Shown here: piece after piece, positions 1 to 64,000 of the stretch
Layout: each line of letters starts with the position of its first letter
How positions within the stretch are numbered: the stretch's first letter is position 1
NCBI RefSeq assembly: GCF_003173355.1
Contig: NZ_QGMY01000002.1
Span: 124,001 to 188,000, forward strand
Reading direction: 5' to 3'
Source: Methanospirillum lacunae
GTDB lineage: Archaea > Halobacteriota > Methanomicrobia > Methanomicrobiales > Methanospirillaceae
Length of the DNA stretch: 64,000 nucleotides
Notes under the pieces: generated by a model
The model's database searches: none
What the model was told of the DNA's origin: nothing
Seen by the model: only the letters and a program-made list of their open reading frames with translations
Made by a program: the position numbers and the translations under genes

Positions 1-256
1 TCATCCATCTAAGCATAGCGCTGCTGAAACACCGATGGGTTCCATGAGTGGAAATTTCGGGATAACTCCCGGTGATACGTGTGTGGTTGTGGATGATGTT
101 ATCACAACAGGGGAAACCCTTCGTGAGGTTGTGGCATATTTAAAAAGCCACGGCGCAACCCCTCTTGCATGTTGTGTCCTCTTTGATAAGCGCGGAATCA
201 GGGAAATTGAGGGAGTCCCGGTCTATAGCCTCTTCAGAATTTCCCGAATAGATTAA
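1..256 (+). CDS. gfcR: GfcR-type PRPP-binding transcriptional regulator, C-terminal part
   Basis: This is the 3' end of a gene that begins before the window; the reading frame is open from base 2. The visible 84 residues contain the PRPP-binding loop [12 protein letters not shown] followed by VLFDKRGI, as in type I phosphoribosyltransferases. The double-Asp loop and the HPSKH...MSGNFG stretch before it resemble the orotate phosphoribosyltransferase homologues (COG0856, GfcR), in which a PRTase domain follows an N-terminal helix-turn-helix. GfcR regulates sugar and central metabolism genes in haloarchaea. The N-terminal DNA-binding part lies outside the window, so a true PyrE cannot be fully excluded. 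The product would be cytoplasmic. Confidence 0.7.
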
Positions 257-284
257 TCCCCTCTTCTTTTTCCCGCGAATGCGG

Positions 285-296
285 AATATATATATA
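285..296 (+). promoter_or_regulatory. TATA box of the thermosome gene
   Basis: An alternating AT stretch (aatatatatata) lies about 45 bases before the thermosome ATG. A start site about 25 bases downstream of the box would leave a short leader containing the GGAGG ribosome site at 324-328. This is a typical archaeal promoter layout. It was read by eye only. Confidence 0.55.
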
Positions 297-335
297 GAAC
301 TTTAAATCCACCTGTATTCATACGGAGGATACTCT

Positions 336-1925
336 ATGCTTGCGCAACAGCCTGTAATAATCTTACGAGAAAATGTAGAGCGGACGCACGGATATGAGGC
401 GCAGCGCTCAAATATAGCGGCCGCAAAGGCACTCGCCGAGGCTGTCAGATCTACCCTTGGTCCCCGGGGTATGGATAAGATGCTCATTGATGGAACCGGG
501 GATATTACCATCACCAACGACGGAATTACAATTCTGGATGAGATCTCAGTTCAACACCCCGGTGCCAAGATGGTCATTGAGGTTTCCCGGACTCAGGATG
601 AAGAGGTTGGGGATGGAACAACAACAGCAGTGGTGATCGTCGGGTCCCTGATGGAGCAGGCCGAAATCCTTCTGAATAAAAAGATACACCCGACTGTTAT
701 CTGCCGTGGATATCGGATGGGAATGACAAAGGCTCTTGAGATCCTTGAGGGCATGGCAACGACTGTAGATCCTTTCAACAAAGAGATTCTTTCCTCAATT
801 GTGCAGACCGCTATCACCGGAAAATCCATTGAGAACGTCAAAGAGAAGATCAGTGAGATTGCAGTAGGGGCAGTCACGGCAGTAGCAGAGAAGAACGGGA
901 AAAAGGTCACTGTTGATGAAGACGACGTTCAGATCAAATCACATAAGGGTTCATCAATGGATGATGCTGAGCTGATTTGTGGTGTCGTTCTTGAAAAGAC
1001 CCGTGTCAACCAGGCAATGCCAAAGACCATTAAGAATGCAAAAGTTGCCCTTGTGTCCAGTCCGCTTGAGATAAAAAAGACTGAAGTCAAGGCCAAGATC
1101 AAGATCAACAGTACTGAGCAGGTTGAAGCATTTGGTCAACAGGAACGGGAAGCTCTCAAGGCAATGGCAGATGCTGTCATTTCAACAGGAGCAAATGTTC
1201 TCCTCTGCCAGAAGGGAATTGCAGATGCAGCCCAGTACTTCCTCGCCAAGGCCGGAGTTATGGCAATTGAAGATGTTCCAGAAAAGGACATGAAATTTGC
1301 CGCCCGTGCATTGAATGCAACAATTGTCAACAAGGCAGATGATCTGACCAAGTCCATGCTTGGGTCTGCTGCAGGCGCAGAAGAGATTGAGGACACCGAG
1401 ATGACCAAGATCTACGGCTCCAAGAATCCGAAGACTGTAACTATCCTTCTGCGGGGAACCACCACGTACCTGGTTGATGAACTTGAACGTGCAATGGTGG
1501 ATGCTACCCGGGTCGTCATGGATACCATGGAAGACGGGAAGTATGTACCCGGTGGCGCAGCCATTGAGACTGAGCTTGTTGTGAAACTCCGTGAGTATGC
1601 AGCAACAGTCGGTGGCAGAGAACAGATTGCAATCGAGTCTTATGCTGATGCCTTTTCAATCATTCCAATTACCCTTGCAGAAAACTCTGGTATGAACTCG
1701 ATTGATAAACTTGTTGAACTCAAGGCAGCTCATGCATCAGGCAAGAAGAACTATGGTCTGAATGTCTTTACTGGTAAGGCAGTTGATATGCTTGGTGAGG
1801 GAGTTATCGAACCGCTCCGTTGCAAGCGCCAGACTATTCAATCTTCAGCTGAGGCCGTTGAGATGCTTCTCCGTGTTGATGACATGATGGTATCACGCAA
1901 TGATGCGCCTGGTCCAGGTATGTAA
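336..1925 (+). CDS. ths: Thermosome subunit (group II chaperonin)
   Basis: ATP-driven cytosolic chaperonin of the CCT/TCP-1 family that folds proteins inside a double-ring cage. At 529 residues it has the normal family length. Visible family motifs are [12 protein letters not shown] near residue 40, NDGITIL, the nucleotide and catalytic motif GDGTTTAVV near residue 90, and VPGGAAIE near residue 400 with the late equatorial domain after it. The start is fixed by GGAGG at 324-328, seven bases before the ATG. The tail ends in PGPGM rather than the Gly-Met repeats seen in many thermosomes. The gene is monocistronic, with its own TATA box and an oligo-T run after the stop. Methanogens often carry several subunits, so the subunit class is not assigned. 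Confidence 0.97.
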
Positions 1926-1931
1926 AAACCC

Positions 1932-1941
1932 CTTCTTTTTC
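1932..1941 (+). terminator. Oligo-T terminator after thermosome gene
   Basis: A pyrimidine-rich stretch with a T-run (ccttcttttt) begins a few bases after the thermosome stop codon. Oligo-T tracts are the usual archaeal termination signal and the substrate for FttA-assisted termination. There is no hairpin. Confidence 0.35.
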
Positions 1942-2007
1942 TCTCGCATGATTAGGCTAATCCGATATCATTAAACCTGAATTGGATCCACATATGTTGC
2001 CATAAAT

Positions 2008-2090
2008 GCCGAGGTAGTCTAGCCCGGGAAGGCGGTGGTCTCGAAAACCACTGGTGTTTCACCTCGGGAGTTCAAATCTCCCCCTCGGCG
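2008..2090 (+). tRNA. tRNA-Ser (anticodon CGA)
   Basis: The seven-base acceptor arms GCCGAGG (2008-2014) and CCTCGGC (2083-2089) pair perfectly. The anticodon stem GTGGT/ACCAC encloses the loop CTCGAAA, giving anticodon CGA, which reads UCG serine codons. The T arm is GGGAG-TTCAAAT-CTCCC. A long variable region and discriminator base G at 2090 are both typical of tRNA-Ser. CCA is not encoded and no intron is seen. The length of 83 nt fits a class II tRNA. Confidence 0.93.
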
Positions 2091-2131
2091 CTTTTCTGAT
2101 ATATCGTATTACAGTTTTAATTCTCGTTTAA

Positions 2132-2152
2132 ATCAGGTATCAATCAGGTATC
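2132..2152 (+). repeat. 10-bp direct repeat, one helical turn apart
   Basis: The sequence ATCAGGTATC occurs twice, at 2132-2141 and 2143-2152, with an 11-base period. It lies about 90 bases before the sensor-kinase start in the 150-base space after the tRNA. Same-face direct repeats suggest a protein-binding site, but no regulator can be named. Confidence 0.35.
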
Positions 2153-2243
2153 TAGATAAGCATGTCTGTGTAAATTTTCTGATGTTGTAATAGATCAGAA
2201 TTAGTTTATTTATTATACTGATTAAAAAAGCCCTGGTTAATAC

Positions 2244-3953
2244 ATGGATTTATTTTCAATACTCGTTTGGTTTTGTCTTGTATCAGCATGTATAACCTAT
2301 GGTCTCGGATTTTTTGTATTATCTAAAAATTCTTCCTCTCCTGTTAACCGTCTCTTCTTTGCAGTTATGCTTGGAGCGTCTTACTGGGCAGTAGGGGAAT
2401 TTTTGATCTGGCACGTAAACAGTTATGAAGGGTCATGGTTCTGGCTGAAAGCAAGTTCATTCTGGACCCTGGTTATCGCCACGACTGTACATTTCTCACT
2501 TACTTTTACTAGTCACTGGCTTTCGAAACGGGAACATATCCTGAAGATTATCCTTCTGATCTATCTTCCATCCCTGTTTTTTGCAGCTCTTGGGATCTGT
2601 ACAAATTCGACCTACATAATGTTGCATGCAGGAACCGGGTATCAATATTCTCCTGTTTATGGAAGTGTTGCATTTCAGATTGAATCCATATATTTTCTGT
2701 TCTTAATGCTCAGTGCACTATATTTCTGTGTCCAGTCCTGGATTCGATCACATAAAGAGCGGGTTCGAAGGCAGTGTGCCCTTGTAAGTACAGGGTTTCT
2801 CCTCATCATAGGCCTGGGTTCCCAGTCTGCTTTTTATCTGCCAAGAAATGGTATCATCCTTCCAAATCTTGTCTTTATTGGTATTGTTCTCTTTTCGTTC
2901 ATAATTGCATACACAATACTGCGATACGGTCTGTTTACCTTAGGTCCAGAAGCAGTAGCATCCAATATCATTAGCACGATGCCGGATGGACTCGTTCTGA
3001 CAGATATGAATGGATTGATTATATCTGGGAATTCTGCATCAGCAAAACTATTCCGCCTGAAACCCGGGCATATGGAAGGACTTCATGTAACATCCTGTAT
3101 CTCTGTTGATGAGTTTTCCAGGATAACCCAGTTAGTATCAGAATCAGGCACACTTTCCGATTATGAATGTAATCTTAAGGGTTCTGAAGTTCCAGTTAGT
3201 ATCGCCAGTTCTCTGGTCAGGGATCCTGAAGGTGACCCCGCGGGCATAATCCTTATATTACGAGATATTACTGCCAGAAAATCTGCAGAAAGAGCATTAG
3301 AGATTGCTAACGAGAAGGTCACTCTGCTAAGCAGACTTACGAGGCATGATTTGAGTAATCTGGTTACTTCCTTGCTAGGTTATCTGACCCTCATTAGAGA
3401 GGATGGCAGAGCTACAATAGATAACCCTCATTTTATAGCATGTATCGATCTCGCGGAGAAAATTTCTCAGCATCTTCAGTTCTCCCATGAGTATCATATG
3501 GTTGGTTCTCATGATCCAGTGTGGATTCACCTTCCTCATGCTATTCAGGCAGCCAGTCATGATCTTGCAACTGGGTCTGTTCAGATTTCAATGAATCTTC
3601 CCGAGGTTATGATCTATGCCGATCCCTTGTTTCGAAAAGTCATATACAACCTGTTTGAAAATGCAATCCGTCATGGGAACTCTATAACCGGAATTCTGAT
3701 CTCATCCCTACAAAGCAAGAATGGTGATCTTGAACTTTTTATTGAGGACGACGGGGATGGAATCAGGGAAGATGAGAAAGAACTGATCTTTTATCACGGG
3801 TATGGAAAAAATTCAGGTCTTGGGCTTACTATGGTACGTGAAATCCTGTCCGTCACTGGAATTAGTATCACTGAAACTGGAATTTTTGGGCAGGGAGCAC
3901 GGTTTAAACTCATCATTCCCTCTGACTATTGGAAGACAGATAAACCTGATTAA
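2244..3953 (+). CDS. Seven-helix membrane sensor histidine kinase with PAS domain
   Basis: Two-component sensor kinase of 569 residues. Residues 1-230 are a bundle of about seven membrane helices resembling the histidine-kinase 7TM sensor region. Residues 235-350 form a PAS domain (NIISTMPDGLVLTDMNGLIIS to ILRDITARKSAE). The phospho-acceptor motif is LTRHDLSN near residue 365, the R-H-D form common in methanogen kinases. The ATPase domain has NLFENAIRHG (N box), EDDGDGI (G1) and KNSGLGLTMV (G2). The ligand is unknown. No response regulator gene is adjacent, so it probably signals to a distant partner. No clear Shine-Dalgarno sequence precedes the ATG, and the direct repeat at 2132-2152 may be part of its control region. 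Confidence 0.9.
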   Translation: MDLFSILVWFCLVSACITYGLGFFVLSKNSSSPVNRLFFAVMLGASYWAVGEFLIWHVNSYEGSWFWLKASSFWTLVIATTVHFSLTFTSHWLSKREHILKIILLIYLPSLFFAALGICTNSTYIMLHAGTGYQYSPVYGSVAFQIESIYFLFLMLSALYFCVQSWIRSHKERVRRQCALVSTGFLLIIGLGSQSAFYLPRNGIILPNLVFIGIVLFSFIIAYTILRYGLFTLGPEAVASNIISTMPDGLVLTDMNGLIISGNSASAKLFRLKPGHMEGLHVTSCISVDEFSRITQLVSESGTLSDYECNLKGSEVPVSIASSLVRDPEGDPAGIILILRDITARKSAERALEIANEKVTLLSRLTRHDLSNLVTSLLGYLTLIREDGRATIDNPHFIACIDLAEKISQHLQFSHEYHMVGSHDPVWIHLPHAIQAASHDLATGSVQISMNLPEVMIYADPLFRKVIYNLFENAIRHGNSITGILISSLQSKNGDLELFIEDDGDGIREDEKELIFYHGYGKNSGLGLTMVREILSVTGISITETGIFGQGARFKLIIPSDYWKTDKPD

Positions 3954-4042
3954 TAAGGCAAGTGAAATAGATACCTCCTGAACTAATTTCTTCCTGATAA
4001 CTAAAGAATGGAAGAAGTACGTAATTCAAAGACGAATAGATT

Positions 4043-4052
4043 TTATTTATAA
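4043..4052 (+). promoter_or_regulatory. TATA box of the PKD-protein gene
   Basis: The AT stretch ttatttataa lies about 50 bases before the ATG at 4099. A purine-rich ribosome site (GGGGGGA, 4086-4092) lies between them. The spacing fits an archaeal promoter with a short leader. Confidence 0.5.
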
Positions 4053-4098
4053 ACTCCCTATATTCAACACAGCCGGGTTTTTACTGGGGGGATATAAT

Positions 4099-7000
4099 AT
4101 GGGAGGATTCGTTCGACTTATTTTTCTTATCTGTTTTGTTAGTATTATTTCAGGAGTTTCGCTTGCAGACAGTTCTTCTATAGTAAGTGAAAATGGGCAT
4201 CAGTCAGTGATAGCTGATTTCAGGGCTGGATCTTTATCGGGTGCCGTACCTGTGGCTGTTCAATTCAATGATGTCAGCCTCGGATCACCTGATGAATGGT
4301 ACTGGGATTTTGGTGATGGTACACATGATACCGGGCAGAATCCCCTCCATATCTATACAAGTCCCGGTATCTATTCTGTCTCGCTCAGTGTTACGGGCCC
4401 AGCAGGCTCTGACATGAAGACCAGACTTGGGTACATAAAAGTGTCCGAGGCACTGGCATCACCCGTTTCCAAGAAACCGGTTCAGACCATAAGCCCTAAA
4501 ATGTTGTCATTCCCTACTTTAACTCCCACTAATACTCCAACCGAACTTTTAACCCCGTTGACAACAGAATCTCCGGTTTTAACTCCAGATACCGGGACGT
4601 CAGAAACCCATCTTCTGGAGCTGTTAACTCCTGGGATCCTTGCTGACTTTACGCCGTCTGTCACTGGTGGACTTGCCCCACTTGCTGTCCGGTTTACTGA
4701 TAATTCTTCGGGAAGCCCTAGTAGTTGGTCTTGGGATTTCGGTGATGGAACATCATCAGATCTTGCCTCACCTGAACATGTATACACACTCCCTGGAAAA
4801 TACAAAGTCCGGTTGACTGTTAAAGGGAACCAGGGTTCAAATACAACGGAACATGTGGAACCGATAGAGGTTGCACTTATGCCTGAAGCATCAATCAAAG
4901 CTCAACCAAAAACCGGTTCAGCACCACTTATGGTTGCATTCACCGATAATTCCACAGGAAGGATCAATTCATGGCTCTGGACGTTCGGTGATGGTACTAG
5001 TTCTTATGAACAGAATCCTGTTCATACGTATAACCGGGCTGGGGTATATGATGTCTCGCTCACCATTTCGGGTCCGGATGGCGGTGCAAATGCTGCGATA
5101 CCTGCAATGGTCACTGTCACTGACCTTATTGAGCCACCCGTGGCTATTATATCTACAGATACATCTGTTGGTGATGCCCCTCTTCTGGTCAGGTTTACTG
5201 ACACTTCTACCGGTGATGTCACTACAAGAACATGGGATTTCGGTGATGGGAACAGCGGAGCAGAGTCTGATCTAACTCACACATTCTCAAAACCAGGGAC
5301 GTACACGACCAGACTTACCATCAAGGGACCTGCGGGAGAGAGTCATACTGAAAAGGTCATTACCGTGAATGAACCGGTATCTGTGCCGAAAGCAGGTTTC
5401 TCAACTGATGCCGTATCCGGAGTTGCCCCTCTAGTTGTCTCATTCATGGATATGTCATCTGGCAGTATCACATCCTATAACTGGGCTTTTGGTGACGGTG
5501 GTAGTTCTCAAGAAACGAACCCAATTCACACGTACTCCTCTTCTGGTTCATACCTGGCAGTTCTAACGGTCAGTGGTCCCGGTGGTTCAAGTCACTCAGA
5601 AAAAGGAATCATTGTGAGTGAACCTGTTGTAGCCCCGGTCTCGTCATTTAGTACTGATATAAGTGACGGAGTCGCTCCTTTGAGTGTTTCGTTTACTGAT
5701 GGCTCTACGGGTAATATCAGTTCCTGGAGCTGGTCATTTGGTGATGGCATTAGTTCGGTTGATAAGAACCCTGTACACACCTATCCCTCTCCCGGTTCAT
5801 ACCAGGTGGTCCTAACGGTCAGTGGTTCCGGTGGTTCAAGTCACTCTGAAAAAGGGATTATTGTAAGTGAACCTGCGGTGGTCCCTGTCTCGCTATTCAG
5901 TACTGATGTAAGTGACGGAGTCGCTCCTTTGAGTGTTTCGTTTACTGATGCTTCTACGGGCAATATCAGTTCCTGGTGCTGGTCATTTGGTGATGGCATC
6001 AGTTCGGGTGACAAGAACCTTGTGCACATCTATCCCTCTCCCGGTTCATACCAGGCGGTCCTAACGGTCAGTGGTCCCGGTGGTTCAAGCCACTCAGAAA
6101 AAGGAATTATTGTAAGTGAACCTGCGGTGGCCCCGGTCTCGTCATTTAGTACTGATGTAAGTGACGGAGTCGCTCCTTTGAGAGTTTCGTTTACTGATGC
6201 CTCTTCGGGTAATATCAGTTCCTGGAACTGGTCATTTGGTGATGGCATCAGTTCGACTGACAAGAACCCGGTACATACCTATTCCTCTCCCGGTTCATAC
6301 CAGGCGGTCCTAACGGTAAGAGGTCCCGGTGGTTCAAGCCACTCAGAAAAAGGAATTATTGTAAGTGAACCCATAACTCCGGTCCCAACCCCATTGATAA
6401 CCCCTGTCCCTCTGGTAACTAGTACTACACCTAATATATCAGAACAACACGAGCCTCTTGTCACACCGGCTCCGGTTGCAAAGAAAAAATCAGTTGCAAA
6501 GTTCAGGACCGCAAATAATGAAGGTTCTGCCCCATTAACTGTACGTTTCCATGATAGTTCTGTAGGTGAAATATCTTCGTGGAAATGGGACTTTGGCGAT
6601 GGAACTGGAGCATCAGATCAGAATCCCTCACATACCTATACAAAACCAGGAAATTATGCAGCTTCTCTGACAATTACCACTCCGGAGGGTTCTCAGAAAT
6701 CTGATCTCTCTATGATATTGGTAACTTCATCGACATCAATGCCGAAGGCTGTCATCACTGCTGACCCTGGATATGGAAATGCACCACTCACCATATCGTT
6801 CTCAGATGCTTCCACTGGAACTGTTTCCACGCGGACCTGGAATTTTGGCGATGGTGCAACTTCCTCTGATCTGAATCCTGTTCATACATACCAGAATCCT
6901 GGCATCTATACTGTATCATTAATTGTTAAAGGGCCGGCAGGAGAGAGCAGAACTGATGAGCAGATCGTCGTCAGCCTCAAACCAGAACCTACCCCATCTA

Positions 7001-8892
7001 TAATTGATGAATCACCAACCCCTGCCCTTATTGTCCCGCACTCCGACAATGAAGTGCCTGAAACTCAGCCCGTTGAACTAAGCACTGTCAATCCACAGAT
7101 TACTGAAATCCCGGTTACTCCTGAAATCATCCCAACAAAAATTCAGGAAAAGCCAGAACCAGTATCCGAGTCTCACGGTATCCTTATTACCACTGACAGG
7201 ACCGTTGGATCTGCTCCGTTGACTGTGTCGTTTACCAGTAATTCAGCTATGAAAGCAGATCGATATGAGTGGCTCTTTGGTGATGGGTCCAGTTCAGAAG
7301 AGGAACATCCCACTCACACATATGATAAACCAGGAACATATGATCTCACCCTCCTCCTTGATGGTCCGGATGGTCAGGGAAGGAAGGTCCTTCCTGCATA
7401 TATTACAGTAACTGAACCTGTATCCATGAGGTCTGAACAACCTATTATACCAACACCAATTTTACAGGCGACTTCCACGCCGAATATTCCTTCGGGGCCA
7501 ACTGCAGCAATATCTGCAGATATAATAAATGGAACTGCTCCATTGAAAGTTTCATTCCAGGCAGTTCCTACCGGAAAAATTGATGGATATGCCTGGGATT
7601 TCGGTGATGGTGGAACATCATACGAACAAAATCCGATGTATACCTATGGTACTGCAGGAAATTATTCGGTAAAACTAGTGGTAGCCGGAGAGAATGGGTC
7701 AGATGAGATACGTCTGAAAAATACTATAACCGTCCTTGAAGGGATGAAGACTCCTGTCTGTGGTTTTACAGCAACACCTGTTAGTGGATATGCTCCGCTG
7801 AATGTATCATTCTCTGATACATCATCAGGTTCCATAGATCAGTATGAGTGGAGTCTGGGAGATGGCACAAGTTCATCGGAAAAGAACCCATCACATTTGT
7901 ATTCCGAGCCTGGTGTATACACTGTAGGATTACAGGTCTCCGGGCAGGCTGGCAATGCAGCTGAGATAAAGAAAGATCTGATCACTGTTGATAATGTTCC
8001 TGCAGCACCTGTCGCCAGGTTCAAGTCTGATAAACGGAGTGGAACGGCTCCCCTTGAGATCCATTTCCAGGATCTTTCATCAGGTGTTGTAACCGGATGG
8101 AATTGGGATCTTGGTGACGGTACTATTAGCGAAGAAAAAGATCCTGTTATGACCTATACTCGGGCTGGTGTCTATGCAGTAACACAGACAGTTACCGGTC
8201 CGGGAGGAAAGGATGTAGCAGTACGGAGAGGATACATCACCGTATCTGAGCCTCAAATCCCTCCAATAGCAGTTATTTATGCAGAACCTGTAGGGGGCTC
8301 TGCCCCACTGACCGTAAAGTTCCTTGATATGTCAACCGGTCTTGTAACCGGATGGAACTGGGATCTTGGTGATGGATCCATATCGACAAACAAAAACCCG
8401 ACCCACATCTATCAGTCTGAAGGAACCTACTCTGTAAATTTGCATGTCTCTGGACCTGATGGAGAGAACAGTACAACGACGGTGATCCGGGTCTCTCCAC
8501 ATGAAAAAGCCAGTGAAATACTTGAATTGAAAAATCAGACTGTAGATTCGCCATCAATTCCACCTGTATCTTCAGGTACGGTTATGAATGAGTCTTTTTC
8601 AAATGTGACTAAAGAAGATCAGGATCTTACACCTTCAGGCAGTGAAAAGCCGGTTGCGGCTTTCTCTCTCTCTGGAAGGAGCGGGAAGAGTCCGCTTACC
8701 ATAACCTTCCACGATCGGTCAAGTGGTCATATCACAGGATGGGAATGGGTTTTTGGTGATGGAGAGACATCTGACCTCAAAGAGCCCACTCACACGTATG
8801 AGCAACCAGGTGTTTACACTGTTGCTCTTGCAGTGACTGGTCCAGACGGGACATCACAGAAACGGATTCGTGAAGCAGTCCAGGTATTTTAA
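4099..8892 (+). CDS. Giant secreted protein with 16 PKD domains
   Basis: A 1597-residue surface or secreted protein. A signal peptide (hydrophobic residues 5-22, cleavage near SLADS) is followed by 16 PKD-type immunoglobulin-like domains. They were counted from the W-x-(F/L)-G-D-G core motif at about 80-100-residue spacing; thirteen have FGDG and three have LGDG. Pro/Thr-rich linkers occur near residues 135-170, 755-790, 965-1015 and 1110-1135. PKD domains act as rigid spacers and adhesion modules in archaeal S-layer and sheath proteins. There is no enzyme domain, and the C terminus ends directly after the last PKD domain with no membrane anchor or sorting tail. Domains 6-8 are near-identical tandem copies (see the repeat at 5572-6372). 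A structural or adhesive role is inferred, not shown. Confidence 0.92.
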   Translation: MGGFVRLIFLICFVSIISGVSLADSSSIVSENGHQSVIADFRAGSLSGAVPVAVQFNDVSLGSPDEWYWDFGDGTHDTGQNPLHIYTSPGIYSVSLSVTGPAGSDMKTRLGYIKVSEALASPVSKKPVQTISPKMLSFPTLTPTNTPTELLTPLTTESPVLTPDTGTSETHLLELLTPGILADFTPSVTGGLAPLAVRFTDNSSGSPSSWSWDFGDGTSSDLASPEHVYTLPGKYKVRLTVKGNQGSNTTEHVEPIEVALMPEASIKAQPKTGSAPLMVAFTDNSTGRINSWLWTFGDGTSSYEQNPVHTYNRAGVYDVSLTISGPDGGANAAIPAMVTVTDLIEPPVAIISTDTSVGDAPLLVRFTDTSTGDVTTRTWDFGDGNSGAESDLTHTFSKPGTYTTRLTIKGPAGESHTEKVITVNEPVSVPKAGFSTDAVSGVAPLVVSFMDMSSGSITSYNWAFGDGGSSQETNPIHTYSSSGSYLAVLTVSGPGGSSHSEKGIIVSEPVVAPVSSFSTDISDGVAPLSVSFTDGSTGNISSWSWSFGDGISSVDKNPVHTYPSPGSYQVVLTVSGSGGSSHSEKGIIVSEPAVVPVSLFSTDVSDGVAPLSVSFTDASTGNISSWCWSFGDGISSGDKNLVHIYPSPGSYQAVLTVSGPGGSSHSEKGIIVSEPAVAPVSSFSTDVSDGVAPLRVSFTDASSGNISSWNWSFGDGISSTDKNPVHTYSSPGSYQAVLTVRGPGGSSHSEKGIIVSEPITPVPTPLITPVPLVTSTTPNISEQHEPLVTPAPVAKKKSVAKFRTANNEGSAPLTVRFHDSSVGEISSWKWDFGDGTGASDQNPSHTYTKPGNYAASLTITTPEGSQKSDLSMILVTSSTSMPKAVITADPGYGNAPLTISFSDASTGTVSTRTWNFGDGATSSDLNPVHTYQNPGIYTVSLIVKGPAGESRTDEQIVVSLKPEPTPSIIDESPTPALIVPHSDNEVPETQPVELSTVNPQITEIPVTPEIIPTKIQEKPEPVSESHGILITTDRTVGSAPLTVSFTSNSAMKADRYEWLFGDGSSSEEEHPTHTYDKPGTYDLTLLLDGPDGQGRKVLPAYITVTEPVSMRSEQPIIPTPILQATSTPNIPSGPTAAISADIINGTAPLKVSFQAVPTGKIDGYAWDFGDGGTSYEQNPMYTYGTAGNYSVKLVVAGENGSDEIRLKNTITVLEGMKTPVCGFTATPVSGYAPLNVSFSDTSSGSIDQYEWSLGDGTSSSEKNPSHLYSEPGVYTVGLQVSGQAGNAAEIKKDLITVDNVPAAPVARFKSDKRSGTAPLEIHFQDLSSGVVTGWNWDLGDGTISEEKDPVMTYTRAGVYAVTQTVTGPGGKDVAVRRGYITVSEPQIPPIAVIYAEPVGGSAPLTVKFLDMSTGLVTGWNWDLGDGSISTNKNPTHIYQSEGTYSVNLHVSGPDGENSTTTVIRVSPHEKASEILELKNQTVDSPSIPPVSSGTVMNESFSNVTKEDQDLTPSGSEKPVAAFSLSGRSGKSPLTITFHDRSSGHITGWEWVFGDGETSDLKEPTHTYEQPGVYTVALAVTGPDGTSQKRIREAVQVF
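5572..6372 (+). repeat. 249-bp tandem repeats within the PKD gene
   Basis: Three full 249-bp (83-codon) units start at 5572, 5821 and 6070, and a partial fourth (about 54 bp) starts at 6319. Each starts with AGTGGT/AGAGGT codons for SGPGGSSHSEKG and encodes one PKD domain. The copies differ at only scattered bases, while the other PKD domains are much more diverged. They therefore arose by recent in-frame duplication or gene conversion. Confidence 0.93.
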
Positions 8893-8900
8893 GTCAAAAT

Positions 8901-8941
8901 ATTTCCTGGCACGGGAAATAAACAGGAAGATTAGTCCTGTT
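8901..8941. terminator. Twin hairpins between convergent PKD and corA genes
   Basis: Two stem-loops occupy the 48-base gap between two converging stop codons. ATTTCCT/GGGAAAT (8901-8919) has a 5-base loop and one G-T pair. AACAGGA/TCCTGTT (8921-8941) has a 7-base loop and perfect pairing. They could end transcription or block antisense reading in either direction. Confidence 0.45.
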
Positions 8942-9993
8942 CAAATCCATTCTTTTCTTCTGAAATATAGGAGCATGGTAGCACTTACCATTGACATCAC
9001 CAATAACACTGCAGGGTATCCGTATGGGCTCGTGAGTTCAGGCATGTATTCAAAATTCATACCGTATATGCCGGCAATGAATGTGAGGGGAATAAAAATG
9101 TTAGCGATGATGGTGAGCACTTTCATGATCTCATTGGTGTTGTTTGAGATCTTTGAAAGGTAGATCTCCATAAGACCCTCTGCCATTTCCCGGTATACAT
9201 CAACATCTTCCGCAATTTTTATCGTATGATCATAGACATCGCGAAGATAGAGATGTGTTGTATTTTTGATCAGAAGTGAATCTGTCCTCTCAAGTCTGGT
9301 AATCAGTTCACGAAGTGACCAGATTTTTCTTCTAAACCATATTAGATCACGCCTGAAATCCTGCACGTGATTGATGGTATCTTTGCCCGGATTATTCACG
9401 ATCTCATCTTCAAGATCCTCAACCCGCTCTTCTAGGTCTTCGAGAACAAAAAAATATCCGTCAACTATTGTATCAATGATGGTATATGCCAGATAGTCAA
9501 TTCCGTTTGTCCTAAAACGACTGGTAGATCGTTTTATCCTGTTTTCGATATTAGGAAACATCCCGATTGAGTTACTACAGGTAATCAGGATGTTGTTTGT
9601 TAAAATCAGGCTCACCTGCTCTTCATGCATTTCATCTTCTGACCTCTGAAAATGCGTCATAACGATGAAGAGGTACTCATCAAACTCTTCAATCTTGGAT
9701 CGTGTCCTGGTGTTGAGAATATCTTCAGTTACCAGCGGATGGATAGAGAAAGAATTCAAAACTTGTTCGATGAGAGCTACATCACGCAGTCCGGTTATTG
9801 AGATCCAGGCATTGCTTCCTTGTTGAATGTTGGTGGTAAGTTCCTCTGGAGATACCTGTTCAAACCCTGAAATATTCTGATCTGAATAGACAAGCAGATG
9901 AATCGTTGTTTCTTTCGGTGCCTCGTCGCCGATATATATCGGTGTTCCGGGTGGCATGCCGGTTTTACGCGAAATATTCTGCTCAAAGTGCAT
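8941..9993 (-). CDS. corA: CorA-family magnesium/cobalt channel
   Basis: Divalent-cation channel of 350 residues, the normal CorA length. A large soluble N-terminal domain rich in charged helices is followed by two C-terminal membrane helices. The selectivity motif Y-G-M-N lies at the end of the first helix (IAGIYGMNFEYMPEL), and the protein ends in a basic tail (YFRRKEWI). It should form a pentamer that imports Mg2+ or Co2+. Upstream is the amino-acid permease on the same strand with a 50-base gap, but a shared function is not evident. The metal preference cannot be decided from sequence. Confidence 0.95.
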   Translation of the reverse strand: MHFEQNISRKTGMPPGTPIYIGDEAPKETTIHLLVYSDQNISGFEQVSPEELTTNIQQGSNAWISITGLRDVALIEQVLNSFSIHPLVTEDILNTRTRSKIEEFDEYLFIVMTHFQRSEDEMHEEQVSLILTNNILITCSNSIGMFPNIENRIKRSTSRFRTNGIDYLAYTIIDTIVDGYFFVLEDLEERVEDLEDEIVNNPGKDTINHVQDFRRDLIWFRRKIWSLRELITRLERTDSLLIKNTTHLYLRDVYDHTIKIAEDVDVYREMAEGLMEIYLSKISNNTNEIMKVLTIIANIFIPLTFIAGIYGMNFEYMPELTSPYGYPAVLLVMSMVSATMLLYFRRKEWI

Positions 9994-10043
9994 AATTTCA
10001 GGAGCCCTGTGGGGAGATTACCTTCCTGACTAAAAAAGTGTTG

Positions 10044-11600
10044 TTATTCTGACTGGCGGTTTCGCTTGTCAGGGAAGAGTTCATCAAAACTCTGTTCGTC
10101 TGGTTCAATAACCTTAATACCCTTGAATCTGCCGGTCCTCATGCCTATGTAGTAGATGATCATCGGAATAAGTATTGCAGGTATCGAGAGATAGAGAGAG
10201 CCTCTCAGATCCTCGTTGAAAGCAAGGATAACAAGTGCGAATATTTCAAGGATAATTCCTATGAAAAGTGGCATCCATGGAGAGAGTGGGGATGGACTTT
10301 CAATTTCTTCTTTTGTGTATCCACGCTGGTATACTCTCCGTCTGAAAGAAATCTGAGCCCAACAGATTGATATCCAACAGATTGCACCGGTGAATGCAGA
10401 GACCGAGAGAAGCCACACGTAGAGTTCGTTCTCACCGTTTGAGAACCACCATAACCCAAGCACTGCCCAGCAGATAACCAGGGTAAAGAGAGTGGCATAC
10501 ATTGGGGTACAATGCTTGTTAAGTTTAGCAAAGGTCTTTGGTGCCATTCCTTCAAGTGAAAGGCCATAGAGTGCACGAACTGCTCCGTAAAATCCTGAGT
10601 TGGCACAGGAAAACGCAGCAGTAAGCACGATAAATGAGAGGATTCCTGCAACCTCCGTGAATCCGTACTTAGCAAGTGCCATGGAAAAGACACTGTCCTG
10701 AAGATTTGCTTCAGAGTAAGGAAGAATCATAACCAGAAGGAGAATAGGTATGATATCTACACGGAGAATGCGGTATACAACATTTCTGCATGCCCTGGGA
10801 ACCACTTTCTTTGGATTCTGTGTTTCAGAAGCTGCAAGACCGACGATCTCAGAGCCCTGGAAGTTAACCAGAATGAGGGCCATGTTGGCAAGAAGGATCA
10901 TGAATCCTGCTGGAAATATTGCATCTGTCCAGGTAAATCCCGGTGGGAAGAGAACACTGAACCCTACTGCGGTTCCTGTACCGGCAAGACCAATGACAAT
11001 GAGACCTGCTACGATACAAAACGCCACATTATGTATGATCTTTATAAGGGCAAGGGTACTTTCAACAAATCCAAACCCGCCTACATGTATCAGGTTTAAA
11101 ATTGTTATCAGAATTAAGAACACAATCGCCCAGATAATTACCGGAACCCCATCAAAGAAAACATGCATAATAATTCCGCCTGCTACCGCTTCAGATGGGA
11201 TATATGCACACCAGTTGAACCAGTAACTCCATCCTGTTCCAACCGCCCAGGTCGGTGATATGAATTCTGCTGAGTAACTTATGAAATTTCCATGACGTGG
11301 AACATTTACCAACAGTTCAGCAAAAGACTGCATCACTGTGTAAATTACTAACCCGCCTATAAAATAGAGAAAAATGACACTGGGTCCCATCTGGCTGATG
11401 AGATACCCTGAACCAAGGTAATAACTGGAACCAATAATGCCCCCGATCGCAATAAGACTTGCCATCCAGGGTCTTATTCCCCGGTTTAACCCCACTCTCC
11501 TTCCTGCAGGAGGCACTGGATTTTCTATAGTAGTATGTGCACAATTGCACTGTCCTTCACAAGAGTGTGAATTCTCATCACTATGCGAAGGCACTACCAT
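10044..11600 (-). CDS. APC-superfamily amino-acid permease with Cys/His-rich N terminus
   Basis: Secondary transporter of 518 residues with about 12 membrane helices. The first helix has the family signature IAIGGIIGSSYYLGSG, and later helices match the amino acid-polyamine-organocation fold of the AAT type. The cytoplasmic N-terminal 35 residues are unusual: H6, H12, C14, C18, C20 and H22 form a possible metal-binding or redox site not seen in typical permeases. The start ATG at 11600 follows GGAGAG directly. A downstream start would remove the Cys/His segment, but none has a better ribosome site. The substrate is unknown; basic or neutral amino acids are likely. Confidence 0.88.
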   Translation of the reverse strand: MVVPSHSDENSHSCEGQCNCAHTTIENPVPPAGRRVGLNRGIRPWMASLIAIGGIIGSSYYLGSGYLISQMGPSVIFLYFIGGLVIYTVMQSFAELLVNVPRHGNFISYSAEFISPTWAVGTGWSYWFNWCAYIPSEAVAGGIIMHVFFDGVPVIIWAIVFLILITILNLIHVGGFGFVESTLALIKIIHNVAFCIVAGLIVIGLAGTGTAVGFSVLFPPGFTWTDAIFPAGFMILLANMALILVNFQGSEIVGLAASETQNPKKVVPRACRNVVYRILRVDIIPILLLVMILPYSEANLQDSVFSMALAKYGFTEVAGILSFIVLTAAFSCANSGFYGAVRALYGLSLEGMAPKTFAKLNKHCTPMYATLFTLVICWAVLGLWWFSNGENELYVWLLSVSAFTGAICWISICWAQISFRRRVYQRGYTKEEIESPSPLSPWMPLFIGIILEIFALVILAFNEDLRGSLYLSIPAILIPMIIYYIGMRTGRFKGIKVIEPDEQSFDELFPDKRNRQSE

Positions 11601-12107
11601 CTCTCCATTGATAATTTCCCGTGATATTACATAGATTTGCTAAAAATCCTTTCATAATCGTCCTCGTATATCCTCTTTGAGTGTAATTACGCCCCAAAAA
11701 GTCTCCCTCTCTAATTAAAACAATTTCTATTAGGAATCGGCAGAAAATTAGGGGCTATTTTCATTTAATCCGCAATTTTTCAGGAATATTTTAAAAAAAT
11801 TTAAAAATAGAGTTTAATTTTTTTTAAAAAATATTTTAAAAAATGGAGGTTATAATCCAGGGTCAGAGTTGTCTAATCCATCGCGCATGATTTTTTAAGT
11901 TCAATACTGATCAATTTTCAAAATAAAAATTTCATGACCCTGATTGAGTACTTGATACAAATTCAGATATTTTTAGATTATATAAAAATCCACTATTGCT
12001 ATCAAGCACTTGTGTTTTGATCGATGTGAGTATCTCCTTTGCCAACATACTCATATATACAATTGAGTCCTGTTTCTCATAGGACGATCTGAAGGAGAGT
12101 TGTAAGA
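11601..12107. other. AT-rich divergent intergenic region
   Basis: About 500 bases separate the divergent permease and DUF155-like genes. The middle (about 11,785-11,855) is almost pure A/T, with runs of 7-8 T or A. No credible coding frame or RNA gene was seen. The region presumably carries promoters for both genes. A purine-rich ribosome site (GAAGGAGAG, 12091-12099) belongs to the downstream gene. Confidence 0.6.
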
Positions 12108-13169
12108 GTGATTTCACTCCGTTTTTACCGCATATATGATATTGGAAGGGAGATTGATCTCGATCAGCTCGAACGTGAACTTGCACGAAGTTACTTTACT
12201 GCCAGGGCCAGTTTTCTACGGGTCAATCCGAAATCCATTATGATGGAAGACCCCCCGCTCATGCTCAAAATGCATGAAGTGAGCGTTGAGCGTCAGGGTT
12301 ATACGTTTAACCTGCATGTCATCGCCCGTTTATATGATATTGGGGCAATAAGTCTCTGTTTTTTGTATGACGATCCAGAGGCACCTTCATCTGCTCTTGA
12401 GGATACGGCTCTACTCTTTGCGGGACATGAAGGATTGTCTGATCTCTTTGGCACGTATCTAAAGAATCTGGGTGAGATTCTTGGGCCACATATCAAAAAT
12501 ATCTCGATCCAATCTGATTTCTTTGAAGACTATACGATCTATGTCACCGATCGTATTGACAAAAGTATTGATCCTGCAGTCCTCCTCAGTGGAGAGAGAA
12601 CTCAGTTTTCATCACAGATGCGGGAGGAGATCGTCAGAAACACGCACAGTTACACTGCTGATGATATTGCTATCCTCTCGTATGACTCAGCGCTTCTTTG
12701 CAATCCTGAAAATCCAACAGACCTCATAGATCTCATTGAGTTTGCAAATGTGCAGGTACTAGAACTCAGATATTATGACCGGGTTCTCAACCGTCAGATG
12801 GAGAAGATGTATGATGATATTGAGCAGGCAGACCGGATGTCACGTTTTCGCAGGATGCGGCAATACCATCATATTATGTCCCAGTTGATGGAGACCTATG
12901 CTGAGATATCGGAAATAACAGAAAAAGTGAACAACCTGATCAAAGTCACGGAAGATGTCTATTATGCCAGGGTGTATGCCACTGTCCTTAAAGTGATGCG
13001 AAGCAGCCAGTGGAGTGACAGTGTGGACCGAAAAATTAAGGTCATTCACGAAAACTACTCGATGCTTTCTGAAGAGGTCAGAATTCAACACTCAAATTTC
13101 CTTGAATGGGTGGTTATTATTCTCATTGCCATGGAATGTGTTCTTGGTCTTTTGAGAAGTATAGAATAA
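12108..13169 (+). CDS. DUF155/RMD1-like protein with C-terminal membrane helix
   Basis: A 353-residue protein of unknown function. The N-terminal half is soluble. Residues 225-320 are long charged helices, probably a coiled coil (RQMEKMYDDIEQADRM onward). The C terminus has one membrane helix (FLEWVVIILIAMECVLGLL). This soluble domain, coiled coil and terminal helix preceded by an L-E-W-hydrophobic run resemble the DUF155 (RMD1/YagE) family, whose members are membrane-tethered and poorly understood. The start is GTG at 12108, supported by GAAGGAGAG eight bases before it. It stands between divergent and independent genes, so the neighbours give no functional hint. The family assignment is by pattern recall and is moderate. 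Confidence 0.6.
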   Translation: MISLRFYRIYDIGREIDLDQLERELARSYFTARASFLRVNPKSIMMEDPPLMLKMHEVSVERQGYTFNLHVIARLYDIGAISLCFLYDDPEAPSSALEDTALLFAGHEGLSDLFGTYLKNLGEILGPHIKNISIQSDFFEDYTIYVTDRIDKSIDPAVLLSGERTQFSSQMREEIVRNTHSYTADDIAILSYDSALLCNPENPTDLIDLIEFANVQVLELRYYDRVLNRQMEKMYDDIEQADRMSRFRRMRQYHHIMSQLMETYAEISEITEKVNNLIKVTEDVYYARVYATVLKVMRSSQWSDSVDRKIKVIHENYSMLSEEVRIQHSNFLEWVVIILIAMECVLGLLRSIE

Positions 13170-13242
13170 GAATTGATACACTGTTACTTTCTCCAGAAAG
13201 AAGTCTTCTTATCGGTTCATTCTGCACACGTATAGGTATACA

Positions 13243-14151
13243 ATGCCTGGAATAATTGAAGCCGTGGATCTCAGGAAAGAATATGGGTCCCTTACTGCAG
13301 TTGACGGTATCAGTTTTTCGGTAAAAAAAGGAGAACTATTTGGATTCCTAGGTCCAAACGGGGCCGGAAAAACCACAACTATGAAGATTTGCGAGTGTGT
13401 CTCTCCCAGAACTGCAGGTTCTCTGCATATCTTCTCCATGGATCCTGATCTTGCGGGAAGGGAGATTCGTAGCCGCCTTGGTGTAGTTCCTCAGGAAACC
13501 AACCTCGACAATGAGTTGACTGTTGCAGAAAATCTGCAAATTTATGCGTCATTTTTTAATATCTCACCTGTTGAGGCCCGTATAAGAACCGAAGACCTTC
13601 TGGATTTTTTCGAACTTACAGCCAAGCGAGACACACTCATTGAACAACTATCAGGGGGTATGAAACGGCGACTGCTTTTGGCACGTGCCATGATCAATCA
13701 TCCTGAGATCCTGATTCTTGACGAACCAACGATTGGACTGGATCCCCAGGCACGTCACCACATCTGGGAACGCTTGCAGCAGATCCGTTCTCAGGGAAAC
13801 ACGATAGTTATTACAACCCATTATCTGGATGAAGCTGAAAGGCTCTGTGACCGGCTGGTGATTATGGATCACGGGAAGATCCTGGTTGAAGGTTCGCCAA
13901 GAGATCTGATTGATACTCATATTGGGATGGATATCGTGGAGGTTGAACATACACCTGAAGTAGTCAACTGCCTGAACTCGCTTGGAATTATCTTCGAGTC
14001 CGTTAGTGAAACAATTCAAATCAGGACTAAAACCCCTCGACAGGTTGCAGATCAGATCCTTTCAGAGTGCCAGGGCGTCAGGGTTGTTACAAGACCGGCA
14101 AGTCTTGAGGATGTATTTTTAATGCTTACTGGAAGGAGGCTTCGTGAATGA
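13243..14151 (+). CDS. ABC-2 type exporter, ATP-binding subunit
   Basis: ATPase subunit of an export-type ABC transporter, 302 residues. It has Walker A (GPNGAGKTT, near residue 38), the signature LSGGMKRRL, Walker B (ILILDEPTIGLDP) and the switch His (TTHYLDEAE). The C-terminal extension after residue 220 is typical of the DrrA/NodI/CcmA group. It overlaps the permease gene by four bases (ATGA at 14148), which indicates translational coupling and a two-gene operon. The exported substrate is unknown; drugs, lipids or glycans are possible. Confidence 0.93.
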   Translation: MPGIIEAVDLRKEYGSLTAVDGISFSVKKGELFGFLGPNGAGKTTTMKICECVSPRTAGSLHIFSMDPDLAGREIRSRLGVVPQETNLDNELTVAENLQIYASFFNISPVEARIRTEDLLDFFELTAKRDTLIEQLSGGMKRRLLLARAMINHPEILILDEPTIGLDPQARHHIWERLQQIRSQGNTIVITTHYLDEAERLCDRLVIMDHGKILVEGSPRDLIDTHIGMDIVEVEHTPEVVNCLNSLGIIFESVSETIQIRTKTPRQVADQILSECQGVRVVTRPASLEDVFLMLTGRRLRE

Positions 14152-14936
14152 CCCGGACCAATTATAACCTGGTAATGTTTCTTCGCAATTCATATCATGT
14201 GTGGTTCCGAAATCTACTGGTCTTTCGGAAGAATATCAGAGTAAACTTCCTCCCACCTTTTGTTGAACCTCTTCTTTACCTGGGGGCTATTGGATTTGGT
14301 ATCGGTACTTATGTAGGAGAGGTTGATGGGATCTCGTTTGTCCGCTTTATTGCTCCCGCAATCCTTGCAGCTTCTGTTATGAATGCCTCATTTTTCGAAT
14401 GTGCATACGGAACCTATGTCAGGATGTATTATGGGAAGGCTTTTGAAGCAATGATGGCTACTCCGATACGTTTGCGGGAGATTGTTATTGGTGAGATCTT
14501 TTGGGGAGCAACCCGGGGACTCATATCAGCTGCCGCTATTCTTTTGATCTTATCTCTTCTGGGTCTTGCTGATCTTCCCCAGAGTTTGGTTATCCTTCCT
14601 CTTGCTTTTTTGGCAGGATTCCTTTTCTCAGCGATTGCAGCATGTTTCTCAGCAGTTACACCTTCTATTGATACTTTAAGTTATCCATCGCTTCTCTATA
14701 TTGCCCCGATGTTTCTTTTTAGCGGAACATTCTTTCCACTCAGTCTTCTTCCAGAGCCATTGCAGATTTTTGCATTTGTTGCTCTTCCGCTAACACATGT
14801 TGTCACTCTTACCCGGGGAATCATGGTTGGCGGAGCTATGCCGTTCTGGCCTGTCAATATTGCATGGATCATCGCAGGAATTGTGGTTGCCACATGTATT
14901 GCAGTCAGGCTTTTTGACCGCAGGTTAATCATTTAA
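14148..14936 (+). CDS. ABC-2 type exporter, membrane subunit (NodJ-like)
   Basis: Permease partner of the preceding ATPase, 262 residues with six predicted membrane helices and the ABC-2 membrane fold. The segment MYYGKAFEAMMATPIRLREI and the later YIAPMFLFSGTFFPLS stretch are characteristic of the NodJ/DrrB group. The gene starts within the stop codon region of the ATPase gene. Its A-rich 3' end converges on the secreted-protein gene 18 bases away. The substrate is unknown. Confidence 0.9.
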   Translation: MTRTNYNLVMFLRNSYHVWFRNLLVFRKNIRVNFLPPFVEPLLYLGAIGFGIGTYVGEVDGISFVRFIAPAILAASVMNASFFECAYGTYVRMYYGKAFEAMMATPIRLREIVIGEIFWGATRGLISAAAILLILSLLGLADLPQSLVILPLAFLAGFLFSAIAACFSAVTPSIDTLSYPSLLYIAPMFLFSGTFFPLSLLPEPLQIFAFVALPLTHVVTLTRGIMVGGAMPFWPVNIAWIIAGIVVATCIAVRLFDRRLII

Positions 14937-14954
14937 AAAAAAATAGACGATGAG

Positions 14955-15656
14955 TTAGATTTTGAGCCCTGATTGGTATGAGAATGCTTTTTGGAAGGTT
15001 CTCATATCTCCTGCTACTTCTGTTTTGTCTTTCCACTGGTTTGTAGCAGAAACGTTGGTCTGATTATCCCTCGCCTCCATGATAGAACCACCAAATGTAG
15101 TTCTTACTATACCGTCAGCGCTTAAATATCCGGAATTTGTATCCGGGCTGATAGCCACCTGGTAATTCAGTCCGGCTGGCACCAGATCTTCACCAACCAT
15201 CCGGAGATTACCGGATTCTGATATCTGGGCATGGTTTACATTCATAAAGGAGGTCTTTGACTGAACTGTATTACAGAATGCAGGGAGCCAGGCGAGGTCT
15301 TTGGCTGCATACACACACCGGATTAAGTCATCATCAGCTGGTTTGTATGATCCTGCAATATTCAGGAGATAACTCTCCTCGCCGAGCATGTGTGATCCAT
15401 TGGTCGTATCATATGTCAGAATTTTCTGGGTCTGAATATTGTATGTATTTACAGCCTGGTTCTTAGAATCAAAATCAAAGTTCTTGTTTATGGCAAGTTT
15501 TCCCCCATTGGTCAGGAGATTATCTGACCAGGAAGTCTCCCCGATAACATCACCGGGATTTGTGATATGCTTTGTAATTGAATACTCCTGGCTATCAGCT
15601 GATGCTATTGTGATGGCAACAAGAGATACAAGGATAATACTTATTATTGTTCTCAT
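14955..15656 (-). CDS. Secreted protein of unknown function, MEAR-TNVSA family
   Basis: A 233-residue protein when started at the ATG at 15656, which puts a clean signal peptide (MRTIISIILVSLVAITIASA) at the N terminus. An upstream in-frame start at 15740 would bury it. No known domain was recognised. The C-terminal 60 residues (SIMEARDNQTNVSA, KDKT, MRTFQKAFSYQS) match the C terminus of the secreted protein at 41537-42085, which defines a small paralogous family. Two cysteines (CVYAAKD and AFCNTVQ) could form a disulfide. It is probably exported to the cell surface or sheath. The function is unknown. Confidence 0.75.
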   Translation of the reverse strand: MRTIISIILVSLVAITIASADSQEYSITKHITNPGDVIGETSWSDNLLTNGGKLAINKNFDFDSKNQAVNTYNIQTQKILTYDTTNGSHMLGEESYLLNIAGSYKPADDDLIRCVYAAKDLAWLPAFCNTVQSKTSFMNVNHAQISESGNLRMVGEDLVPAGLNYQVAISPDTNSGYLSADGIVRTTFGGSIMEARDNQTNVSATNQWKDKTEVAGDMRTFQKAFSYQSGLKI

Positions 15657-15848
15657 GGATAATCTCAAATTGGGTTTCTGTTTTATAGGAGGCTGCAATA
15701 TCTGATTACCATTGATAATATACAGCAATAGTGAGTACATGTCATGCCTTCATATTGAAGGCCTTTCTCTTTACTGTTCAAAAAAAAATGTGATTGATCT
15801 GTGATTCAATTCTACCATACAATTGTATGAATTTCCCTTTTTTTCTGA

Positions 15849-17879
15849 TTACCATATGACCGGTCGCTGCTCTGGCGTCCGATAGAGGCTATTGTCAGGC
15901 CTGATTGATGGAAATGCTTCGTAAAACTCAGGAATATTAAATGATGGGCCATTTGCTCTAAACTTCACCCATGGATGAGGGTTAGTATATGAATCACTTC
16001 TGAGGTACTCATCTCTGGCAACTCCACTCCAGATCCGGACAAAAGAGAAAAAGACCTTTTGTTCCGGAGTAATATTGTCAGTACCTGACATCTTTGATAC
16101 ATCCTTTCCGTTCTTTTCCCAGGCATGAAAAGCCAGGGTCAAACCTCCGAAATCAGCAATATTTTCACCAAGTGTGAGATTTCCATTCACAAATACCCCG
16201 GGAATCACTTCGAAGTGATTATATTGATCAACTATGATATTTGCCTGCTTTTGGAATTTTGCTGAATCATCTGCATTCCACCAGTCACGAAGGTTTCCAT
16301 CTTTATCAAAAAGGCGACCCTGGTCATCAAAGCCATGTGTCATCTCATGACCAATAACAGCTCCGATTCCTCCATAATTTATTGAATCATCAGCATCAGG
16401 GTCAAAGAAAGGTGGTTGTAATATTGCAGCCGGAAATACGATCTCATTGAGAGTTGGATTGTAATATGCATTCACTGTCTGAGGTGACATCAGCCATGCA
16501 GTTCTGTCAACTGGTTTACCAATCTTATCCAATCCGTTTGGCCCATGTATTTTTGAAAACTTTCCAGCATTTAGTACATTCAAAACATACGAATCTGATA
16601 GGCTTAAGTTAGAATAATTGAGCCATACATTCGGATATCCTATCTTTTCCTCTATGGCATCCAGTTTCTCTATTGCAGCCTGCTTTGTCGAATCACTCAT
16701 CCAGGTCAGGTTGACGATCCTCTCTCTAAGCGTTTCCCGGATGGAATGGGATATTTTTCGTGCTTTTTCACGCTCCTCCGCGTTAAAATACATCTCAACA
16801 TATTTTTTTCCTACCTCATCCTGAATTGCAGAATTTACAACTGTGAGGACACGTTTCCATCTAGGTTCTTGAGATTCGATACCATTCAAGATATGGCTGT
16901 AAAAATCAAAGTTCTCTTCCTCAAACGGTTCTGAAAGATAGGGTGATAACGAATCAACAAGTTTGTAAAGTAAAAAAATCTTCCAATCTTCGAGAGAAAC
17001 TGAATCAACCATCTGATCAAATTTCTCTATTACAGTACGTTGGTGTAGGTTTATCTTATCAGAATATCCAGAACCATTGATGGCCGCAAGAGTCTCCCAT
17101 TCGATATTCGGGTACTCTGACTGAAGGTCAGACCATGGAATAATGTGGGTAGTATTAATAGGATCCCTGTTTTCAACGGTTGTATAATGAGATGAGGCCA
17201 TCTCCTTTTCAATATTATATATTGTCCCGGCATACTCTTTGGCATCTGATTCAGAATAATTGAGAAGAAGGAAGACATTTTTTATATGATTCTTATATGC
17301 TTCCTGAATAGAAACCGTCTCTGAATCATTTCTGAAGTAGTAATCCCGTTCAGGTAGCCCAATCCCACCCTGTTCTACCTGTGGTATCATCCAGGTAGAG
17401 TTGGTTGGATCCTGGTCAGCATAATATGAAAAGAATGGATCAATACCATACTCTATTAGATGTGAAGAGACATTGAAGAGATCATGCTTTGTGGAAATTG
17501 AATTAATTAAAGCAATTTCTCCAGCAATCGGGGTGATGGACTGGTTATTTATGGTTTCAGTGTCCATACCGCTTGAATAAAATTTTCCAATCAGGGTTTC
17601 TTTTCCAGATGTGTAGTTCGATGCTTCATTATCAAAAAGAATATGCAACTGATCTTCTGTTTTATCATTCACCTCTGTGAAAGTTGTGTACGAACTCTTG
17701 TTTGTTGGGAGTGGATGTTCTTTTATCCATGCAGTATTTACGTAATTGAAAAGGTCATCACCGGGTTCGATACTGGTATTTAGAATAAATGTATCTGATG
17801 GTGGTGTCAAGTTAGCACTTCCTGTCTGGAATAAACAGAATCCGAGAATAATAAATTGAATCATCCAGAATTTTTTCAT
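15849..17879 (-). CDS. M13-family zinc metallopeptidase (neprilysin-like), secreted
   Basis: A 676-residue neprilysin/PepO-type endopeptidase. An N-terminal signal sequence (MKKFWMIQFIILGFCLFQTG) is followed by the M13 N-domain. The catalytic domain contains VNAYYNP, the zinc motif GHEMTHGFDD (HExxH, near residue 510) and GENIADFGG, which supplies the third zinc ligand and the catalytic Asp. The C-terminal end RPVIW is close to the conserved M13 terminus (usually C-x-V-W), with Ile-Trp here. It should cleave peptides outside the membrane. The secreted thioredoxin-like gene is divergent to it. M13 enzymes are mainly bacterial and animal, so ancient transfer is likely. Confidence 0.93.
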   Translation of the reverse strand: MKKFWMIQFIILGFCLFQTGSANLTPPSDTFILNTSIEPGDDLFNYVNTAWIKEHPLPTNKSSYTTFTEVNDKTEDQLHILFDNEASNYTSGKETLIGKFYSSGMDTETINNQSITPIAGEIALINSISTKHDLFNVSSHLIEYGIDPFFSYYADQDPTNSTWMIPQVEQGGIGLPERDYYFRNDSETVSIQEAYKNHIKNVFLLLNYSESDAKEYAGTIYNIEKEMASSHYTTVENRDPINTTHIIPWSDLQSEYPNIEWETLAAINGSGYSDKINLHQRTVIEKFDQMVDSVSLEDWKIFLLYKLVDSLSPYLSEPFEEENFDFYSHILNGIESQEPRWKRVLTVVNSAIQDEVGKKYVEMYFNAEEREKARKISHSIRETLRERIVNLTWMSDSTKQAAIEKLDAIEEKIGYPNVWLNYSNLSLSDSYVLNVLNAGKFSKIHGPNGLDKIGKPVDRTAWLMSPQTVNAYYNPTLNEIVFPAAILQPPFFDPDADDSINYGGIGAVIGHEMTHGFDDQGRLFDKDGNLRDWWNADDSAKFQKQANIIVDQYNHFEVIPGVFVNGNLTLGENIADFGGLTLAFHAWEKNGKDVSKMSGTDNITPEQKVFFSFVRIWSGVARDEYLRSDSYTNPHPWVKFRANGPSFNIPEFYEAFPSIRPDNSLYRTPEQRPVIW

Positions 17880-18036
17880 AACAATGTACCATAATCTAAT
17901 TCGCAGGTGAGACTAATACAATGTTCAATAGAGTTTGGTTTTCCTGATCTTCTATCATAGGTTATTTTAGATCTTGTTTATGGTCTGCTTTGCCGAAATG
18001 TTATTAGGAATAAAACCGAATTCCCGGGTACACATT

Positions 18037-18492
18037 ATGACCACTATATCTTCAGCTGTATATTATCGATTTGTGTTAGTATTCATCGTGAGTTGTATTC
18101 TTGTTACAAACCAGACGATTTCTGCCTCAGTGTTTCTCATGAATGGTACTGAAATTTCACAGGATCAGATCCCTGATATCATAAATACAACTGTTCAGGG
18201 ACTGATTAAAAATCCGTCCCCTCTTATTTTTTTCTATGATTATGAGTGCCAGTCATGCCAGCAGGCTCTTGACTCTGTCAGGTATTTTGAGAAACGTAAC
18301 CCGAATGCCAGAATCACGTATTATGATCTTGGTGATTCACAAAAAAACCGCAGTATGTTCCTTCAATATAAGAGTAATTTTAATACCACAAAAATAAGAT
18401 ATCCTGCCATATTTTCCGGTGAAATAGTTATCTCCGGAAGTAGTGATATCATCCATCACATTGAATTGTTTGCCAAAGGATACAGGAAGTAG
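18037..18492 (+). CDS. Secreted thioredoxin-fold protein (CxxC)
   Basis: About 151 residues with a signal or anchor helix (YYRFVLVFIVSCILVTNQTISA). A thioredoxin-like domain follows, whose active site is ECQSCQ after the strand LIFFYDY. A later cis-Pro candidate lies in RYPAIFSGEI. It may act as an extracytoplasmic thiol oxidoreductase. The ATG at 18037 is chosen because it places the signal sequence correctly; TTG 17974 and ATG 17980 are in-frame alternatives that add about 20 residues. It is divergent from the M13 peptidase and precedes the COG3044-like ATPase, but a functional link is unproven. Confidence 0.72.
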   Translation: MTTISSAVYYRFVLVFIVSCILVTNQTISASVFLMNGTEISQDQIPDIINTTVQGLIKNPSPLIFFYDYECQSCQQALDSVRYFEKRNPNARITYYDLGDSQKNRSMFLQYKSNFNTTKIRYPAIFSGEIVISGSSDIIHHIELFAKGYRK

Positions 18493-18588
18493 TGCTTAGA
18501 TATAATCAGAGAAACATTTGTGTCTCTACACTTTCCGATGTACAATTCCTAAAGCAGATTGATTAATAATACGTCTTCCCTGAATCTC

Positions 18589-19953
18589 ATGACATCTACC
18601 TGGAATTCATATCTCTCTGAAATACTGCACCATACCAGAACCCCTGATTTTGCAGCTGATACACATGCAAGGCCTATTACAGATGCTTATATTGTTCCCT
18701 CTCCTGATAAGCAGGATCTCCATTTTGCACTTCCGGTGGTCATTAAAACCGGAATATTTGATGAGATATCTCTCCCCCTCTCAGGTTCAATTGGAGGAAT
18801 CCAGGCAGTCATTGAATACTGTAAACAGAAAGCACAATCTTCCCATGATCTTGGTGCTTTGTATGGGGTTGACACCGGGAACCAATCACGATATCAGGTT
18901 AATCTTGAGCCCTGCACTATTATTTCGTCTTCATCTTCAATCGCAACAAGTTTGTGGCATCCGGATGATCAGAATTATTTCAAAGATCAGAAGATACACC
19001 TGATTCTTCAGGGTGCATTCCCATATCGAGAACCTTCCTCATCACGAGTTCCAGAAATTGTGGATCGGCTTGTATCATATGCACAGGCTATAACGGATAC
19101 TGTGAATGCAACTCCACGTGGAAAGATTAAGCGTACATGGGAGGTGGTCATCGATCAACAAACTCTTCAGGACAGACTTGGAGAACTCGGGCTGATATCA
19201 TTTATCGGGGATGGTACAAGACCTGCAAGGGAATACACCCGTTATCGATGCTGGGAACGTGTTGCAGGGCCCAAGCGTGGTGTTCACATTCCTTTTATTT
19301 GTCCACGTGAATTGAATCCAGTCGAGGTTTATCTTCCCGGTTCCAACAAGACCATCACCGGACTTGGTATCAGAAGGGGCGAACTGTTTGCAATTACCGG
19401 ATCAAATGCCCAGGGAAAATCATCACTCCTTCAGGCGATTTATTGCGGACAAGATATTCATGCTCATGGAGATGGAAGAGAACATTTGGTCACTCTCCCC
19501 GGTGGTGTTTCAGTTGATTCTACCAACATCGAATTGAAAGGAGTTGATCTTACGCCCTTCTTTGGCAGTCTTCCACCTGGCATGGATGGTACTCCGTATT
19601 GTGCCTCAGGTCATGGTAGTGGTTCAGCATCCATGGCGTTCAGAATAAAGGAAGCAATTAAAAAGAGATCTCCGTATATCATCATCGATGAAGATCGGTC
19701 TGCACAGAATCTGCTCAATCCATGCTATATGAGCATGGATTCCCAGGTTAATTCACTGGCATCCTTAATAAGCAAAGATCGTAAATGGCTGGATGACTCA
19801 AGCCTGATAATCGCTGGCTCCGGAATGGAACTGATGATTGCGGGTGCAGACCGGATAATCAGACTCTGTAACCATGCTCCGGTTGCTGTCTCACGTGATG
19901 AATGGCGGACTGGATTAAAACAGTATTATCAGGAATTAATCGAGATGGTGTGA
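18589..19953 (+). CDS. Predicted ABC-class ATPase (COG3044-like)
   Basis: Stand-alone soluble ATPase of about 454 residues. The N-terminal half lacks known motifs. The C-terminal half has Walker A (GSNAQGKSS), a GDGREHLVTLPGG stretch, DLTPFFGSLPPG, a Ser-rich SGHGSGSASMAF region in the place of an ABC signature, and Walker B YIIIDEDRSAQNLL. These match in order the 'predicted ATPase of the ABC class' family (PF09818/COG3044), which has no transporter partner and no clear role, though RNA-linked roles have been suggested. ATG 18589 is preferred over TTG 18559, but neither has a clear ribosome site. It converges on the zinc-ribbon gene. Confidence 0.82.
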   Translation: MTSTWNSYLSEILHHTRTPDFAADTHARPITDAYIVPSPDKQDLHFALPVVIKTGIFDEISLPLSGSIGGIQAVIEYCKQKAQSSHDLGALYGVDTGNQSRYQVNLEPCTIISSSSSIATSLWHPDDQNYFKDQKIHLILQGAFPYREPSSSRVPEIVDRLVSYAQAITDTVNATPRGKIKRTWEVVIDQQTLQDRLGELGLISFIGDGTRPAREYTRYRCWERVAGPKRGVHIPFICPRELNPVEVYLPGSNKTITGLGIRRGELFAITGSNAQGKSSLLQAIYCGQDIHAHGDGREHLVTLPGGVSVDSTNIELKGVDLTPFFGSLPPGMDGTPYCASGHGSGSASMAFRIKEAIKKRSPYIIIDEDRSAQNLLNPCYMSMDSQVNSLASLISKDRKWLDDSSLIIAGSGMELMIAGADRIIRLCNHAPVAVSRDEWRTGLKQYYQELIEMV

Positions 19954-19996
19954 GTCAGAATAGTGGAGTAAAAGAGGAAGAATTCTTTCAATCAGG

Positions 19997-20272
19997 TCAC
20001 TGATACCGCTTTTTATATTCGTTGAACAGGGCCACTGCATACTTTTCAGTAATCTTCGTAGGAATATAGTTGAGAATTTTCGCACGGGTAATGAGTTCCT
20101 GTTTGATTTCATTCTCATTGTGGATCTGGTGGGCTGCAACTTCATTCAGGATAAAATCAAGTTGGTTTATGCCCGTGGCCTTGCCATCAATTTCTATTGA
20201 TCCAATTGTTGTGTTCTGTGGTATAATTCCTCCACAGACTTTACAGTAGACCCCATCTTTATCATCAGTCAT
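19997..20272 (-). CDS. Small protein with N-terminal CxxC zinc site, hcp module
   Basis: A 91-residue cytosolic protein. A single CKVCGG knuckle (residues 10-15) precedes a helical region (GKATGINQLDFILNEV). I recall similar short methanogen proteins annotated as NAC-family transcription factors, but the evidence for that name is weak. With only one CxxC pair it would need a dimer or other residues to bind zinc. It overlaps the cupin gene by eight bases, so the two are translated together, and both follow hcp on the same strand. A role in metal or redox stress response is inferred from context only. Confidence 0.7.
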   Translation of the reverse strand: MTDDKDGVYCKVCGGIIPQNTTIGSIEIDGKATGINQLDFILNEVAAHQIHNENEIKQELITRAKILNYIPTKITEKYAVALFNEYKKRYQ

Positions 20273-20648
20273 GTTCGGTATCCCGTATCATGGTCAGTGA
20301 CATTTTGAACCGGGTCACAGCACTCAATGCATGTGGTACATTTGCAGGAAATATGATTGTATTACCTTCTTTCATCTGATGTGTTTCTCCCTGGATCCAG
20401 ACTTCACATTCACCTTCAAGAATGGTTACAACAGCATCAAACGGAGCAGTATGTTCTGATAATCCTTCATTCTCATCAAACGAAAAGAGGGTTACTGAAC
20501 CTGTCCTGGTACTTACAATCATTCTGCTGGATACCGAACCATCCTGATATCCCACCAGGTCTTTCAGGTTGAGAACCTTTGCACGAAGTTCATCACGTGC
20601 CCGACACTGTTTGCCGGATTCATTCAGGGTTTCTGAGTTGAATTCCAT
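20265..20648 (-). CDS. Single-domain cupin protein
   Basis: Beta-barrel cupin of about 127 residues. Cupin motif 1 is SEHTAPFDAVVTILEGECEV and motif 2 is PANVPHAL. The metal ligands include the His in SEHT and the His in VPHAL, while other positions differ from the classic set, so metal binding is uncertain. The ATG at 20648 has a close GGTGGAG; an upstream in-frame ATG at 20702 would add 18 residues. This cupin subgroup is often found next to hybrid cluster proteins and oxygen-sensitive enzymes in anaerobes (recall). It overlaps the zinc-ribbon gene and follows hcp, so it is probably in the same operon. Confidence 0.82.
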   Translation of the reverse strand: MEFNSETLNESGKQCRARDELRAKVLNLKDLVGYQDGSVSSRMIVSTRTGSVTLFSFDENEGLSEHTAPFDAVVTILEGECEVWIQGETHQMKEGNTIIFPANVPHALSAVTRFKMSLTMIRDTEHD

Positions 20649-20763
20649 TCTCCACCATAATACCGAACGAATTGTCTTTGCTAGTTCTTTTGAAAATGAC
20701 ATTGTGAAAGAAAGATTCTCTCGTTGTCATTTTACCGCATCTCCCAATTGCTCCGCTTTTTAC

Positions 20764-22380
20764 TTACGCTGGAACCATCCGTTTTATGTCTTCTTCAACA
20801 GTGCTGTTCTTACTGATGTTGAAGTTCTCAACCAGAACATTGAGTACTCCTGGTGATACAAATCCCGGAAGTTTAGGTCCGAGGGCGATATTCTTTACTC
20901 CTAGGTGCAACAGGGCTAACAGGACCAGGCAAGCCTTCTGTTCGTACCAGGCAATGTTGTATGATACTGGAAGTTCGTTGATTTCTACACCAAAGGCATT
21001 GGCCAGGGCCTGGGCTATCACAACAAGCGAGTATGAATCATTGCACTGTCCTGCATCGATGACCCGCGGTATACCGCCGATTGTTCCAAGATCCAGGTGA
21101 TTGTATCTGAACTTGGCACATCCAGCTGTCAGAATGATGGTATCCTTCGGGAGGGCCTTGGCAAACTCAGTATAATATTCGCGTTCGCTCTGGCGTCCGT
21201 CACATCCTGCCATCACAATAAAACGCCTAATGTCACCTTTCTTTACAGCTTCGATGACAGTTCCTGCAAGGGCAAGAACAGCGTCATGACCACATCCGGT
21301 AATGAGATCGCGCCCATGTGAATGCAGATCCTGGGGAGGCTGACAGGTTTTTGCATATTCGATAACCTTAGAAAAATCTTTTGTTCCATCTGGAGATTTT
21401 TCAATGTGTTTTACACCTGGAAAACCAGCCGGACCGGTTGTATAAACCTTATCTTTGTATGAGTCCTTTGGTGGAACGATACAGTTCGTGGTGACCACAA
21501 TCGGGCCATTGAACTTTTCAAATTCATCCTTTTGATGCCACCATGAAGAACCATAATTTCCTACCAGATGTGGGTATTTCTTAAGAGCTGGATATGCATT
21601 TGCAGGAAGCATCTCACCATGGGTGTATATGTCAACTCCACTGTCTTTTGACTGCTCCAGTAGCTGTTCCAGGTCCCGAAGGTCGTGACCAGTGATTAGG
21701 ATTCCCGGTTTAGATCCCACCGTTGTTTTTACAGATGTTATCTCCGGAATTCCGTAGGTTTTCGTATTTGCAGCATCAAGGAGTGCAAGAGTGGTAACAC
21801 CAACACCTCCGCATTCGAGAACCAGAGCAACCATCTGATCAGCTGGGAGTGTTTGAAGGGTTGAAGCAAGTCCTTTCTGCATAAAGTTTGTCACCTTTAT
21901 GTCAGTGTAACCAAGCATCTCTGCATGGTGATAGTATGCAGCAAGCCCCTTCAATCCAAACAGAAGCAGGGCCCGGAGTGAATGAATATCATCGTTGACA
22001 TTAGCTTCTGTTGCGATCTCCTTTGCTTTGGCTTGTATGTCAGCATCACTCTTCGGAGTCCAGGTACATGCATCAGGCTCATCATCACCGGATTTCGGGA
22101 GAGCATCCCGAATGGTGATAGCCTGTGAGATCATCCCCTTAAATCTCTGATCATCAAAATTTGTGTTGGTAAGGGTGGCGAAGAGGGCTTCTGTTATCAA
22201 AGTTCCTGCGTCTTTGTTCCCGCTCCCCTTTTGTATAGCAGGGTAGTTTCTAGCAGAGATTCCTTTGCAGATATAAATCAGGACATCCTGAACATCTGCA
22301 GTATGGCCTTCCTTTCCACAGACACCTTTTACAGTGCAACCGGTTCCCCGGGCAGTTTCTTCGCATTGATAACAGAACAT
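20764..22380 (-). CDS. hcp: Hybrid cluster protein (hydroxylamine reductase)
   Basis: A 538-residue iron-sulfur enzyme. The N-terminal cysteines C3, C6, C15 and C21 (CYQCEETARGTGC then C) bind the [4Fe-4S] cluster. Later conserved segments supply the hybrid Fe-S-O cluster ligands (THGEMLPANAYP, TNCIVPP, TGCGHDAVL, AGCDGR, TAGCAKFRYNHLDLG and DAGQCNDSYS). Hcp reduces nitric oxide and hydroxylamine and is thought to protect anaerobes from nitrosative stress. The HxlR regulator is divergent across a 61-base gap, and the cupin and zinc-ribbon genes follow on the same strand. The spacing C-x2-C-x8-C-x5-C should be compared with the class I-III forms to place it. Confidence 0.96.
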   Translation of the reverse strand: MFCYQCEETARGTGCTVKGVCGKEGHTADVQDVLIYICKGISARNYPAIQKGSGNKDAGTLITEALFATLTNTNFDDQRFKGMISQAITIRDALPKSGDDEPDACTWTPKSDADIQAKAKEIATEANVNDDIHSLRALLLFGLKGLAAYYHHAEMLGYTDIKVTNFMQKGLASTLQTLPADQMVALVLECGGVGVTTLALLDAANTKTYGIPEITSVKTTVGSKPGILITGHDLRDLEQLLEQSKDSGVDIYTHGEMLPANAYPALKKYPHLVGNYGSSWWHQKDEFEKFNGPIVVTTNCIVPPKDSYKDKVYTTGPAGFPGVKHIEKSPDGTKDFSKVIEYAKTCQPPQDLHSHGRDLITGCGHDAVLALAGTVIEAVKKGDIRRFIVMAGCDGRQSEREYYTEFAKALPKDTIILTAGCAKFRYNHLDLGTIGGIPRVIDAGQCNDSYSLVVIAQALANAFGVEINELPVSYNIAWYEQKACLVLLALLHLGVKNIALGPKLPGFVSPGVLNVLVENFNISKNSTVEEDIKRMVPA

Positions 22381-22402
22381 GATTCCTCACCTTTCGTATG
22401 TA

Positions 22403-22420
22403 AAGGATACATGATACCTT
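22403..22420. promoter_or_regulatory. Imperfect dyad between hcp and HxlR genes
   Basis: AAGG-N10-CCTT forms a partial dyad in the short 61-base divergent spacer, and GATAC occurs twice within it. Its central position suits an operator for the adjacent HxlR-type regulator acting on hcp and on its own gene. The symmetry is weak in the middle. Confidence 0.35.
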
Positions 22421-22441
22421 ATGTATATCTAGTTATTAATA

Positions 22442-22825
22442 GTGGTGAGTTTCAAAATCTATACTGTGGAAGAGATCTGCACTGTCAACATGACGGTAAA
22501 ATATTTAACAAAAAAATGGACCCTCTTAATTATCCTGGAGCTCTATAAGGGAGAAAATTATACTCGCCGGTTTTCAGAGCTGAAAGAGTCACTGAGTGAC
22601 ATTACCCCGAAAATCCTTTCTGAAAGACTTAAAGAACTTGAAGAAGAAGGAATAATTATCAAGAATGTGGATGCCTCTGCATTCCCTGTCAGATGTGAGT
22701 ACACTCTCACAAAAAGTGGTCTGGATCTCATCGAGATAATCAGGGCGATAAAGAGATGGGCTCTTATCTGGAAGATTGATAATATTCCCTGTGGGAACCA
22801 GGATTGCAGGGATTGTGTACTATAA
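22442..22825 (+). CDS. HxlR-family transcriptional regulator next to hcp
   Basis: Winged-helix repressor or activator of 127 residues. The family pattern C-x-x-...-LTKKWTLLIILEL, then RFSELKESLSDITPKILSERLKELEEEGII, is complete. The conserved N-terminal Cys lies in EEICTVN, so the GTG at 22442 (or the next GTG) is favoured over ATG 22490, which would delete it. The C-terminal CGNQDCRDCVL adds three cysteines, so a redox- or metal-sensing switch is possible. It is divergent from hcp and likely controls it. The cluster suggests sensing of NO or oxidants (inference). Confidence 0.88.
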   Translation: MVSFKIYTVEEICTVNMTVKYLTKKWTLLIILELYKGENYTRRFSELKESLSDITPKILSERLKELEEEGIIIKNVDASAFPVRCEYTLTKSGLDLIEIIRAIKRWALIWKIDNIPCGNQDCRDCVL

Positions 22826-22890
22826 CCGTTGGATGCCTGTCATGGTGTGTGATGATGGAATATTTCCTCTTTAGTGTTTAGGAGAAAAAA

Positions 22891-23151
22891 ATGATACTTG
22901 ATCATTGTCCTGGTTCTGCTAATCTGAAAACGCCTACGCTTTCAATAAAAAAGTGCCCACAATGTGGTGAAGATGTTGAGATCTTTTCGAATGATACATC
23001 AGTTGCCTGCAGTTCCTGTGGTTTTGTCATCTACAATGAAGCTCTTTCATGTATTCAGTGGTGTAAATATGCCCGGGAGTGTATCGGAGAAGAGATGTAC
23101 CTGAAATTATATCAAAAAAAGAGTGGAATGGGGGATTGTGAAAAGACATAA
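22891..23151 (+). CDS. Cys-rich zinc-ribbon protein in the hcp neighbourhood
   Basis: An 86-residue protein with nine cysteines. CPQCGEDVEIF and CSSCGFVIY make a four-Cys zinc ribbon, and a second motif, SCIQWCKYARECIGEE, carries three more. I recall small methanogen proteins with this ribbon plus the C-x-x-W-C-K-Y-A-x-x-C tail near redox or sulfur genes, but no function is established. It follows the HxlR gene by 65 bases on the same strand and may be co-transcribed with it. The rest of the sequence has no known domain. Confidence 0.75.
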   Translation: MILDHCPGSANLKTPTLSIKKCPQCGEDVEIFSNDTSVACSSCGFVIYNEALSCIQWCKYARECIGEEMYLKLYQKKSGMGDCEKT

Positions 23152-23357
23152 TGTTATACCGGCAGATTTGAACCTTTCTTTGCTTAAGAAACAGTTGTAA
23201 GTGAATATTGGGATCCACCTCCTTCAGGCTCAATACTATAATTAATATGATAGTGTACGATTGCATTACACGAGAACTCAAGAAATACTTTATTAAAGAT
23301 CTTGAAATCTGCGAAAATTGACTAGGAGGAATACTCAGTTCTTCTGAAAAGAGTTAA

Positions 23358-23826
23358 AGACAAACAATCGGGCTTCCGTCTCTTGCCGTCGAAGAATTTT
23401 CTATCTGTTTTCATTCTTTAGAAAATCATCACTGTTTCTGTGGCTACCTCTATCCAACCCACCTGAAGGTATTAAGAGAAATTTTAACAAAATAGGTGTA
23501 AGAAGCGATTAATTAATTTATCAAGGAGAAAGGGGAGGACCTTTCCCCTATTCGGATCTGCAGTTCTCTTAGGAGGTGGGTATACAGGATCATAGTACTT
23601 CCGCCCGTCATCAGCTTATTTACAAGCCTTGGTTCTTTGTGTCTCCTGTGGTAGGGTTGTGATACCATTCATACTGAATTCAGGGTATGTTTTTGCCAGA
23701 AATTTAAATAACATCTTTGTGCTGGAGAAGATGTTAACCAAATACACGAAGGATGACGAGCTATACCTGATCCTGTATTTCAACTCAATCATGGGTTACC
23801 CCATAGAAAGAGCAAACACTATTTGA
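23358..23826 (+). pseudogene. Frameshifted remnant of an unidentified protein gene
   Basis: Protein-like sequence continues across three reading frames. 23358-23492 reads IGLPSLAVEEF...YLYPTHLKVLREILTK. 23513-23650 in another frame reads GPFPYSDLQFS, a TAG stop at 23570, then RHQLIYKPWFFVSP. 23645-23823 in a third frame reads RVVIPFILNSGYVFARNL and DDELYLILYFNSIMGYPIE. The last part faintly resembles the C-terminal region of DNA N6-methylases or restriction subunits (…LYLLGILNS…), but this is not secure. Two shifts and one stop in about 470 bases indicate decay rather than a sequencing error. The frames were read by eye. Confidence 0.35.
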
Positions 23827-24021
23827 TCTCAATGTATATAAAATGGAAAACTATAGTTGGTAGAATCATAAACTGCTGGTAAATACATACCTCTGAACTT
23901 TCAAAAAAACCGTTAATAGTTCTGTTTCTAGTTCATACAAATCGTGATTAAATTTGATTAAAAAAAGGCTTTTTGAATATTTCTGGTAATTACCTTGAAA
24001 AGAACTGTCAGCCCTCTCATA

Positions 24022-24231
24022 TTATACCTGGCTATCTTTCCCAACTTTTATCACTTCTATGTAGTTGTCCGGGATAATGAAAGGAATTTTAAATAATCAA
24101 CAATCCCACCAGATTTTGTGAGTACATCATCTGACGAATTGTCTGGAATTTTTAGAGAATAATCTTAGTTACCAAAAGGTTGTCCTCTTCATCATCTAAA
24201 GGAGAACGAAAAAAATTTTCTTACCTGCCAT
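24022..24231 (-). pseudogene. Possible frameshifted small gene
   Basis: On the minus strand an ATG at 24231 opens MAGKKIFF. After a T7 homopolymer the reading continues in a second frame as RSPLDDEEDNLLVTKIIL, then in a third as SLKIPDNSSDDVLTKSGGI, and finally as IPFIIPDNYIEVIKVGKD up to a stop at 24022. The composition looks like protein, but each frame is short and several shifts are needed. It could be a small dead gene or chance. No family was recognised. Confidence 0.25.
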
Positions 24232-24245
24232 TGAACGTATTAATG

Positions 24246-25943
24246 CTATCTCCCATTATTGTTCGTGATTTCAAGGCATGCGATAAATTCTTCGATTGAT
24301 GCAAACCTTTCTGCTGGATCTGCTTTGAGTGACTTTTTTATCAGTGGATCAAACCGACTTAGTGATTCATTACATTCAGATGGCAATCGGAACTGGTTCT
24401 TCTGAATTGCAATGAAGATCTCTCCGATACCTGGTTTTACATATGGTGGTTCTCCACAGAGCAGTTCGTACAAGAGGACTCCGAGCTGGTAGATATCAGT
24501 CCGCTGATCTCCACTTCCATACATGTCTGGAGCTAACTGTTCCGGAGTTGCGTAAAAGAGGGAAAAACTAGTATTTTTTGTATCTTCTGCTCGATGGAGC
24601 GACCTTGAGAGACCCCAGTCTGCGAGTTTTGCTCTTCCTTCTCCCGTCAGAAGTACGTTACCAGGCTTTATATCACGGTGAATAACTCCCTTCCCATGTG
24701 CATACAAAAGAGCTGAAGCAATATCTCCAATAATTGAGATTGCCCGGTCAGGAGCAACCGGGTATGTGACATCCCGGAGTGATCTGCTCATGTATTCCAT
24801 CTCTACATAAGGAATTGGGAAGATGTTCTGATCATAGATTGCAACAATACAGGGGTGATGGAGTTCACGCCAGACTGCCATTTCGTTCAGGAACGTTTTA
24901 CCACTCGTCTCATCTGGAGAGAATGGAATCTTCAGTGCAACCAGTTTTCCGTCTCTCACTCTGACAGCCCGATAGACAACTGCCACTCCGCCGCTGCCAA
25001 TGATACTTACGTCCTGGTACCGCATCCTCAGAGCCTCTGGAAATGAGGAAGTGATCTCCGTATGAATGATCGACTGATTTCTTGTCAATGTCAGGCTTGG
25101 ATCAAAACCACCTATGTCTGTAGTACGTCTGATGATCTGGCTTGTCATAAGAGAAAGGACAGCTCCAGGTAAGAAAAAGATCGAGATAGCGAGGATGCTT
25201 GTTGGAAGGGGAGGGAAGAAAGGAACTCTTGACATCAAGATCAAACTGATTGCAATGAAGACAAAGAGAATATGGATGTGATATACTGGGGGAATTGGCC
25301 TGTTTTTAAATATCGATATTGCCTGGATAAGTGATGAAACAGCAAGATAAACCTGAACACCAAGAAATGCGTATAAGGTCGAGAGGAAGTAGGGGTCAGT
25401 TCTGGCATTATTATTCTGGCTAGTAAATATCCACCAGACAGCTATGACGATAAGCAGGGTACAGGCCACCTGTCCAATTCCTATCCACTTCCTTGTTTTT
25501 TCACATGATTCATATTGATATGATGCACCTATTCTTAGACCTGCAGCAGTGACAAGTATCAGAATAACCAACGAGATTCCTATAGAGAGTAGCATCTGTA
25601 GGAGTGGAGAGATAAGAAGGGATTGGTATGATGAAGGTTCAGGGTTATTTCTTTCTTCCCAGGATGGGACAAACGGCCTTGGATCTTCGGACCCATTTTT
25701 ATATGGAGGGGTGAGGATTATCTCTGCCGATATTATTTTACTTTGATTTGGGTAAGGCTGATCAGATGTTTTCTGAAGTATTACAATAGGGGCAGATTTT
25801 CCATCGAGGATCCCTGTCAGAATATGCTGATCCATCCCAGGATTTATAGGATCTCCGATATTATCCCCATGTACAGATGCCCCTGCAAACAGAAGAAGTA
25901 TAAACAGGAATAGTATTGTTTTTTGTATCATGCAGGTCGGCAT
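24246..25943 (-). CDS. Membrane Ser/Thr protein kinase (Hanks type)
   Basis: A 565-residue kinase. The signal sequence (residues 5-25) leads to an outer domain (25-110), about five membrane helices (113-270) and a cytoplasmic kinase domain (310-560). Kinase motifs: the Gly-rich loop GSGGVAVVYRA, the Lys in VALKIPF, catalytic HRDIKPGN, ADWG in place of DFG, ATPEQLAP (APE region) and DIYQLGVLLYELL. All catalytic residues are present, so it should be active. The HTH-FHA regulator gene sits eight bases upstream on the same strand; FHA domains bind phosphothreonine, so that protein is the likely substrate or partner. The outer domain (GDNIGDPINPGMDQH onward) is unknown and presumably senses a signal. 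Confidence 0.93.
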   Translation of the reverse strand: MPTCMIQKTILFLFILLLFAGASVHGDNIGDPINPGMDQHILTGILDGKSAPIVILQKTSDQPYPNQSKIISAEIILTPPYKNGSEDPRPFVPSWEERNNPEPSSYQSLLISPLLQMLLSIGISLVILILVTAAGLRIGASYQYESCEKTRKWIGIGQVACTLLIVIAVWWIFTSQNNNARTDPYFLSTLYAFLGVQVYLAVSSLIQAISIFKNRPIPPVYHIHILFVFIAISLILMSRVPFFPPLPTSILAISIFFLPGAVLSLMTSQIIRRTTDIGGFDPSLTLTRNQSIIHTEITSSFPEALRMRYQDVSIIGSGGVAVVYRAVRVRDGKLVALKIPFSPDETSGKTFLNEMAVWRELHHPCIVAIYDQNIFPIPYVEMEYMSRSLRDVTYPVAPDRAISIIGDIASALLYAHGKGVIHRDIKPGNVLLTGEGRAKLADWGLSRSLHRAEDTKNTSFSLFYATPEQLAPDMYGSGDQRTDIYQLGVLLYELLCGEPPYVKPGIGEIFIAIQKNQFRLPSECNESLSRFDPLIKKSLKADPAERFASIEEFIACLEITNNNGR

Positions 25944-25951
25944 ACCTAGAT

Positions 25952-26728
25952 CTACAATGTTGTGTCGTTTAGGAAAAGAAACCGTGCAGAGAAATTCCCA
26001 GTTCCCAGAATGATAATATCACCATCACGGATCTCATGTCGAGTTCTTGGAGGTATTGGTTCTGTGTTTACAAATGTCCCTGAAGTACTACCATAGTCTT
26101 CAATCTCCCATTTATCTGTATGCCAGATAATACAATGTGGTCTGCTCACCCGTGAGACTGACCTGTACTCAGAAGAGAGAACAATACGTGATGAATTTGG
26201 CTGTGAAGAAGCAGGATCTACCGGATCAATTCTGCCGATTGCTGTTTTTTCTCCCTCAAGGGGATAGATGTTCTTTTCTTCAGGACCAGTGGTGAGATAT
26301 AGGCCTGGTGATTTTTGCCCGAATTGATCTGCAAGTTCCCCTCTGACTGTTTTGAGTTGATCTGCGAGTTCGGTATGAGTGATAGTGAGAGGGACCTTTG
26401 AGAACATGGAGAGATTGGTGATGATTGCTTCCATTCCTCCAGGTGCAAGTGAGTATTTCCACACCGGATGCACACCTGTCATGGTCTCTGAACTCATTCC
26501 AGCATCTTTTCTAACAAGTCCTGCCAGCACCAGTTTGTCCAGGTGTTTTCTAATATTTTCATAGCTGGTCTTGGTGATGGTTGTGATCTCTTTAAGTTCC
26601 AGTGGTTTTACCTCTAATGCAGCGAGGATCTGGAGCCGGGTTGGGTTTGCCAGCGCATTGAGATACTCAGACATCTCGATTAAGTACTCGGGATCTCTTT
26701 TTGCCTGAATTGTATTGTTTGTCATCAC
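25952..26728 (-). CDS. HTH-FHA one-component regulator, partner of the Ser/Thr kinase
   Basis: A 258-residue fusion. Residues 20-105 form an ArsR-type winged helix (LNALANPTRLQILAALEVKPLELKEIT). Residues 110-160 are a linker. Residues 165-250 form an FHA domain (TAIGRIDP, SRVSRPHCII, WEIEDYGSTSGTFVN). The FHA core residues G-R, S-R-x-H and N are intact, so it should bind phosphothreonine. With the kinase gene only eight bases downstream, the pair looks like a phospho-signalling switch that changes DNA binding. The target genes are unknown. The region upstream (26729-26859) should hold the promoter and possible autoregulatory sites. Confidence 0.9.
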   Translation of the reverse strand: MMTNNTIQAKRDPEYLIEMSEYLNALANPTRLQILAALEVKPLELKEITTITKTSYENIRKHLDKLVLAGLVRKDAGMSSETMTGVHPVWKYSLAPGGMEAIITNLSMFSKVPLTITHTELADQLKTVRGELADQFGQKSPGLYLTTGPEEKNIYPLEGEKTAIGRIDPVDPASSQPNSSRIVLSSEYRSVSRVSRPHCIIWHTDKWEIEDYGSTSGTFVNTEPIPPRTRHEIRDGDIIILGTGNFSARFLFLNDTTL

Positions 26729-26859
26729 CAGGTCTGGTACTCAGTATGCCTCATATGGATATGGCTTTTCTCATTTCTGATTTTACCTACAGGACCCTCT
26801 TAAGAATGAGAAAAAAAGAAAATTATCGGAATAATTATCAACTGTGGCTTATTATGCCC

Positions 26860-29610
26860 TCATATCTTCTCTAACAATACTGCATGGGCTGCTGCCAGGC
26901 GTGCAATCGGCACCCTGGGTCCTGAACATGATACATAAGAGAGTCCAATTTTATGACAGAATATGATAGAAGCCGGGTGACCTCCATGCTCGCCACATAT
27001 CCCGACTTTCATATCTGCCCTGACCTGGCGTCCCCACTTAACTGCCTGTTCCATCAGTCTGCCGACCCCCTTGACATCCAGTACCTCAAATGGATTATCC
27101 TGGAGGATATTACTTAAGTTATACATGGGCAGGAACTTGTTTTCTGCATCCTCGCGTGAGAACGAGAATGTTGCCTGGGTGAGGTCATTGGTTCCAAATG
27201 AGAAAAATTCAGCCTCTTCTGCAAGGTTGTCAGCCCGCATACAGGCACGTACAACCTCAAGCATTGAACCAAACTTGAACTTGAGGGCAAGTCCATAAGC
27301 CTTTTCAACGCTCTTTTGGATCTCCAGCACCCATTCTTTCACCCGCTTGAGTTCCTGGGCAGTGCATACCTGCGGAACCATGATCTCCGGATGAACCTCA
27401 ATACCTGCCTTGAGACATTCAGCTGTAGCTTCAAGTACGGCTCGTATCTGCATCTCGTATATCTCCGGGAAGGTCAGACCGAGCCGTACCCCCCGGTGGC
27501 CAAGCATGGGGTTAACCTCGTGCAGAGCCCTGACTTTCTTGAGCATCGTCTCTTTCTTGGCAATAACTGTATCAACGAGTTCTGGATCAGTAAATCCCTG
27601 TATCTTGGATTTTATTTCAGAAAGATTCATGAAATGAGCAGCATCCGTGAGGACTCTCATCCCCCTGATAGTTTCACGAAGGTTTTTGAGTTCTTTAATC
27701 TCATCCACTAACTGTTTTTCTGTAGGCAGAAATTCGTGGATTGGTGGGTCCAATAGCCTGATGGTAACCGGACGGGGAGCCATCACCTCAAAAATTTGCT
27801 TGAAATCTTCTCTTTGAATAGGGAGCAGTTTTCCAAGGGCTGCAATCCGGTCCTCCTTGGTCTCTGCAATGATCATCTCCACCATGATCGGTAGCCGCTC
27901 AACTCCGTTGAACATCCGTTCTGTCCTGCACAGTCCGATACCCATTGCCCCGTACTTCAAAGCCCTCACTGAATCCTCGGGTGTGTCAGCATTGGCCATG
28001 ACCTGTAACTGTGCAACTTCGTCTGCCCAGGAGAGAATTGTCTCAAGTTCTGGCGAGAATTCGGCTTCTATCATTGGAACTTCACCAAGGTACACAAGGC
28101 CGGTGGTTCCGTCAATGGTGATAAGATCGCCCTCATAGAATTCAGTATCACCGACCCTGGCTACCTTGAGATGAATATCAACAGTAATGCCTTCAGCGCC
28201 TGACACACAGGGTTTTCCCATACCGCGTGCGACCACTGCAGCATGTGATGTCTTTCCTCCCCTGCTGGTGAGGATACCCTGTGAAGCAAAGAAACCATGT
28301 ATATCTTCTGGCTTGGTCTCTTCCCTGACAAGGATCACTCTCTCACCTGTCCGTCCTAGTTTTTCTGCCCGGTCAGCATCAAACACGGCTATACCGATTG
28401 CTGCACCGGGTGAAGCTGGAAGTCCTTTTGCCACTGGCTTACTTGAATTTTTTGGATCCAGCCGGGGGAAGAGGAGTTGGTTGAGCATTTCAGGATTAAT
28501 CCTGAGAAGAGCCTGGCGCTTATCAATAAGGCCGGTCTTGACCATTTCTACTGAAGTGCGAACAAGAGCGGTTGCATTCATCTTTCCGTTTCTTGTCTGC
28601 AGACAGTAGAGGGTTCCTTTCTCAATGGTGTACTCAAAATCCTGCACTTCTTTGTAGTGAGCCTCAAGTTTGCGGCGGAGTTCCATCAGTTCATTAAACT
28701 GTTTAGGCAGTTCCTGGGCCATAGCAGCAACCGGCTTAGGTGTCCTGATACCCGCAACAACATCCTCTCCCTGGGCATTGACCAGGTACTCACCAAACAT
28801 TACATTCTCACCAGTTCCGGGATCACGAGTAAACCCGACTCCTGTTGCAGAGTCATTACCCATGTTCCCAAAGACCATGGCGACTACATTTACTGCAGTT
28901 CCATTGGCCTGTTCTGGTGTGATCTTGAATTCCCGCCGGTAATCGATCGCACGTTTCCCCATCCAGGAGTTAAAGACAGCTTTTATGGCAATCTCAAGCT
29001 GTTCGTAGGGGTCTGTTGGGAATGGTTTGTGAGTAAAGAGTTGGACTACCTTGAGGAAGCGGTCACAAATATCTGTCAAATCACTGGTTGACAAGTCCAC
29101 ATCATGCTTGACACCCGCTTTCTGTTTGACAGCCTCAAACTCGGTATCAAACTTCTCCTCAGGCACTCCAAGTGCAACTTTACCGAAGAGCTGGATAAAC
29201 CTGCGGTATGCATCATATCCAAACCGATCATTACCTGTTCCATTGATCAGCCCAAGCAGAGTCTGACTATTGAGACCGAGATTGAGAATGGTATCCATCA
29301 TACCTGGCATGGATATTGCAGAACCAGACCTGACAGAGACCAGTAGTGGTTTTTCTCTTCCACCGAAGGTTCTCCCTGTTTTTTTCTCAACTGCTGCCAG
29401 ATTTGCATGGACCTGTTCCATCACTCCTTCTGGGAGTCTGCGTTCTGGATCATCCAGATAGGCCAGACATGCCTCGGTCGTGATTACAAAACCTGGTGGG
29501 ACATTCAGGTCTATCTGTGTCATCTCACAGAGATTGGCACCTTTGCCTCCGAGGAGTTTCTTGTTCTTCCCATCGCCTTCGGTAAAGTCGTATACCCATT
29601 TCCTGCTCAT
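26860..29610 (-). CDS. ppdK: Pyruvate, phosphate dikinase
   Basis: Interconverts pyruvate, ATP and phosphate with PEP, AMP and pyrophosphate; in autotrophic methanogens it can feed gluconeogenesis. The 916 residues comprise an N-terminal ATP-grasp domain (LLGGKGANLCEM, SGSAISMPGMMDT, GFTRDPGTGE), a central swivelling domain with the phospho-His in GGKTSHAAVVARGMG (H456), and a C-terminal TIM-barrel domain with GTNDLTQATFSFSR and the catalytic Cys in GICGEHGG. The length is slightly above the usual 870-900. The start ATG has GGGAG five bases upstream. The palindrome at 29637-29648 lies just before it and may be a control site. Pyruvate orthophosphate dikinase rather than PEP synthase is indicated by the overall length and motif set. 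Confidence 0.97.
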   Translation of the reverse strand: MSRKWVYDFTEGDGKNKKLLGGKGANLCEMTQIDLNVPPGFVITTEACLAYLDDPERRLPEGVMEQVHANLAAVEKKTGRTFGGREKPLLVSVRSGSAISMPGMMDTILNLGLNSQTLLGLINGTGNDRFGYDAYRRFIQLFGKVALGVPEEKFDTEFEAVKQKAGVKHDVDLSTSDLTDICDRFLKVVQLFTHKPFPTDPYEQLEIAIKAVFNSWMGKRAIDYRREFKITPEQANGTAVNVVAMVFGNMGNDSATGVGFTRDPGTGENVMFGEYLVNAQGEDVVAGIRTPKPVAAMAQELPKQFNELMELRRKLEAHYKEVQDFEYTIEKGTLYCLQTRNGKMNATALVRTSVEMVKTGLIDKRQALLRINPEMLNQLLFPRLDPKNSSKPVAKGLPASPGAAIGIAVFDADRAEKLGRTGERVILVREETKPEDIHGFFASQGILTSRGGKTSHAAVVARGMGKPCVSGAEGITVDIHLKVARVGDTEFYEGDLITIDGTTGLVYLGEVPMIEAEFSPELETILSWADEVAQLQVMANADTPEDSVRALKYGAMGIGLCRTERMFNGVERLPIMVEMIIAETKEDRIAALGKLLPIQREDFKQIFEVMAPRPVTIRLLDPPIHEFLPTEKQLVDEIKELKNLRETIRGMRVLTDAAHFMNLSEIKSKIQGFTDPELVDTVIAKKETMLKKVRALHEVNPMLGHRGVRLGLTFPEIYEMQIRAVLEATAECLKAGIEVHPEIMVPQVCTAQELKRVKEWVLEIQKSVEKAYGLALKFKFGSMLEVVRACMRADNLAEEAEFFSFGTNDLTQATFSFSREDAENKFLPMYNLSNILQDNPFEVLDVKGVGRLMEQAVKWGRQVRADMKVGICGEHGGHPASIIFCHKIGLSYVSCSGPRVPIARLAAAHAVLLEKI

Positions 29611-30004
29611 ATTACTCCCTTGTCATCTGTAAGATCATGTAATTACATCTGGTCTGGTTAACTTGTCACTGGCAAGAAAGAAGGCTGAAGATATTTGTCT
29701 CCAGTTGGAGTTATTTCGTCAGCCATGATATCAGTTACCTGCGGCAGCACTGCAAAAAATTCAGTACCCCTTGTCTGCTGCAGGGAAGAATGCAGGGATG
29801 ACGCCGGATGAAATACAGGTGTAATCCATATATCCGGCTGGGTGGGCCCCTGCATGGGCAGATATGCGATCGATCTGGATCTCACGTCTGCTATAGGCTC
29901 ATCATAGAACCATATAACCCTTTCAATTTACAGGTCCAGCCTTTTATATGAAAAGACGATATTCTGTCAGATAGATGTCCGGGTTTAGGATCCAAAAAAA
30001 GTGT
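29611..30004. other. Intergenic region upstream of ppdK
   Basis: 394 bases between the CAP-domain gene and ppdK. The only open frame in it (29658-29885, minus) has an unnatural composition and no ribosome site, so no gene is called. It contains the palindrome at 29637-29648. Otherwise nothing was recognised. Confidence 0.5.
29637..29648. promoter_or_regulatory. Perfect 12-bp palindrome before ppdK
   Basis: ATGTAATTACAT is self-complementary and lies 27-38 bases upstream of the ppdK start codon. This is where a TATA element or overlapping operator would sit for a short-leader transcript. It may be the TATA region itself, a repressor site, or both. Confidence 0.35.
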
Positions 30005-31381
30005 TTAAAAGAAATCCTGGGTTGCATAGAAGAACTCTCCATCATATGCAACGCCCACACCTATCCGATCTATTCCGCGATTAATCAGGTTTTCATTATG
30101 GTCTGGGCTGTTTATCCACTCGATCATCATCACATCGGCAACCTGTTGTGGATCGCTTGGGTCAACAAAACCTGAGTACCCTTTCCCAACAATATTTCCC
30201 TTGGCTATCTTGACGATGTTCTCTGCAATACCTGACCTGTTACTCCCATCAGAAAGCCGTTTAGTGGTATCGTACTTTGCCTCTGTTGCCCGACCGGTTG
30301 GAGTTATTCCCTCAGGGGTTTCGTGTGCAAAATAATTTCTTGCAGCCATATCAGTACTATGTGACTGTGCAATGGATGCCAGGGCTGGATCATAATTCAG
30401 AGTTGATAGTCCTCTGTATTCCCGATATTTATTTGTCTTTTCTGCGATGTAGCCTGCCACTTTTTCCAGAAATGCTTTGTCTACAGGTGGTTTTTGTGCT
30501 GTGATTGTAATAGGAGTATCAAATACTGCAGAATTTTTTTCCTCATCTGCTTCGGTTACCATATGGGTGAAGTCGATGACAGCACCCAGATAGTATTCAC
30601 CAGGTTCGATGTCGTGAGGAATCAGGTTTGTACTGATACCGGGTTCCTTCATCCCCGGGTATGCCTGATAAAAGATAACATCCCAGAGTTTCTGATCTGA
30701 TGGATCTACATCCGAATCCTTGGAGAGATAGAATCCGAGACGAAATGTACCTGCACTTCCCTTTCCGATATTGGAGACTGTGTAATTGATGGTAAGGGGA
30801 TAATCAGGTGCAATCTCGGTTGGAGAGGCATTATCGAGAGTGACCACAAGATCCGGAAGATCTGATTGTGAGGGCTGAACTGACCGTTTTACTTCGATTG
30901 GAGCTGTTGATACATATTGATTATTGCTCAGGTTTCTGTCAACTGTTGAGGTTGAGATGGTTGACATCAGATAGTATTCTCCCGGATTAATTCCACCTGG
31001 CAGATCAACAGTGAATGGTACTTGATCTCTATAAAAAGCGGGAATCTCTTCTGTCGTCTTTTGGTGAATCCAGATTGGCTTAGCATCAGAAACATTCTGA
31101 ATTAGGTAATAATCTATTTTTATCTGATCAGCAGCTGCAGGTCCGGGGTTTGCTACAACAATTGCTGCTGAAAATGGTGATCCCATCTCTGCCTCTCTTG
31201 GGGTGATGCTGGCAAGAATTTCAAGATCAGCAGTGCTTAAAAGTTCAGCATGAGCAGTTCCGGGAGAGCTGTTCAGAACCGTCGTGTTATTACTTATAGA
31301 GGAATCTGCCATACTGCACCCGGAAAAAACCAGGAGCAGGAATATAGAAAATATGAGATGGAAAGACTTCATCGTAATCAT
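30005..31381 (-). CDS. Secreted CARDB-CARDB-CAP/SCP domain protein
   Basis: A 458-residue surface protein. The signal sequence ends in a lipobox-like LLVFSGCSMA, so it may be lipid-anchored, although archaeal lipobox processing is not proven. Two CARDB (adhesion-type beta-sandwich) domains lie at about 50-165 and 175-290, both with the PGEYYL motif. The C-terminal CAP/SCP domain (305-455) has the helix and His/Glu features YDPALASIAQSHSTDMAARNYFAHE, SGIAENI and WINSPDHNENLI. CAP domains bind sterols or peptides or act as proteases, and the role in archaea is unknown. ATG 31381 and ATG 31372 are both possible starts. Confidence 0.88.
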   Translation of the reverse strand: MITMKSFHLIFSIFLLLVFSGCSMADSSISNNTTVLNSSPGTAHAELLSTADLEILASITPREAEMGSPFSAAIVVANPGPAAADQIKIDYYLIQNVSDAKPIWIHQKTTEEIPAFYRDQVPFTVDLPGGINPGEYYLMSTISTSTVDRNLSNNQYVSTAPIEVKRSVQPSQSDLPDLVVTLDNASPTEIAPDYPLTINYTVSNIGKGSAGTFRLGFYLSKDSDVDPSDQKLWDVIFYQAYPGMKEPGISTNLIPHDIEPGEYYLGAVIDFTHMVTEADEEKNSAVFDTPITITAQKPPVDKAFLEKVAGYIAEKTNKYREYRGLSTLNYDPALASIAQSHSTDMAARNYFAHETPEGITPTGRATEAKYDTTKRLSDGSNRSGIAENIVKIAKGNIVGKGYSGFVDPSDPQQVADVMMIEWINSPDHNENLINRGIDRIGVGVAYDGEFFYATQDFF

Positions 31382-31457
31382 CGGTTATAGTCAATTACAG
31401 GTACGATACACAGACCAGTAAGTCTTCTGGTAACCTGCCTGCGAAAAGCAGGGTATG

Positions 31458-32489
31458 TCACACGATATAATCGTCAAGTGATGAGTTCGGTCTTCCTGAA
31501 AGACCAGATCCGGTAAGATGACTGATGGCAGCCTGTGTCGTCTCCCTGCCCTGTGGCGTTCGTTTCAAAAACCCGATTCTGATAAGGAATGGTTCATACA
31601 CGTCCTCGATCGTCCGGGTCTCTTCCCCGATTGAGATAGCGATTGTCTTGAGTCCCACCGGACCGCCGTTAAAATCCCCTGCAATTACCTGAAGGATCCT
31701 CCGGTCCAGGTCATCAAGTCCAAGCCGGTCTATTCCCAGCGATGTAAGAGCCAGATCAGCAATTGGACCATCCACTGATCCGTCTCCCCGGACAATGGCA
31801 TAATCATAGACTCGTCGAAGCAGACGGTTTGCTATCCTTGGAGTTCCACGGCTTCGTTTTGCAATTTCATCAGCCCCTTCTGGTGTTATTGGGATCTTCA
31901 GGATTGAGGCACTTCTGGTTACAATGGTAGCAAGATCTGATGGTTCATAGAGATCCAGTCTTAGGATGAGTCCAAACCTGTCCCTGAAAGGAGAACTCAA
32001 TAATCCTATCCGGGTTGTAGCCCCCACGAGAGTAAACCTCTCAAGAGGGAGCCGTATTGAGCGGGCAGATGGCCCTTCCCCGATCATAACATCGATGGCA
32101 TAGTCCTCCATCGCAGGGTAAAGGATCTCTTCAACAATCGGAGTGAGTCGGTGTATTTCATCGATGAAGAGGAGATCCTTCTGCTTTAGGGGGGTGAGCA
32201 TCGCAGCAAGATCCCCAGGTCTCTCAATCACTGGTCCTGTTGTGGTCTCAATGGCTGATCCCATCTCCCTGGCAATAATATGTGAAAGGGTAGTTTTTCC
32301 AAGGCCGGGTGGCCCGGAGAAGAGTACATGATCCAGAGGTTCGCTTCGAAGCCTGGCTGACTCCATGGCGATAGAAAGGGTCTCTTTTATCTGATGTTGT
32401 CCGATGAATTCTGATAGGAGAGAAGGGCGAACCGATCTTTCTTCCCTGTCTTCTTCCTTTACTGTAGGTTCGAGGACCGGTTCACTCAT
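31458..32489 (-). CDS. ruvB: Holliday junction branch-migration helicase RuvB
   Basis: AAA+ motor of the RuvAB complex, 343 residues. Walker [11 protein letters not shown], Walker [11 protein letters not shown], sensor and arginine-finger region [18 protein letters not shown], and the C-terminal winged helix ending [12 protein letters not shown] are all intact. The gene overlaps ruvA by eight bases and is last in the ppk-ruvC-ruvA-ruvB unit. RuvABC is the bacterial recombination machinery. Archaea normally resolve junctions with Hjc, so this operon is an unusual, presumably acquired, addition. The length and motifs match bacterial RuvB. Confidence 0.97.
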
Positions 32490-33090
32490 TCTTCTCTCCC
32501 TTGTCTTTCAGGATCCTAAGAGCTTCCCTGATTATTCCTGCTGGAGTTCCATCATGAGTGGATGGATCAATTTTTCCAACGGCAGCCGCAGCCTCACCCT
32601 GACCATATCCAAGTGCCATAAGCCCTAGCACTGCATCTGCCTGTGCATTGTTCCCTCCTTCCTGTCCAAAAGTTCCCAGATCTGCTGCAAGAACTGCTGC
32701 TTTCTTTTTAAGTTCAAGCACAATCCGTTCAGCTCCTGTTTTTCCTACCCCGGGAACAGTTGCTAACAGTCGTGAATCTCCAGCCAGAACTGCCCCTGCA
32801 ACCTGGTCTGGCCTGAGTCTTGAAAGGATAGCGGTTGCAAGTTGGGGACCTACCCGGGAGACTGATGTCAGCATCCTGAACACTTTTAATTCTGCAGTGG
32901 TCTGGAATCCGTATAGCAGAATTGCATCCTGCCTGACCACCATCTCGGTATGAATCACCGCTTCCTTTGATCCTCTCAATGCTGCAACTGAAGTCTCGGG
33001 AACCCGTACGCGATACCCGACCCCTGCTGCCTCAATGATAATGTAATCATCGCCTACATCAACAACGGGTCCCCTGAGCCGTGCTATCAT
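32482..33090 (-). CDS. ruvA: Holliday junction-binding protein RuvA
   Basis: A 202-residue tetrameric junction-binding subunit. Domain I is an OB-fold ([31 protein letters not shown]). Domain II has the helix-hairpin-helix motifs [16 protein letters not shown] and [22 protein letters not shown]. Domain III is the C-terminal RuvB-binding helix bundle ([20 protein letters not shown]). All three domains are complete. The start overlaps the end of ruvC by four bases (ATGA), and the end overlaps ruvB by eight bases, so the three are tightly co-translated. Confidence 0.96.
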
Positions 33091-33572
33091 CGACGACCCC
33101 GGGAACAGTTGATATGGCAGAGTGCAAGTGACAGACCATCTGCAGCATCGTCAGGTCGTGGAATCTCAGGAAGTCGAAGCAGTCTTGTGATCATCTCCTG
33201 CATTTGTTTTTTATCAGCGGATCCTGATCCGGTTATTGCGACTTTCACCTGGTTCGGCGTATACTCGGTTACCGGAATTTCGTGATGCACTGCAGCAAGG
33301 AGGATAACTCCCCGTGCTTCACTCACCTGAAGGGCACTGGTTGTATTCCTGGCAAAAAAGAGGCGTTCAATCGCCATACTTTCAGGGTTATACCGTTCGA
33401 TCAGGTTGGTTATTCCTTTGTAGATGAGTCCAAGTCGTTTTGGTGGTTCTCCATCTGATTTACTGGTCTTAACACATCCCCATTCATCAGCACCAGGTGT
33501 CCGCCTATCATCAGATATAATTCCATATCCCACTGTTGCATACCCGGGATCGATACCCAGGACAGTCACCAT
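33087..33572 (-). CDS. ruvC: Holliday junction resolvase RuvC
   Basis: RNase H-fold endonuclease that cuts four-way junctions. From ATG 33572 it has 161 residues, close to bacterial RuvC. The catalytic acidic residues are visible: Asp in LGIDPG (D8), Glu in MAIERLFF, and the Asp pair in RPDDAADGLSLAL. The open frame extends 18 codons further to an ATG at 33626 directly after the ppk stop, but the extra stretch is charged and not family-like, so the internal start is preferred. It is transcribed between ppk and ruvA. No Hjc-type resolvase is seen in this window. Confidence 0.93.
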   Translation of the reverse strand: MVTVLGIDPGYATVGYGIISDDRRTPGADEWGCVKTSKSDGEPPKRLGLIYKGITNLIERYNPESMAIERLFFARNTTSALQVSEARGVILLAAVHHEIPVTEYTPNQVKVAITGSGSADKKQMQEMITRLLRLPEIPRPDDAADGLSLALCHINCSRGRR

Positions 33573-33626
33573 ATGATTTTCACTCTGTTCATTTGTTTCG
33601 TGCTGCCTGAAGGTTTTATCCAGCAT

Positions 33627-35804
33627 CTAGATTCCATTGCGTTCAATACCTGTCTCCTCAGGCTCATCTGCCGCCTGTTGGTTCCAAATCCCCCTGTGCT
33701 TTAAGAACCATTCCTGTGCATTGATCAGCTCATCCCCGTTTGTTGATTTTCTGGGATGATAGATCCCGTCAGATCCCAAAACACGGGCTTTTGCAGTGTC
33801 ACGCATGTGGATTGGTAAGATCTCAGAAATAATCTCCTTTTTTATCCCTGAATCAAGAACTGGGTACAAAACCTCAACCCTGCGGTTTAAGTTCCTGGGC
33901 ATGAGATCAGAACTGCCAAGAAGAACGATCTCATCCCCCCCATTATGGAAATAATAGATACGTGAATGTTCAAGGAACCTTCCTACTATTGTGCTTACAG
34001 AAATGTTGTCTGATATTCCTTTAATGCCAGGCCGCAGGCAACAGATACCTCTGACTTGTAGTTCGATTTTTACGCCTGCCATAGAAGCACGGTAGAGTGC
34101 TTGAATCATCTCCTCGTCCTGGATGGCATTGAGTTTCAGAACAATGCGACCATCACGGTATTCCTGTTGTCTCTTGATCTCGCGCTCGATGAGTGAGATG
34201 ATTCCACGCCTAATGTACTTAGGTGATACCAGCAGGTGATTGTATGCCATGTATCTCGAATACCCGGTCAGACTGTTGAAGAGGTTTGAAACATCAGATC
34301 CTATCTCCGGGTTCGCGGTGAAAAGGCCAATATCGGTATAAATTCTGGCAGTAGATGCGTTGTAGTTGCCAGTTCCCATATGGACATACCTTACAATCCC
34401 GTCCCGTTCACGTCTGACCACCAGACAAAGTTTTGAGTGAACTTTCAGGCCCATAATCCCGAATACAACATGGACACCTGCATGTTCCAGAGCTTTGGCC
34501 CAACCGATGTTGTTCTCCTCGTCAAACCGGGCTTTAAGTTCTACAACTACAGAGACAGCTTTTCCCATCTCCCTGGCATCTAAAAGAGCCCTCACTATCG
34601 GAGAACGGGTCCCTGTCCTGTACAGGGTCATCTTTATGGCGAGTACATCTGGATCCTTTGCTGCCTGATTGAGAAAGTTGACTACTGGCTGAAAGCTTTC
34701 GTATGGGTGAAAGAGCATTATATCCCGGGATCGAATGACGTTAAATATTGCCTTCTCATTTTCCAGGGCTTTCGGGATACTTGGGACAAACGGGGCATCT
34801 TTTAGATCCGGCCGGTCAAGGTCAAGCATACACATAAGATCAGCCATCCCGATAGGGCCGGCGATCCTGTAGAACATATGCGGGTGCTTAACGAGTTTCT
34901 CCCCCATCATACCACAGACCGTCTGGTCCATCCAGGATGAGACCTCAATTCTGGAAGGAACACCTACCCACCGTCTTCCAACTGATTCCTCAACAGCAGT
35001 CAGGAGATCGTCGGCTTCATCCTCCTCTATCTCTATATCAGCATCACGGGTAACCCTGAATGGGTATGATGCCCTTACTTCAAGACCCGGAAAGAGAAGG
35101 TCAAGATTTGAAGATATCACGTCTTCCAGGAAGATGAGTTCTATTCCTCCCGGGGCCCTCGGTCCATTATCAGTACCAGGGATCTTTAAAAGTCGTGGGA
35201 AGAGTTTGTTTGGAATTTTGATCCTGGCAAAGAGATCCTCCTCCCCCCCCCGTTCCCTGACAATGATTGCAAGATTGAGTGCGAGGTTTGAGATAAATGG
35301 AAATGGGTGCGATTTATCAAATGCAAGGGGGGTGAGAACCGGGAATATCTCCTTGATGAAGTATGTTCTGAGTTCACGTTTCTGCTGTTCGTCAAGTGTC
35401 TCGTATGTATGGATGACAATTCCATGCTCTCTGAGTTCTGGTATGATTTCATCATGCCAGACAGTCACCTGTTCTTCAAGCAGGGGGAAAAGGTCTTCAT
35501 AAATCTTATCAAGAATTCGAGCCGGTGTAAGCCCGTCAGGAGGGGCCTTAAGGACACCCTCGTCAAGCTGGCGATGTAGACCTGAAACCCTGATCATGAA
35601 GAATTCATCTAAATTATTTGAGAAGATAGCAAGGAATTTGACCCGTTCAAGCAGGGGATGACTTTTGTCTTTTGCCTCGTCAAGCACATGCCTGTTGAAC
35701 TGGAGCCAGGAGAGCTCCCTGTTGATGTAGTATGATGGATCTTGCAGGATACTATCATTGTCCAGGCTCTTTCCTTCAGCTAAAAGAGGCTCATCCCGAT
35801 TCAT
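33627..35804 (-). CDS. ppk: Polyphosphate kinase (PPK1)
   Basis: Makes inorganic polyphosphate from ATP, reversibly. It has about 725 residues, slightly above the typical 690. The N domain has INRELSWLQFNRHVLDEA. The middle has SRDIMLFHPYESF and KMTLYRTG. The catalytic His is in GLKVHSKLCLV, and a second His region is RIYYFHNGGDE. The C domain ends with LMPRNLNRRVEVLYPV. ATG 35804 is chosen over the TTG at 35825; neither has a strong ribosome site. It is the first gene of a unit with ruvCAB. Polyphosphate granules are known in methanogens (recall). The link to recombination is positional only. Confidence 0.95.
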   Translation of the reverse strand: MNRDEPLLAEGKSLDNDSILQDPSYYINRELSWLQFNRHVLDEAKDKSHPLLERVKFLAIFSNNLDEFFMIRVSGLHRQLDEGVLKAPPDGLTPARILDKIYEDLFPLLEEQVTVWHDEIIPELREHGIVIHTYETLDEQQKRELRTYFIKEIFPVLTPLAFDKSHPFPFISNLALNLAIIVRERGGEEDLFARIKIPNKLFPRLLKIPGTDNGPRAPGGIELIFLEDVISSNLDLLFPGLEVRASYPFRVTRDADIEIEEDEADDLLTAVEESVGRRWVGVPSRIEVSSWMDQTVCGMMGEKLVKHPHMFYRIAGPIGMADLMCMLDLDRPDLKDAPFVPSIPKALENEKAIFNVIRSRDIMLFHPYESFQPVVNFLNQAAKDPDVLAIKMTLYRTGTRSPIVRALLDAREMGKAVSVVVELKARFDEENNIGWAKALEHAGVHVVFGIMGLKVHSKLCLVVRRERDGIVRYVHMGTGNYNASTARIYTDIGLFTANPEIGSDVSNLFNSLTGYSRYMAYNHLLVSPKYIRRGIISLIEREIKRQQEYRDGRIVLKLNAIQDEEMIQALYRASMAGVKIELQVRGICCLRPGIKGISDNISVSTIVGRFLEHSRIYYFHNGGDEIVLLGSSDLMPRNLNRRVEVLYPVLDSGIKKEIISEILPIHMRDTAKARVLGSDGIYHPRKSTNGDELINAQEWFLKHRGIWNQQAADEPEETGIERNGI

Positions 35805-36279
35805 TATCAGGATATAAGAGAGCAAATGGTGATAATTCTTGCGATAAAATGAGGATGATGCCTAACTTTTCCTGATATCCAAAAAGTAGAAACGAAATGA
35901 ATTGAGACTAATTTTAAAAAAATCTTCACGTTTTTTTTTGATAATTACATTCGCACTATATGGGCAATATGTCGTTGATTCCTTTGAATAACTAAATTAC
36001 GAAAATTTTCACTACCTCATTTCGGATAATTTTTTTTGGATTCAACCGCTCTTGTTTAGAATGTGCAATGATCATGGATAGTTGCCTCTGTCAGGCACGC
36101 TTATCACATTTTGATTATTGTGGAAATGAGTTTTCAGAATTACTGTACATATATTAAAAATAATCTTAAGGTTTTATGTTGGCAATCACCTGGACTACTC
36201 ATGAATATGTTTAAAAATGGAGTTTAAAAACAAATTATATATTTTCCTAACGGTTTACCAATCGGGTTGGGATTCTCAT
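35805..36279. other. AT-rich leader region before ppk-ruvCAB
   Basis: 475 bases between the end of the corrinoid activator gene and the ppk start. The region is A/T-rich with long T- and A-runs and no coding frame. It should carry the ppk operon promoter and the terminator of the activator gene. No riboswitch-like conserved box was recognised. Confidence 0.5.
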
Positions 36280-38121
36280 TTATAAAATGGAATTTGAACT
36301 GATTGCATGATATATCGGGATAGACCGTAAGTACTCTCTATTGAACGATTTTTCCACTGATAATTCTACATATTTGACCTTCATGAGGATTTTTTTAATT
36401 GATTCTCGCTCTGAACCCGATAGTAAGGCGATTTTTGATCCCCCTACTGCAGTCTCACCTGCAAGGACTACCAGATCAGGGTCAACTTGTGGGATAAGTT
36501 CAAGGCTCATCGCATTTTCAATATTGATATGAGTTCCAAAAGAACCAGCCAGCCATATTCTGGAGATTTCTGATTGGGAGATACCAAATTTTTCTAACAG
36601 GATTGTCCATCCTGCCCGGAGAGATCCTTTTGCGAGCAAAAATTCATTAATATCCTTTTCTGTGATCGTTATATCCCGATCTGTATCTGTCTCTTCTTTT
36701 GGAACTACCAGAAATTCAGGAACTACTCTTTTTATTATCCTGGGATGAGAAAGGTCAGTAAATTTTCCATTCTTTGTAATGATTCCAGCAGAAAACAATT
36801 CAGCAACAAGATCAATAATTCCGCTACCGCATATCCCTTTGGGTTTTCGGTTACCAATGGTTGTGTAGTTGAGTTTTCCATCCTCTATTGAGATAGTCTC
36901 AATTGCTCCTCCAACAGCTTTCATCCCGGCACTTATATGAGCACCTTCAAATGAAGGTCCAGAGGGAGCAGAACATACGAGGATTTTTTCCGAGTTTCCT
37001 ACCATTATCTCTGAGTTAGTCCCGATATCTATCAGAAGACTATATTCAGATTTTTCATATATTCTGGTAAGCATGAGATCAGCCACTGCATCTGATCCAA
37101 CATAACCAGCAATAAGTGGAAGTGAGGTGACTTTGCCTTCAGGAAGAATTTCAAGACCAAGATCACGTGATGGAAAACTGACCTGAGATTTTAATCCCGG
37201 GAGAAAAGGAGAGACACCTATGAATTTAGGATTAATTCCCAGAAAGAGATGGTGCATTACTGTATTTCCGTCAAAGACAATCTCATAGATTTTATCCTTT
37301 TCAATCCCCGCTTTTTCTGACATCTTTATGATTAGCGCATTAATTGTATCGATTACAAGGGATTGGATTTTTTTAAGATTTTTCGGGTTTTTTGCTGCAA
37401 AGGTAATCCGTGAAACTACATCTTCTCCATACATTATCTGCGGGTTTTCTGCATGTTCTTCTGCGATTGTAACCCCATTTAAGAGATCTACAAGATGACA
37501 GATGATCTTGGAGGAGCCAATATCGATGGCAACTCCATACATTTCTGTTGTTGTGTTTCCGGACTCAAGGGCAATGAGATCATTATTGCAGAAGACGGCC
37601 GTAATATTCCATTCAGCAGCTCGGAGGATTGCCGGCAGATTTGTTAGGATCGATAATGGAATCTGGTTGAAAATTCTCCCGACTCCAATTGTGAGTCGTT
37701 CAAGATCCGGTAATGTGTCTTCTAGAGATGGCCGGGGGAGTTGACATTGAACTTTTTGTATAACTGGTGAAAGGCTGATTCTACCTTCTAATGCGGTGCC
37801 AGATATTTCACGTGCCTCGTTTCGGCTTTCCTTCGGTATATAAATCGTGGCAGTCCCTGACAGAATTTTTACCTGGCATGCAAGCCTGATATTTTGTGCT
37901 ATTTCTTCTGCTGTCAGAAATTTCAGTTCTTTATCTGTTGGTGGTGAAATAGATCCGTATTTTTTTGCGATTTGAATCCGGCATTTCCCACATACTCCAA
38001 TCCCACCACAATCACTTCTTAATGTGATACCGGCGTTTTGGGATATTTCTAGAACTGATCGAGGGGAATCTGTGATCATTTTCCCTTCTGGTTCAAAGGT
38101 AATGGTAACTTTACCTGTCAT
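36280..38121 (-). CDS. RACo-type reductive activator of corrinoid proteins
   Basis: A 613-residue ATP-dependent electron-transfer protein that returns inactive Co(II) corrinoids to Co(I). An N-terminal plant-type [2Fe-2S] ferredoxin domain has C38, C44, C47 and C82 (DCGGIGVCGKC...LACQV). A linker (85-190) is followed by an ASKHA-type ATPase domain starting at GVAIDIGSSKI, with PSGPSFEGAHIS, LIDIGTNSEI and WLAGSFGTH. This is the architecture of RACo and of O-demethylase activating enzymes; methanogen RamA instead carries C-terminal 4Fe-4S clusters. It sits 11 bases after the MtrH-like gene on the same strand, across from a corrinoid protein, so that protein is the probable client. Confidence 0.93.
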   Translation of the reverse strand: MTGKVTITFEPEGKMITDSPRSVLEISQNAGITLRSDCGGIGVCGKCRIQIAKKYGSISPPTDKELKFLTAEEIAQNIRLACQVKILSGTATIYIPKESRNEAREISGTALEGRISLSPVIQKVQCQLPRPSLEDTLPDLERLTIGVGRIFNQIPLSILTNLPAILRAAEWNITAVFCNNDLIALESGNTTTEMYGVAIDIGSSKIICHLVDLLNGVTIAEEHAENPQIMYGEDVVSRITFAAKNPKNLKKIQSLVIDTINALIIKMSEKAGIEKDKIYEIVFDGNTVMHHLFLGINPKFIGVSPFLPGLKSQVSFPSRDLGLEILPEGKVTSLPLIAGYVGSDAVADLMLTRIYEKSEYSLLIDIGTNSEIMVGNSEKILVCSAPSGPSFEGAHISAGMKAVGGAIETISIEDGKLNYTTIGNRKPKGICGSGIIDLVAELFSAGIITKNGKFTDLSHPRIIKRVVPEFLVVPKEETDTDRDITITEKDINEFLLAKGSLRAGWTILLEKFGISQSEISRIWLAGSFGTHINIENAMSLELIPQVDPDLVVLAGETAVGGSKIALLSGSERESIKKILMKVKYVELSVEKSFNREYLRSIPIYHAISSNSIL

Positions 38122-38132
38122 ATCTGGGCTGA

Positions 38133-39005
38133 TTACAATGTGATGTATTCCTTCATCCGGTAGGCATACCTATATGAGGTGTCTATCGTATAAACCGCTG
38201 GAAAAACGTAGGCACTATCTTCTACTGGTCCATAGAGGAGGAAATCTGAACCAAGAATTACTGGCATGAGGTTTGCAACAATGTCAGCAGATTTCACTGC
38301 ATCTTTCCCAAATAAATTCTTCACACCTGACCAGGTTGATATTGCATTATGTGCTGCTGAGCCACAGGGAAGGCCAAACCTGTTTTTTATTTCGATTGCT
38401 GCTTTTCCTGATGGAGTGAGGCTTGGAACATCCATAACAAAAGTATCAACAAAAATCTTTGAGACTCCTAAATTAGCGAGTTGTGGTGCAAATCGTTCAA
38501 CCACGGCCACCCGCTCTGTTGAACTCGTTATTTTTTTCGTATATGCAAGTAGAATTACCGCTTGTGTTCCATTCTTTTTAAGTGCATCCAATTCAGCATC
38601 TTTCGTCTCAATCGATACGGAGTTGTATATCATCCGGTCTTGCAGACCGGCTTCTTTTACGTATTCAACAGCAGCGATTTTTACATCTGCACTTGGAGAA
38701 TCGATAAGAAATGGCTTTTCACTTGCTGCTGCCACAAAGTCGATATATTTTTTGATTGCTTCAGGTGTTGAACCCACGATATCAAGGAGTGCTGGATTTC
38801 CGGTTTTATCACCAAGTTCTGCCTGTTTTTTAATTAACGCATCAGCAGCTTCCTTATCAAAAATCCCTGCCCTTTCGTCATGAACAATTTTATGACGGGA
38901 ATAAAATATGCTTCCAACCAGAGTAGTCGGTACCTCTCCTGGTTGCCCTCCAATTTTAACTCCGGCAATTTCGTATTTTTTCTGTTCGGCTTGAAATAAA
39001 AACAT
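38133..39005 (-). CDS. MtrH-family methyltransferase (MtxH/MtvA/MtoA-like)
   Basis: About 290 residues of the MtrH superfamily, which moves methyl groups between corrinoid proteins and tetrahydromethanopterin or tetrahydrofolate. It starts MFLFQAEQKKYEIAGVKIGGQPGE, followed by VGSIFYSRHKIV, FLIDSPSADVKI and GLPCGSAAHNAIS. ATG 39005 fits the family start; GTG 39014 is also in frame. True MtrH is encoded in the eight-gene mtr operon with membrane partners, which are absent here, so this is a stand-alone paralogue of the kind used in methyltransferase cassettes. It precedes the activator gene, and the corrinoid and URO-D genes are divergent. Confidence 0.92.
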   Translation of the reverse strand: MFLFQAEQKKYEIAGVKIGGQPGEVPTTLVGSIFYSRHKIVHDERAGIFDKEAADALIKKQAELGDKTGNPALLDIVGSTPEAIKKYIDFVAAASEKPFLIDSPSADVKIAAVEYVKEAGLQDRMIYNSVSIETKDAELDALKKNGTQAVILLAYTKKITSSTERVAVVERFAPQLANLGVSKIFVDTFVMDVPSLTPSGKAAIEIKNRFGLPCGSAAHNAISTWSGVKNLFGKDAVKSADIVANLMPVILGSDFLLYGPVEDSAYVFPAVYTIDTSYRYAYRMKEYITL

Positions 39006-39119
39006 TGGATTCACATTACCTGTTGCTTTTTAATTCCACGTGGTTAAATCCCGTGTTGATTTCTACAACAATATCTCATACAGATAGTGCTGGAGAGAGG
39101 ATGAATACCTTGTGTATAC

Positions 39120-39133
39120 GTGATGTACATCAC
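39120..39133. promoter_or_regulatory. Perfect 14-bp palindrome, candidate operator
   Basis: GTGATGTACATCAC is fully self-complementary and lies 115 bases upstream of the MtrH-like start. Perfect 14-mers of this kind are rare by chance in a spacer this size. It probably binds a dimeric regulator of the cassette. No regulator gene is adjacent, so the protein is unknown. Confidence 0.5.
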
Positions 39134-39323
39134 AGTTCAAAGATTGTAAAATAGCAGCCTCTGACACCGATAATCAAATATCTTACCTATGTGGTGAGTA
39201 TAATGCAACCTATTGTGGAGGCATTTGTCATTCCTCTTGAATAACACAGTAACACACCGGACCTGAGAAAATAGTTTTGTGATAGATGGCTTAATGGGTA
39301 TGTATGGGCCATATGTTTATTAC

Positions 39324-39335
39324 CTAATTAATTAG
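39324..39335. promoter_or_regulatory. Perfect 12-bp AT palindrome in the cassette spacer
   Basis: CTAATTAATTAG is self-complementary and lies about 200 bases before the corrinoid gene. With one mismatch the symmetry extends three bases on each side. It may be an operator or simply an AT-rich promoter element. Confidence 0.35.
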
Positions 39336-39539
39336 TTATAGATTAAACGTTACGCCTGTCTGTTGACGTACTAATAAAATCTCTGGAGGCAGATAGATGA
39401 ATTACAAGAGATTGCATTATTTTTAGAGTTCTTTTATAAAGACGGAGAATAACAGGTTGTAAATTATGGTAATGTTCCTGAAAAGAATGAGAGATAGTAA
39501 ACCTTCGTACGTCGTGTATCCCAGTAGGAGAAGTGAATA

Positions 39540-40175
39540 ATGACTAATTTAAATGAAGATTTTATCAATGCCCTTGTTGATCTTGATGAAACAACATGTA
39601 TAGACCTCCTTAATCAGCGAATCGCTGCAAAGGAAAATCCTATGAATATCCTCGAAGATGTTCGAAAATCAACTGACATTGTAGGCAAAAGATTCGAGGA
39701 AGGCAGGTATTTTGTTTCAGATCTGATGATGGCAGGCGAAATTCTCTCCCAGATTATGGTGATATTAAAGCCTCTCTTTGGAGAACATAAAATTGCCAGT
39801 AAAGGTTTGATCGTAGTCGGAACTGTGCAGGGGGATGTGCATGACATCGGAAAAAATATTGTTGCTGCCCTCCTTGAAGCCGAAGGCTTTGATGTAGTGG
39901 ACATTGGTGTAGATCAACCACCTGAAGAATTTGTAAAAGCTATCAGGGAACATCATCCGAAGGTCGTGAGTTTGAGTGGGCTTTTAACCGAGGCTATTGA
40001 ATCGATGAAAACTACTATTGAAGCAATCAAGGCAGCCGGGCTCAGAGATCAGGTTAAGATTGTCATTGGTGGTGGAAGATGTGATGAGGAGGCTCGGGAA
40101 TATACCACGGCTGATGCATGGGCTGATGATGCAGCGGTTGGTGTAAGGAAGATCAAAGAACTGGCAGGAGTGTGA
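39540..40175 (+). CDS. Methyltransferase corrinoid protein (MtvC/MtoC-like)
   Basis: A 211-residue methyl carrier. Residues 1-85 form the helical cap (B12-binding-2 type). Residues 90-210 form the Rossmann-like B12 domain, with the lower-ligand motif DVHDIGKN (His at about residue 101), then SLSGLLTE and GGGRCDEE. The cobalt of its corrinoid should accept a methyl group from the URO-D partner and give it to the MtrH-like enzyme. Its size matches MtbC/MttC/MtvC proteins. The start has AGGAGAAG seven bases upstream. The URO-D gene begins six bases after the stop. Homocysteine methyltransferase (MetH) is unlikely because no Hcy domain is present. Confidence 0.94.
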   Translation: MTNLNEDFINALVDLDETTCIDLLNQRIAAKENPMNILEDVRKSTDIVGKRFEEGRYFVSDLMMAGEILSQIMVILKPLFGEHKIASKGLIVVGTVQGDVHDIGKNIVAALLEAEGFDVVDIGVDQPPEEFVKAIREHHPKVVSLSGLLTEAIESMKTTIEAIKAAGLRDQVKIVIGGGRCDEEAREYTTADAWADDAAVGVRKIKELAGV

Positions 40176-40181
40176 CTGGCA

Positions 40182-41438
40182 ATGGATGGTACTCAAATTT
40201 ACCATGAAAAACTGAGTCGGTTGGAAAACGTCATTTACGGTAAAGAACCGGACCGGGTTCCAATCACCGCGATGATGTCTCTTTTCCATGCCCGGTATGC
40301 AGGGTATACTGCAAAGGATATATACTTTGATTATACCAAGAACCATGATGCTGCGATAAAAACGGCAAAAGATTTTGATTTTGATTCTCTCCTGATATTG
40401 AACGGGCTTGAAGGCACCAACATGTCACTGACCTTCATGAAAAATGCCCCAGAACTTGCATCCGGTGCCCGTTTCATGCTTGCTACCTATCATGCTATTT
40501 TGAATGATGCCTATACCAAATGGCCTGGTTCAGAGCTCGATGATAATGCCCATCCCCAGTTTCTTGGCAAAGAGATCATGAAACAGGATGAATATGATCA
40601 GTTTATTGCGGATCCTGCAGATTTTCTTAATCGCGTTGCATTACCCCGGACTTGTTCAGCTCTTCGCGATCCCGGTTCACCTGAAGCTAACGCTGCGATG
40701 CTTAAATTTGGAGCTGAGATCGGGAAGGCCGGGGCTGCACAGGGAGCGCTTATCGGAGAACTTGGGAAGATGGGTATTCCCACCTTCCCAACTGCATGGA
40801 GTTATGCACCTCTCGATGTGATGAGCGACTTTCTGCGTGATATAAAAAATATCGTGCTTGACATGTACCGCAAGCCTGATTATGTAAAAAAATCAGCCGA
40901 TGCACTTGTACCACTGCTCACAGAATCTGCAAAACTTACCGGGAATGTCCCACCTGAAGTAAAAAAGGCCCTTGGAACAAATATTGTTGAATGTTTCTTC
41001 CCATTACATCTCAACGAGTACCTTAACCCGAAGATGTACGATGAGTTCTATTGGCCATCCTTGAAAGCAGTCCTTCTGGAAGTTATTAAAATGGGACAGA
41101 CACCATACATCCTCTTTGAAGGTCGCCACGATGCTCATCTTGAGACTCTGCTTGAACTTCCAAAAGGCAAAGTTGTTGGTGTCTTTGATAAAACAGATCC
41201 CCGAAAGGTCAGAGAAGTTCTTGATGACCAAATAATTCTGGTATCAGGTCCACCGAATTCCCTCCTTATTGGAAGCAATCCACAAAAGATCGATGATTAT
41301 ATGAAATCCATGCTTGGTGATTGTAAATCCGGAGGGATGATGATTTATCCGGGAGTTGATGGTGGAATTTCAGGAGATGCAAGACCTGAAAATGTTCAGG
41401 CATTAATCCAGGCGGTAAAAAAATACGGGGAGTACTGA
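40182..41438 (+). CDS. URO-D-family methyltransferase (probable methyl donor:corrinoid enzyme)
   Basis: A 418-residue member of the uroporphyrinogen decarboxylase fold. Family features include GKEPDRVPITAMMSLFHARYAG near residue 20, the central LIGELGKMGIPTFPTAWSYAP and the C-terminal LFEGRHDAHLETLLELPKGK with SGPPNSLLIGS. The HxC-type zinc motif of the methyl-CoM-forming enzymes MtaA and MtbA is not seen; EGRHDAH stands in that region. This form resembles URO-D proteins in O-demethylase systems (MtvB/MtoB type), so it more likely loads a methyl group from an external compound onto the corrinoid than makes methyl-CoM. Heme biosynthesis is unlikely given the operon. The substrate is unknown. 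Confidence 0.88.
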   Translation: MDGTQIYHEKLSRLENVIYGKEPDRVPITAMMSLFHARYAGYTAKDIYFDYTKNHDAAIKTAKDFDFDSLLILNGLEGTNMSLTFMKNAPELASGARFMLATYHAILNDAYTKWPGSELDDNAHPQFLGKEIMKQDEYDQFIADPADFLNRVALPRTCSALRDPGSPEANAAMLKFGAEIGKAGAAQGALIGELGKMGIPTFPTAWSYAPLDVMSDFLRDIKNIVLDMYRKPDYVKKSADALVPLLTESAKLTGNVPPEVKKALGTNIVECFFPLHLNEYLNPKMYDEFYWPSLKAVLLEVIKMGQTPYILFEGRHDAHLETLLELPKGKVVGVFDKTDPRKVREVLDDQIILVSGPPNSLLIGSNPQKIDDYMKSMLGDCKSGGMMIYPGVDGGISGDARPENVQALIQAVKKYGEY

Positions 41439-41450
41439 TACGCATATTCT

Positions 41451-41476
41451 GTTTGTGGTTTAATACAACCGCAAAC
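41451..41476. terminator. Hairpin after the URO-D gene
   Basis: GTTTGTGGTT and AACCGCAAAC form a ten-pair stem (one G-U) around the six-base loop TAATAC, 12 bases after the URO-D stop and before the convergent secreted-protein gene. It is a likely terminator or transcript-end stabiliser. Confidence 0.5.
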
Positions 41477-41536
41477 AAATCTGTTTTGACTGGTTACCTG
41501 CTCAATTCAATTATTTTGTACAGAATACATAGTGAA

Positions 41537-42085
41537 TTAAAGGTTAGGCCATGTATCCGCATTTTCTGGAGTATCTACTTTACTTTCGTAATGGAAATCT
41601 TTCTGGATAGTTTTGATATATCCGTTTGCACTGGTGTGGTCTTTCAGCGAGATCTCTGCCGATACATTGGTGTCATTGCCTCTGGCTTCCATGAGGTGTG
41701 CACCAATATCAATGCTCACTCCTCCAAGTGCATACTGGTTTAGGAGCGGATCTCCTGAAGGCGTGGAACTCTGAACATCAGTTGGTTCGTTCGGGTTTTC
41801 AGTGCCGCTGTACATCCCCTGGATGTTTCCCTGAATATTTTGTGTTGAACCTGTCGAATCTGCCTCTGTTTTCTCCATGGTCTCATTGGAGTCGACGGAT
41901 CTGCTCAAATTTGTTTCCAGATTGGAACTGACGTTCACAGTACCGTTGATGGTATTATTGGTTGAATTCAAAGAGAGGTTCATACCTGATGGTGATGTGT
42001 TCCCATCGGCAGATGTACTTCCAATCAATACAGCAATGAAGACACCAAGCATAAGGAGTGTTATGAGTATTGGGCGGGTATCCAT
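41537..42085 (-). CDS. Secreted glycosylation-rich protein, MEAR-TNVSA family
   Basis: A 182-residue exported protein. The signal peptide (ILITLLMLGVFIAVLIGSTSA) is followed by a low-complexity Asn/Ser/Thr region (residues 30-110) with many N-x-S/T sites for archaeal N-glycosylation. The C-terminal domain has LMEARGNDTNVSAEISLKDHT and YIKTIQKDFHYES. That domain matches the C terminus of the protein at 14955-15656 residue for residue at key positions, so they are paralogues with different N-terminal parts. A surface or sheath role is inferred. No known domain was recognised. Confidence 0.78.
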   Translation of the reverse strand: MDTRPILITLLMLGVFIAVLIGSTSADGNTSPSGMNLSLNSTNNTINGTVNVSSNLETNLSRSVDSNETMEKTEADSTGSTQNIQGNIQGMYSGTENPNEPTDVQSSTPSGDPLLNQYALGGVSIDIGAHLMEARGNDTNVSAEISLKDHTSANGYIKTIQKDFHYESKVDTPENADTWPNL

Positions 42086-42204
42086 GATATTACACCTTTT
42101 TGACCTGAAGAACCTGCAGGTCGCTGTTCACACGTTGGTAGCCACCATATGAAGATTTTGTGGTGTTTGCCACATTCTGGGGTTTCATTCAAGAAAATTT
42201 GAAT

Positions 42205-43143
42205 TCATTCAGGAAGAAGGTTGTAGTCTGGGTCAAGATCACGAAGGACTGCCAGAGAATAGTATCTAAAGAAGGTGATCACTGGGACCAGAAGAAAAAG
42301 GGAAATGAGAATCATTACCCCGGTACCGGCTCCAAACATAATGATTTCTGAATTGCCTTGGTCTGGGGTGAGCCCGGAACCAATAGAAATCGCCATATTG
42401 ATGAGGCCGAGAGGGATACTAATCAGGAAGATGACAATTCCAAGAATTATCCCGGTAACAAAGATGAGTAGGATTTTAAGGCCTGTGTAGATTCCCGCCT
42501 CCCTCCATCGCCCTGAAAAGAGTCTGATGGTCTTGTTCCATCCGGAAATAATGCCTGAATCATCGACAATCATCACAGGAACGACGAAGTCACCAGTAAG
42601 AATGGCAATAATCCACACAGGGATGAGCACAATGAGCGATATAAGCAAGGTCTCTATCAGCAGGATCAAGAATCGTATAAGATCAAAGTACCCTCCCTGC
42701 ATGCCTGGAATAAGAATTTGGATCATTAAAAAGATCATGGTTATTAGAATAACCAGAAGTAAAACCAGATAAAATCCGACGAGCCTGATCCCTTTTCCCC
42801 ACCGCAACCGCATTGTTCTGGTGAGCTGGATATTACCTGATGATAAACAGTCCACAAAGATAAACTGAAGTATCGAACTGATCATCACATATATGGCTCC
42901 TGTCACAATTATCCCGGCAGCGAGTGTGATAAGGATATCCATATAACCAGAGACTGCAGCCGGGCTGGAAATATCTGTAATTTTTGATAATCCTGTGTCA
43001 GTTTTAAATGGATTAATTACAACTCCACCAAGAAAGAGTGCAATTATCGCAAGCCGTATCCAGACTCCAGGGCGTAGAGGCCAAAGCAGATTCCAGGTCC
43101 TGGTTAATGCCTCATCGATGACAGTTGCTATATCAGGTCCCAT
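42205..43143 (-). CDS. Polytopic membrane protein of unknown function
   Basis: About 312 residues with six or so membrane helices. No catalytic motif was recognised; the layout resembles uncharacterised archaeal membrane proteins in which helices flank a repeated W-x-R amphipathic segment. ATG 43143 is chosen because the gene then overlaps the DNA glycosylase stop by 11 bases, like other operon joints here. An in-frame ATG at 43176 and the longer frame to 43296 are alternatives, but the longest would overlap the glycosylase gene by 160 bases. Its function is unknown, and the link to the glycosylase is only positional. Confidence 0.72.
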   Translation of the reverse strand: MGPDIATVIDEALTRTWNLLWPLRPGVWIRLAIIALFLGGVVINPFKTDTGLSKITDISSPAAVSGYMDILITLAAGIIVTGAIYVMISSILQFIFVDCLSSGNIQLTRTMRLRWGKGIRLVGFYLVLLLVILITMIFLMIQILIPGMQGGYFDLIRFLILLIETLLISLIVLIPVWIIAILTGDFVVPVMIVDDSGIISGWNKTIRLFSGRWREAGIYTGLKILLIFVTGIILGIVIFLISIPLGLINMAISIGSGLTPDQGNSEIIMFGAGTGVMILISLFLLVPVITFFRYYSLAVLRDLDPDYNLLPE

Positions 43144-43876
43144 TTTTTCTTCTGCCCTTTTGGATATTATGGTCATCAGTGATGATATACCTGCATCGGA
43201 GCCGATCATCCATATCCCGGAGTGGGCAGGAATTACATTGTGGCCTGGTTTTACAGATAGAATTTCCCAGGTATACGATCTGGGCGTGAAAATCATTGAA
43301 CAGGGCAGAATCTGGTTTTAGTCTTGAGGTAAAATAGTCCTGCATCTGCTGATACGATTCATCTCTAGTAAACCATCCGATCCTTGAACCTATCCTCCGG
43401 GTGTACGCGTCGACAACAAAGATCGGTTTGTTACAGGCATAAAGCAGGATAGAGTCAACGGTTTCAGGGCCGAATCCCTTGAGGTCAAGAAGGAGTCTGC
43501 GGAGGGTATTAGTATCCTCCCTGTTCATCCGGTCGATGTCCCCATTATACTGATCTAAAAAGAACCTGGCAAATATCTGCAGTCGTTCTGCTTTCTGATT
43601 ATAATATCGTGAAGATTTGATATGGGCGGCGATGATTTCCTGAGGACTCGAGAGAATTTGTTTGGGATTTAGAAGTCCTTCATCTTTTAGTGCCTGAACT
43701 GCCTGTGATGCACCATTCCATGAGACATTTTGAGCAAGTACAGCACCAACTATGGTCTCAAACCACCCTTCTGCAGGCCACCATCCACGCTCGCCAAACG
43801 AAGAACGAAGAGTTTGGTAATATACACAAAGATCCTCTCCGGTAACTTCCCGTGAATGTTCTGCTTTAGTTTCCAT
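43133..43876 (-). CDS. Endonuclease III-related DNA glycosylase
   Basis: A 247-residue HhH-GPD base-excision enzyme of the COG2231 type. The helix-hairpin-helix is LKGFGPETVDSILLYA, the catalytic Asp is in FVVDAYTRRI, and the C-terminal iron-sulfur cysteines lie in CKTRPQCNSCP and a later RC. The lyase Lys of classical Nth (GVGRKTA) is replaced by Glu (GFGPETV), so it is probably a monofunctional glycosylase, as in the MpgII/3-methyladenine group, rather than a true AP lyase. It overlaps the membrane-protein gene downstream and follows the zinc-ribbon gene by 23 bases. Confidence 0.9.
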   Translation of the reverse strand: METKAEHSREVTGEDLCVYYQTLRSSFGERGWWPAEGWFETIVGAVLAQNVSWNGASQAVQALKDEGLLNPKQILSSPQEIIAAHIKSSRYYNQKAERLQIFARFFLDQYNGDIDRMNREDTNTLRRLLLDLKGFGPETVDSILLYACNKPIFVVDAYTRRIGSRIGWFTRDESYQQMQDYFTSRLKPDSALFNDFHAQIVYLGNSICKTRPQCNSCPLRDMDDRLRCRYIITDDHNIQKGRRKNGT

Positions 43877-43899
43877 TTAAGCACCGGTTAAAAGGATTC

Positions 43900-44172
43900 T
43901 CAAAACCAGCCTGATTGCCTCTCCCATGCTGCAAACCTTTGGCGCAGCATGTGTAGTTCCTCTTCGGTGAGGTCCTTTCCATGTCGCCTCGCAAAAATTC
44001 TGACCAGTTGTTCAGCAATATTCTCTGCAACTGCCCGTTCGCGGCAGGTAACATACACTCTGGTCCCTTCTAGAGCAGTGGTCACGCCACACACCGGGCA
44101 GAGCATATGATGCCGGTAATCGGGCGCAGTCATCATATGTGAGCAACCCCCGCACCTGATCACCAGAAACAT
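43900..44172 (-). CDS. Small zinc-ribbon protein (DUF1922-like)
   Basis: A 90-residue protein with a compact zinc ribbon (CGGC at residues 7-10 and CPVC at 25-28) followed by a helical tail. The start MFLVIRC and the ribbon-then-helix layout resemble the methanogen protein family DUF1922 (MTH1184-type). No function is established. It begins a minus-strand unit with the DNA glycosylase. No promoter motif could be singled out. Confidence 0.7.
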   Translation of the reverse strand: MFLVIRCGGCSHMMTAPDYRHHMLCPVCGVTTALEGTRVYVTCRERAVAENIAEQLVRIFARRHGKDLTEEELHMLRQRFAAWERQSGWF

Positions 44173-44316
44173 GGTTTGAACCTTAGATCTTCAGTTCCTG
44201 ATGAATCTTCCGGGTACTTCAGAGAATGAGTATAGGAATCATACCCCACCTCTGAAAGACATAAACAAAATTGATATATGAGATTACTGTTGCATCCCCT
44301 AAGAACAGGCATATTT

Positions 44317-45069
44317 ATGGATTCTTCAATTTCTGTAACCGGCCTTAAAGGATTACCTCTCATACAAAAAGGGGACGATATTGCAGCATTGATCTGCAAC
44401 ACTGTCAGGCTTTTAGATGGTGACATACTTTGTATAGCCACCACGATTGTCTCCAAAGCAAACGGGTACTCCCGGCTACTTGAAGACGTCATTCCGGGAG
44501 AACAGGCATGCTCTATTGCATCAGTTACCGGTGAAGATCCAAGATTTCTCCAGGTCGTTCTCGATCAGGCCGTTGATATTATTATCGAGACTCCTTTCAC
44601 GTTGACATCTCTTCCCTGTGGGCATGTAGGGGTCAGGTCAGGGGTTGATGCAAGTAATGTTGAACATGGCTATGCTGTCTATCTCCCACCTGATCCGATG
44701 GGCGAAGCTTCACGGATAGCTGAAAGAATTCGTGAAATATCAGGAGTTTCCTGTAGGGTTATCCTGACAGATACCTGTGGTCGTGCATTCAGGCGTGGGC
44801 AGACCGGCCATGCAATTGGATGGAGCGGTATGACTGCAATTAGAGATTTTAGAGGTGATTGTGATCTCTTTGGAAAAGTACTTGAGATCACAGAAGAAGC
44901 AGTGATCGATGAGATAGCCGGATTCTCTAACTTTGTGATGGGTGAGAGTAATAATGGAGTTCCTGTTGTACTATTCAGGGGCTGCCCTGCGTGGTCTGGC
45001 CACGATGAAATGTACTTCACAAAGCAGGAGGACATCATCAGACGTTCACTCCAAAAAGAAAAGTGTTAG
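44317..45069 (+). CDS. cofE: Coenzyme F420-0:L-glutamate ligase
   Basis: GTP-dependent enzyme that adds L-glutamates to F420-0, completing the deazaflavin cofactor used by methanogen dehydrogenases. It has about 250 residues from ATG 44317. Family motifs are GLKGLPLIQKGDDI, TTIVSKANGYSR, GVDASNVEHGYAVYLP, LTDTCGRAFRRGQTGHAIG, MGESNNGVPVVLFRG and the C-terminal SGHDEMYF. The in-frame ATG at 44278 would add 13 residues that do not fit the family start. The stop overlaps the end of the convergent secG by four bases. It is a strong methanogen/F420 marker. Confidence 0.96.
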   Translation: MDSSISVTGLKGLPLIQKGDDIAALICNTVRLLDGDILCIATTIVSKANGYSRLLEDVIPGEQACSIASVTGEDPRFLQVVLDQAVDIIIETPFTLTSLPCGHVGVRSGVDASNVEHGYAVYLPPDPMGEASRIAERIREISGVSCRVILTDTCGRAFRRGQTGHAIGWSGMTAIRDFRGDCDLFGKVLEITEEAVIDEIAGFSNFVMGESNNGVPVVLFRGCPAWSGHDEMYFTKQEDIIRRSLQKEKC

Positions 45070-45227
45070 AATTTGATCAGGTTAGCAGCGAAGATGATAA
45101 CTGCAACACCAACTGCAACACCAAGCACTACATAGGGGCTGATATGGACTGCCCGCCGGTCTTCACTGTCATAATAATTGACGAGACCGGCAGAAGATAT
45201 AAGTCTTCCACCCGCTTTCTTTGCCAT
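45066..45227 (-). CDS. secG: Preprotein translocase subunit SecG/Sec61-beta
   Basis: A 53-residue protein read directly from the minus strand. It starts MAKKAGGRLISSAGLVNYYD, continues RRAVHISPYVV, and ends in a single membrane helix (VLGVAVGVAVIIFAANLI) before KF and TAA. This is the archaeal Sec61-beta pattern: a Gly-rich soluble start, S-S-A-G-L-x-x-Y-Y-D, then H-I-S-P-Y and a C-terminal tail anchor. It is the third subunit of the SecYEG channel. There is no Shine-Dalgarno site; the TATA box at 45247-45257 sits about 25 bases before the ATG, so the mRNA is probably leaderless. Its last four bases overlap the end of cofE. Confidence 0.93.
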   Translation of the reverse strand: MAKKAGGRLISSAGLVNYYDSEDRRAVHISPYVVLGVAVGVAVIIFAANLIKF

Positions 45228-45246
45228 ACGTATAATTCGACGACTG

Positions 45247-45257
45247 ATTATTTAAAA
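45247..45257. promoter_or_regulatory. Shared TATA element for secG and amidohydrolase
   Basis: ATTATTTAAAA lies in the 52-base gap between divergent secG and the amidohydrolase gene. Its centre is about 25 bases from each start codon (45227 minus, 45280 plus). Read on either strand it is TATA-like, so one element could drive two leaderless transcripts. Confidence 0.5.
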
Positions 45258-45279
45258 GGAGGTTCAGAGGTCTTCATTG

Positions 45280-46359
45280 ATGGATGAGAAGTTCTATAGT
45301 GGAATGGCAATCCTTGGTGAGCCACTTGCTCCACGTCCTGTTACCATTGTTGTCAGGAACGGTATAATCGATAAGATAGAGGATGAGAAGCATGTCCCAA
45401 ACCGATGGATCTGTCCGGCATTCTTTAACGCACATACTCATCTTGGTGACACAGTTGCAATGGATCTTCCCTGTTCAGGTGATCTTGAGTCTCTTGTTAC
45501 CCCTCCGAGTGGTCTTAAACACAGGATTCTGGTAGAAACTCCTCCGGATCTTCTAACTAATGGAATGAAAAGTTCTGTCAGATCCATGGTTCGATGTGGT
45601 ACTGCAGGATTTGTTGATTTCAGGGAAGGAGGTGTGGCAGGAGTGTCATTCCTCCGGGAGGCATGCAAAGATCTCCCATGCCGGCCGGTTATCCTTGGTC
45701 GGGAAGGTGGCGAAAGAATCAGCGATGGTGCAGGTATCAGTAGTGCCCGGGATATCAATTCGTATGCAGAAATAGTCACCCGGATGAGACGAGACGGAAA
45801 ACTGGTAGCCTTTCATGCCGGTGAAAAAGATGGTAGTGATATCGATGCTGCCCTTGCATGTGAACCTGACCTTCTGGTACATTGTACCCATGCGGCACCC
45901 TCTCAGATAAGAGCAATTGCTGATGCCGGAATACCTATAGTTATCTGCCCGCGGTCTAACTTTCTCCTCAAAGTAACCGGTTCAGCAGATCACCCTCCGG
46001 TACGTGAGATGATTAAGCAGGGTGTTCGCATCCTTATCGGCACGGATAATGCCATGTTTGTTCAACCAGACATTATGCATGAGATTTCATTTGCACATAC
46101 GATCTATCAAATCCCCCCTGTAGACCTCCTTGATTCTGCCACAACTGGTTTTGATGCTGCGGGAATAAATCACTCAATTAAGGAAGGAAATCCAGTAAAT
46201 TTCAATATTTTTGATATTTCAGATTCTAATTTGCAATTCTCCCACGATCCTGTTGCAAGCATTGTAAAACGGTCTCCTGCTGACCGAATCTGCGCAAGAG
46301 TTTTTTATATAGAATCGAAATTAATTGAACAGCCTTTAGGAGGGGGACCACATGTATAA
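45280..46359 (+). CDS. Amidohydrolase-superfamily deaminase/hydrolase
   Basis: Metal-dependent hydrolase of 359 residues in the cytosine deaminase/chlorohydrolase branch. The metal motif is NAHTHLGD near residue 50, followed by FHAGE, HCTHA, CPRSN and the Asp in IGTDNAM. Together they form a mononuclear site with H-x-H, H, H and D ligands. The substrate is probably an amino-heterocycle, but this cannot be read from sequence. The ATG at 45280 is preferred to the TTG at 45277. It overlaps the following universal stress gene by eight bases and is divergent from secG. Confidence 0.88.
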   Translation: MDEKFYSGMAILGEPLAPRPVTIVVRNGIIDKIEDEKHVPNRWICPAFFNAHTHLGDTVAMDLPCSGDLESLVTPPSGLKHRILVETPPDLLTNGMKSSVRSMVRCGTAGFVDFREGGVAGVSFLREACKDLPCRPVILGREGGERISDGAGISSARDINSYAEIVTRMRRDGKLVAFHAGEKDGSDIDAALACEPDLLVHCTHAAPSQIRAIADAGIPIVICPRSNFLLKVTGSADHPPVREMIKQGVRILIGTDNAMFVQPDIMHEISFAHTIYQIPPVDLLDSATTGFDAAGINHSIKEGNPVNFNIFDISDSNLQFSHDPVASIVKRSPADRICARVFYIESKLIEQPLGGGPHV

Positions 46360-46780
46360 AACGATTCTTGTTGCGATTGACGGATCTGCAGTAAGTGAAC
46401 AAGCGTTCGAAGCTGCCGTTGAGCAGGCTCGTGCCTGGAAAGCAAACCTGCATGCGGTCTACGTCGTCGAGACCGGCCTGTTTACCGATATCCCGGCAGA
46501 CAGTAAACTCGAAGTGATGTACAGCCTGCTTGAGCAGGAGGGTTCCGGAGCCCTGGACCGGGTTAAAGAGATTGCGAAGAAGAAGAATATTGATGTACAG
46601 ACCCACTTTGAACAGGGCCATGCAGGAGATACGATTATTTCAACAGGTCAGAAGCTGAATGCAGATCTGATTGTAATGGGGTCACACGGAAAGAGTAACG
46701 TGGATCGTCTCCTTCTTGGAAGTGTTAGTTCATTTGTGGTAGAACACAGTTCTGTCTCAGTTCTGGTGGTGAGATCATAA
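46352..46780 (+). CDS. Universal stress protein (UspA family)
   Basis: A 142-residue nucleotide-binding protein. It begins KTILVAIDGSAVSEQAFEAA and ends with the ATP-binding motif GSHGKSNVDRLLLGSVS followed by VLVVRS. The G-x2-G-x9-G-S spacing is of the ATP-binding type. The ribosome site AGGAGGGGG lies inside the end of the amidohydrolase gene and precedes the ATG by about six bases. The CBS-domain gene follows after 26 bases. Such USP-CBS neighbours are common in archaea, and both may sense adenylate level. Confidence 0.94.
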   Translation: MYKTILVAIDGSAVSEQAFEAAVEQARAWKANLHAVYVVETGLFTDIPADSKLEVMYSLLEQEGSGALDRVKEIAKKKNIDVQTHFEQGHAGDTIISTGQKLNADLIVMGSHGKSNVDRLLLGSVSSFVVEHSSVSVLVVRS

Positions 46781-46806
46781 CAACGGCTCATCTGGTATCT
46801 GACTAC

Positions 46807-47643
46807 ATGACGACTGATGTCGTCACTGTGGAAATTCCAGGAAACCGTGATGATGTTCTTAAAATTTTGAAACGAACCGGAATCAGTGGTGTGCCTGTTC
46901 TCAAAGAAGGGAGATTGGTTGGGATCATTACAAGAAAGGATCTTCTCCACAAGCCTGAAGAGAACCAGCTTGCCCTGTTGATGACTCCAAGTCCACTCAC
47001 AATCCTGGCAGATGCAACAATCTTTGAGGCTGCAAAGATGATGTCAGACAACAACGTCCGCCGTCTACCTGTTGTAGATTCCGCGGGTGAATTGATTGGT
47101 TTGATTAGTGTTGCAGATCTGGTGCTGGCCATTGCCAGGATGAAGATTGAAGAAGAGATAAAAGATCGTCTGACAAGCCATACCTTTGCCCTCTGGGAAG
47201 AGACTCCTTTACCATTAGTTGGCAGGATCATGGAAATATCAGGCTTTGAAGCGATTCCAATATTAAATAAGGAGAGCAAACTGCAGGGAATCATATCAGA
47301 GCGTGACCTGATTCGGTGTGCTATGATAGAGGACTCTGTCGAGACTTCAGATCTCTCTACAACCGGGACCGATGATGATGAATGGACCTGGGAGAGTATC
47401 AGGGATGTCCATCATATCAGTTATGGTATTTCACGGGTACAGCTCCCGAACCGGCCAGTCAAGCTCGCAATGGTAACAAGTGTTGTCATGGTTCCCCCAA
47501 ATGCAGAAGTTAGTGAATGTGCCCTAAAGATGAAACGGGCCCGTGTTGACCAGCTTCCTGTGGTGAATGGGGATAACCGGCTTAAGAGTGTTCTCTTTGA
47601 TCGGGATCTCATCAAAGTTCTTCTTGATGAGAAATACCAATAA
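46807..47643 (+). CDS. Four-CBS-domain adenylate-sensing protein
   Basis: A 278-residue protein made almost entirely of four CBS repeats: MTTDVVTVE..., LMTPSPLTIL..., a third with KDRLTSHTFALWEETPLP, and a fourth with TSVVMVPPNAEVSECALKM. Typical turns are VPVLKEGRLVGIITRKDL, LPVVDSAGELIGLISVADL and GIISERDL. CBS pairs bind AMP, ATP or SAM and act as energy sensors, usually controlling a partner enzyme or channel. No such partner is fused here. The first ATG, at 46807, cuts close to the first CBS strand; no better start is visible upstream. Confidence 0.9.
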   Translation: MTTDVVTVEIPGNRDDVLKILKRTGISGVPVLKEGRLVGIITRKDLLHKPEENQLALLMTPSPLTILADATIFEAAKMMSDNNVRRLPVVDSAGELIGLISVADLVLAIARMKIEEEIKDRLTSHTFALWEETPLPLVGRIMEISGFEAIPILNKESKLQGIISERDLIRCAMIEDSVETSDLSTTGTDDDEWTWESIRDVHHISYGISRVQLPNRPVKLAMVTSVVMVPPNAEVSECALKMKRARVDQLPVVNGDNRLKSVLFDRDLIKVLLDEKYQ

Positions 47644-47737
47644 CAATCTTTAAATTATTGCAGGATGCTCTTAGCATAGGCATTTTTGCACCCTGCAATC
47701 CTTCTGCACTGCATTTATATTATTCCTGGTGTTTGCT

Positions 47738-48367
47738 ATGGCAGAACAGAATGAAACAATGAAAGGAACAACTACCGTCGGCATTGTATTTGAAGACGGA
47801 GTTGTGCTCGCCAGCGAAAGGCGGGCAACGATGGGCTTTTTGATCTCCAATAAGACTGCAAAGAAGATCTACCAGATTGGGTCCAGAATTGGTCTCACTA
47901 CTGCTGGTGGTGTTGGTGATGCTCAGCAACTGGCAAGACTCATGACTGTCGAGGCAAATCTCTATGAGATTCGCCGTGGCAAAAATTTGTCTGTCAGTGC
48001 TGCATCAACACTTCTTTCTAACATTCTGCACGGAAACCGGTATTACCCGTATTATGTGCAGCTTCTTATCGGTGGTGTTGATGAATCCGGCCCGGTGCTC
48101 TTCTCTGTGGATGCTGTTGGTGGTTCTTCTCGTGAAGATAAGATCGTCGCCACCGGTTCAGGATCTCCAATGGCATACGGTGTCCTTGAAGACCGGTTCA
48201 AACCTGCCATGAGTGAGAAGGAAGCATCTGAGCTTGCTATACGTGCATTACGGTCTGCAATCAAGCGTGATGCAGGTTCAGGAGAGAGTATGGCAGTTGT
48301 AGTTATCACGAAAGAAGCTTATCGTGAGTTATCTGAAACTGAAGTCAGCCAGTTAATACCAAATTAA
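47738..48367 (+). CDS. psmB: Proteasome beta subunit
   Basis: Catalytic subunit of the 20S proteasome. The short propeptide MAEQNETMKG is cut to expose Thr1 in TTTVGIVFEDGVVLASERRATMG. E17 and K33 (in SNKTAKKIYQIG) complete the active site, and the S-G-S-G-S-P and GSGESMAVVVI turns follow. From ATG 47738 it has 209 residues; a GTG at 47729 would add MFA-like residues. The TATA-like TTTATAT close upstream and the lack of a ribosome site suggest a leaderless mRNA. FttA follows after 46 bases on the same strand. Confidence 0.96.
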   Translation: MAEQNETMKGTTTVGIVFEDGVVLASERRATMGFLISNKTAKKIYQIGSRIGLTTAGGVGDAQQLARLMTVEANLYEIRRGKNLSVSAASTLLSNILHGNRYYPYYVQLLIGGVDESGPVLFSVDAVGGSSREDKIVATGSGSPMAYGVLEDRFKPAMSEKEASELAIRALRSAIKRDAGSGESMAVVVITKEAYRELSETEVSQLIPN

Positions 48368-48413
48368 ATATCCATTTTCAAGTTTTTTTACTGCTTTTTT
48401 TAGGACGGTTGTA

Positions 48414-50303
48414 ATGTTAATCGAGGAACGACTCAAAGAACTGCACGAGAAGATCAAACGTAAGGTACCAAAAGGTATCACTGTTGCATCGGTAGAGTTT
48501 GAAGGACCTGAACTGGTCATCTACACAGATGATCCGAAAAGTTTCGCTGACCAGGACGATCTAATAAAAATCCTTGCCCGGGAACTTCGCAAGCGAATCG
48601 TGGTACGGCCAACGATTCTGGAAGATCCGGAACGGGCTGTTACTGCTATCAAAGAAGTTGTTGGAGATAACGCAGGTATCACAGACATATTTTTTGAACA
48701 GGATACCGGCGAAGTGCTCATCGAGGCTGAAAAGCCTGGTGTGGTCATTGGAAAGAATGGTGCTACACTCCGCGATATTACCAAGGAGATTGGATGGACT
48801 CCCAAGGTCGTACGGACACCTCCTATTGAGTCCTCAACTGTTAAGCAGGTCCGGCAGTATCTCCGTGCAGCCCATCAGGAGCGTAAAGAACTGCTCCGAC
48901 GGATAGGGAGACGGATCCACCGTGATGTCATTGCCAAAGACCAGTGGATCAGAGTCACTACCCTTGGCTGTTGTCGTGAGGTCGGTCGTGCAGCCTTTCT
49001 TCTCTCAACTCCTGAGAGTCGTATCCTCATTGATTGCGGTGAAAATCCAGGGAATTCAACATCAACACCATATCTCTATGTTCCTGAGATTCACCCACTC
49101 ACACAGCTTGATGCAGTGGTTCTCACCCATGCTCACCTTGATCATTGCGCTTATATCCCGCTTCTTTACAAGTACGGATACACTGGCCCGGTCTATTCTA
49201 CTCCACCAACCCGTGATCTTGCAGCAATGCTCCAACTTGATTACCTTGATGTGATGAACAAGGAAGGGAACACCATTCCCTATTCATCGAACGAGGTTAA
49301 GGAGTACATCAAGCACTCGATTGTCATCAATTATGGCTGTGTTACTGATATCGCTCCTGACATTAAACTGACCTTCCATAATGCAGGACACATCCTGGGA
49401 TCTGCAATAGCCCATTTCCACATCGGTGACGGACTCTACAATGTTGCATTTACCGGAGATATCCATTATGGCAAGAGCAGACTCTTCAATGCTGCAACAA
49501 ACCATTTCCCACGACTCGAAGCTCTGCTTATGGAGTCTACATACGGTGGTGCAGGCGACATGCAACCACCGCGTGCAGAGGCTGAAGAGAAACTCTATAG
49601 TATTATCAGCGATGTGATCGGCCGTGGTGGCAAGGTTATTATCCCTGCATTCTCAGTCGGTCGTTCACAGGAGGTCATGCTTGCTATTGAAGAGGGTATC
49701 AGACTTGAAAAACTTCCAAAGATGAAAGTATACCTGGACGGGATGATCAAGGAAGCAACCGCAATTCATACAACCTATCCGGAGTATCTAAACTCTGATC
49801 TCAGAAACCTCATCTTCAAAGAGGGTCTCAATCCATTCCTTTCTGACTGCTTTGAACAGGTTGACTCACCTGATAAGAGGGAGAAAGTCATAACCGGGGA
49901 TCCCTGTGTGGTTATTACAACCAGTGGTATGCTAAATGGCGGTCCGGTTATGGAGTACTTGCGTAGTCTTGGTTCAGATGAACGATGTGCCCTTGTCTTT
50001 GTAGGCTACCAGGCAGATGGGACACTCGGTCGTCGTATCCAGAAAGGATGGCGTGAGATACCGATTGGCAACAGAGAGACACTCGTTATCAACCTCGAAT
50101 GTTTCACGGTTGATGGGTTCTCAGGTCACTCTGACCGGAGGCAACTTATGAACTTCGTCTCCCATATGCAGCCTAAACCTGAAAAAATTTTCACTATTCA
50201 TGGAGAGGAGAGTAAGACTCTGGACCTTGCAAGTTCCATTTACAAAAAATACCATATCCAGACCATGGCTCCGATGAACCTGGAAACCTATCGCCTTGTC
50301 TAA
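48414..50303 (+). CDS. fttA: Transcription termination nuclease FttA (aCPSF1)
   Basis: Archaeal cleavage and termination factor of 629 residues. Two N-terminal KH domains (residues 1-150, with VVIGKNGATLRDI) bind U-rich RNA 3' ends. A metallo-beta-lactamase domain with LTHAHLDHCAY and ALLMESTYGG carries the zinc site. A beta-CASP domain follows with TTSGMLNGGPVMEYL, and the C-terminal FSGHSDR and FTIHGEE supply later ligands. It cuts nascent RNA and releases RNA polymerase. The length and motifs are canonical. The following MFS gene starts 16 bases after the stop and may be co-transcribed. Confidence 0.97.
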   Translation: MLIEERLKELHEKIKRKVPKGITVASVEFEGPELVIYTDDPKSFADQDDLIKILARELRKRIVVRPTILEDPERAVTAIKEVVGDNAGITDIFFEQDTGEVLIEAEKPGVVIGKNGATLRDITKEIGWTPKVVRTPPIESSTVKQVRQYLRAAHQERKELLRRIGRRIHRDVIAKDQWIRVTTLGCCREVGRAAFLLSTPESRILIDCGENPGNSTSTPYLYVPEIHPLTQLDAVVLTHAHLDHCAYIPLLYKYGYTGPVYSTPPTRDLAAMLQLDYLDVMNKEGNTIPYSSNEVKEYIKHSIVINYGCVTDIAPDIKLTFHNAGHILGSAIAHFHIGDGLYNVAFTGDIHYGKSRLFNAATNHFPRLEALLMESTYGGAGDMQPPRAEAEEKLYSIISDVIGRGGKVIIPAFSVGRSQEVMLAIEEGIRLEKLPKMKVYLDGMIKEATAIHTTYPEYLNSDLRNLIFKEGLNPFLSDCFEQVDSPDKREKVITGDPCVVITTSGMLNGGPVMEYLRSLGSDERCALVFVGYQADGTLGRRIQKGWREIPIGNRETLVINLECFTVDGFSGHSDRRQLMNFVSHMQPKPEKIFTIHGEESKTLDLASSIYKKYHIQTMAPMNLETYRLV

Positions 50304-50319
50304 TAAGATCGGTGATGAG

Positions 50320-51465
50320 ATGACCCGATCAAATCTCTTTCTTTTCAGTCTTTTTTTTGGTGTTGCCTCCCTGATGGCTCTTTCAAATGCGATAATTCCA
50401 ATTTTGCCAAGTCTTAATGGTGCATTACAGATTCAGGCATTTATCTACTCTGCATATTTCTTTGGAGCCATGATAACCACTCTTCCGGGTGGTATCATCA
50501 GTGATCGTATCGGTCAGTTTCGGGTCGTCACTGCCGGTATGATACTAACTGTACTATCTGGTGTATTTTTGGCAATGGTTAGCGATCCGGTGTTGATCCT
50601 GCTCATCAGGTTGGCTGAAGGAGTCGGCGCAGGTTTGTTTGTTTCCGCATCACTCTCCTGGATAAATTATCAGAAAGAGCATGCAAGATTCTCCGGCATT
50701 TTCATGGCGTTGCTTAACCTGGGGCTCCTGCTTGGACTTGTGGGAGGAGGCTGGATCACAAGTATCTTTGGTGATCTCACTGCCGGAATAATTTTTTTCA
50801 CAATAATCTCTGTGGTACCGGTTATCTCCCTGCTCTTCTGTTTCGGAATAAGAAACCCAGATTTTACAGACACATCAGCCTTGGCACGTGAGGATTCACA
50901 GCAGGGATGGCATCCCCTCTTCTCTGATGTCTCCAACATGATCCGAAGACAGGCACCACTCTGGTTCTCGGTCATTGTGCTCCTTGGAATTACTGGTTTT
51001 GTCCAGGCACTTTACCCGGATCTGTCAGGACTTCCGGCAGCAGAGGTTGGAACCGCTCTTGCGGTTATGAACCTTGCAACAATCATCTCATCAATAGCTG
51101 CTCCCTGGTTCAGAATTGAACCTGTGCTCTTGATCAGGATTTCTGCAGTTCTTATGGCAATTCTGGTACTGGTTTTTGTCCAGTATCCCTCATCAATTTT
51201 TATCATGGGTTTTGTTGCAGGCCTTGTCATGATATCACAGATAAGGTACCTTGCGATGGCAGAAAGGAAACAAGGGGTCGCGATGGGTCTTTATACCACA
51301 GCAAGTTATGCCGGTATGACTTTTCTTCCTTCAATTGGAGGGTATATTGCAGGTTTCTTCTCAGTATCAGTTGCAGCCAGTCTGATTGCCCTGCTTGCTG
51401 GCATTTGTGTCATAACAATCGGATCCTGCAAGTGCAGAGGATTTGACGGATCAAACGAGGCGTAA
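50320..51465 (+). CDS. MFS transporter
   Basis: A 381-residue major facilitator with 12 predicted helices. Between helices 2 and 3 it has the MFS loop motif GGIISDRIGQFR, and in helix 4 RLAEGVGAGLFVSASLSW. The second half repeats the fold (MGFVAGLVMISQIRYLAMAERK). The substrate is unknown; drug- or sugar-efflux type is likely. The ATG at 50320 is preferred over TTG 50296 because GGTGATGAG precedes it and it does not overlap the fttA stop. The methyltransferase gene begins one base after its stop, so the two are coupled. Confidence 0.88.
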   Translation: MTRSNLFLFSLFFGVASLMALSNAIIPILPSLNGALQIQAFIYSAYFFGAMITTLPGGIISDRIGQFRVVTAGMILTVLSGVFLAMVSDPVLILLIRLAEGVGAGLFVSASLSWINYQKEHARFSGIFMALLNLGLLLGLVGGGWITSIFGDLTAGIIFFTIISVVPVISLLFCFGIRNPDFTDTSALAREDSQQGWHPLFSDVSNMIRRQAPLWFSVIVLLGITGFVQALYPDLSGLPAAEVGTALAVMNLATIISSIAAPWFRIEPVLLIRISAVLMAILVLVFVQYPSSIFIMGFVAGLVMISQIRYLAMAERKQGVAMGLYTTASYAGMTFLPSIGGYIAGFFSVSVAASLIALLAGICVITIGSCKCRGFDGSNEA

Positions 51466-51466
51466 T

Positions 51467-52135
51467 ATGCCCTTCCTCCCATCTCCTGTTCCTCTTGATT
51501 CAAAATCATCTCTTGACAAACAACAGAGAGCATGGGATAAGAGGTACTGTGAGAAAGGGAGACAATGGGGAAATGCTCCTGTAGAATTTATTCAACCCCG
51601 CCCTTGTGGAACTGTCCTTGAACTGGGAGTTGGCGACGGGAAGAACCTTCGTGTCAGAGATAGTAACAATTGCTTCTGTATCGGGCTTGATTTTTCATCA
51701 GCAGCCCTACAGATCTGCAGAACTGATCCAGAACTTTCTGATGTTCATCTGCTACTTGGCGATGTATGCAGGATTCCGGTAAAAAATGCCTTAGTGAATC
51801 TTGTGTATGCCCATCACATTCTTGGCCATCTTTCTTCACCTCTTCAACCTCTTTTGATGGATGAGATCTTTCGTGTACTAAGGCCAGGAGGCACTCTTGC
51901 TCTGACAGTTTTTGCATCAGGTGATATGCGGGATGGCCAGGGTCTGGAAGTTGAGCATGCGATGTATCTTCGTGGAGATGGGATTATCACTCGGTATTTT
52001 ACTCCTGATGAGATCAAATGTCTTGGGAAGCAATTTATTATTCTGGCAGTAAACCGGGAAGAATGGTATCTCTCAATCCGAGGCAAAAAGTTACTTCGAG
52101 CAGTACTGACTGCATTGCTTAAAAAGCCAGAATAG
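51467..52135 (+). CDS. SAM-dependent methyltransferase (class I)
   Basis: Rossmann-fold methyltransferase of 222 residues. Motif I is VLELGVGDGKNL, the acidic loop is GLDFSSAAL, motif II is GDVCRIPV, and the later motif is VLRPGGTLALTVF. It belongs to the broad small-molecule (UbiE-like) group, and the substrate cannot be assigned. The ATG at 51467 has GAGG six bases before it and directly follows the MFS stop codon, so the two genes form one unit. It may modify what the MFS exports, but this is conjecture. Confidence 0.88.
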   Translation: MPFLPSPVPLDSKSSLDKQQRAWDKRYCEKGRQWGNAPVEFIQPRPCGTVLELGVGDGKNLRVRDSNNCFCIGLDFSSAALQICRTDPELSDVHLLLGDVCRIPVKNALVNLVYAHHILGHLSSPLQPLLMDEIFRVLRPGGTLALTVFASGDMRDGQGLEVEHAMYLRGDGIITRYFTPDEIKCLGKQFIILAVNREEWYLSIRGKKLLRAVLTALLKKPE

Positions 52136-52287
52136 TACCTTACCGTAACACACGACAGTCTGCCCTGCATGTACCGGTAGCACCTCTAATACTCTAAAAA
52201 CATGGCGTGTCGACACAGTCATAGCAGTATTGTTCTTGATCTATCTGTTTTCAACTAGATTTAATTCAGAAGAATCGTTGTTCACGT

Positions 52288-52312
52288 GTATGCCAGTTAG
52301 TCTGATGCATAC
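52288..52312. promoter_or_regulatory. Candidate NikR operator before nikR
   Basis: GTATGC and GCATAC form a perfect inverted repeat with a 13-base spacer (52288-52293 and 52307-52312). A TATA-like AAAAAATTATA starts about ten bases further on and the nikR ATG is at 52356. The arms resemble the GTATGA/TCATAC half-sites of bacterial NikR, with a shorter spacer. Autoregulation by nickel is likely. Confidence 0.55.
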
Positions 52313-52355
52313 TGAATAAGAAAAAATTATACGAAATGACACAAATAGTATCCTT

Positions 52356-52811
52356 ATGCCTGACTTACTATCTGATCAAGAAGTTGAAGAACTTCAGGAA
52401 CACGATCTTTCACGTATAGGTGTCTCTCTTCCTTCAAACCTTCTCAATAGCTTCGATCAGATCCTCAAGACCAGGGGTTATTCGTCTCGATCAGAAGGGA
52501 TTCGAGACGCCATCAGATCATATATCCGTTATTATAAATGGATGGCTGATATAAACGGACCGCGTCAGGGTGTCATCACCATTGTATATGATCATCATCA
52601 ACGGGGACTCATTGCCTCAATCACCGATATCCAACATGATTACATGGGATTAATTCAAGCGTCGCTGCATTCACATGTTTCACACAGCCGCTGTGTTGAG
52701 GTCCTACTTGTCAGGGGTGAGGCGAAAGAGGTCAAGGAAGTTGCAGAGCGTCTGATGGCTCAAAAAGGAGTCGAAACTGTCAAGCTCACAACAATTCCAC
52801 TTGAGGGATAA
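52356..52811 (+). CDS. nikR: Nickel-responsive regulator NikR
   Basis: A 151-residue ribbon-helix-helix repressor. The N-terminal RHH domain (SRIGVSLPSNLLNSFD, then SRSEGIRDAIRSYI) binds DNA. The C-terminal ACT-like domain binds Ni2+ through H94, H105, H107 and C113, spaced exactly like H76, H87, H89 and C95 of E. coli NikR. An 18-residue N-terminal extension precedes the RHH strand. It probably controls nickel uptake, which methanogens need for F430, hydrogenase and CODH. A matching inverted repeat lies just upstream. Transport targets are not in this window except possibly cbiOQ. Confidence 0.96.
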   Translation: MPDLLSDQEVEELQEHDLSRIGVSLPSNLLNSFDQILKTRGYSSRSEGIRDAIRSYIRYYKWMADINGPRQGVITIVYDHHQRGLIASITDIQHDYMGLIQASLHSHVSHSRCVEVLLVRGEAKEVKEVAERLMAQKGVETVKLTTIPLEG

Positions 52812-52898
52812 TCTTTCTTCTTTTCCGGATACTATATACCGGATTCGACTTTCCGTTTTGAGGATATCTGGATATGAGATCCTGATCAACATAATTCT

Positions 52899-53543
52899 AT
52901 GATTCGATGCCCCACTCTGATCCTTATACTCCTGCTCCTGTGTATGGTCATGAGTATAGTCACACCTGCCTCTGCGGCAGGGATTCGTCACGATAATATC
53001 GGAGCTGTTCAGCTCTACAACCTGGCGGTGGATGAGGCAACTGCAGGCAACTTCACCCAGGCTGATAATCTTACTGCACAGGCCCTCTCGATCCAACCGA
53101 ATTTTACCCTGGCTCTTGTCACCCGTGCAAGTGTACTCATGAACCTTCGAAACATGACCGGTGCAAAAGAAGTTCTTGACAAGGCAATGGCATTTGATCC
53201 TGAAGATGCAAATGTACTGGCAACTATGGCTTCGTTTAAACAACAGAACGGAGCAGATCGTGAGGCTCTCACATATGCATCTAAAGCTCTTGAGGCAAAT
53301 CCAAACCTTACCGAAGCATGGATCATTAAAGGCACCGCTCATGGCTCTCTTGGAGAGTACGAAGAGGAGTTGAAGGCATCAGAGCAGGCTCTTGCCATTT
53401 CTCCTGATAATAAACTGGCCCAGTCTAATAAAGCATATGCAACAGGGATGTTAAACAATTCAAAGAAATCCCCTGTCAATCCTCTTATTCCTCTTGTTGC
53501 TCTTATATGTGGGGTTGTTCTGGCTATCGGGCGGCGCAGGTAA
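52899..53543 (+). CDS. Exported TPR-repeat protein
   Basis: A 214-residue protein. The signal sequence (TLILILLLLCMVMSIVTPASA) is followed by about four TPR motifs (residues 40-180, e.g. AKEVLDKAMAFDPEDANVLATMA and ALTYASKALEANPN) and a C-terminal membrane helix (LIPLVALICGVVLAIG) with a basic RRR end. It is therefore an externally displayed protein-interaction scaffold held by its tail. The hydrophobic-then-basic tail recalls archaeal sorting tails, but no PGF-type motif is present. N-x-S/T sites suggest glycosylation. Partners are unknown. Confidence 0.82.
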   Translation: MIRCPTLILILLLLCMVMSIVTPASAAGIRHDNIGAVQLYNLAVDEATAGNFTQADNLTAQALSIQPNFTLALVTRASVLMNLRNMTGAKEVLDKAMAFDPEDANVLATMASFKQQNGADREALTYASKALEANPNLTEAWIIKGTAHGSLGEYEEELKASEQALAISPDNKLAQSNKAYATGMLNNSKKSPVNPLIPLVALICGVVLAIGRRR

Positions 53544-53574
53544 CCAGGCAGGAATTTCTTTTATTTTTCATGAT

Positions 53575-54798
53575 TCAGATCAGGTTTGACTGAATCCCGC
53601 TTTTTCTTTCTTTGGCAATACGCTCCCGTGCGGTAGCACAATATTCCTCTGATACATCGATGCCTATATAGCGTCTTCCAAGACGGGTGGCAACAGTTGC
53701 AGTGGTTCCAGCTCCACTGAATGGATCAAGAACGATATCCCCCTTATATGAAAAGAGTTTCATACATCGTTCAACGAGTTCCTCTGGAAACATGGCAGGA
53801 TGATCATACTGTTTCATCCTTCGTTCAGGACCTATGGACCATTTTGCCACAACCCATGATTTGAACTCCTCGTCCGTGATATCGATATCCTCTTTCCGTC
53901 CTGTTTTTTTAAGGTCCCCTTTGCAGAATACCTCGATAAACTCCCATGTATATTTCAGGTACGGACTTGATGGGGATTTCCAACTGCCCCATGAAGTATA
54001 TTTGCAGTTGTAGTTGTTCTTCTCCCATAGGATTTCGCCTTTCCAGATCATCTTCTGTTGCATAAAGAACGAGGAGATGAGGTGATGGAGAGGGATATAA
54101 TCTGAAAAAAGGGGTTGGACATTGACAATAAATCTGCCGCCGTATGTGAGTACACGGATTCCTTCGGTAAATACTCTGAAAAGCTTGTCAAGGTATGCAT
54201 TCCAGTCTACTCCATCATCTGTCTGATCGTATTCCATCCCGAAGTTGTATGGTGGTGATGTGACAATCAAATCGATGCAATTGTCAGGAAATGATCGCAG
54301 GACATCCTCGCTATCACCACAAACAATTGTATTCTCTCTTCCTTTTGGAATTGGATTTCGATCATGTGAAAACTGATGATCCCTGGTATAGTAATGGATC
54401 CCCCGTGTCGACTCTTTTTCTTTCCTGTCTGATACCTTTCGCTCGTCAGCATACCCAATATAGATCCGTTTTCCATATCTGATGCCATAACTACCGATTG
54501 AAAGGATCTCTTCGAGAAGTGAAGAGACCGGATCGGAGAGCCCTTCTCTCTCGTAAACCTTAGTTATACCTGTCTTTCTTCTGGCATCTTCTAAAATATC
54601 CCTGAAAGAATCAGGATCGAATGCTGCCAGGTATGCACAAAAGAGATCGTCTTCTATTGTGAACTTAAGATCTTGTGGAGAAAGAGAATGGTTCAGTGTC
54701 TGGATGAAATCTTTCTCATCTCCGCTAACCTGGTGTTTTACCTTAATAGTCAGTTTGAGAAATCCATCAACCTCTTCTATCTTCCTGCGACGACCCAT
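53575..54798 (-). CDS. Orphan beta-class DNA methyltransferase
   Basis: A 407-residue enzyme that adds a methyl group to an exocyclic amino group (N4-cytosine or N6-adenine). The order is catalytic motif IV (TSPPYNFGMEYD, near residue 185), then the recognition region, then SAM motif I (DPFSGAGTTATVA, near residue 370) and GIDVSEEYCATA, as in the beta class. The SPPY form is common in N4-cytosine enzymes but not decisive. Residues 1-150 form an extra N-terminal domain of unknown role. No restriction endonuclease gene adjoins it, so it is either solitary or the survivor of a lost system. A T-rich tract separates it from the convergent TPR gene. Confidence 0.92.
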   Translation of the reverse strand: MGRRRKIEEVDGFLKLTIKVKHQVSGDEKDFIQTLNHSLSPQDLKFTIEDDLFCAYLAAFDPDSFRDILEDARRKTGITKVYEREGLSDPVSSLLEEILSIGSYGIRYGKRIYIGYADERKVSDRKEKESTRGIHYYTRDHQFSHDRNPIPKGRENTIVCGDSEDVLRSFPDNCIDLIVTSPPYNFGMEYDQTDDGVDWNAYLDKLFRVFTEGIRVLTYGGRFIVNVQPLFSDYIPLHHLISSFFMQQKMIWKGEILWEKNNYNCKYTSWGSWKSPSSPYLKYTWEFIEVFCKGDLKKTGRKEDIDITDEEFKSWVVAKWSIGPERRMKQYDHPAMFPEELVERCMKLFSYKGDIVLDPFSGAGTTATVATRLGRRYIGIDVSEEYCATARERIAKERKSGIQSNLI

Positions 54799-54931
54799 AA
54801 TTATCCTGTTCTGTACGTGTTAGAGTTCTGATCAGATATGTTCATGAGTCTAATTTTGAAATCCTGCGTAGAGTCTATAAGTGGGCAGGCTAGAATATTG
54901 AATAGATAACTTTTGATCAAGGATAGTTTGA

Positions 54932-57475
54932 ATGGCCGATATGGTGAATTTTGAAATGACCACGTCGGCCCTACAAGAATGTTTCAATGCTCTGATACCC
55001 TTTCTTTCAAATCCGTTCTGTATTCTTGATATTGATCTGTGTGTAAAATACGCGAATCCCTCTTTCCTCGCACTCTTTCCTGAGAGTCTTTCAGATGTGA
55101 TCGGTCAACCTGTAGATCAGGCTTTCAGGTGGGATAAGTCTATGATTGATCTCACCATAGTATTGAATAGGATTCTCACTTCTTCTGATTCAATTATTGA
55201 ATATCCATTTAGATTAGGCTCTTCTTATTCAGGTAATAAGACCACTCTCACGCTTATTCCGATTAGGACTCTAGGTGAACAGTCACGCCAGGTAACTGGC
55301 GTTATACTGGCTGTTTCTGATATAACAAGTCACCGGGTTGTTGAGGATCAACAATCTCATGAGATTAGACTCCTCAATATAATTCACGAAATTGCGGCAT
55401 CAGATCAAATCTCGTATCCAAACAGGATGGTCCAGCAGGTTGTTAGTAGGGTCGGCTCACTTCTTCAGATTCCATATATCTCATTTCTTGAATTCACCTC
55501 TGAATCTGATTATCAGGTACCCCTTCGTGAGGAAGTACTCTGGTCAAGACGGTACGGTTTCCTCATTGGTGAAGGATGGGACGACGTCTCGCCAATAGAT
55601 CTTACCGGGTCCAGCCAGATTTCTGATGTATTCTGTAGTCTGCCATATCTGATCCACACCCTGGAGACTGTTCCGAATGGTCTAAATGCCACAATGCTTG
55701 AGAGAGGAGTCTCGACACTTCTTATTATTCCCGTTCTGTATGATAGGGAAGTATATGGGTGCTTTATCCTTTGGAATATGGGAGAGATCCTAGCAGAACA
55801 TGATATTACGGCCCTCAAGGTCATAGGCCGGATTGTTGGAGCCGGTATGATGAACTTGAGGGTTGAGTCTGATCTTGCCCAAAGCCGGGAAAAATTCAGG
55901 GGTGTTATCGAGCATATCGGTGACATGTATTACCGTACTGATAAAGCCGGAATTCTTCTTGAGATCAGCCCCTCTATGGCGACGGCACTTGGGTATCAGT
56001 CTTCTGCCCCCCTCATCGGATTGAGCATGGAAACTATGCTGATGTACCCTGACCTCTGGCCGATCTTTCTGTCAGAGGTCCTGAATAGCGACGGGGTCAA
56101 GGATTACGAACTCATCCTGAAAGGTGCAGGAAGTAAAGTGATTACCGGTTCAGTCAGTTGTCGCCTTGTTTATACTGAAGATGGTGACCTTCTGGGTATC
56201 GAAGGTGTCATTCGTGATATCTCAAGAAGAAAGCAGTATGAGCAGCTGGTTCATGAGTCTGAGTGGAAACTCGAGCAGGCAGGAAGAATTGCCAGACTTG
56301 GTCTCTGGTCATATGATGGAAAATGTAAAACTTTCAAGGTATCACCAGAAGTCTTCTCAATCCTGGCTTTTCCATCTGACATGAATGTTATCACACTTGG
56401 TGACCTTATACATATCACTTCAGATCCTGATAAGAATCAACTTTTAAAGCATTTTCTGAATGAATCAGCTAAGAGCGGTGAGTTCGGTTTTGATATCAGG
56501 ATAGATCTCCTGGCCGGGAAGTTTAAATACATAAGGATTCATGGACAGCCCAGGAAGAGGGAAGGTGTGGTAACAGGATCGTTTGGTATTCTCCAGGACA
56601 TCACCGAACGAAAAGAGGTTGAACAGCATCTCCTCAGGTATGCAAATCAACTTGAACAGAAGACACTCGAACTTGATGCCATGCGAAGCCAGCTCCTTGA
56701 TATGAACAGGGATTTAGACCAGCGGGTTCGGATTCGTACAACCCAGATTGAGGAGTTACTGCGACAGAAAGATGAGTTTATCATGCAGATCGGCCATGAT
56801 CTCAAGACTCCTCTTACCCCATTGGTGGCTATCCTTCCATATGTACGCAAGAAGATCAGTGATCCTGAACTCATCGATCTTCTTAATGTCTCAATAGAGG
56901 ATGTAAAGACGATAAGACGGATGCTTACCAAGATCCTTGAACTTGCCCAGATGAATGCCCTTTATTCGCTCTCTGATCTCCAGCAAATAAATCTCCATGA
57001 AGCTCTTGATCAGATCATTTCAGATAATGCTTATATGATCCATCAAAAAAGTCTGTTTGTAAGGAATGAGATCCCTGATTCATTCTCTCTTATGATTTCT
57101 CCAATGCATCTTGAAACATTAATGGGTAATCTCATAGGGAATGCGGTCAAATACTCATATATTGATGGTTCCATAATAATCACAGCAAAGGAAAAACCTG
57201 AATCGATATGCATCAGAATCAAAGACAACGGGATTGGTATTCCTGAAGATGCTCTACCCAGGATTTTTGATGAGTTCTATAAAGCAGACTCTTCCCGTCA
57301 TGACCTGAATTCTCACGGGCTTGGACTTGCTATTGCCCGGCGTATTGTTGATATTTATGGTGGCATTATCAAAGCCCGGAGTGAAGGATCTGGGAAAGGA
57401 TCAACGTTTCTTGTTAACCTAAAAAAAATACCTGAGTTCAGAAGTAGCACATTACATGAGCAAGGGAATTTTTAG
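54932..57475 (+). CDS. PAS-GAF-PAS-PAS histidine kinase
   Basis: Soluble sensor kinase of 847 residues with no membrane helix. Domains in order: PAS (20-130), GAF-like (148-318), PAS (320-440), PAS (445-560, closing ILQDITERKEVEQ), coiled coil (560-620), HisKA with the phospho-His in QIGHDLKTPLTPL, and an ATPase domain with NLIGNAVKYSY, KDNGIGIPEDALP and SHGLGLAIA. It is complete and should be active. The receiver gene and cheB follow in the same unit, so it is the obvious kinase for that receiver. The GAF and PAS domains suggest sensing of a small molecule or redox state, but the ligand is unknown. Confidence 0.93.
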   Translation: MADMVNFEMTTSALQECFNALIPFLSNPFCILDIDLCVKYANPSFLALFPESLSDVIGQPVDQAFRWDKSMIDLTIVLNRILTSSDSIIEYPFRLGSSYSGNKTTLTLIPIRTLGEQSRQVTGVILAVSDITSHRVVEDQQSHEIRLLNIIHEIAASDQISYPNRMVQQVVSRVGSLLQIPYISFLEFTSESDYQVPLREEVLWSRRYGFLIGEGWDDVSPIDLTGSSQISDVFCSLPYLIHTLETVPNGLNATMLERGVSTLLIIPVLYDREVYGCFILWNMGEILAEHDITALKVIGRIVGAGMMNLRVESDLAQSREKFRGVIEHIGDMYYRTDKAGILLEISPSMATALGYQSSAPLIGLSMETMLMYPDLWPIFLSEVLNSDGVKDYELILKGAGSKVITGSVSCRLVYTEDGDLLGIEGVIRDISRRKQYEQLVHESEWKLEQAGRIARLGLWSYDGKCKTFKVSPEVFSILAFPSDMNVITLGDLIHITSDPDKNQLLKHFLNESAKSGEFGFDIRIDLLAGKFKYIRIHGQPRKREGVVTGSFGILQDITERKEVEQHLLRYANQLEQKTLELDAMRSQLLDMNRDLDQRVRIRTTQIEELLRQKDEFIMQIGHDLKTPLTPLVAILPYVRKKISDPELIDLLNVSIEDVKTIRRMLTKILELAQMNALYSLSDLQQINLHEALDQIISDNAYMIHQKSLFVRNEIPDSFSLMISPMHLETLMGNLIGNAVKYSYIDGSIIITAKEKPESICIRIKDNGIGIPEDALPRIFDEFYKADSSRHDLNSHGLGLAIARRIVDIYGGIIKARSEGSGKGSTFLVNLKKIPEFRSSTLHEQGNF

Positions 57476-57521
57476 GAGAGACACAGATTATTCAAAGGAA
57501 CCAGTCCAGGATGTGTTACTG

Positions 57522-57938
57522 ATGGAGGATGAGGAATCCAAAAAAAAGGTAATGATTGTCGATGATGATGCTCATATCAGGATTGCAGTCTGTACCATCC
57601 TGAAGGACGCTGGTTATGAGGTCGTGAACGCAGAGAGTGGCGCTGTTTGTATTGATCTATTACGTTCAGGGTTCTCCGGTCTTATCCTCCTTGATGTTAT
57701 GATGCCTAAAATGGATGGGTGGGACACCATCTCCAAAATACTCGAAGAAGATCTTTTTCACAAAATAGTTATTGTCATGTTAACTGCAAAAGATGTTCCA
57801 GATTCTAAAATGATAGGACTTCAGGAGTGGGTGATGGACTATGTTACAAAGCCCTTTGACCCTGATAATCTGGTAAGTAGGGTCCGGTATTATACTGGGT
57901 TTTTACCGGTTGAATATGGTCAGGACCATAATTTATGA
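57522..57938 (+). CDS. Single-domain response regulator
   Basis: A receiver-only protein of about 138 residues with no output domain. VMIVDDDAH supplies the acidic pair, the phospho-Asp is in LILLDVMMPKMDGW, the Thr is in IVMLTAKDV and the Lys is in YVTKPFDP. The start is uncertain: ATG 57522 leaves nine residues before the first strand, while ATG 57456 would add 22 residues and overlap the kinase gene by 20 bases. The kinase gene precedes it and cheB overlaps its last four bases (ATGA). It probably relays the kinase signal to CheB or another target. Confidence 0.9.
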   Translation: MEDEESKKKVMIVDDDAHIRIAVCTILKDAGYEVVNAESGAVCIDLLRSGFSGLILLDVMMPKMDGWDTISKILEEDLFHKIVIVMLTAKDVPDSKMIGLQEWVMDYVTKPFDPDNLVSRVRYYTGFLPVEYGQDHNL

Positions 57939-58501
57939 AGATAGCGATTATCGGCTCTTCTACCGGTGGACCGCATATCCTTGAAGAGATTTTTACTGGA
58001 TTTCCTGTGGTTCCTATTGTTATCATTATTATTCAACATCTCCCTGAAGCTTTTACAAAAACCTTCAGGGGACATATCGCTGATTTGACTGGTATGGAGA
58101 CAGTTATCGCAGAAGAAGGATTCAGGCTTGCAGAGGGCAGGATCATTATTGCACCTGCAGGTAGACACCTGGTTCTTGAAAAGAACCGGATGATACATCT
58201 TGATGATGGTCCGAAATTACACGGAGTAAAACCTTCTATTGATCGGACAATGCTTTCACTTCAGCATGTTGAGGGAGATCGACTCCTTGGTATTGAACTT
58301 ACCGGGATGGGGCAGGATGGTGCTGCTGGGATCTCCCATATTCGATCCCTTGGCGGGTATACCATTGCACAGGATCCTGCGACTGCTCCGATAAAAAGTA
58401 TGCCTCAGGCAGCTCTTGATACTGGACAAATACGAGAGGTATTGACCCCCAGAGGAATCACCAAAGTTTTGGTGAAATTTGGTTCTGGTCAACTAACCTG
58501 A
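57935..58501 (+). CDS. cheB: CheB methylesterase domain without receiver
   Basis: A 188-residue protein-glutamate methylesterase/deamidase lacking the N-terminal receiver of normal CheB. The catalytic triad is Ser9 in GSSTGGP, His35 in IIQHLPEAF and Asp128 in GMGQDGAAG, with spacing close to Salmonella CheB. It should demethylate chemoreceptors. The receiver that would normally be fused is encoded just upstream, overlapping by four bases. No chemoreceptor, CheA, CheW or CheR gene is in the window, so it may act on an unusual target or on receptors elsewhere. Confidence 0.93.
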   Translation: MKIAIIGSSTGGPHILEEIFTGFPVVPIVIIIIQHLPEAFTKTFRGHIADLTGMETVIAEEGFRLAEGRIIIAPAGRHLVLEKNRMIHLDDGPKLHGVKPSIDRTMLSLQHVEGDRLLGIELTGMGQDGAAGISHIRSLGGYTIAQDPATAPIKSMPQAALDTGQIREVLTPRGITKVLVKFGSGQLT

Positions 58502-58540
58502 TTTTCTATGTGAAGTCCAAATCGATCCTAATTATCTGCT

Positions 58541-59359
58541 TCATCCATACAAAATAAAAACGGATACCGTTATTACAGGCATTGCAACCCCAAGTACTGT
58601 GAGCACGATAAGATCGATGTGGGTTAGGGCTTTCTTCTGGAGATGATCAAGTGCATGGCTGCCATATCCCCGGCAGAGCATTGCCGAATACGTACGTTCT
58701 CCCTGTTCATATGCTCTTAGAAAAAGAACTCCCATTGCATATCCCAGTGTGCGAATCCTATAGCGATAAGGGAGATTTTTTGCCCATGGGTCAAAATTTC
58801 TTCCCTGAAGGGCGTGATGTATTTGGGTATACATTGTTGCAAACAAAAAGAGATATCTGATCATCATTCCGAGCGAGAGGGCCATTACCGAAGGAAGGCC
58901 GAGTCTGCGTCCTGCCTTGAGTAATTCCTGCATCGGTGTGGTTGAGGAGAGGAGCAGGATGGCACTGATACAGAGAAGGAATTTGAGAAGCAACAGAGTG
59001 GCAAATTCAACTGATTCATAGTATACTGGAAAGAACGGGAATGGCATGGGTATTTCAGTTGCGGTCTGGTAGTGACTGTTTTTAAAAAATATCTGGAAAA
59101 ATATGATAAAAAATCCAAACGGCAGGGTCATGACAAATCTGGTGAGGTAGGTCCTTACCGGAAGAGTCGATAAAGCCCATAAACCGGCAATGATCATGCC
59201 AAACGGAATTGCAATATATACAATTCCCCACGAAAGGGGATATGAGACAATCAGGATGATCATGAACAGGACAAGGATCAGTTTAACACGGGCATCCAGA
59301 TTGTGAGTGAAAGAACTACGAGATGCGTCCCAATCGATAGATGTTAGTTCGTCTATCAT
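58541..59359 (-). CDS. cbiQ: CbiQ/EcfT-type ECF transporter membrane subunit
   Basis: Coupling membrane protein of a cobalt (or nickel) ECF importer, 272 residues with four to five helices. It shows the EcfT coupling motif near the C terminus, RTYSAMLCRGYGS (A-R-G type), and GRNFDPWAKN earlier. It overlaps cbiO by four bases. The substrate-binding CbiM/CbiN genes are not beside it, so the metal is assigned by similarity only. Co2+ for corrinoids or Ni2+ for F430 are both plausible; the nikR gene lies 6 kb away. Confidence 0.88.
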   Translation of the reverse strand: MIDELTSIDWDASRSSFTHNLDARVKLILVLFMIILIVSYPLSWGIVYIAIPFGMIIAGLWALSTLPVRTYLTRFVMTLPFGFFIIFFQIFFKNSHYQTATEIPMPFPFFPVYYESVEFATLLLLKFLLCISAILLLSSTTPMQELLKAGRRLGLPSVMALSLGMMIRYLFLFATMYTQIHHALQGRNFDPWAKNLPYRYRIRTLGYAMGVLFLRAYEQGERTYSAMLCRGYGSHALDHLQKKALTHIDLIVLTVLGVAMPVITVSVFILYG

Positions 59360-60210
59360 CGCATTTCCGGTTTATCAGATATGAGCGAGTAGAGAGCCTG
59401 TTCGACATCTTCGAATCTGTACCCTGCCTTAATTGGCACTCCACGATTTTGCAGGGAGGTGACCAGCCTGGTGAGAATCGGAACATCCAGCCGTGCCCTT
59501 GAGAGAAGTGATACATCAGCAAATATCTCTTCAACTGTCCCCTGCCCGATCACCTCTCCGGCATGCATAACATAAACATACCTGGCCAGATCCGGAACAA
59601 GGTCAACGTGATGAGTTGAAAACATCAAGGAGATCTGTCTGGTTTGCACAAGTCTTCTTAAAAGCCCGACCAACTCCCTGATTCCGACAGGGTCAAGGCC
59701 GGATGTGGGTTCGTCAAGGACAAGGATATCAGGATTCATGGCAAGTATCCCTGCGATAGCAACACGCTTTTTTTCCCCTCCTGAAAGGTGATGAGGAGGC
59801 CTGTCTGCCAGATGCTCAACTTCAAGGAGCTGGAGCGATTGATGCACCCTCTCCTGAATTGCTTCAGGGGAGAGACCAAGATTGGTGGGACCAAAGGCGA
59901 TATCTTCCCAGACCGTTGGGGCAAAAATCTGGTCGTCAGGATTCTGAAAGACCATTCCTATCTTCTGCCTGACTACACGCAGGTTTTCTTTTGAAACACG
60001 TTCTCCATCTACGAGTACTTCGCCACTTTTTGCAGTAATAATCCCGTTGAAGTGCTTCATCAGCGTGCTTTTTCCTGCTCCATTGGATCCCAGCAGTGCA
60101 ACACATCCGTTGCGAGGCACGGTGACTGACACATTATGAAGGGCAGTAATGCCACCACGATATTCGTACGTGATCGCCCGTGTCTCAAGAATATTCATAC
60201 GCTGTATCAT
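59356..60210 (-). CDS. cbiO: CbiO/EcfA-type ECF transporter ATPase
   Basis: A 284-residue ABC ATPase. Walker A is LLGSNGAGKSTL, the Q loop is VFQNPDDQIFAP (typical of CbiO/EcfA), the signature is LSGGEKKRVAIAG, Walker B is LVLDEPTSGLDP and the switch His is FSTHHVDLV. It powers CbiQ, whose gene overlaps its last bases. The Q loop with N-P-D-D-Q places it firmly in the ECF group. The frame begins at ATG 60210, and ATG 60198 (MNILETRAI) is equally plausible. The gene order cbiO-cbiQ without M or N is unusual for cobalt loci. Confidence 0.92.
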   Translation of the reverse strand: MIQRMNILETRAITYEYRGGITALHNVSVTVPRNGCVALLGSNGAGKSTLMKHFNGIITAKSGEVLVDGERVSKENLRVVRQKIGMVFQNPDDQIFAPTVWEDIAFGPTNLGLSPEAIQERVHQSLQLLEVEHLADRPPHHLSGGEKKRVAIAGILAMNPDILVLDEPTSGLDPVGIRELVGLLRRLVQTRQISLMFSTHHVDLVPDLARYVYVMHAGEVIGQGTVEEIFADVSLLSRARLDVPILTRLVTSLQNRGVPIKAGYRFEDVEQALYSLISDKPEMR

Positions 60211-60608
60211 GAGAATAGGTTGTCAGGATATTACTGTTTTACGGAATGTATGAAAAATATATTCGATTTATTTCTTTGATCAGTTGTTCATATCCACTAA
60301 AAATTTCGAAAGATGCGAACGGATATGTCTTACAATGTAGAAAACGGCAAAATTATGCAAAAAATTGATTTGTTATACTGATTTAGAAAACCTCAGTCAC
60401 AGGTCTTTTAATAGGATCTTTCCCAGGGATCTTGCAATGCAGTATGGGTATTTAATCAGGATGTTACTTTGCCTCCATGTGATCAAGGGGTAATACGGAT
60501 TTGAAAATCTGGTTACTCATTACATAGAATGTTTAATCGAAGAGACGATTACAATTGTTAATTACTCCTTGGACTGTCCCATTATCTGGTTCAGTTTTTT
60601 TCAGGATA
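60211..60608. other. Intergenic region upstream of cbiOQ
   Basis: 398 bases between cbiO and the next minus-strand gene. A TATA-like AAAATATATTC at about 60254-60265 lies around 45 bases before the cbiO ATG. No metal-responsive inverted repeat like that before nikR was found. The rest is AT-rich with no gene seen. Confidence 0.45.
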
Positions 60609-62462
60609 TCACAATTGAAGAATAAATGATCCCTTTGGAATACACATTTCAAAACAGGCTCCGGATCCTTGTATCCCGATCTCTTTGATTGATATTCCGG
60701 TAAGTGCAAGGATCTCCCTGATTAGAAACATCCCAAATCCTGTGTTTTTTCCATAACCCTTCGCAAAAATCTTATCTTTATCTTCTTTTGGTATACCAAC
60801 ACCATTGTCTGACCATAATAGACACATGGTCCCATCTCCTGCCAGTTCAGCAGTTACCCTCACCTCTGTGACCGTTTTGCCATGCCTCATTGAATTATCA
60901 AGGAGATTCTCAAAAACTTTTGGTAAAAGTGGGTCAGCAAATATGGTGAGTCCACTAACATCATTTCGAATAGTGATGTTCTGGGATGATAGGTCATCGA
61001 TAATTTTCTGAGCGTTCTGCCACTCGGGCTTGTTTATCCCGAGATCCTGGTAACTCCGGGTAAATTGTATCTGACGGTGAATAATAGAAGTCGCATCCTC
61101 GATCTTCTTCATTATATCCTTTGGTACATGTGAAGAATTCTCTGATGACGCAATATCGAGATAATTAAGAATTATGTGAATCTGGTTGAGGATATCATGA
61201 CGGGTGACATCTGATAGAAGGTTGAGTTTTTTGTTAGCTGAAGCCAGGGCATTTACAGTTATCTGCAATGTCTGTGCATACCTTTCAAGTGCCTCTTCTC
61301 CTTCCTTTCTTGAGGTAATATCTGAAAGAACAGCCATTATTGCATCTGAACCCTGGTAAGGAATTATCGTAGCTTTGACCATGACATCAAGAATGGTGCT
61401 ATCATTTCTGACAAGCCGCACCTCATATGGGGGAACGTTTTCCTTATTGAACCTGCGTTCAATATTCTCTCTCACTATTCTGTGATGTTCTGGAAGAAGG
61501 TATTGATAGATCTGGTTTCCGATAGGGTTCCCCTTTTTCGTTGAAAGACTGATAATACCTGAAGAGTTTATATAAAGTATCTTTCCTGTCCTGTCATAGA
61601 TGATGACATAATCGGGGAGATTATCAACAAGGCCTCTGTTAAATGCTTCACTCTCACGTAGGGCGTTCTCAGCATGAACTCGGTCTGTTAAGTCATGATA
61701 ACTCCAGACCCTCCCCATTATTTTTCCTTCACAGATCTGAGGTCTGACATGTGATTCAATCACTCTGCTGTCTTTGAATGAAAGAAGGACTGGCTGATTC
61801 TTTCTTCCTGTTGTTGACCCCTGAATCGTACGCTTTGGTTCAGGTATAATCTGATCAGATATCAATGCCCAGATTTCTGCCCCCGATCTCCCTTCAACCT
61901 GTTTTTTTTCAAGATTGAATATTGTGAGAAAGCGTTCATTATAACCGACTATATTTCCTTCAACTGTTTCTACGAGTATTCCATCCTCCGTTGCCTCAAG
62001 TGTTGCCTTGAGGAGCGAAAGCATCTTTTTGTTTTCAGCCTCGCTAATTTTGAGGGCTTCATCAGCCTGCTTTCTGGCTACAATCTCTCCAAGGTTCTTT
62101 ATTAGAACCATGAACTGTGGGGCGGGATCCTCTCCCTTTACTAAATAAAAATCTGCCCCTGCATTTAATGCATCGATTGCAACCGATTCACACCCCTCCC
62201 CTGTGTAGATAATAAAAGGAATAGAGTTACCCTGACTTCTCACTATTCGGAGTAGATCAAGACCATCTATCTCTGGCATGAGATAATCTGCGATGATAGC
62301 AGAGTAAGAGTTTTTCTGGAGCATTTCAAGAGCCTGCTGGCCTGAATCAACTGACTCTACTGAGTATCTCGGTTCTTCGGTAAGATAATGCGAGATTATT
62401 TTTTGAAACTCCTGATCATCATCGACCACCAGAACTCTGATATCAGTAGGCTCCGGATACAT
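60609..62462 (-). CDS. Hybrid receiver-PAS-PAS histidine kinase
   Basis: Soluble 617-residue signalling protein. The N-terminal receiver (8-125) has LVVDDD, phospho-Asp in AIIADYLMPEIDG and the Lys in YLVKGEDP. Two PAS domains follow (150-270 and 285-400, ending ITSRKEGEEAL). The kinase part has the methanogen-type acceptor motif VTRHDILNQ and an ATPase domain with NLLDNSMRHG, SDNGVGIP and KNTGFGMFLI. Input by phosphorylation and by PAS ligands would meet in one kinase. The R-H-D acceptor matches that of the kinase at 2244. Partner proteins are not in this window. Confidence 0.93.
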   Translation of the reverse strand: MYPEPTDIRVLVVDDDQEFQKIISHYLTEEPRYSVESVDSGQQALEMLQKNSYSAIIADYLMPEIDGLDLLRIVRSQGNSIPFIIYTGEGCESVAIDALNAGADFYLVKGEDPAPQFMVLIKNLGEIVARKQADEALKISEAENKKMLSLLKATLEATEDGILVETVEGNIVGYNERFLTIFNLEKKQVEGRSGAEIWALISDQIIPEPKRTIQGSTTGRKNQPVLLSFKDSRVIESHVRPQICEGKIMGRVWSYHDLTDRVHAENALRESEAFNRGLVDNLPDYVIIYDRTGKILYINSSGIISLSTKKGNPIGNQIYQYLLPEHHRIVRENIERRFNKENVPPYEVRLVRNDSTILDVMVKATIIPYQGSDAIMAVLSDITSRKEGEEALERYAQTLQITVNALASANKKLNLLSDVTRHDILNQIHIILNYLDIASSENSSHVPKDIMKKIEDATSIIHRQIQFTRSYQDLGINKPEWQNAQKIIDDLSSQNITIRNDVSGLTIFADPLLPKVFENLLDNSMRHGKTVTEVRVTAELAGDGTMCLLWSDNGVGIPKEDKDKIFAKGYGKNTGFGMFLIREILALTGISIKEIGIQGSGACFEMCIPKGSFILQL

Positions 62463-62530
62463 TGCTAGCCTGTAAGCTGATGAACTGTATAAAGGATTCT
62501 TCAGGATGGGATCATTTATCAGTAAATAAT

Positions 62531-62899
62531 TTATTCAGTCGTTGCAATAACTCCCTCCGGTTCACATCCGGCTATTCCATCAGGTGGATGGCGAAATTTG
62601 CCTCCCCAGATAAGCATCTCATCAATTATTGGAAGTATCTCTTTTCCCTGTTCAGTGAGGGCATACTCCACCCGAGGCGGGACCTCTGGGTATACAGTCC
62701 TGGAAATAATAGCCTCATTTTCAAGATCACGGAGATGTTTAGTAATGGTCTTTGAGTTGATTCCACACATCCGATTCTGCAATTCAGAAAATCTCAATGT
62801 ACTGGTACGGAGATGCCAGATGATCATGAGATTCCACTTGCTCCCAATAATGTCTACGACTGATTCTAGTCTACATTTAGTTACTTTTTCGCATTTCAA
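62531..62899 (-). CDS. HxlR-family regulator beside ferredoxin-nitroreductase
   Basis: Winged-helix regulator of 122 residues. The conserved pattern C-R-L-E-...-IGSKWNLMIIWHL, RFSELQNRMCGINSKTITKHLRDLENEAII, and the PPRVEYALTEQGKEI wing are intact. Two N-terminal cysteines (C3 and C9) could sense redox state. The start appears to be TTG 62899, because the family Cys lies at residue 9 and the ATG nearby is out of frame. The divergent ferredoxin-nitroreductase gene and the inverted repeats between them (62912-62937) point to local control of that operon. Confidence 0.86.
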   Translation of the reverse strand: MKCEKVTKCRLESVVDIIGSKWNLMIIWHLRTSTLRFSELQNRMCGINSKTITKHLRDLENEAIISRTVYPEVPPRVEYALTEQGKEILPIIDEMLIWGGKFRHPPDGIAGCEPEGVIATTE

Positions 62900-62911
62900 T
62901 TATAATTCCTC

Positions 62912-62937
62912 AATACTTACTATTGGGTTATAGTATT
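62912..62937. promoter_or_regulatory. Nested inverted repeats, candidate HxlR operator
   Basis: Two overlapping perfect six-base dyads lie in the 98-base divergent spacer: AATACT-N14-AGTATT (62912-62917 and 62932-62937) and TACTAT-N6-ATAGTA (62918-62923 and 62930-62935). A winged-helix dimer or two dimers could bind here and control both genes. Confidence 0.5.
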
Positions 62938-62997
62938 ACTAAATCTCTTCTGATATCTATAATAGAGTATAATGGAGATTCTTTGAGGAGGACCTTT

Positions 62998-63813
62998 ATG
63001 GCAATAATAGTTCAAGATAAGAGTTGTAACAGGTGTGGGGTCTGTGCCGACATATGTCCCATGGGAATTATACACTCCTCATTAGATGGCGAGATCCCAT
63101 TTGTTGCTGAATCACAGGCAGCATGGTGCGTGTCATGTGGACAATGTTCTTCGTTCTGTCCTACAGGAGCGCTTACCCTTGAGAAAGATCAAGGACTTAC
63201 ACCTGAACCGGCATGGAACGGCAACGGTCTTTCGCCTGAACTTTTGGTATCTTACCTTAAGAGTCGCCGTTCAATCCGAAATTTTAAAAATGAACCCGTA
63301 TCCCGGGAGACTATCGAAGCACTGCTTGATGTGGCACGGTATGCCGCCTCTGGAGGCAATGGACAACCGGTTCAATGGCTGATAATCCATGATCCTGAAA
63401 AGGTACAAAAAGTTGCCAAAGCTGTCATTGACTGGATGCGAACACTCGTGGGAAGCAACCATCCATTGAGTAAATATATTCCGATCCTTATTACTGGATG
63501 GGAGAATGGGTTGGATCCCATCTGTCGGAACGCCCCTCATTTGTTGATCCCTCATATTCCTGAAGAGATACCCATTGCGCATGTTGATGGAATCATTGCT
63601 CTCACACATGTTGACATCGCTGCACCTGCATTTGGTGTTGGGACATGCTGGGGAGGGTTTGTGGCTCTGGCCTCCCAGGAATCATCAGAGATTCGTGATA
63701 TTTATGCTCTTCCGGCGGGGAGAAAACCACTATATGCAATGATGTTCGGGTACCCGAAATACAGGTCTGCCTCTATACCGACGAGGAATAAGGCTGTGAT
63801 CACCTGGCAGTGA
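62998..63813 (+). CDS. Ferredoxin-nitroreductase fusion protein
   Basis: A 271-residue flavo-iron-sulfur enzyme. Two [4Fe-4S] ferredoxin motifs (CNRCGVCADICP and CVSCGQCSSFCP, residues 11-60) precede a nitroreductase-fold domain (SRRSIRNFKNEPVSRETIEAL, then YAASGGNGQPVQW for FMN contact, and GVGTCWGGF). It can pass electrons from a low-potential donor to a flavin that reduces nitro compounds or quinones. ATG 62998 is set by GAGGAGG six bases before it; upstream in-frame codons lack such a site. The partial FMN reductase gene follows 12 bases after the stop, so they form an operon. Control by the divergent HxlR protein is likely. Confidence 0.94.
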   Translation: MAIIVQDKSCNRCGVCADICPMGIIHSSLDGEIPFVAESQAAWCVSCGQCSSFCPTGALTLEKDQGLTPEPAWNGNGLSPELLVSYLKSRRSIRNFKNEPVSRETIEALLDVARYAASGGNGQPVQWLIIHDPEKVQKVAKAVIDWMRTLVGSNHPLSKYIPILITGWENGLDPICRNAPHLLIPHIPEEIPIAHVDGIIALTHVDIAAPAFGVGTCWGGFVALASQESSEIRDIYALPAGRKPLYAMMFGYPKYRSASIPTRNKAVITWQ

Positions 63814-63825
63814 CGGTGTGTTAAC

Positions 63826-64000
63826 ATGGTCAAAAAAATTATTGCAATCAATGGAAGTCCCAGGAAAACCTGGAATACAGCAACACTTCTCCAGCAAGTA
63901 CTGGATGGGGCAGCTTCAAAGGGAGCAGAGACTGAACTTGTACATCTCTATGACCTTGATTATAAAGGATGTACCAGCTGCTTTGCATGTAAATTAAAGG
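63826..64000 (+). CDS. Flavodoxin-fold FMN reductase / iron-sulfur flavoprotein, N-terminal part
   Basis: The first 58 residues of a gene cut by the window edge. MVKKIIAINGSPRKTWNTATLL is the FMN-binding start of the NADPH-dependent FMN reductase/Isf group. C49, C52 and C55 (GCTSCFACK) match the compact cluster site of iron-sulfur flavoproteins. It follows the ferredoxin-nitroreductase gene and probably works with it in reducing oxidants. The C-terminal domain is outside the window, so the exact subfamily is open. Confidence 0.85.
   Translation, partial: MVKKIIAINGSPRKTWNTATLLQQVLDGAASKGAETELVHLYDLDYKGCTSCFACKLK

What the first reader, a model, noticed from the sequence alone, without database searches (positions are those of the whole stretch)
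36280..41438. Complete four-part corrinoid methyl-transfer cassette in a likely H2/formate methanogen
Seen: a [2Fe-2S]-ASKHA activator, a stand-alone MtrH-like enzyme, a B12-binding corrinoid protein (DVHDIGKN) and a URO-D methyltransferase, arranged divergently. Known: O-demethylase systems (MtvABC with activating enzyme in acetogens; MtoABCD in Methermicoccus) use the same four functions to move methyl groups to a pterin. Inferred: this organism can use, detoxify or scavenge methyl groups from an unidentified compound, delivering them at the methyl-pterin level. That bypasses methyl-CoM formation by MtaA/MtbA and would widen its substrate range.
Basis: partly seen in the sequence, partly recalled or inferred. 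Interest (0 to 1): 0.85.

Follow-up and report, generated by a model that had tools for sequence, protein, structure and literature searches.

The report
Mto-type demethylation cassette in Methanospirillum
A hydrogen-eating methanogen carries a complete four-gene kit, apparently acquired as a unit, of the known archaeal type that pulls methyl groups off methoxylated aromatic compounds such as lignin fragments and feeds them into methane production.

Summary
Window 36280-41438 holds four intact genes: a RACo-type activator and a stand-alone MtrH-like protein (minus strand), and a corrinoid protein and a URO-D-superfamily methyltransferase (plus strand). All four are orthologues of Archaeoglobus fulgidus MtoD/A/C/B (AF_0010/0009/0006/0007; 51/57/68/59% identity). 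That operon is induced during growth on methoxylated aromatics. Trees put the URO-D protein beside Archaeoglobales MtoB, away from the chloromethane dehalogenase CdmB, and the MtrH-like protein in the MtoA clade, away from the genome's own mtr-operon MtrH. The same four genes form a collinear cassette in several Methanomicrobiales, including Methanolacinia petrolearia, where Kurth et al. 2021 already reported Mto genes. So this is a new member of a known kind.

New here: the host is a Methanospirillum whose closest sequenced relative has an empty site (ppk and the next gene are about 50 bp apart; the module is 5.7 kb). The cassette is more similar to that of Methanoregula boonei than a core methanogenesis protein is, which points to horizontal gain. 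The Methanomicrobiales cassettes mostly lack the MFS transporter and ribbon-helix-helix (RHH) regulator found next to the Archaeoglobales versions, so the exact substrate is unproven. No public test of methoxydotrophy in these hydrogenotrophs was found.

The parts
36280..38121 (-). mtoD: RACo-type ATP-dependent reductive activator of the corrinoid protein ([2Fe-2S] + ASKHA)
   Evidence: Pfam Fer2/RACo domains; 51% to A. fulgidus AF_0010; Cys pattern C38/C44/C47/C82. Best NCBIfam is AcsV/RACo, 464 bits, below its cut-off of 800
38133..39014 (-). mtoA: stand-alone MtrH-family methylcorrinoid:pterin methyltransferase
   Evidence: PF02007 E 4e-101; 57% to AF_0009 MtoA; 58% to PDB 8z9u, which falls in the Archaeoglobales MtoA clade; 33% to the own mtr-operon MtrH
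39015..39539 (.). 525-bp divergent intergenic region, probably holding both promoters; includes a near-palindrome TTACCTAATTAATTAGTTA at about 39320-39338
   Evidence: sequence, inverted repeat I3; no Rfam match
39540..40175 (+). mtoC: corrinoid (B12-binding) methyl carrier protein, DVHDIG
   Evidence: PF02607/PF02310; 68% and 70% to the two A. fulgidus MtoC copies
40182..41438 (+). mtoB: URO-D-superfamily substrate:corrinoid methyltransferase (O-demethylase type)
   Evidence: 59-60% to AF_0007 MtoB; tree; 34% to CdmB; AlphaFold2 pLDDT 94.9, URO-D/MtaA fold
35848..41568 (.). 5.7-kb module absent from the same place in the closest Methanospirillum genome (empty site between ppk and the gene at 41537-42085)
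   Evidence: blast against G207: flanks align at 79% and 72%, nothing between

Best explanation
This is an archaeal MtoABCD methyl-transfer system. Inferred mechanism, by homology: MtoB binds a methyl donor, most likely a methoxylated aromatic (phenyl methyl ether), and lets Co(I)-MtoC take its methyl group, releasing the phenol. MtoA passes the methyl from CH3-Co(III)-MtoC to tetrahydromethanopterin (H4MPT). MtoD re-reduces accidentally oxidised Co(II)-MtoC with ATP and a low-potential electron. CH3-H4MPT then enters the cell's ordinary Mtr-Mcr path, giving methane with one H2 (or formate) per methyl group and still driving the Mtr sodium pump; part may go to CO2 or biomass. Shown here: the four orthologues, their conserved linkage, their clade membership, the complete mtr operon, and the module-sized empty site in the sister genome. 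Inferred: substrate, direction, induction, physiology and horizontal origin.
For: All four proteins match A. fulgidus MtoD/A/C/B at 51-68%, and that locus reproduces the published AF_0006-0013 order C-B-MFS-A-D-C-B-MFS (PMC8359953). The URO-D tree has the window and Methanomicrobiales beside Archaeoglobales MtoB within a 100/100 clade; CdmB is outside. The MtrH tree has the window in a clade with MtoA, far from mtr MtrH. The cassette is conserved in 11 of 232 genomes of the order, own genome included. M. petrolearia, named by Kurth et al. 2021 as carrying Mto genes, has the same cassette at 57-74%. The complete mtr operon lies elsewhere in the genome. No other conventional MtaC/MtbC-type system was found: only one other PF02607 and one other full-length PF01208 protein exist.
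Against: Substrate is not shown. The MFS transporter and RHH regulator next to Archaeoglobales and Jordarchaeum mto genes are absent here. The close superfamily relative CdmB dehalogenates chloromethane and does not touch methoxylated aromatics (PMC13222342), so homology alone does not fix the substrate. The biochemically proven Methermicoccus MtoB could not be placed in the tree (searches found no such genome). No methoxydotrophic growth of any Methanomicrobiales was found in the papers searched.
Confidence: 0.73

Rival explanations
1. The cassette is Mto-derived but its MtoB has shifted to another methyl donor that needs no transporter, such as chloromethane or another haloalkane, so the organism demethylates or detoxifies that compound to CH3-H4MPT.
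For: The best solved structure is CdmB, E 4e-71; CdmB's nearest characterised relative is MtoB (PMC13222342); the adjacent MFS transporter is missing in most Methanomicrobiales cassettes. Several hosts are marine or peat organisms, where chloromethane occurs (general knowledge).
Against: 34% to CdmB against about 60% to A. fulgidus MtoB; CdmB falls outside the clade. Residues at barrel-strand ends shared by the window, AF_0007 and Bacillota relatives (H276, E279, E313, H319) are W/S/Q/L in CdmB, so the window pocket looks MtoB-like.
Confidence: 0.15
2. The cassette serves biosynthesis or methyl scavenging only, supplying CH3-H4MPT for methionine or acetyl-CoA synthesis or removing toxic methoxyphenols, rather than energy metabolism.
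For: Single copy in most hosts, patchy distribution, no dedicated transporter.
Against: The organism makes CH3-H4MPT from CO2 in bulk, so a scavenging role has little advantage; the related A. fulgidus system supports growth (PMC8359953); G119 expanded C-B pairs with MFS genes.
Confidence: 0.1
3. A recently acquired passenger that is not expressed or not functional in this host.
For: Empty site in the sister strain and lower G+C (0.41 against about 0.44-0.50 for most flanking genes).
Against: All four frames are intact with catalytic motifs, and all four keep low dN relative to M. boonei; the C-B and A-D halves were rearranged without damage.
Confidence: 0.07

Closest known systems
MtoABCD of Archaeoglobus fulgidus (AF_0006-AF_0013) and Methermicoccus shengliensis
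   Same: All four components orthologous to A. fulgidus (51-68%); B and C adjacent, A and D adjacent; MtrH-type MTII and RACo-type activator
   Different: Host is a CO2-reducing hydrogenotroph; no MFS transporter or RHH regulator beside the genes; A-D and C-B are divergent instead of one operon; single C-B pair
Mto cassette of Methanolacinia petrolearia (noted in Kurth et al. 2021) and other Methanomicrobiales
   Same: Same four genes and nothing else in the unit; 57-74% (M. petrolearia) to 70-84% (M. boonei) identity
   Different: Those are collinear A-D-C-B; the window genome has the two halves head to head
CdmBCA chloromethane system of Acetobacterium dehalogenans (9rui)
   Same: URO-D-superfamily MTI plus small corrinoid protein; 34% MTI identity
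   Different: CdmB lies outside the MtoB clade; its MTII CdmA is related to MtqA, not MtrH-type; pocket residues differ
MtvABC / OdmABCD vanillate O-demethylases of acetogens
   Same: Same four functions and URO-D-type MTI
   Different: MTII is not MtrH-type and uses H4folate (published descriptions)
MtgA-MtgB-MtgC glycine betaine system of Desulfitobacterium hafniense
   Same: MtrH-family MTII (38% to 6sj8)
   Different: MtgB is an MttB-family protein (general knowledge), not URO-D; NCBIfam MtgA cut-off not reached (242 of 550 bits)

Membership tests
MtoABCD (archaeal O-demethylase system) | MtoB-clade URO-D methyltransferase | tested here: met
   Tree with A. fulgidus AF_0007/AF_0012, 100/100 clade; 59-60% identity
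MtoABCD (archaeal O-demethylase system) | MtrH-family MtoA distinct from mtr-operon MtrH | tested here: met
   Groups with AF_0009 and 8z9u; own mtr MtrH is only 33% identical
MtoABCD (archaeal O-demethylase system) | Cognate corrinoid protein adjacent to MtoB | tested here: met
   68-70% to A. fulgidus MtoC copies, directly upstream of mtoB
MtoABCD (archaeal O-demethylase system) | RACo-type activator MtoD in the cluster | tested here: met
   51% to AF_0010, beside mtoA; full RACo domain set
MtoABCD (archaeal O-demethylase system) | Adjacent MFS transporter and regulator (common, not defining) | tested here: not met
   Absent in the window and most Methanomicrobiales loci; the transporter/RHH clusters sit at the Archaeoglobales and Jordarchaeum loci examined
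MtoABCD (archaeal O-demethylase system) | Demethylates methoxylated aromatics, methyl to H4MPT | not testable with these tools
   Needs enzyme assay or culture
MtoABCD (archaeal O-demethylase system) | Clusters with the biochemically characterised M. shengliensis MtoB | tested here: inconclusive
   No Methermicoccus match in the genomes searched; A. fulgidus used instead
CdmBCA chloromethane dehalogenase | MTI in the CdmB clade | tested here: not met
   34% identity; CdmB outside the MtoB clade
mtr-operon MtrH | Over the mtrH equivalog cut-off and inside an mtr operon | tested here: not met
   268.9 against 271.4 bits; genuine mtrH is elsewhere on C9
HemE uroporphyrinogen decarboxylase | Over the hemE equivalog cut-off | tested here: not met
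   31.1 against 303 bits
MtaA/MtbA methylcobalamin:CoM methyltransferase | Over the family cut-off | tested here: not met
   30.0 against 244 bits

The most novel reading that the evidence does not exclude
The transporter-free Methanomicrobiales branch of MtoB has specialised on a small, membrane-permeant methyl donor other than lignin-type aromatics, such as a halomethane, making these common hydrogenotrophs H2-dependent converters of that compound to methane through CH3-H4MPT.
Probability: 0.13. Interest if true: 0.75.

Novelty: new member of a known kind. Interest (0 to 1): 0.45.

Why it matters
Methanospirillum and its relatives are treated as strict CO2 reducers. If the cassette works, peat, sediment and digester hydrogenotrophs could make methane directly from methoxy groups with a quarter of the H2 per methane, while keeping the Mtr sodium pump, unlike H2-dependent methylotrophs that lack Mtr. 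That would link lignin breakdown to organisms counted only as CO2 reducers. The closest sequenced relative, with an empty site, is a natural negative control that makes the question directly testable.

Tried and rejected
HemE, MtaA/MtbA, mtr-operon MtrH and MtgA were rejected by NCBIfam cut-offs and trees. CdmB as the family: rejected by the tree and 34% identity. Zinc motif E-x14-E-x20-H (recalled for some O-demethylases): absent in the window, A. fulgidus MtoB and CdmB, so uninformative. Methermicoccus MtoB: not found after phylum and class searches; the searches around G411 and G284 turned out to be Archaeoglobi and what looks like Halobacteria. A paper on PDB 8z9u: none found. Target-site repeats or an integrase at the module ends: no shared repeat over 9 bp and no such gene seen. 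Riboswitch or other Rfam RNA: none. Foldseek against the PDB gave only the general URO-D/MtaA fold, because the CdmB entries were not among the matches. dS against M. boonei is saturated, so no dN/dS ratio can be given. My first impression that the C14 corrinoid protein was degenerate was wrong: it has D-x-H-x-x-G.
Full report
OBSERVATION. Four intact genes lie at 36280-41438. Minus strand: 36280-38121 (613 aa; Fer2 + RACo linker/middle/C-terminal domains) and 38133-39014 (293 aa; MtrH). Plus strand: 39540-40175 (211 aa; B12-binding, DVHDIG) and 40182-41438 (418 aa; URO-D). The pairs are divergent across 525 bp.

WHERE IT IS. The window is G000:C2:124001-188000 of a 3.74-Mb, 25-contig assembly. 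A same-genus genome, G198, has exactly 3,544,738 bp, the published size of Methanospirillum hungatei JF1 (PMC4704411), so the host is a Methanospirillum. G112 (2,843,290 bp) and G121 (3,200,946 bp) match Methanolacinia petrolearia (PMC3035365) and Methanoplanus limicola (PMC4149034). G158 (2,542,943 bp) is taken to be Methanoregula boonei, G111 Methanolacinia paynteri and G330 (2,178,400 bp) Archaeoglobus fulgidus; these three rest on recalled sizes or kinship and, for G330, on gene order.

CONSERVED UNIT. The URO-D protein has orthologues (61-79%) in 11 of 232 genomes of the order, counting the window's own genome and one fragmentary hit, and in none of the other 11 genomes of the genus. In each genome with a readable locus the four genes are neighbours, in the order MtrH-like, RACo, corrinoid, URO-D on one strand. 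Only the window genome has the two halves head to head. G119 has one MtrH-RACo pair followed by five or six corrinoid/URO-D pairs, one of them broken, with MFS transporter genes between some. Against M. boonei, dN is 0.12-0.23 while dS is saturated.

WHAT IT IS. A scan of named genomes and of the phylum found about 60%-identical URO-D proteins in Archaeoglobales and a Jordarchaeum MAG. The A. fulgidus locus reads corrinoid, URO-D, MFS, MtrH-like, RACo, corrinoid, URO-D, MFS, which is the published AF_0006-AF_0013 mto cluster, strongly induced during growth on 2-methoxyphenol (PMC8359953). The window proteins match its MtoC, MtoB, MtoA and MtoD at 68, 59, 57 and 51%. In the MtrH tree the window falls with MtoA and with PDB 8z9u (87% to an Archaeoglobales MtoA), away from the genome's own mtr-operon MtrH, which is 33% identical and sits in a complete mtr operon on C9. 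In the URO-D tree the Methanomicrobiales and Archaeoglobales MtoB proteins plus Jordarchaeum form a 100/100 clade that excludes CdmB and the bacterial proteins. Scores against hemE, mtaA, mtrH and MtgA models are all below cut-off. The AlphaFold2 model (pLDDT 94.9) is a URO-D/MtaA-type barrel.

PRIOR ART. Kurth et al. 2021 (PMC8630106) showed MtoB, MtoC and MtoD activity and gave strong evidence for MtoA in Methermicoccus shengliensis, and stated that the genes are also present in the hydrogenotrophs Methanolacinia petrolearia and Methanothermobacter tenebrarum. The M. petrolearia cassette is the orthologue of the window's. So kind and order are known. In the papers searched I found no mention of Methanospirillum, Methanoregula, Methanoplanus or Methanogenium as carriers, and no growth test of any Methanomicrobiales.

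HOW IT ARRIVED. In G207, the relative with the most similar ppk (91%), ppk and the following gene are about 50 bp apart and both flanks are collinear with the window; window ~35848-41568 has no counterpart. In M. hungatei a weak homologue of the following gene also lies directly next to ppk. This points to gain in the window's lineage. Core MtrH identity between the window genome and M. boonei is 75.9%, but MtoA is 83.3%. In every other pair except the two near-identical Methanolacinia genomes, where they are equal, core MtrH is more conserved than MtoA. This is best explained by transfer between the Methanoregula and Methanospirillum lineages (inference). The cassette has lower G+C (0.41) than most of its neighbours. 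No integrase or duplicated target was seen.

MECHANISM. By homology: MtoB moves a methyl group from an aromatic methyl ether to Co(I)-MtoC, MtoA moves it to H4MPT, and MtoD repairs Co(II)-MtoC. CH3-H4MPT is an intermediate of the cell's own CO2 path, so Mtr and Mcr can take it to methane with one H2. The genome has no other conventional corrinoid methyltransferase set: the only other PF02607 protein is on C14 beside the only other full-length URO-D protein and a PAS histidine kinase. Two further RACo-type activators sit beside CdhE/CdhD-like corrinoid subunits, so MtoD is probably the cassette's own activator.

SUBSTRATE UNCERTAINTY. CdmB (PMC13222342) shows that close relatives of MtoB can use halomethanes instead of methoxylated aromatics. 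Against that for the window: about 60% to A. fulgidus MtoB against 34% to CdmB, and the strand-end residues H276, E279, E313 and H319 are shared with A. fulgidus MtoB but replaced in CdmB; that these residues line the pocket is inferred from the barrel topology. For it: the MFS transporter and RHH regulator of the Archaeoglobales clusters are missing. I put about 0.73 on an Mto system acting on methoxylated aromatics; membership of the Mto family itself I put near 0.95.

VERDICT. Interest 0.45.

Noticed in passing
L036/L037 (G119:C3:288000-326000): One methanogen genome has one mtoA-mtoD pair and five or six tandem mtoC-mtoB pairs (one broken), some with MFS transporter genes between them: a possible multi-substrate array sharing one MtoA and one MtoD.
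   Followed up: partly
L008:6811-10704 (G000:C14:28810-32703): Corrinoid protein (DYHMLG), MtaA-like URO-D protein and a PAS histidine kinase with a weak DUF1638 match, next to chemoreceptor-like genes: looks like a corrinoid-linked sensor module rather than a catabolic system.
   Followed up: partly
L143:3370-7757 (G000:C7): A second RACo-type activator between a CdhE-like corrinoid/iron-sulfur subunit and a 341-aa protein with no Pfam or NCBIfam match; a separate methyl-transfer unit of unknown role (perhaps methionine synthesis).
   Followed up: partly
L144:5525-10095 (G000:C8): A third RACo-type activator beside acetyl-CoA decarbonylase/synthase gamma and delta subunits: a RACo-type activator in an archaeal ACDS cluster.
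   Followed up: no
PDB 8z9u chain B: Deposited as MtrH, but it is 76% identical to A. fulgidus MtoA and 87% to another Archaeoglobales MtoA, so it appears to be a solved MtoA structure.
   Followed up: partly
L048:5376-10268 (Methanogenium cariaci): The cassette's mtoA, mtoD and mtoB reading frames are split by frameshifts in this draft genome, from decay or sequencing error.
   Followed up: no
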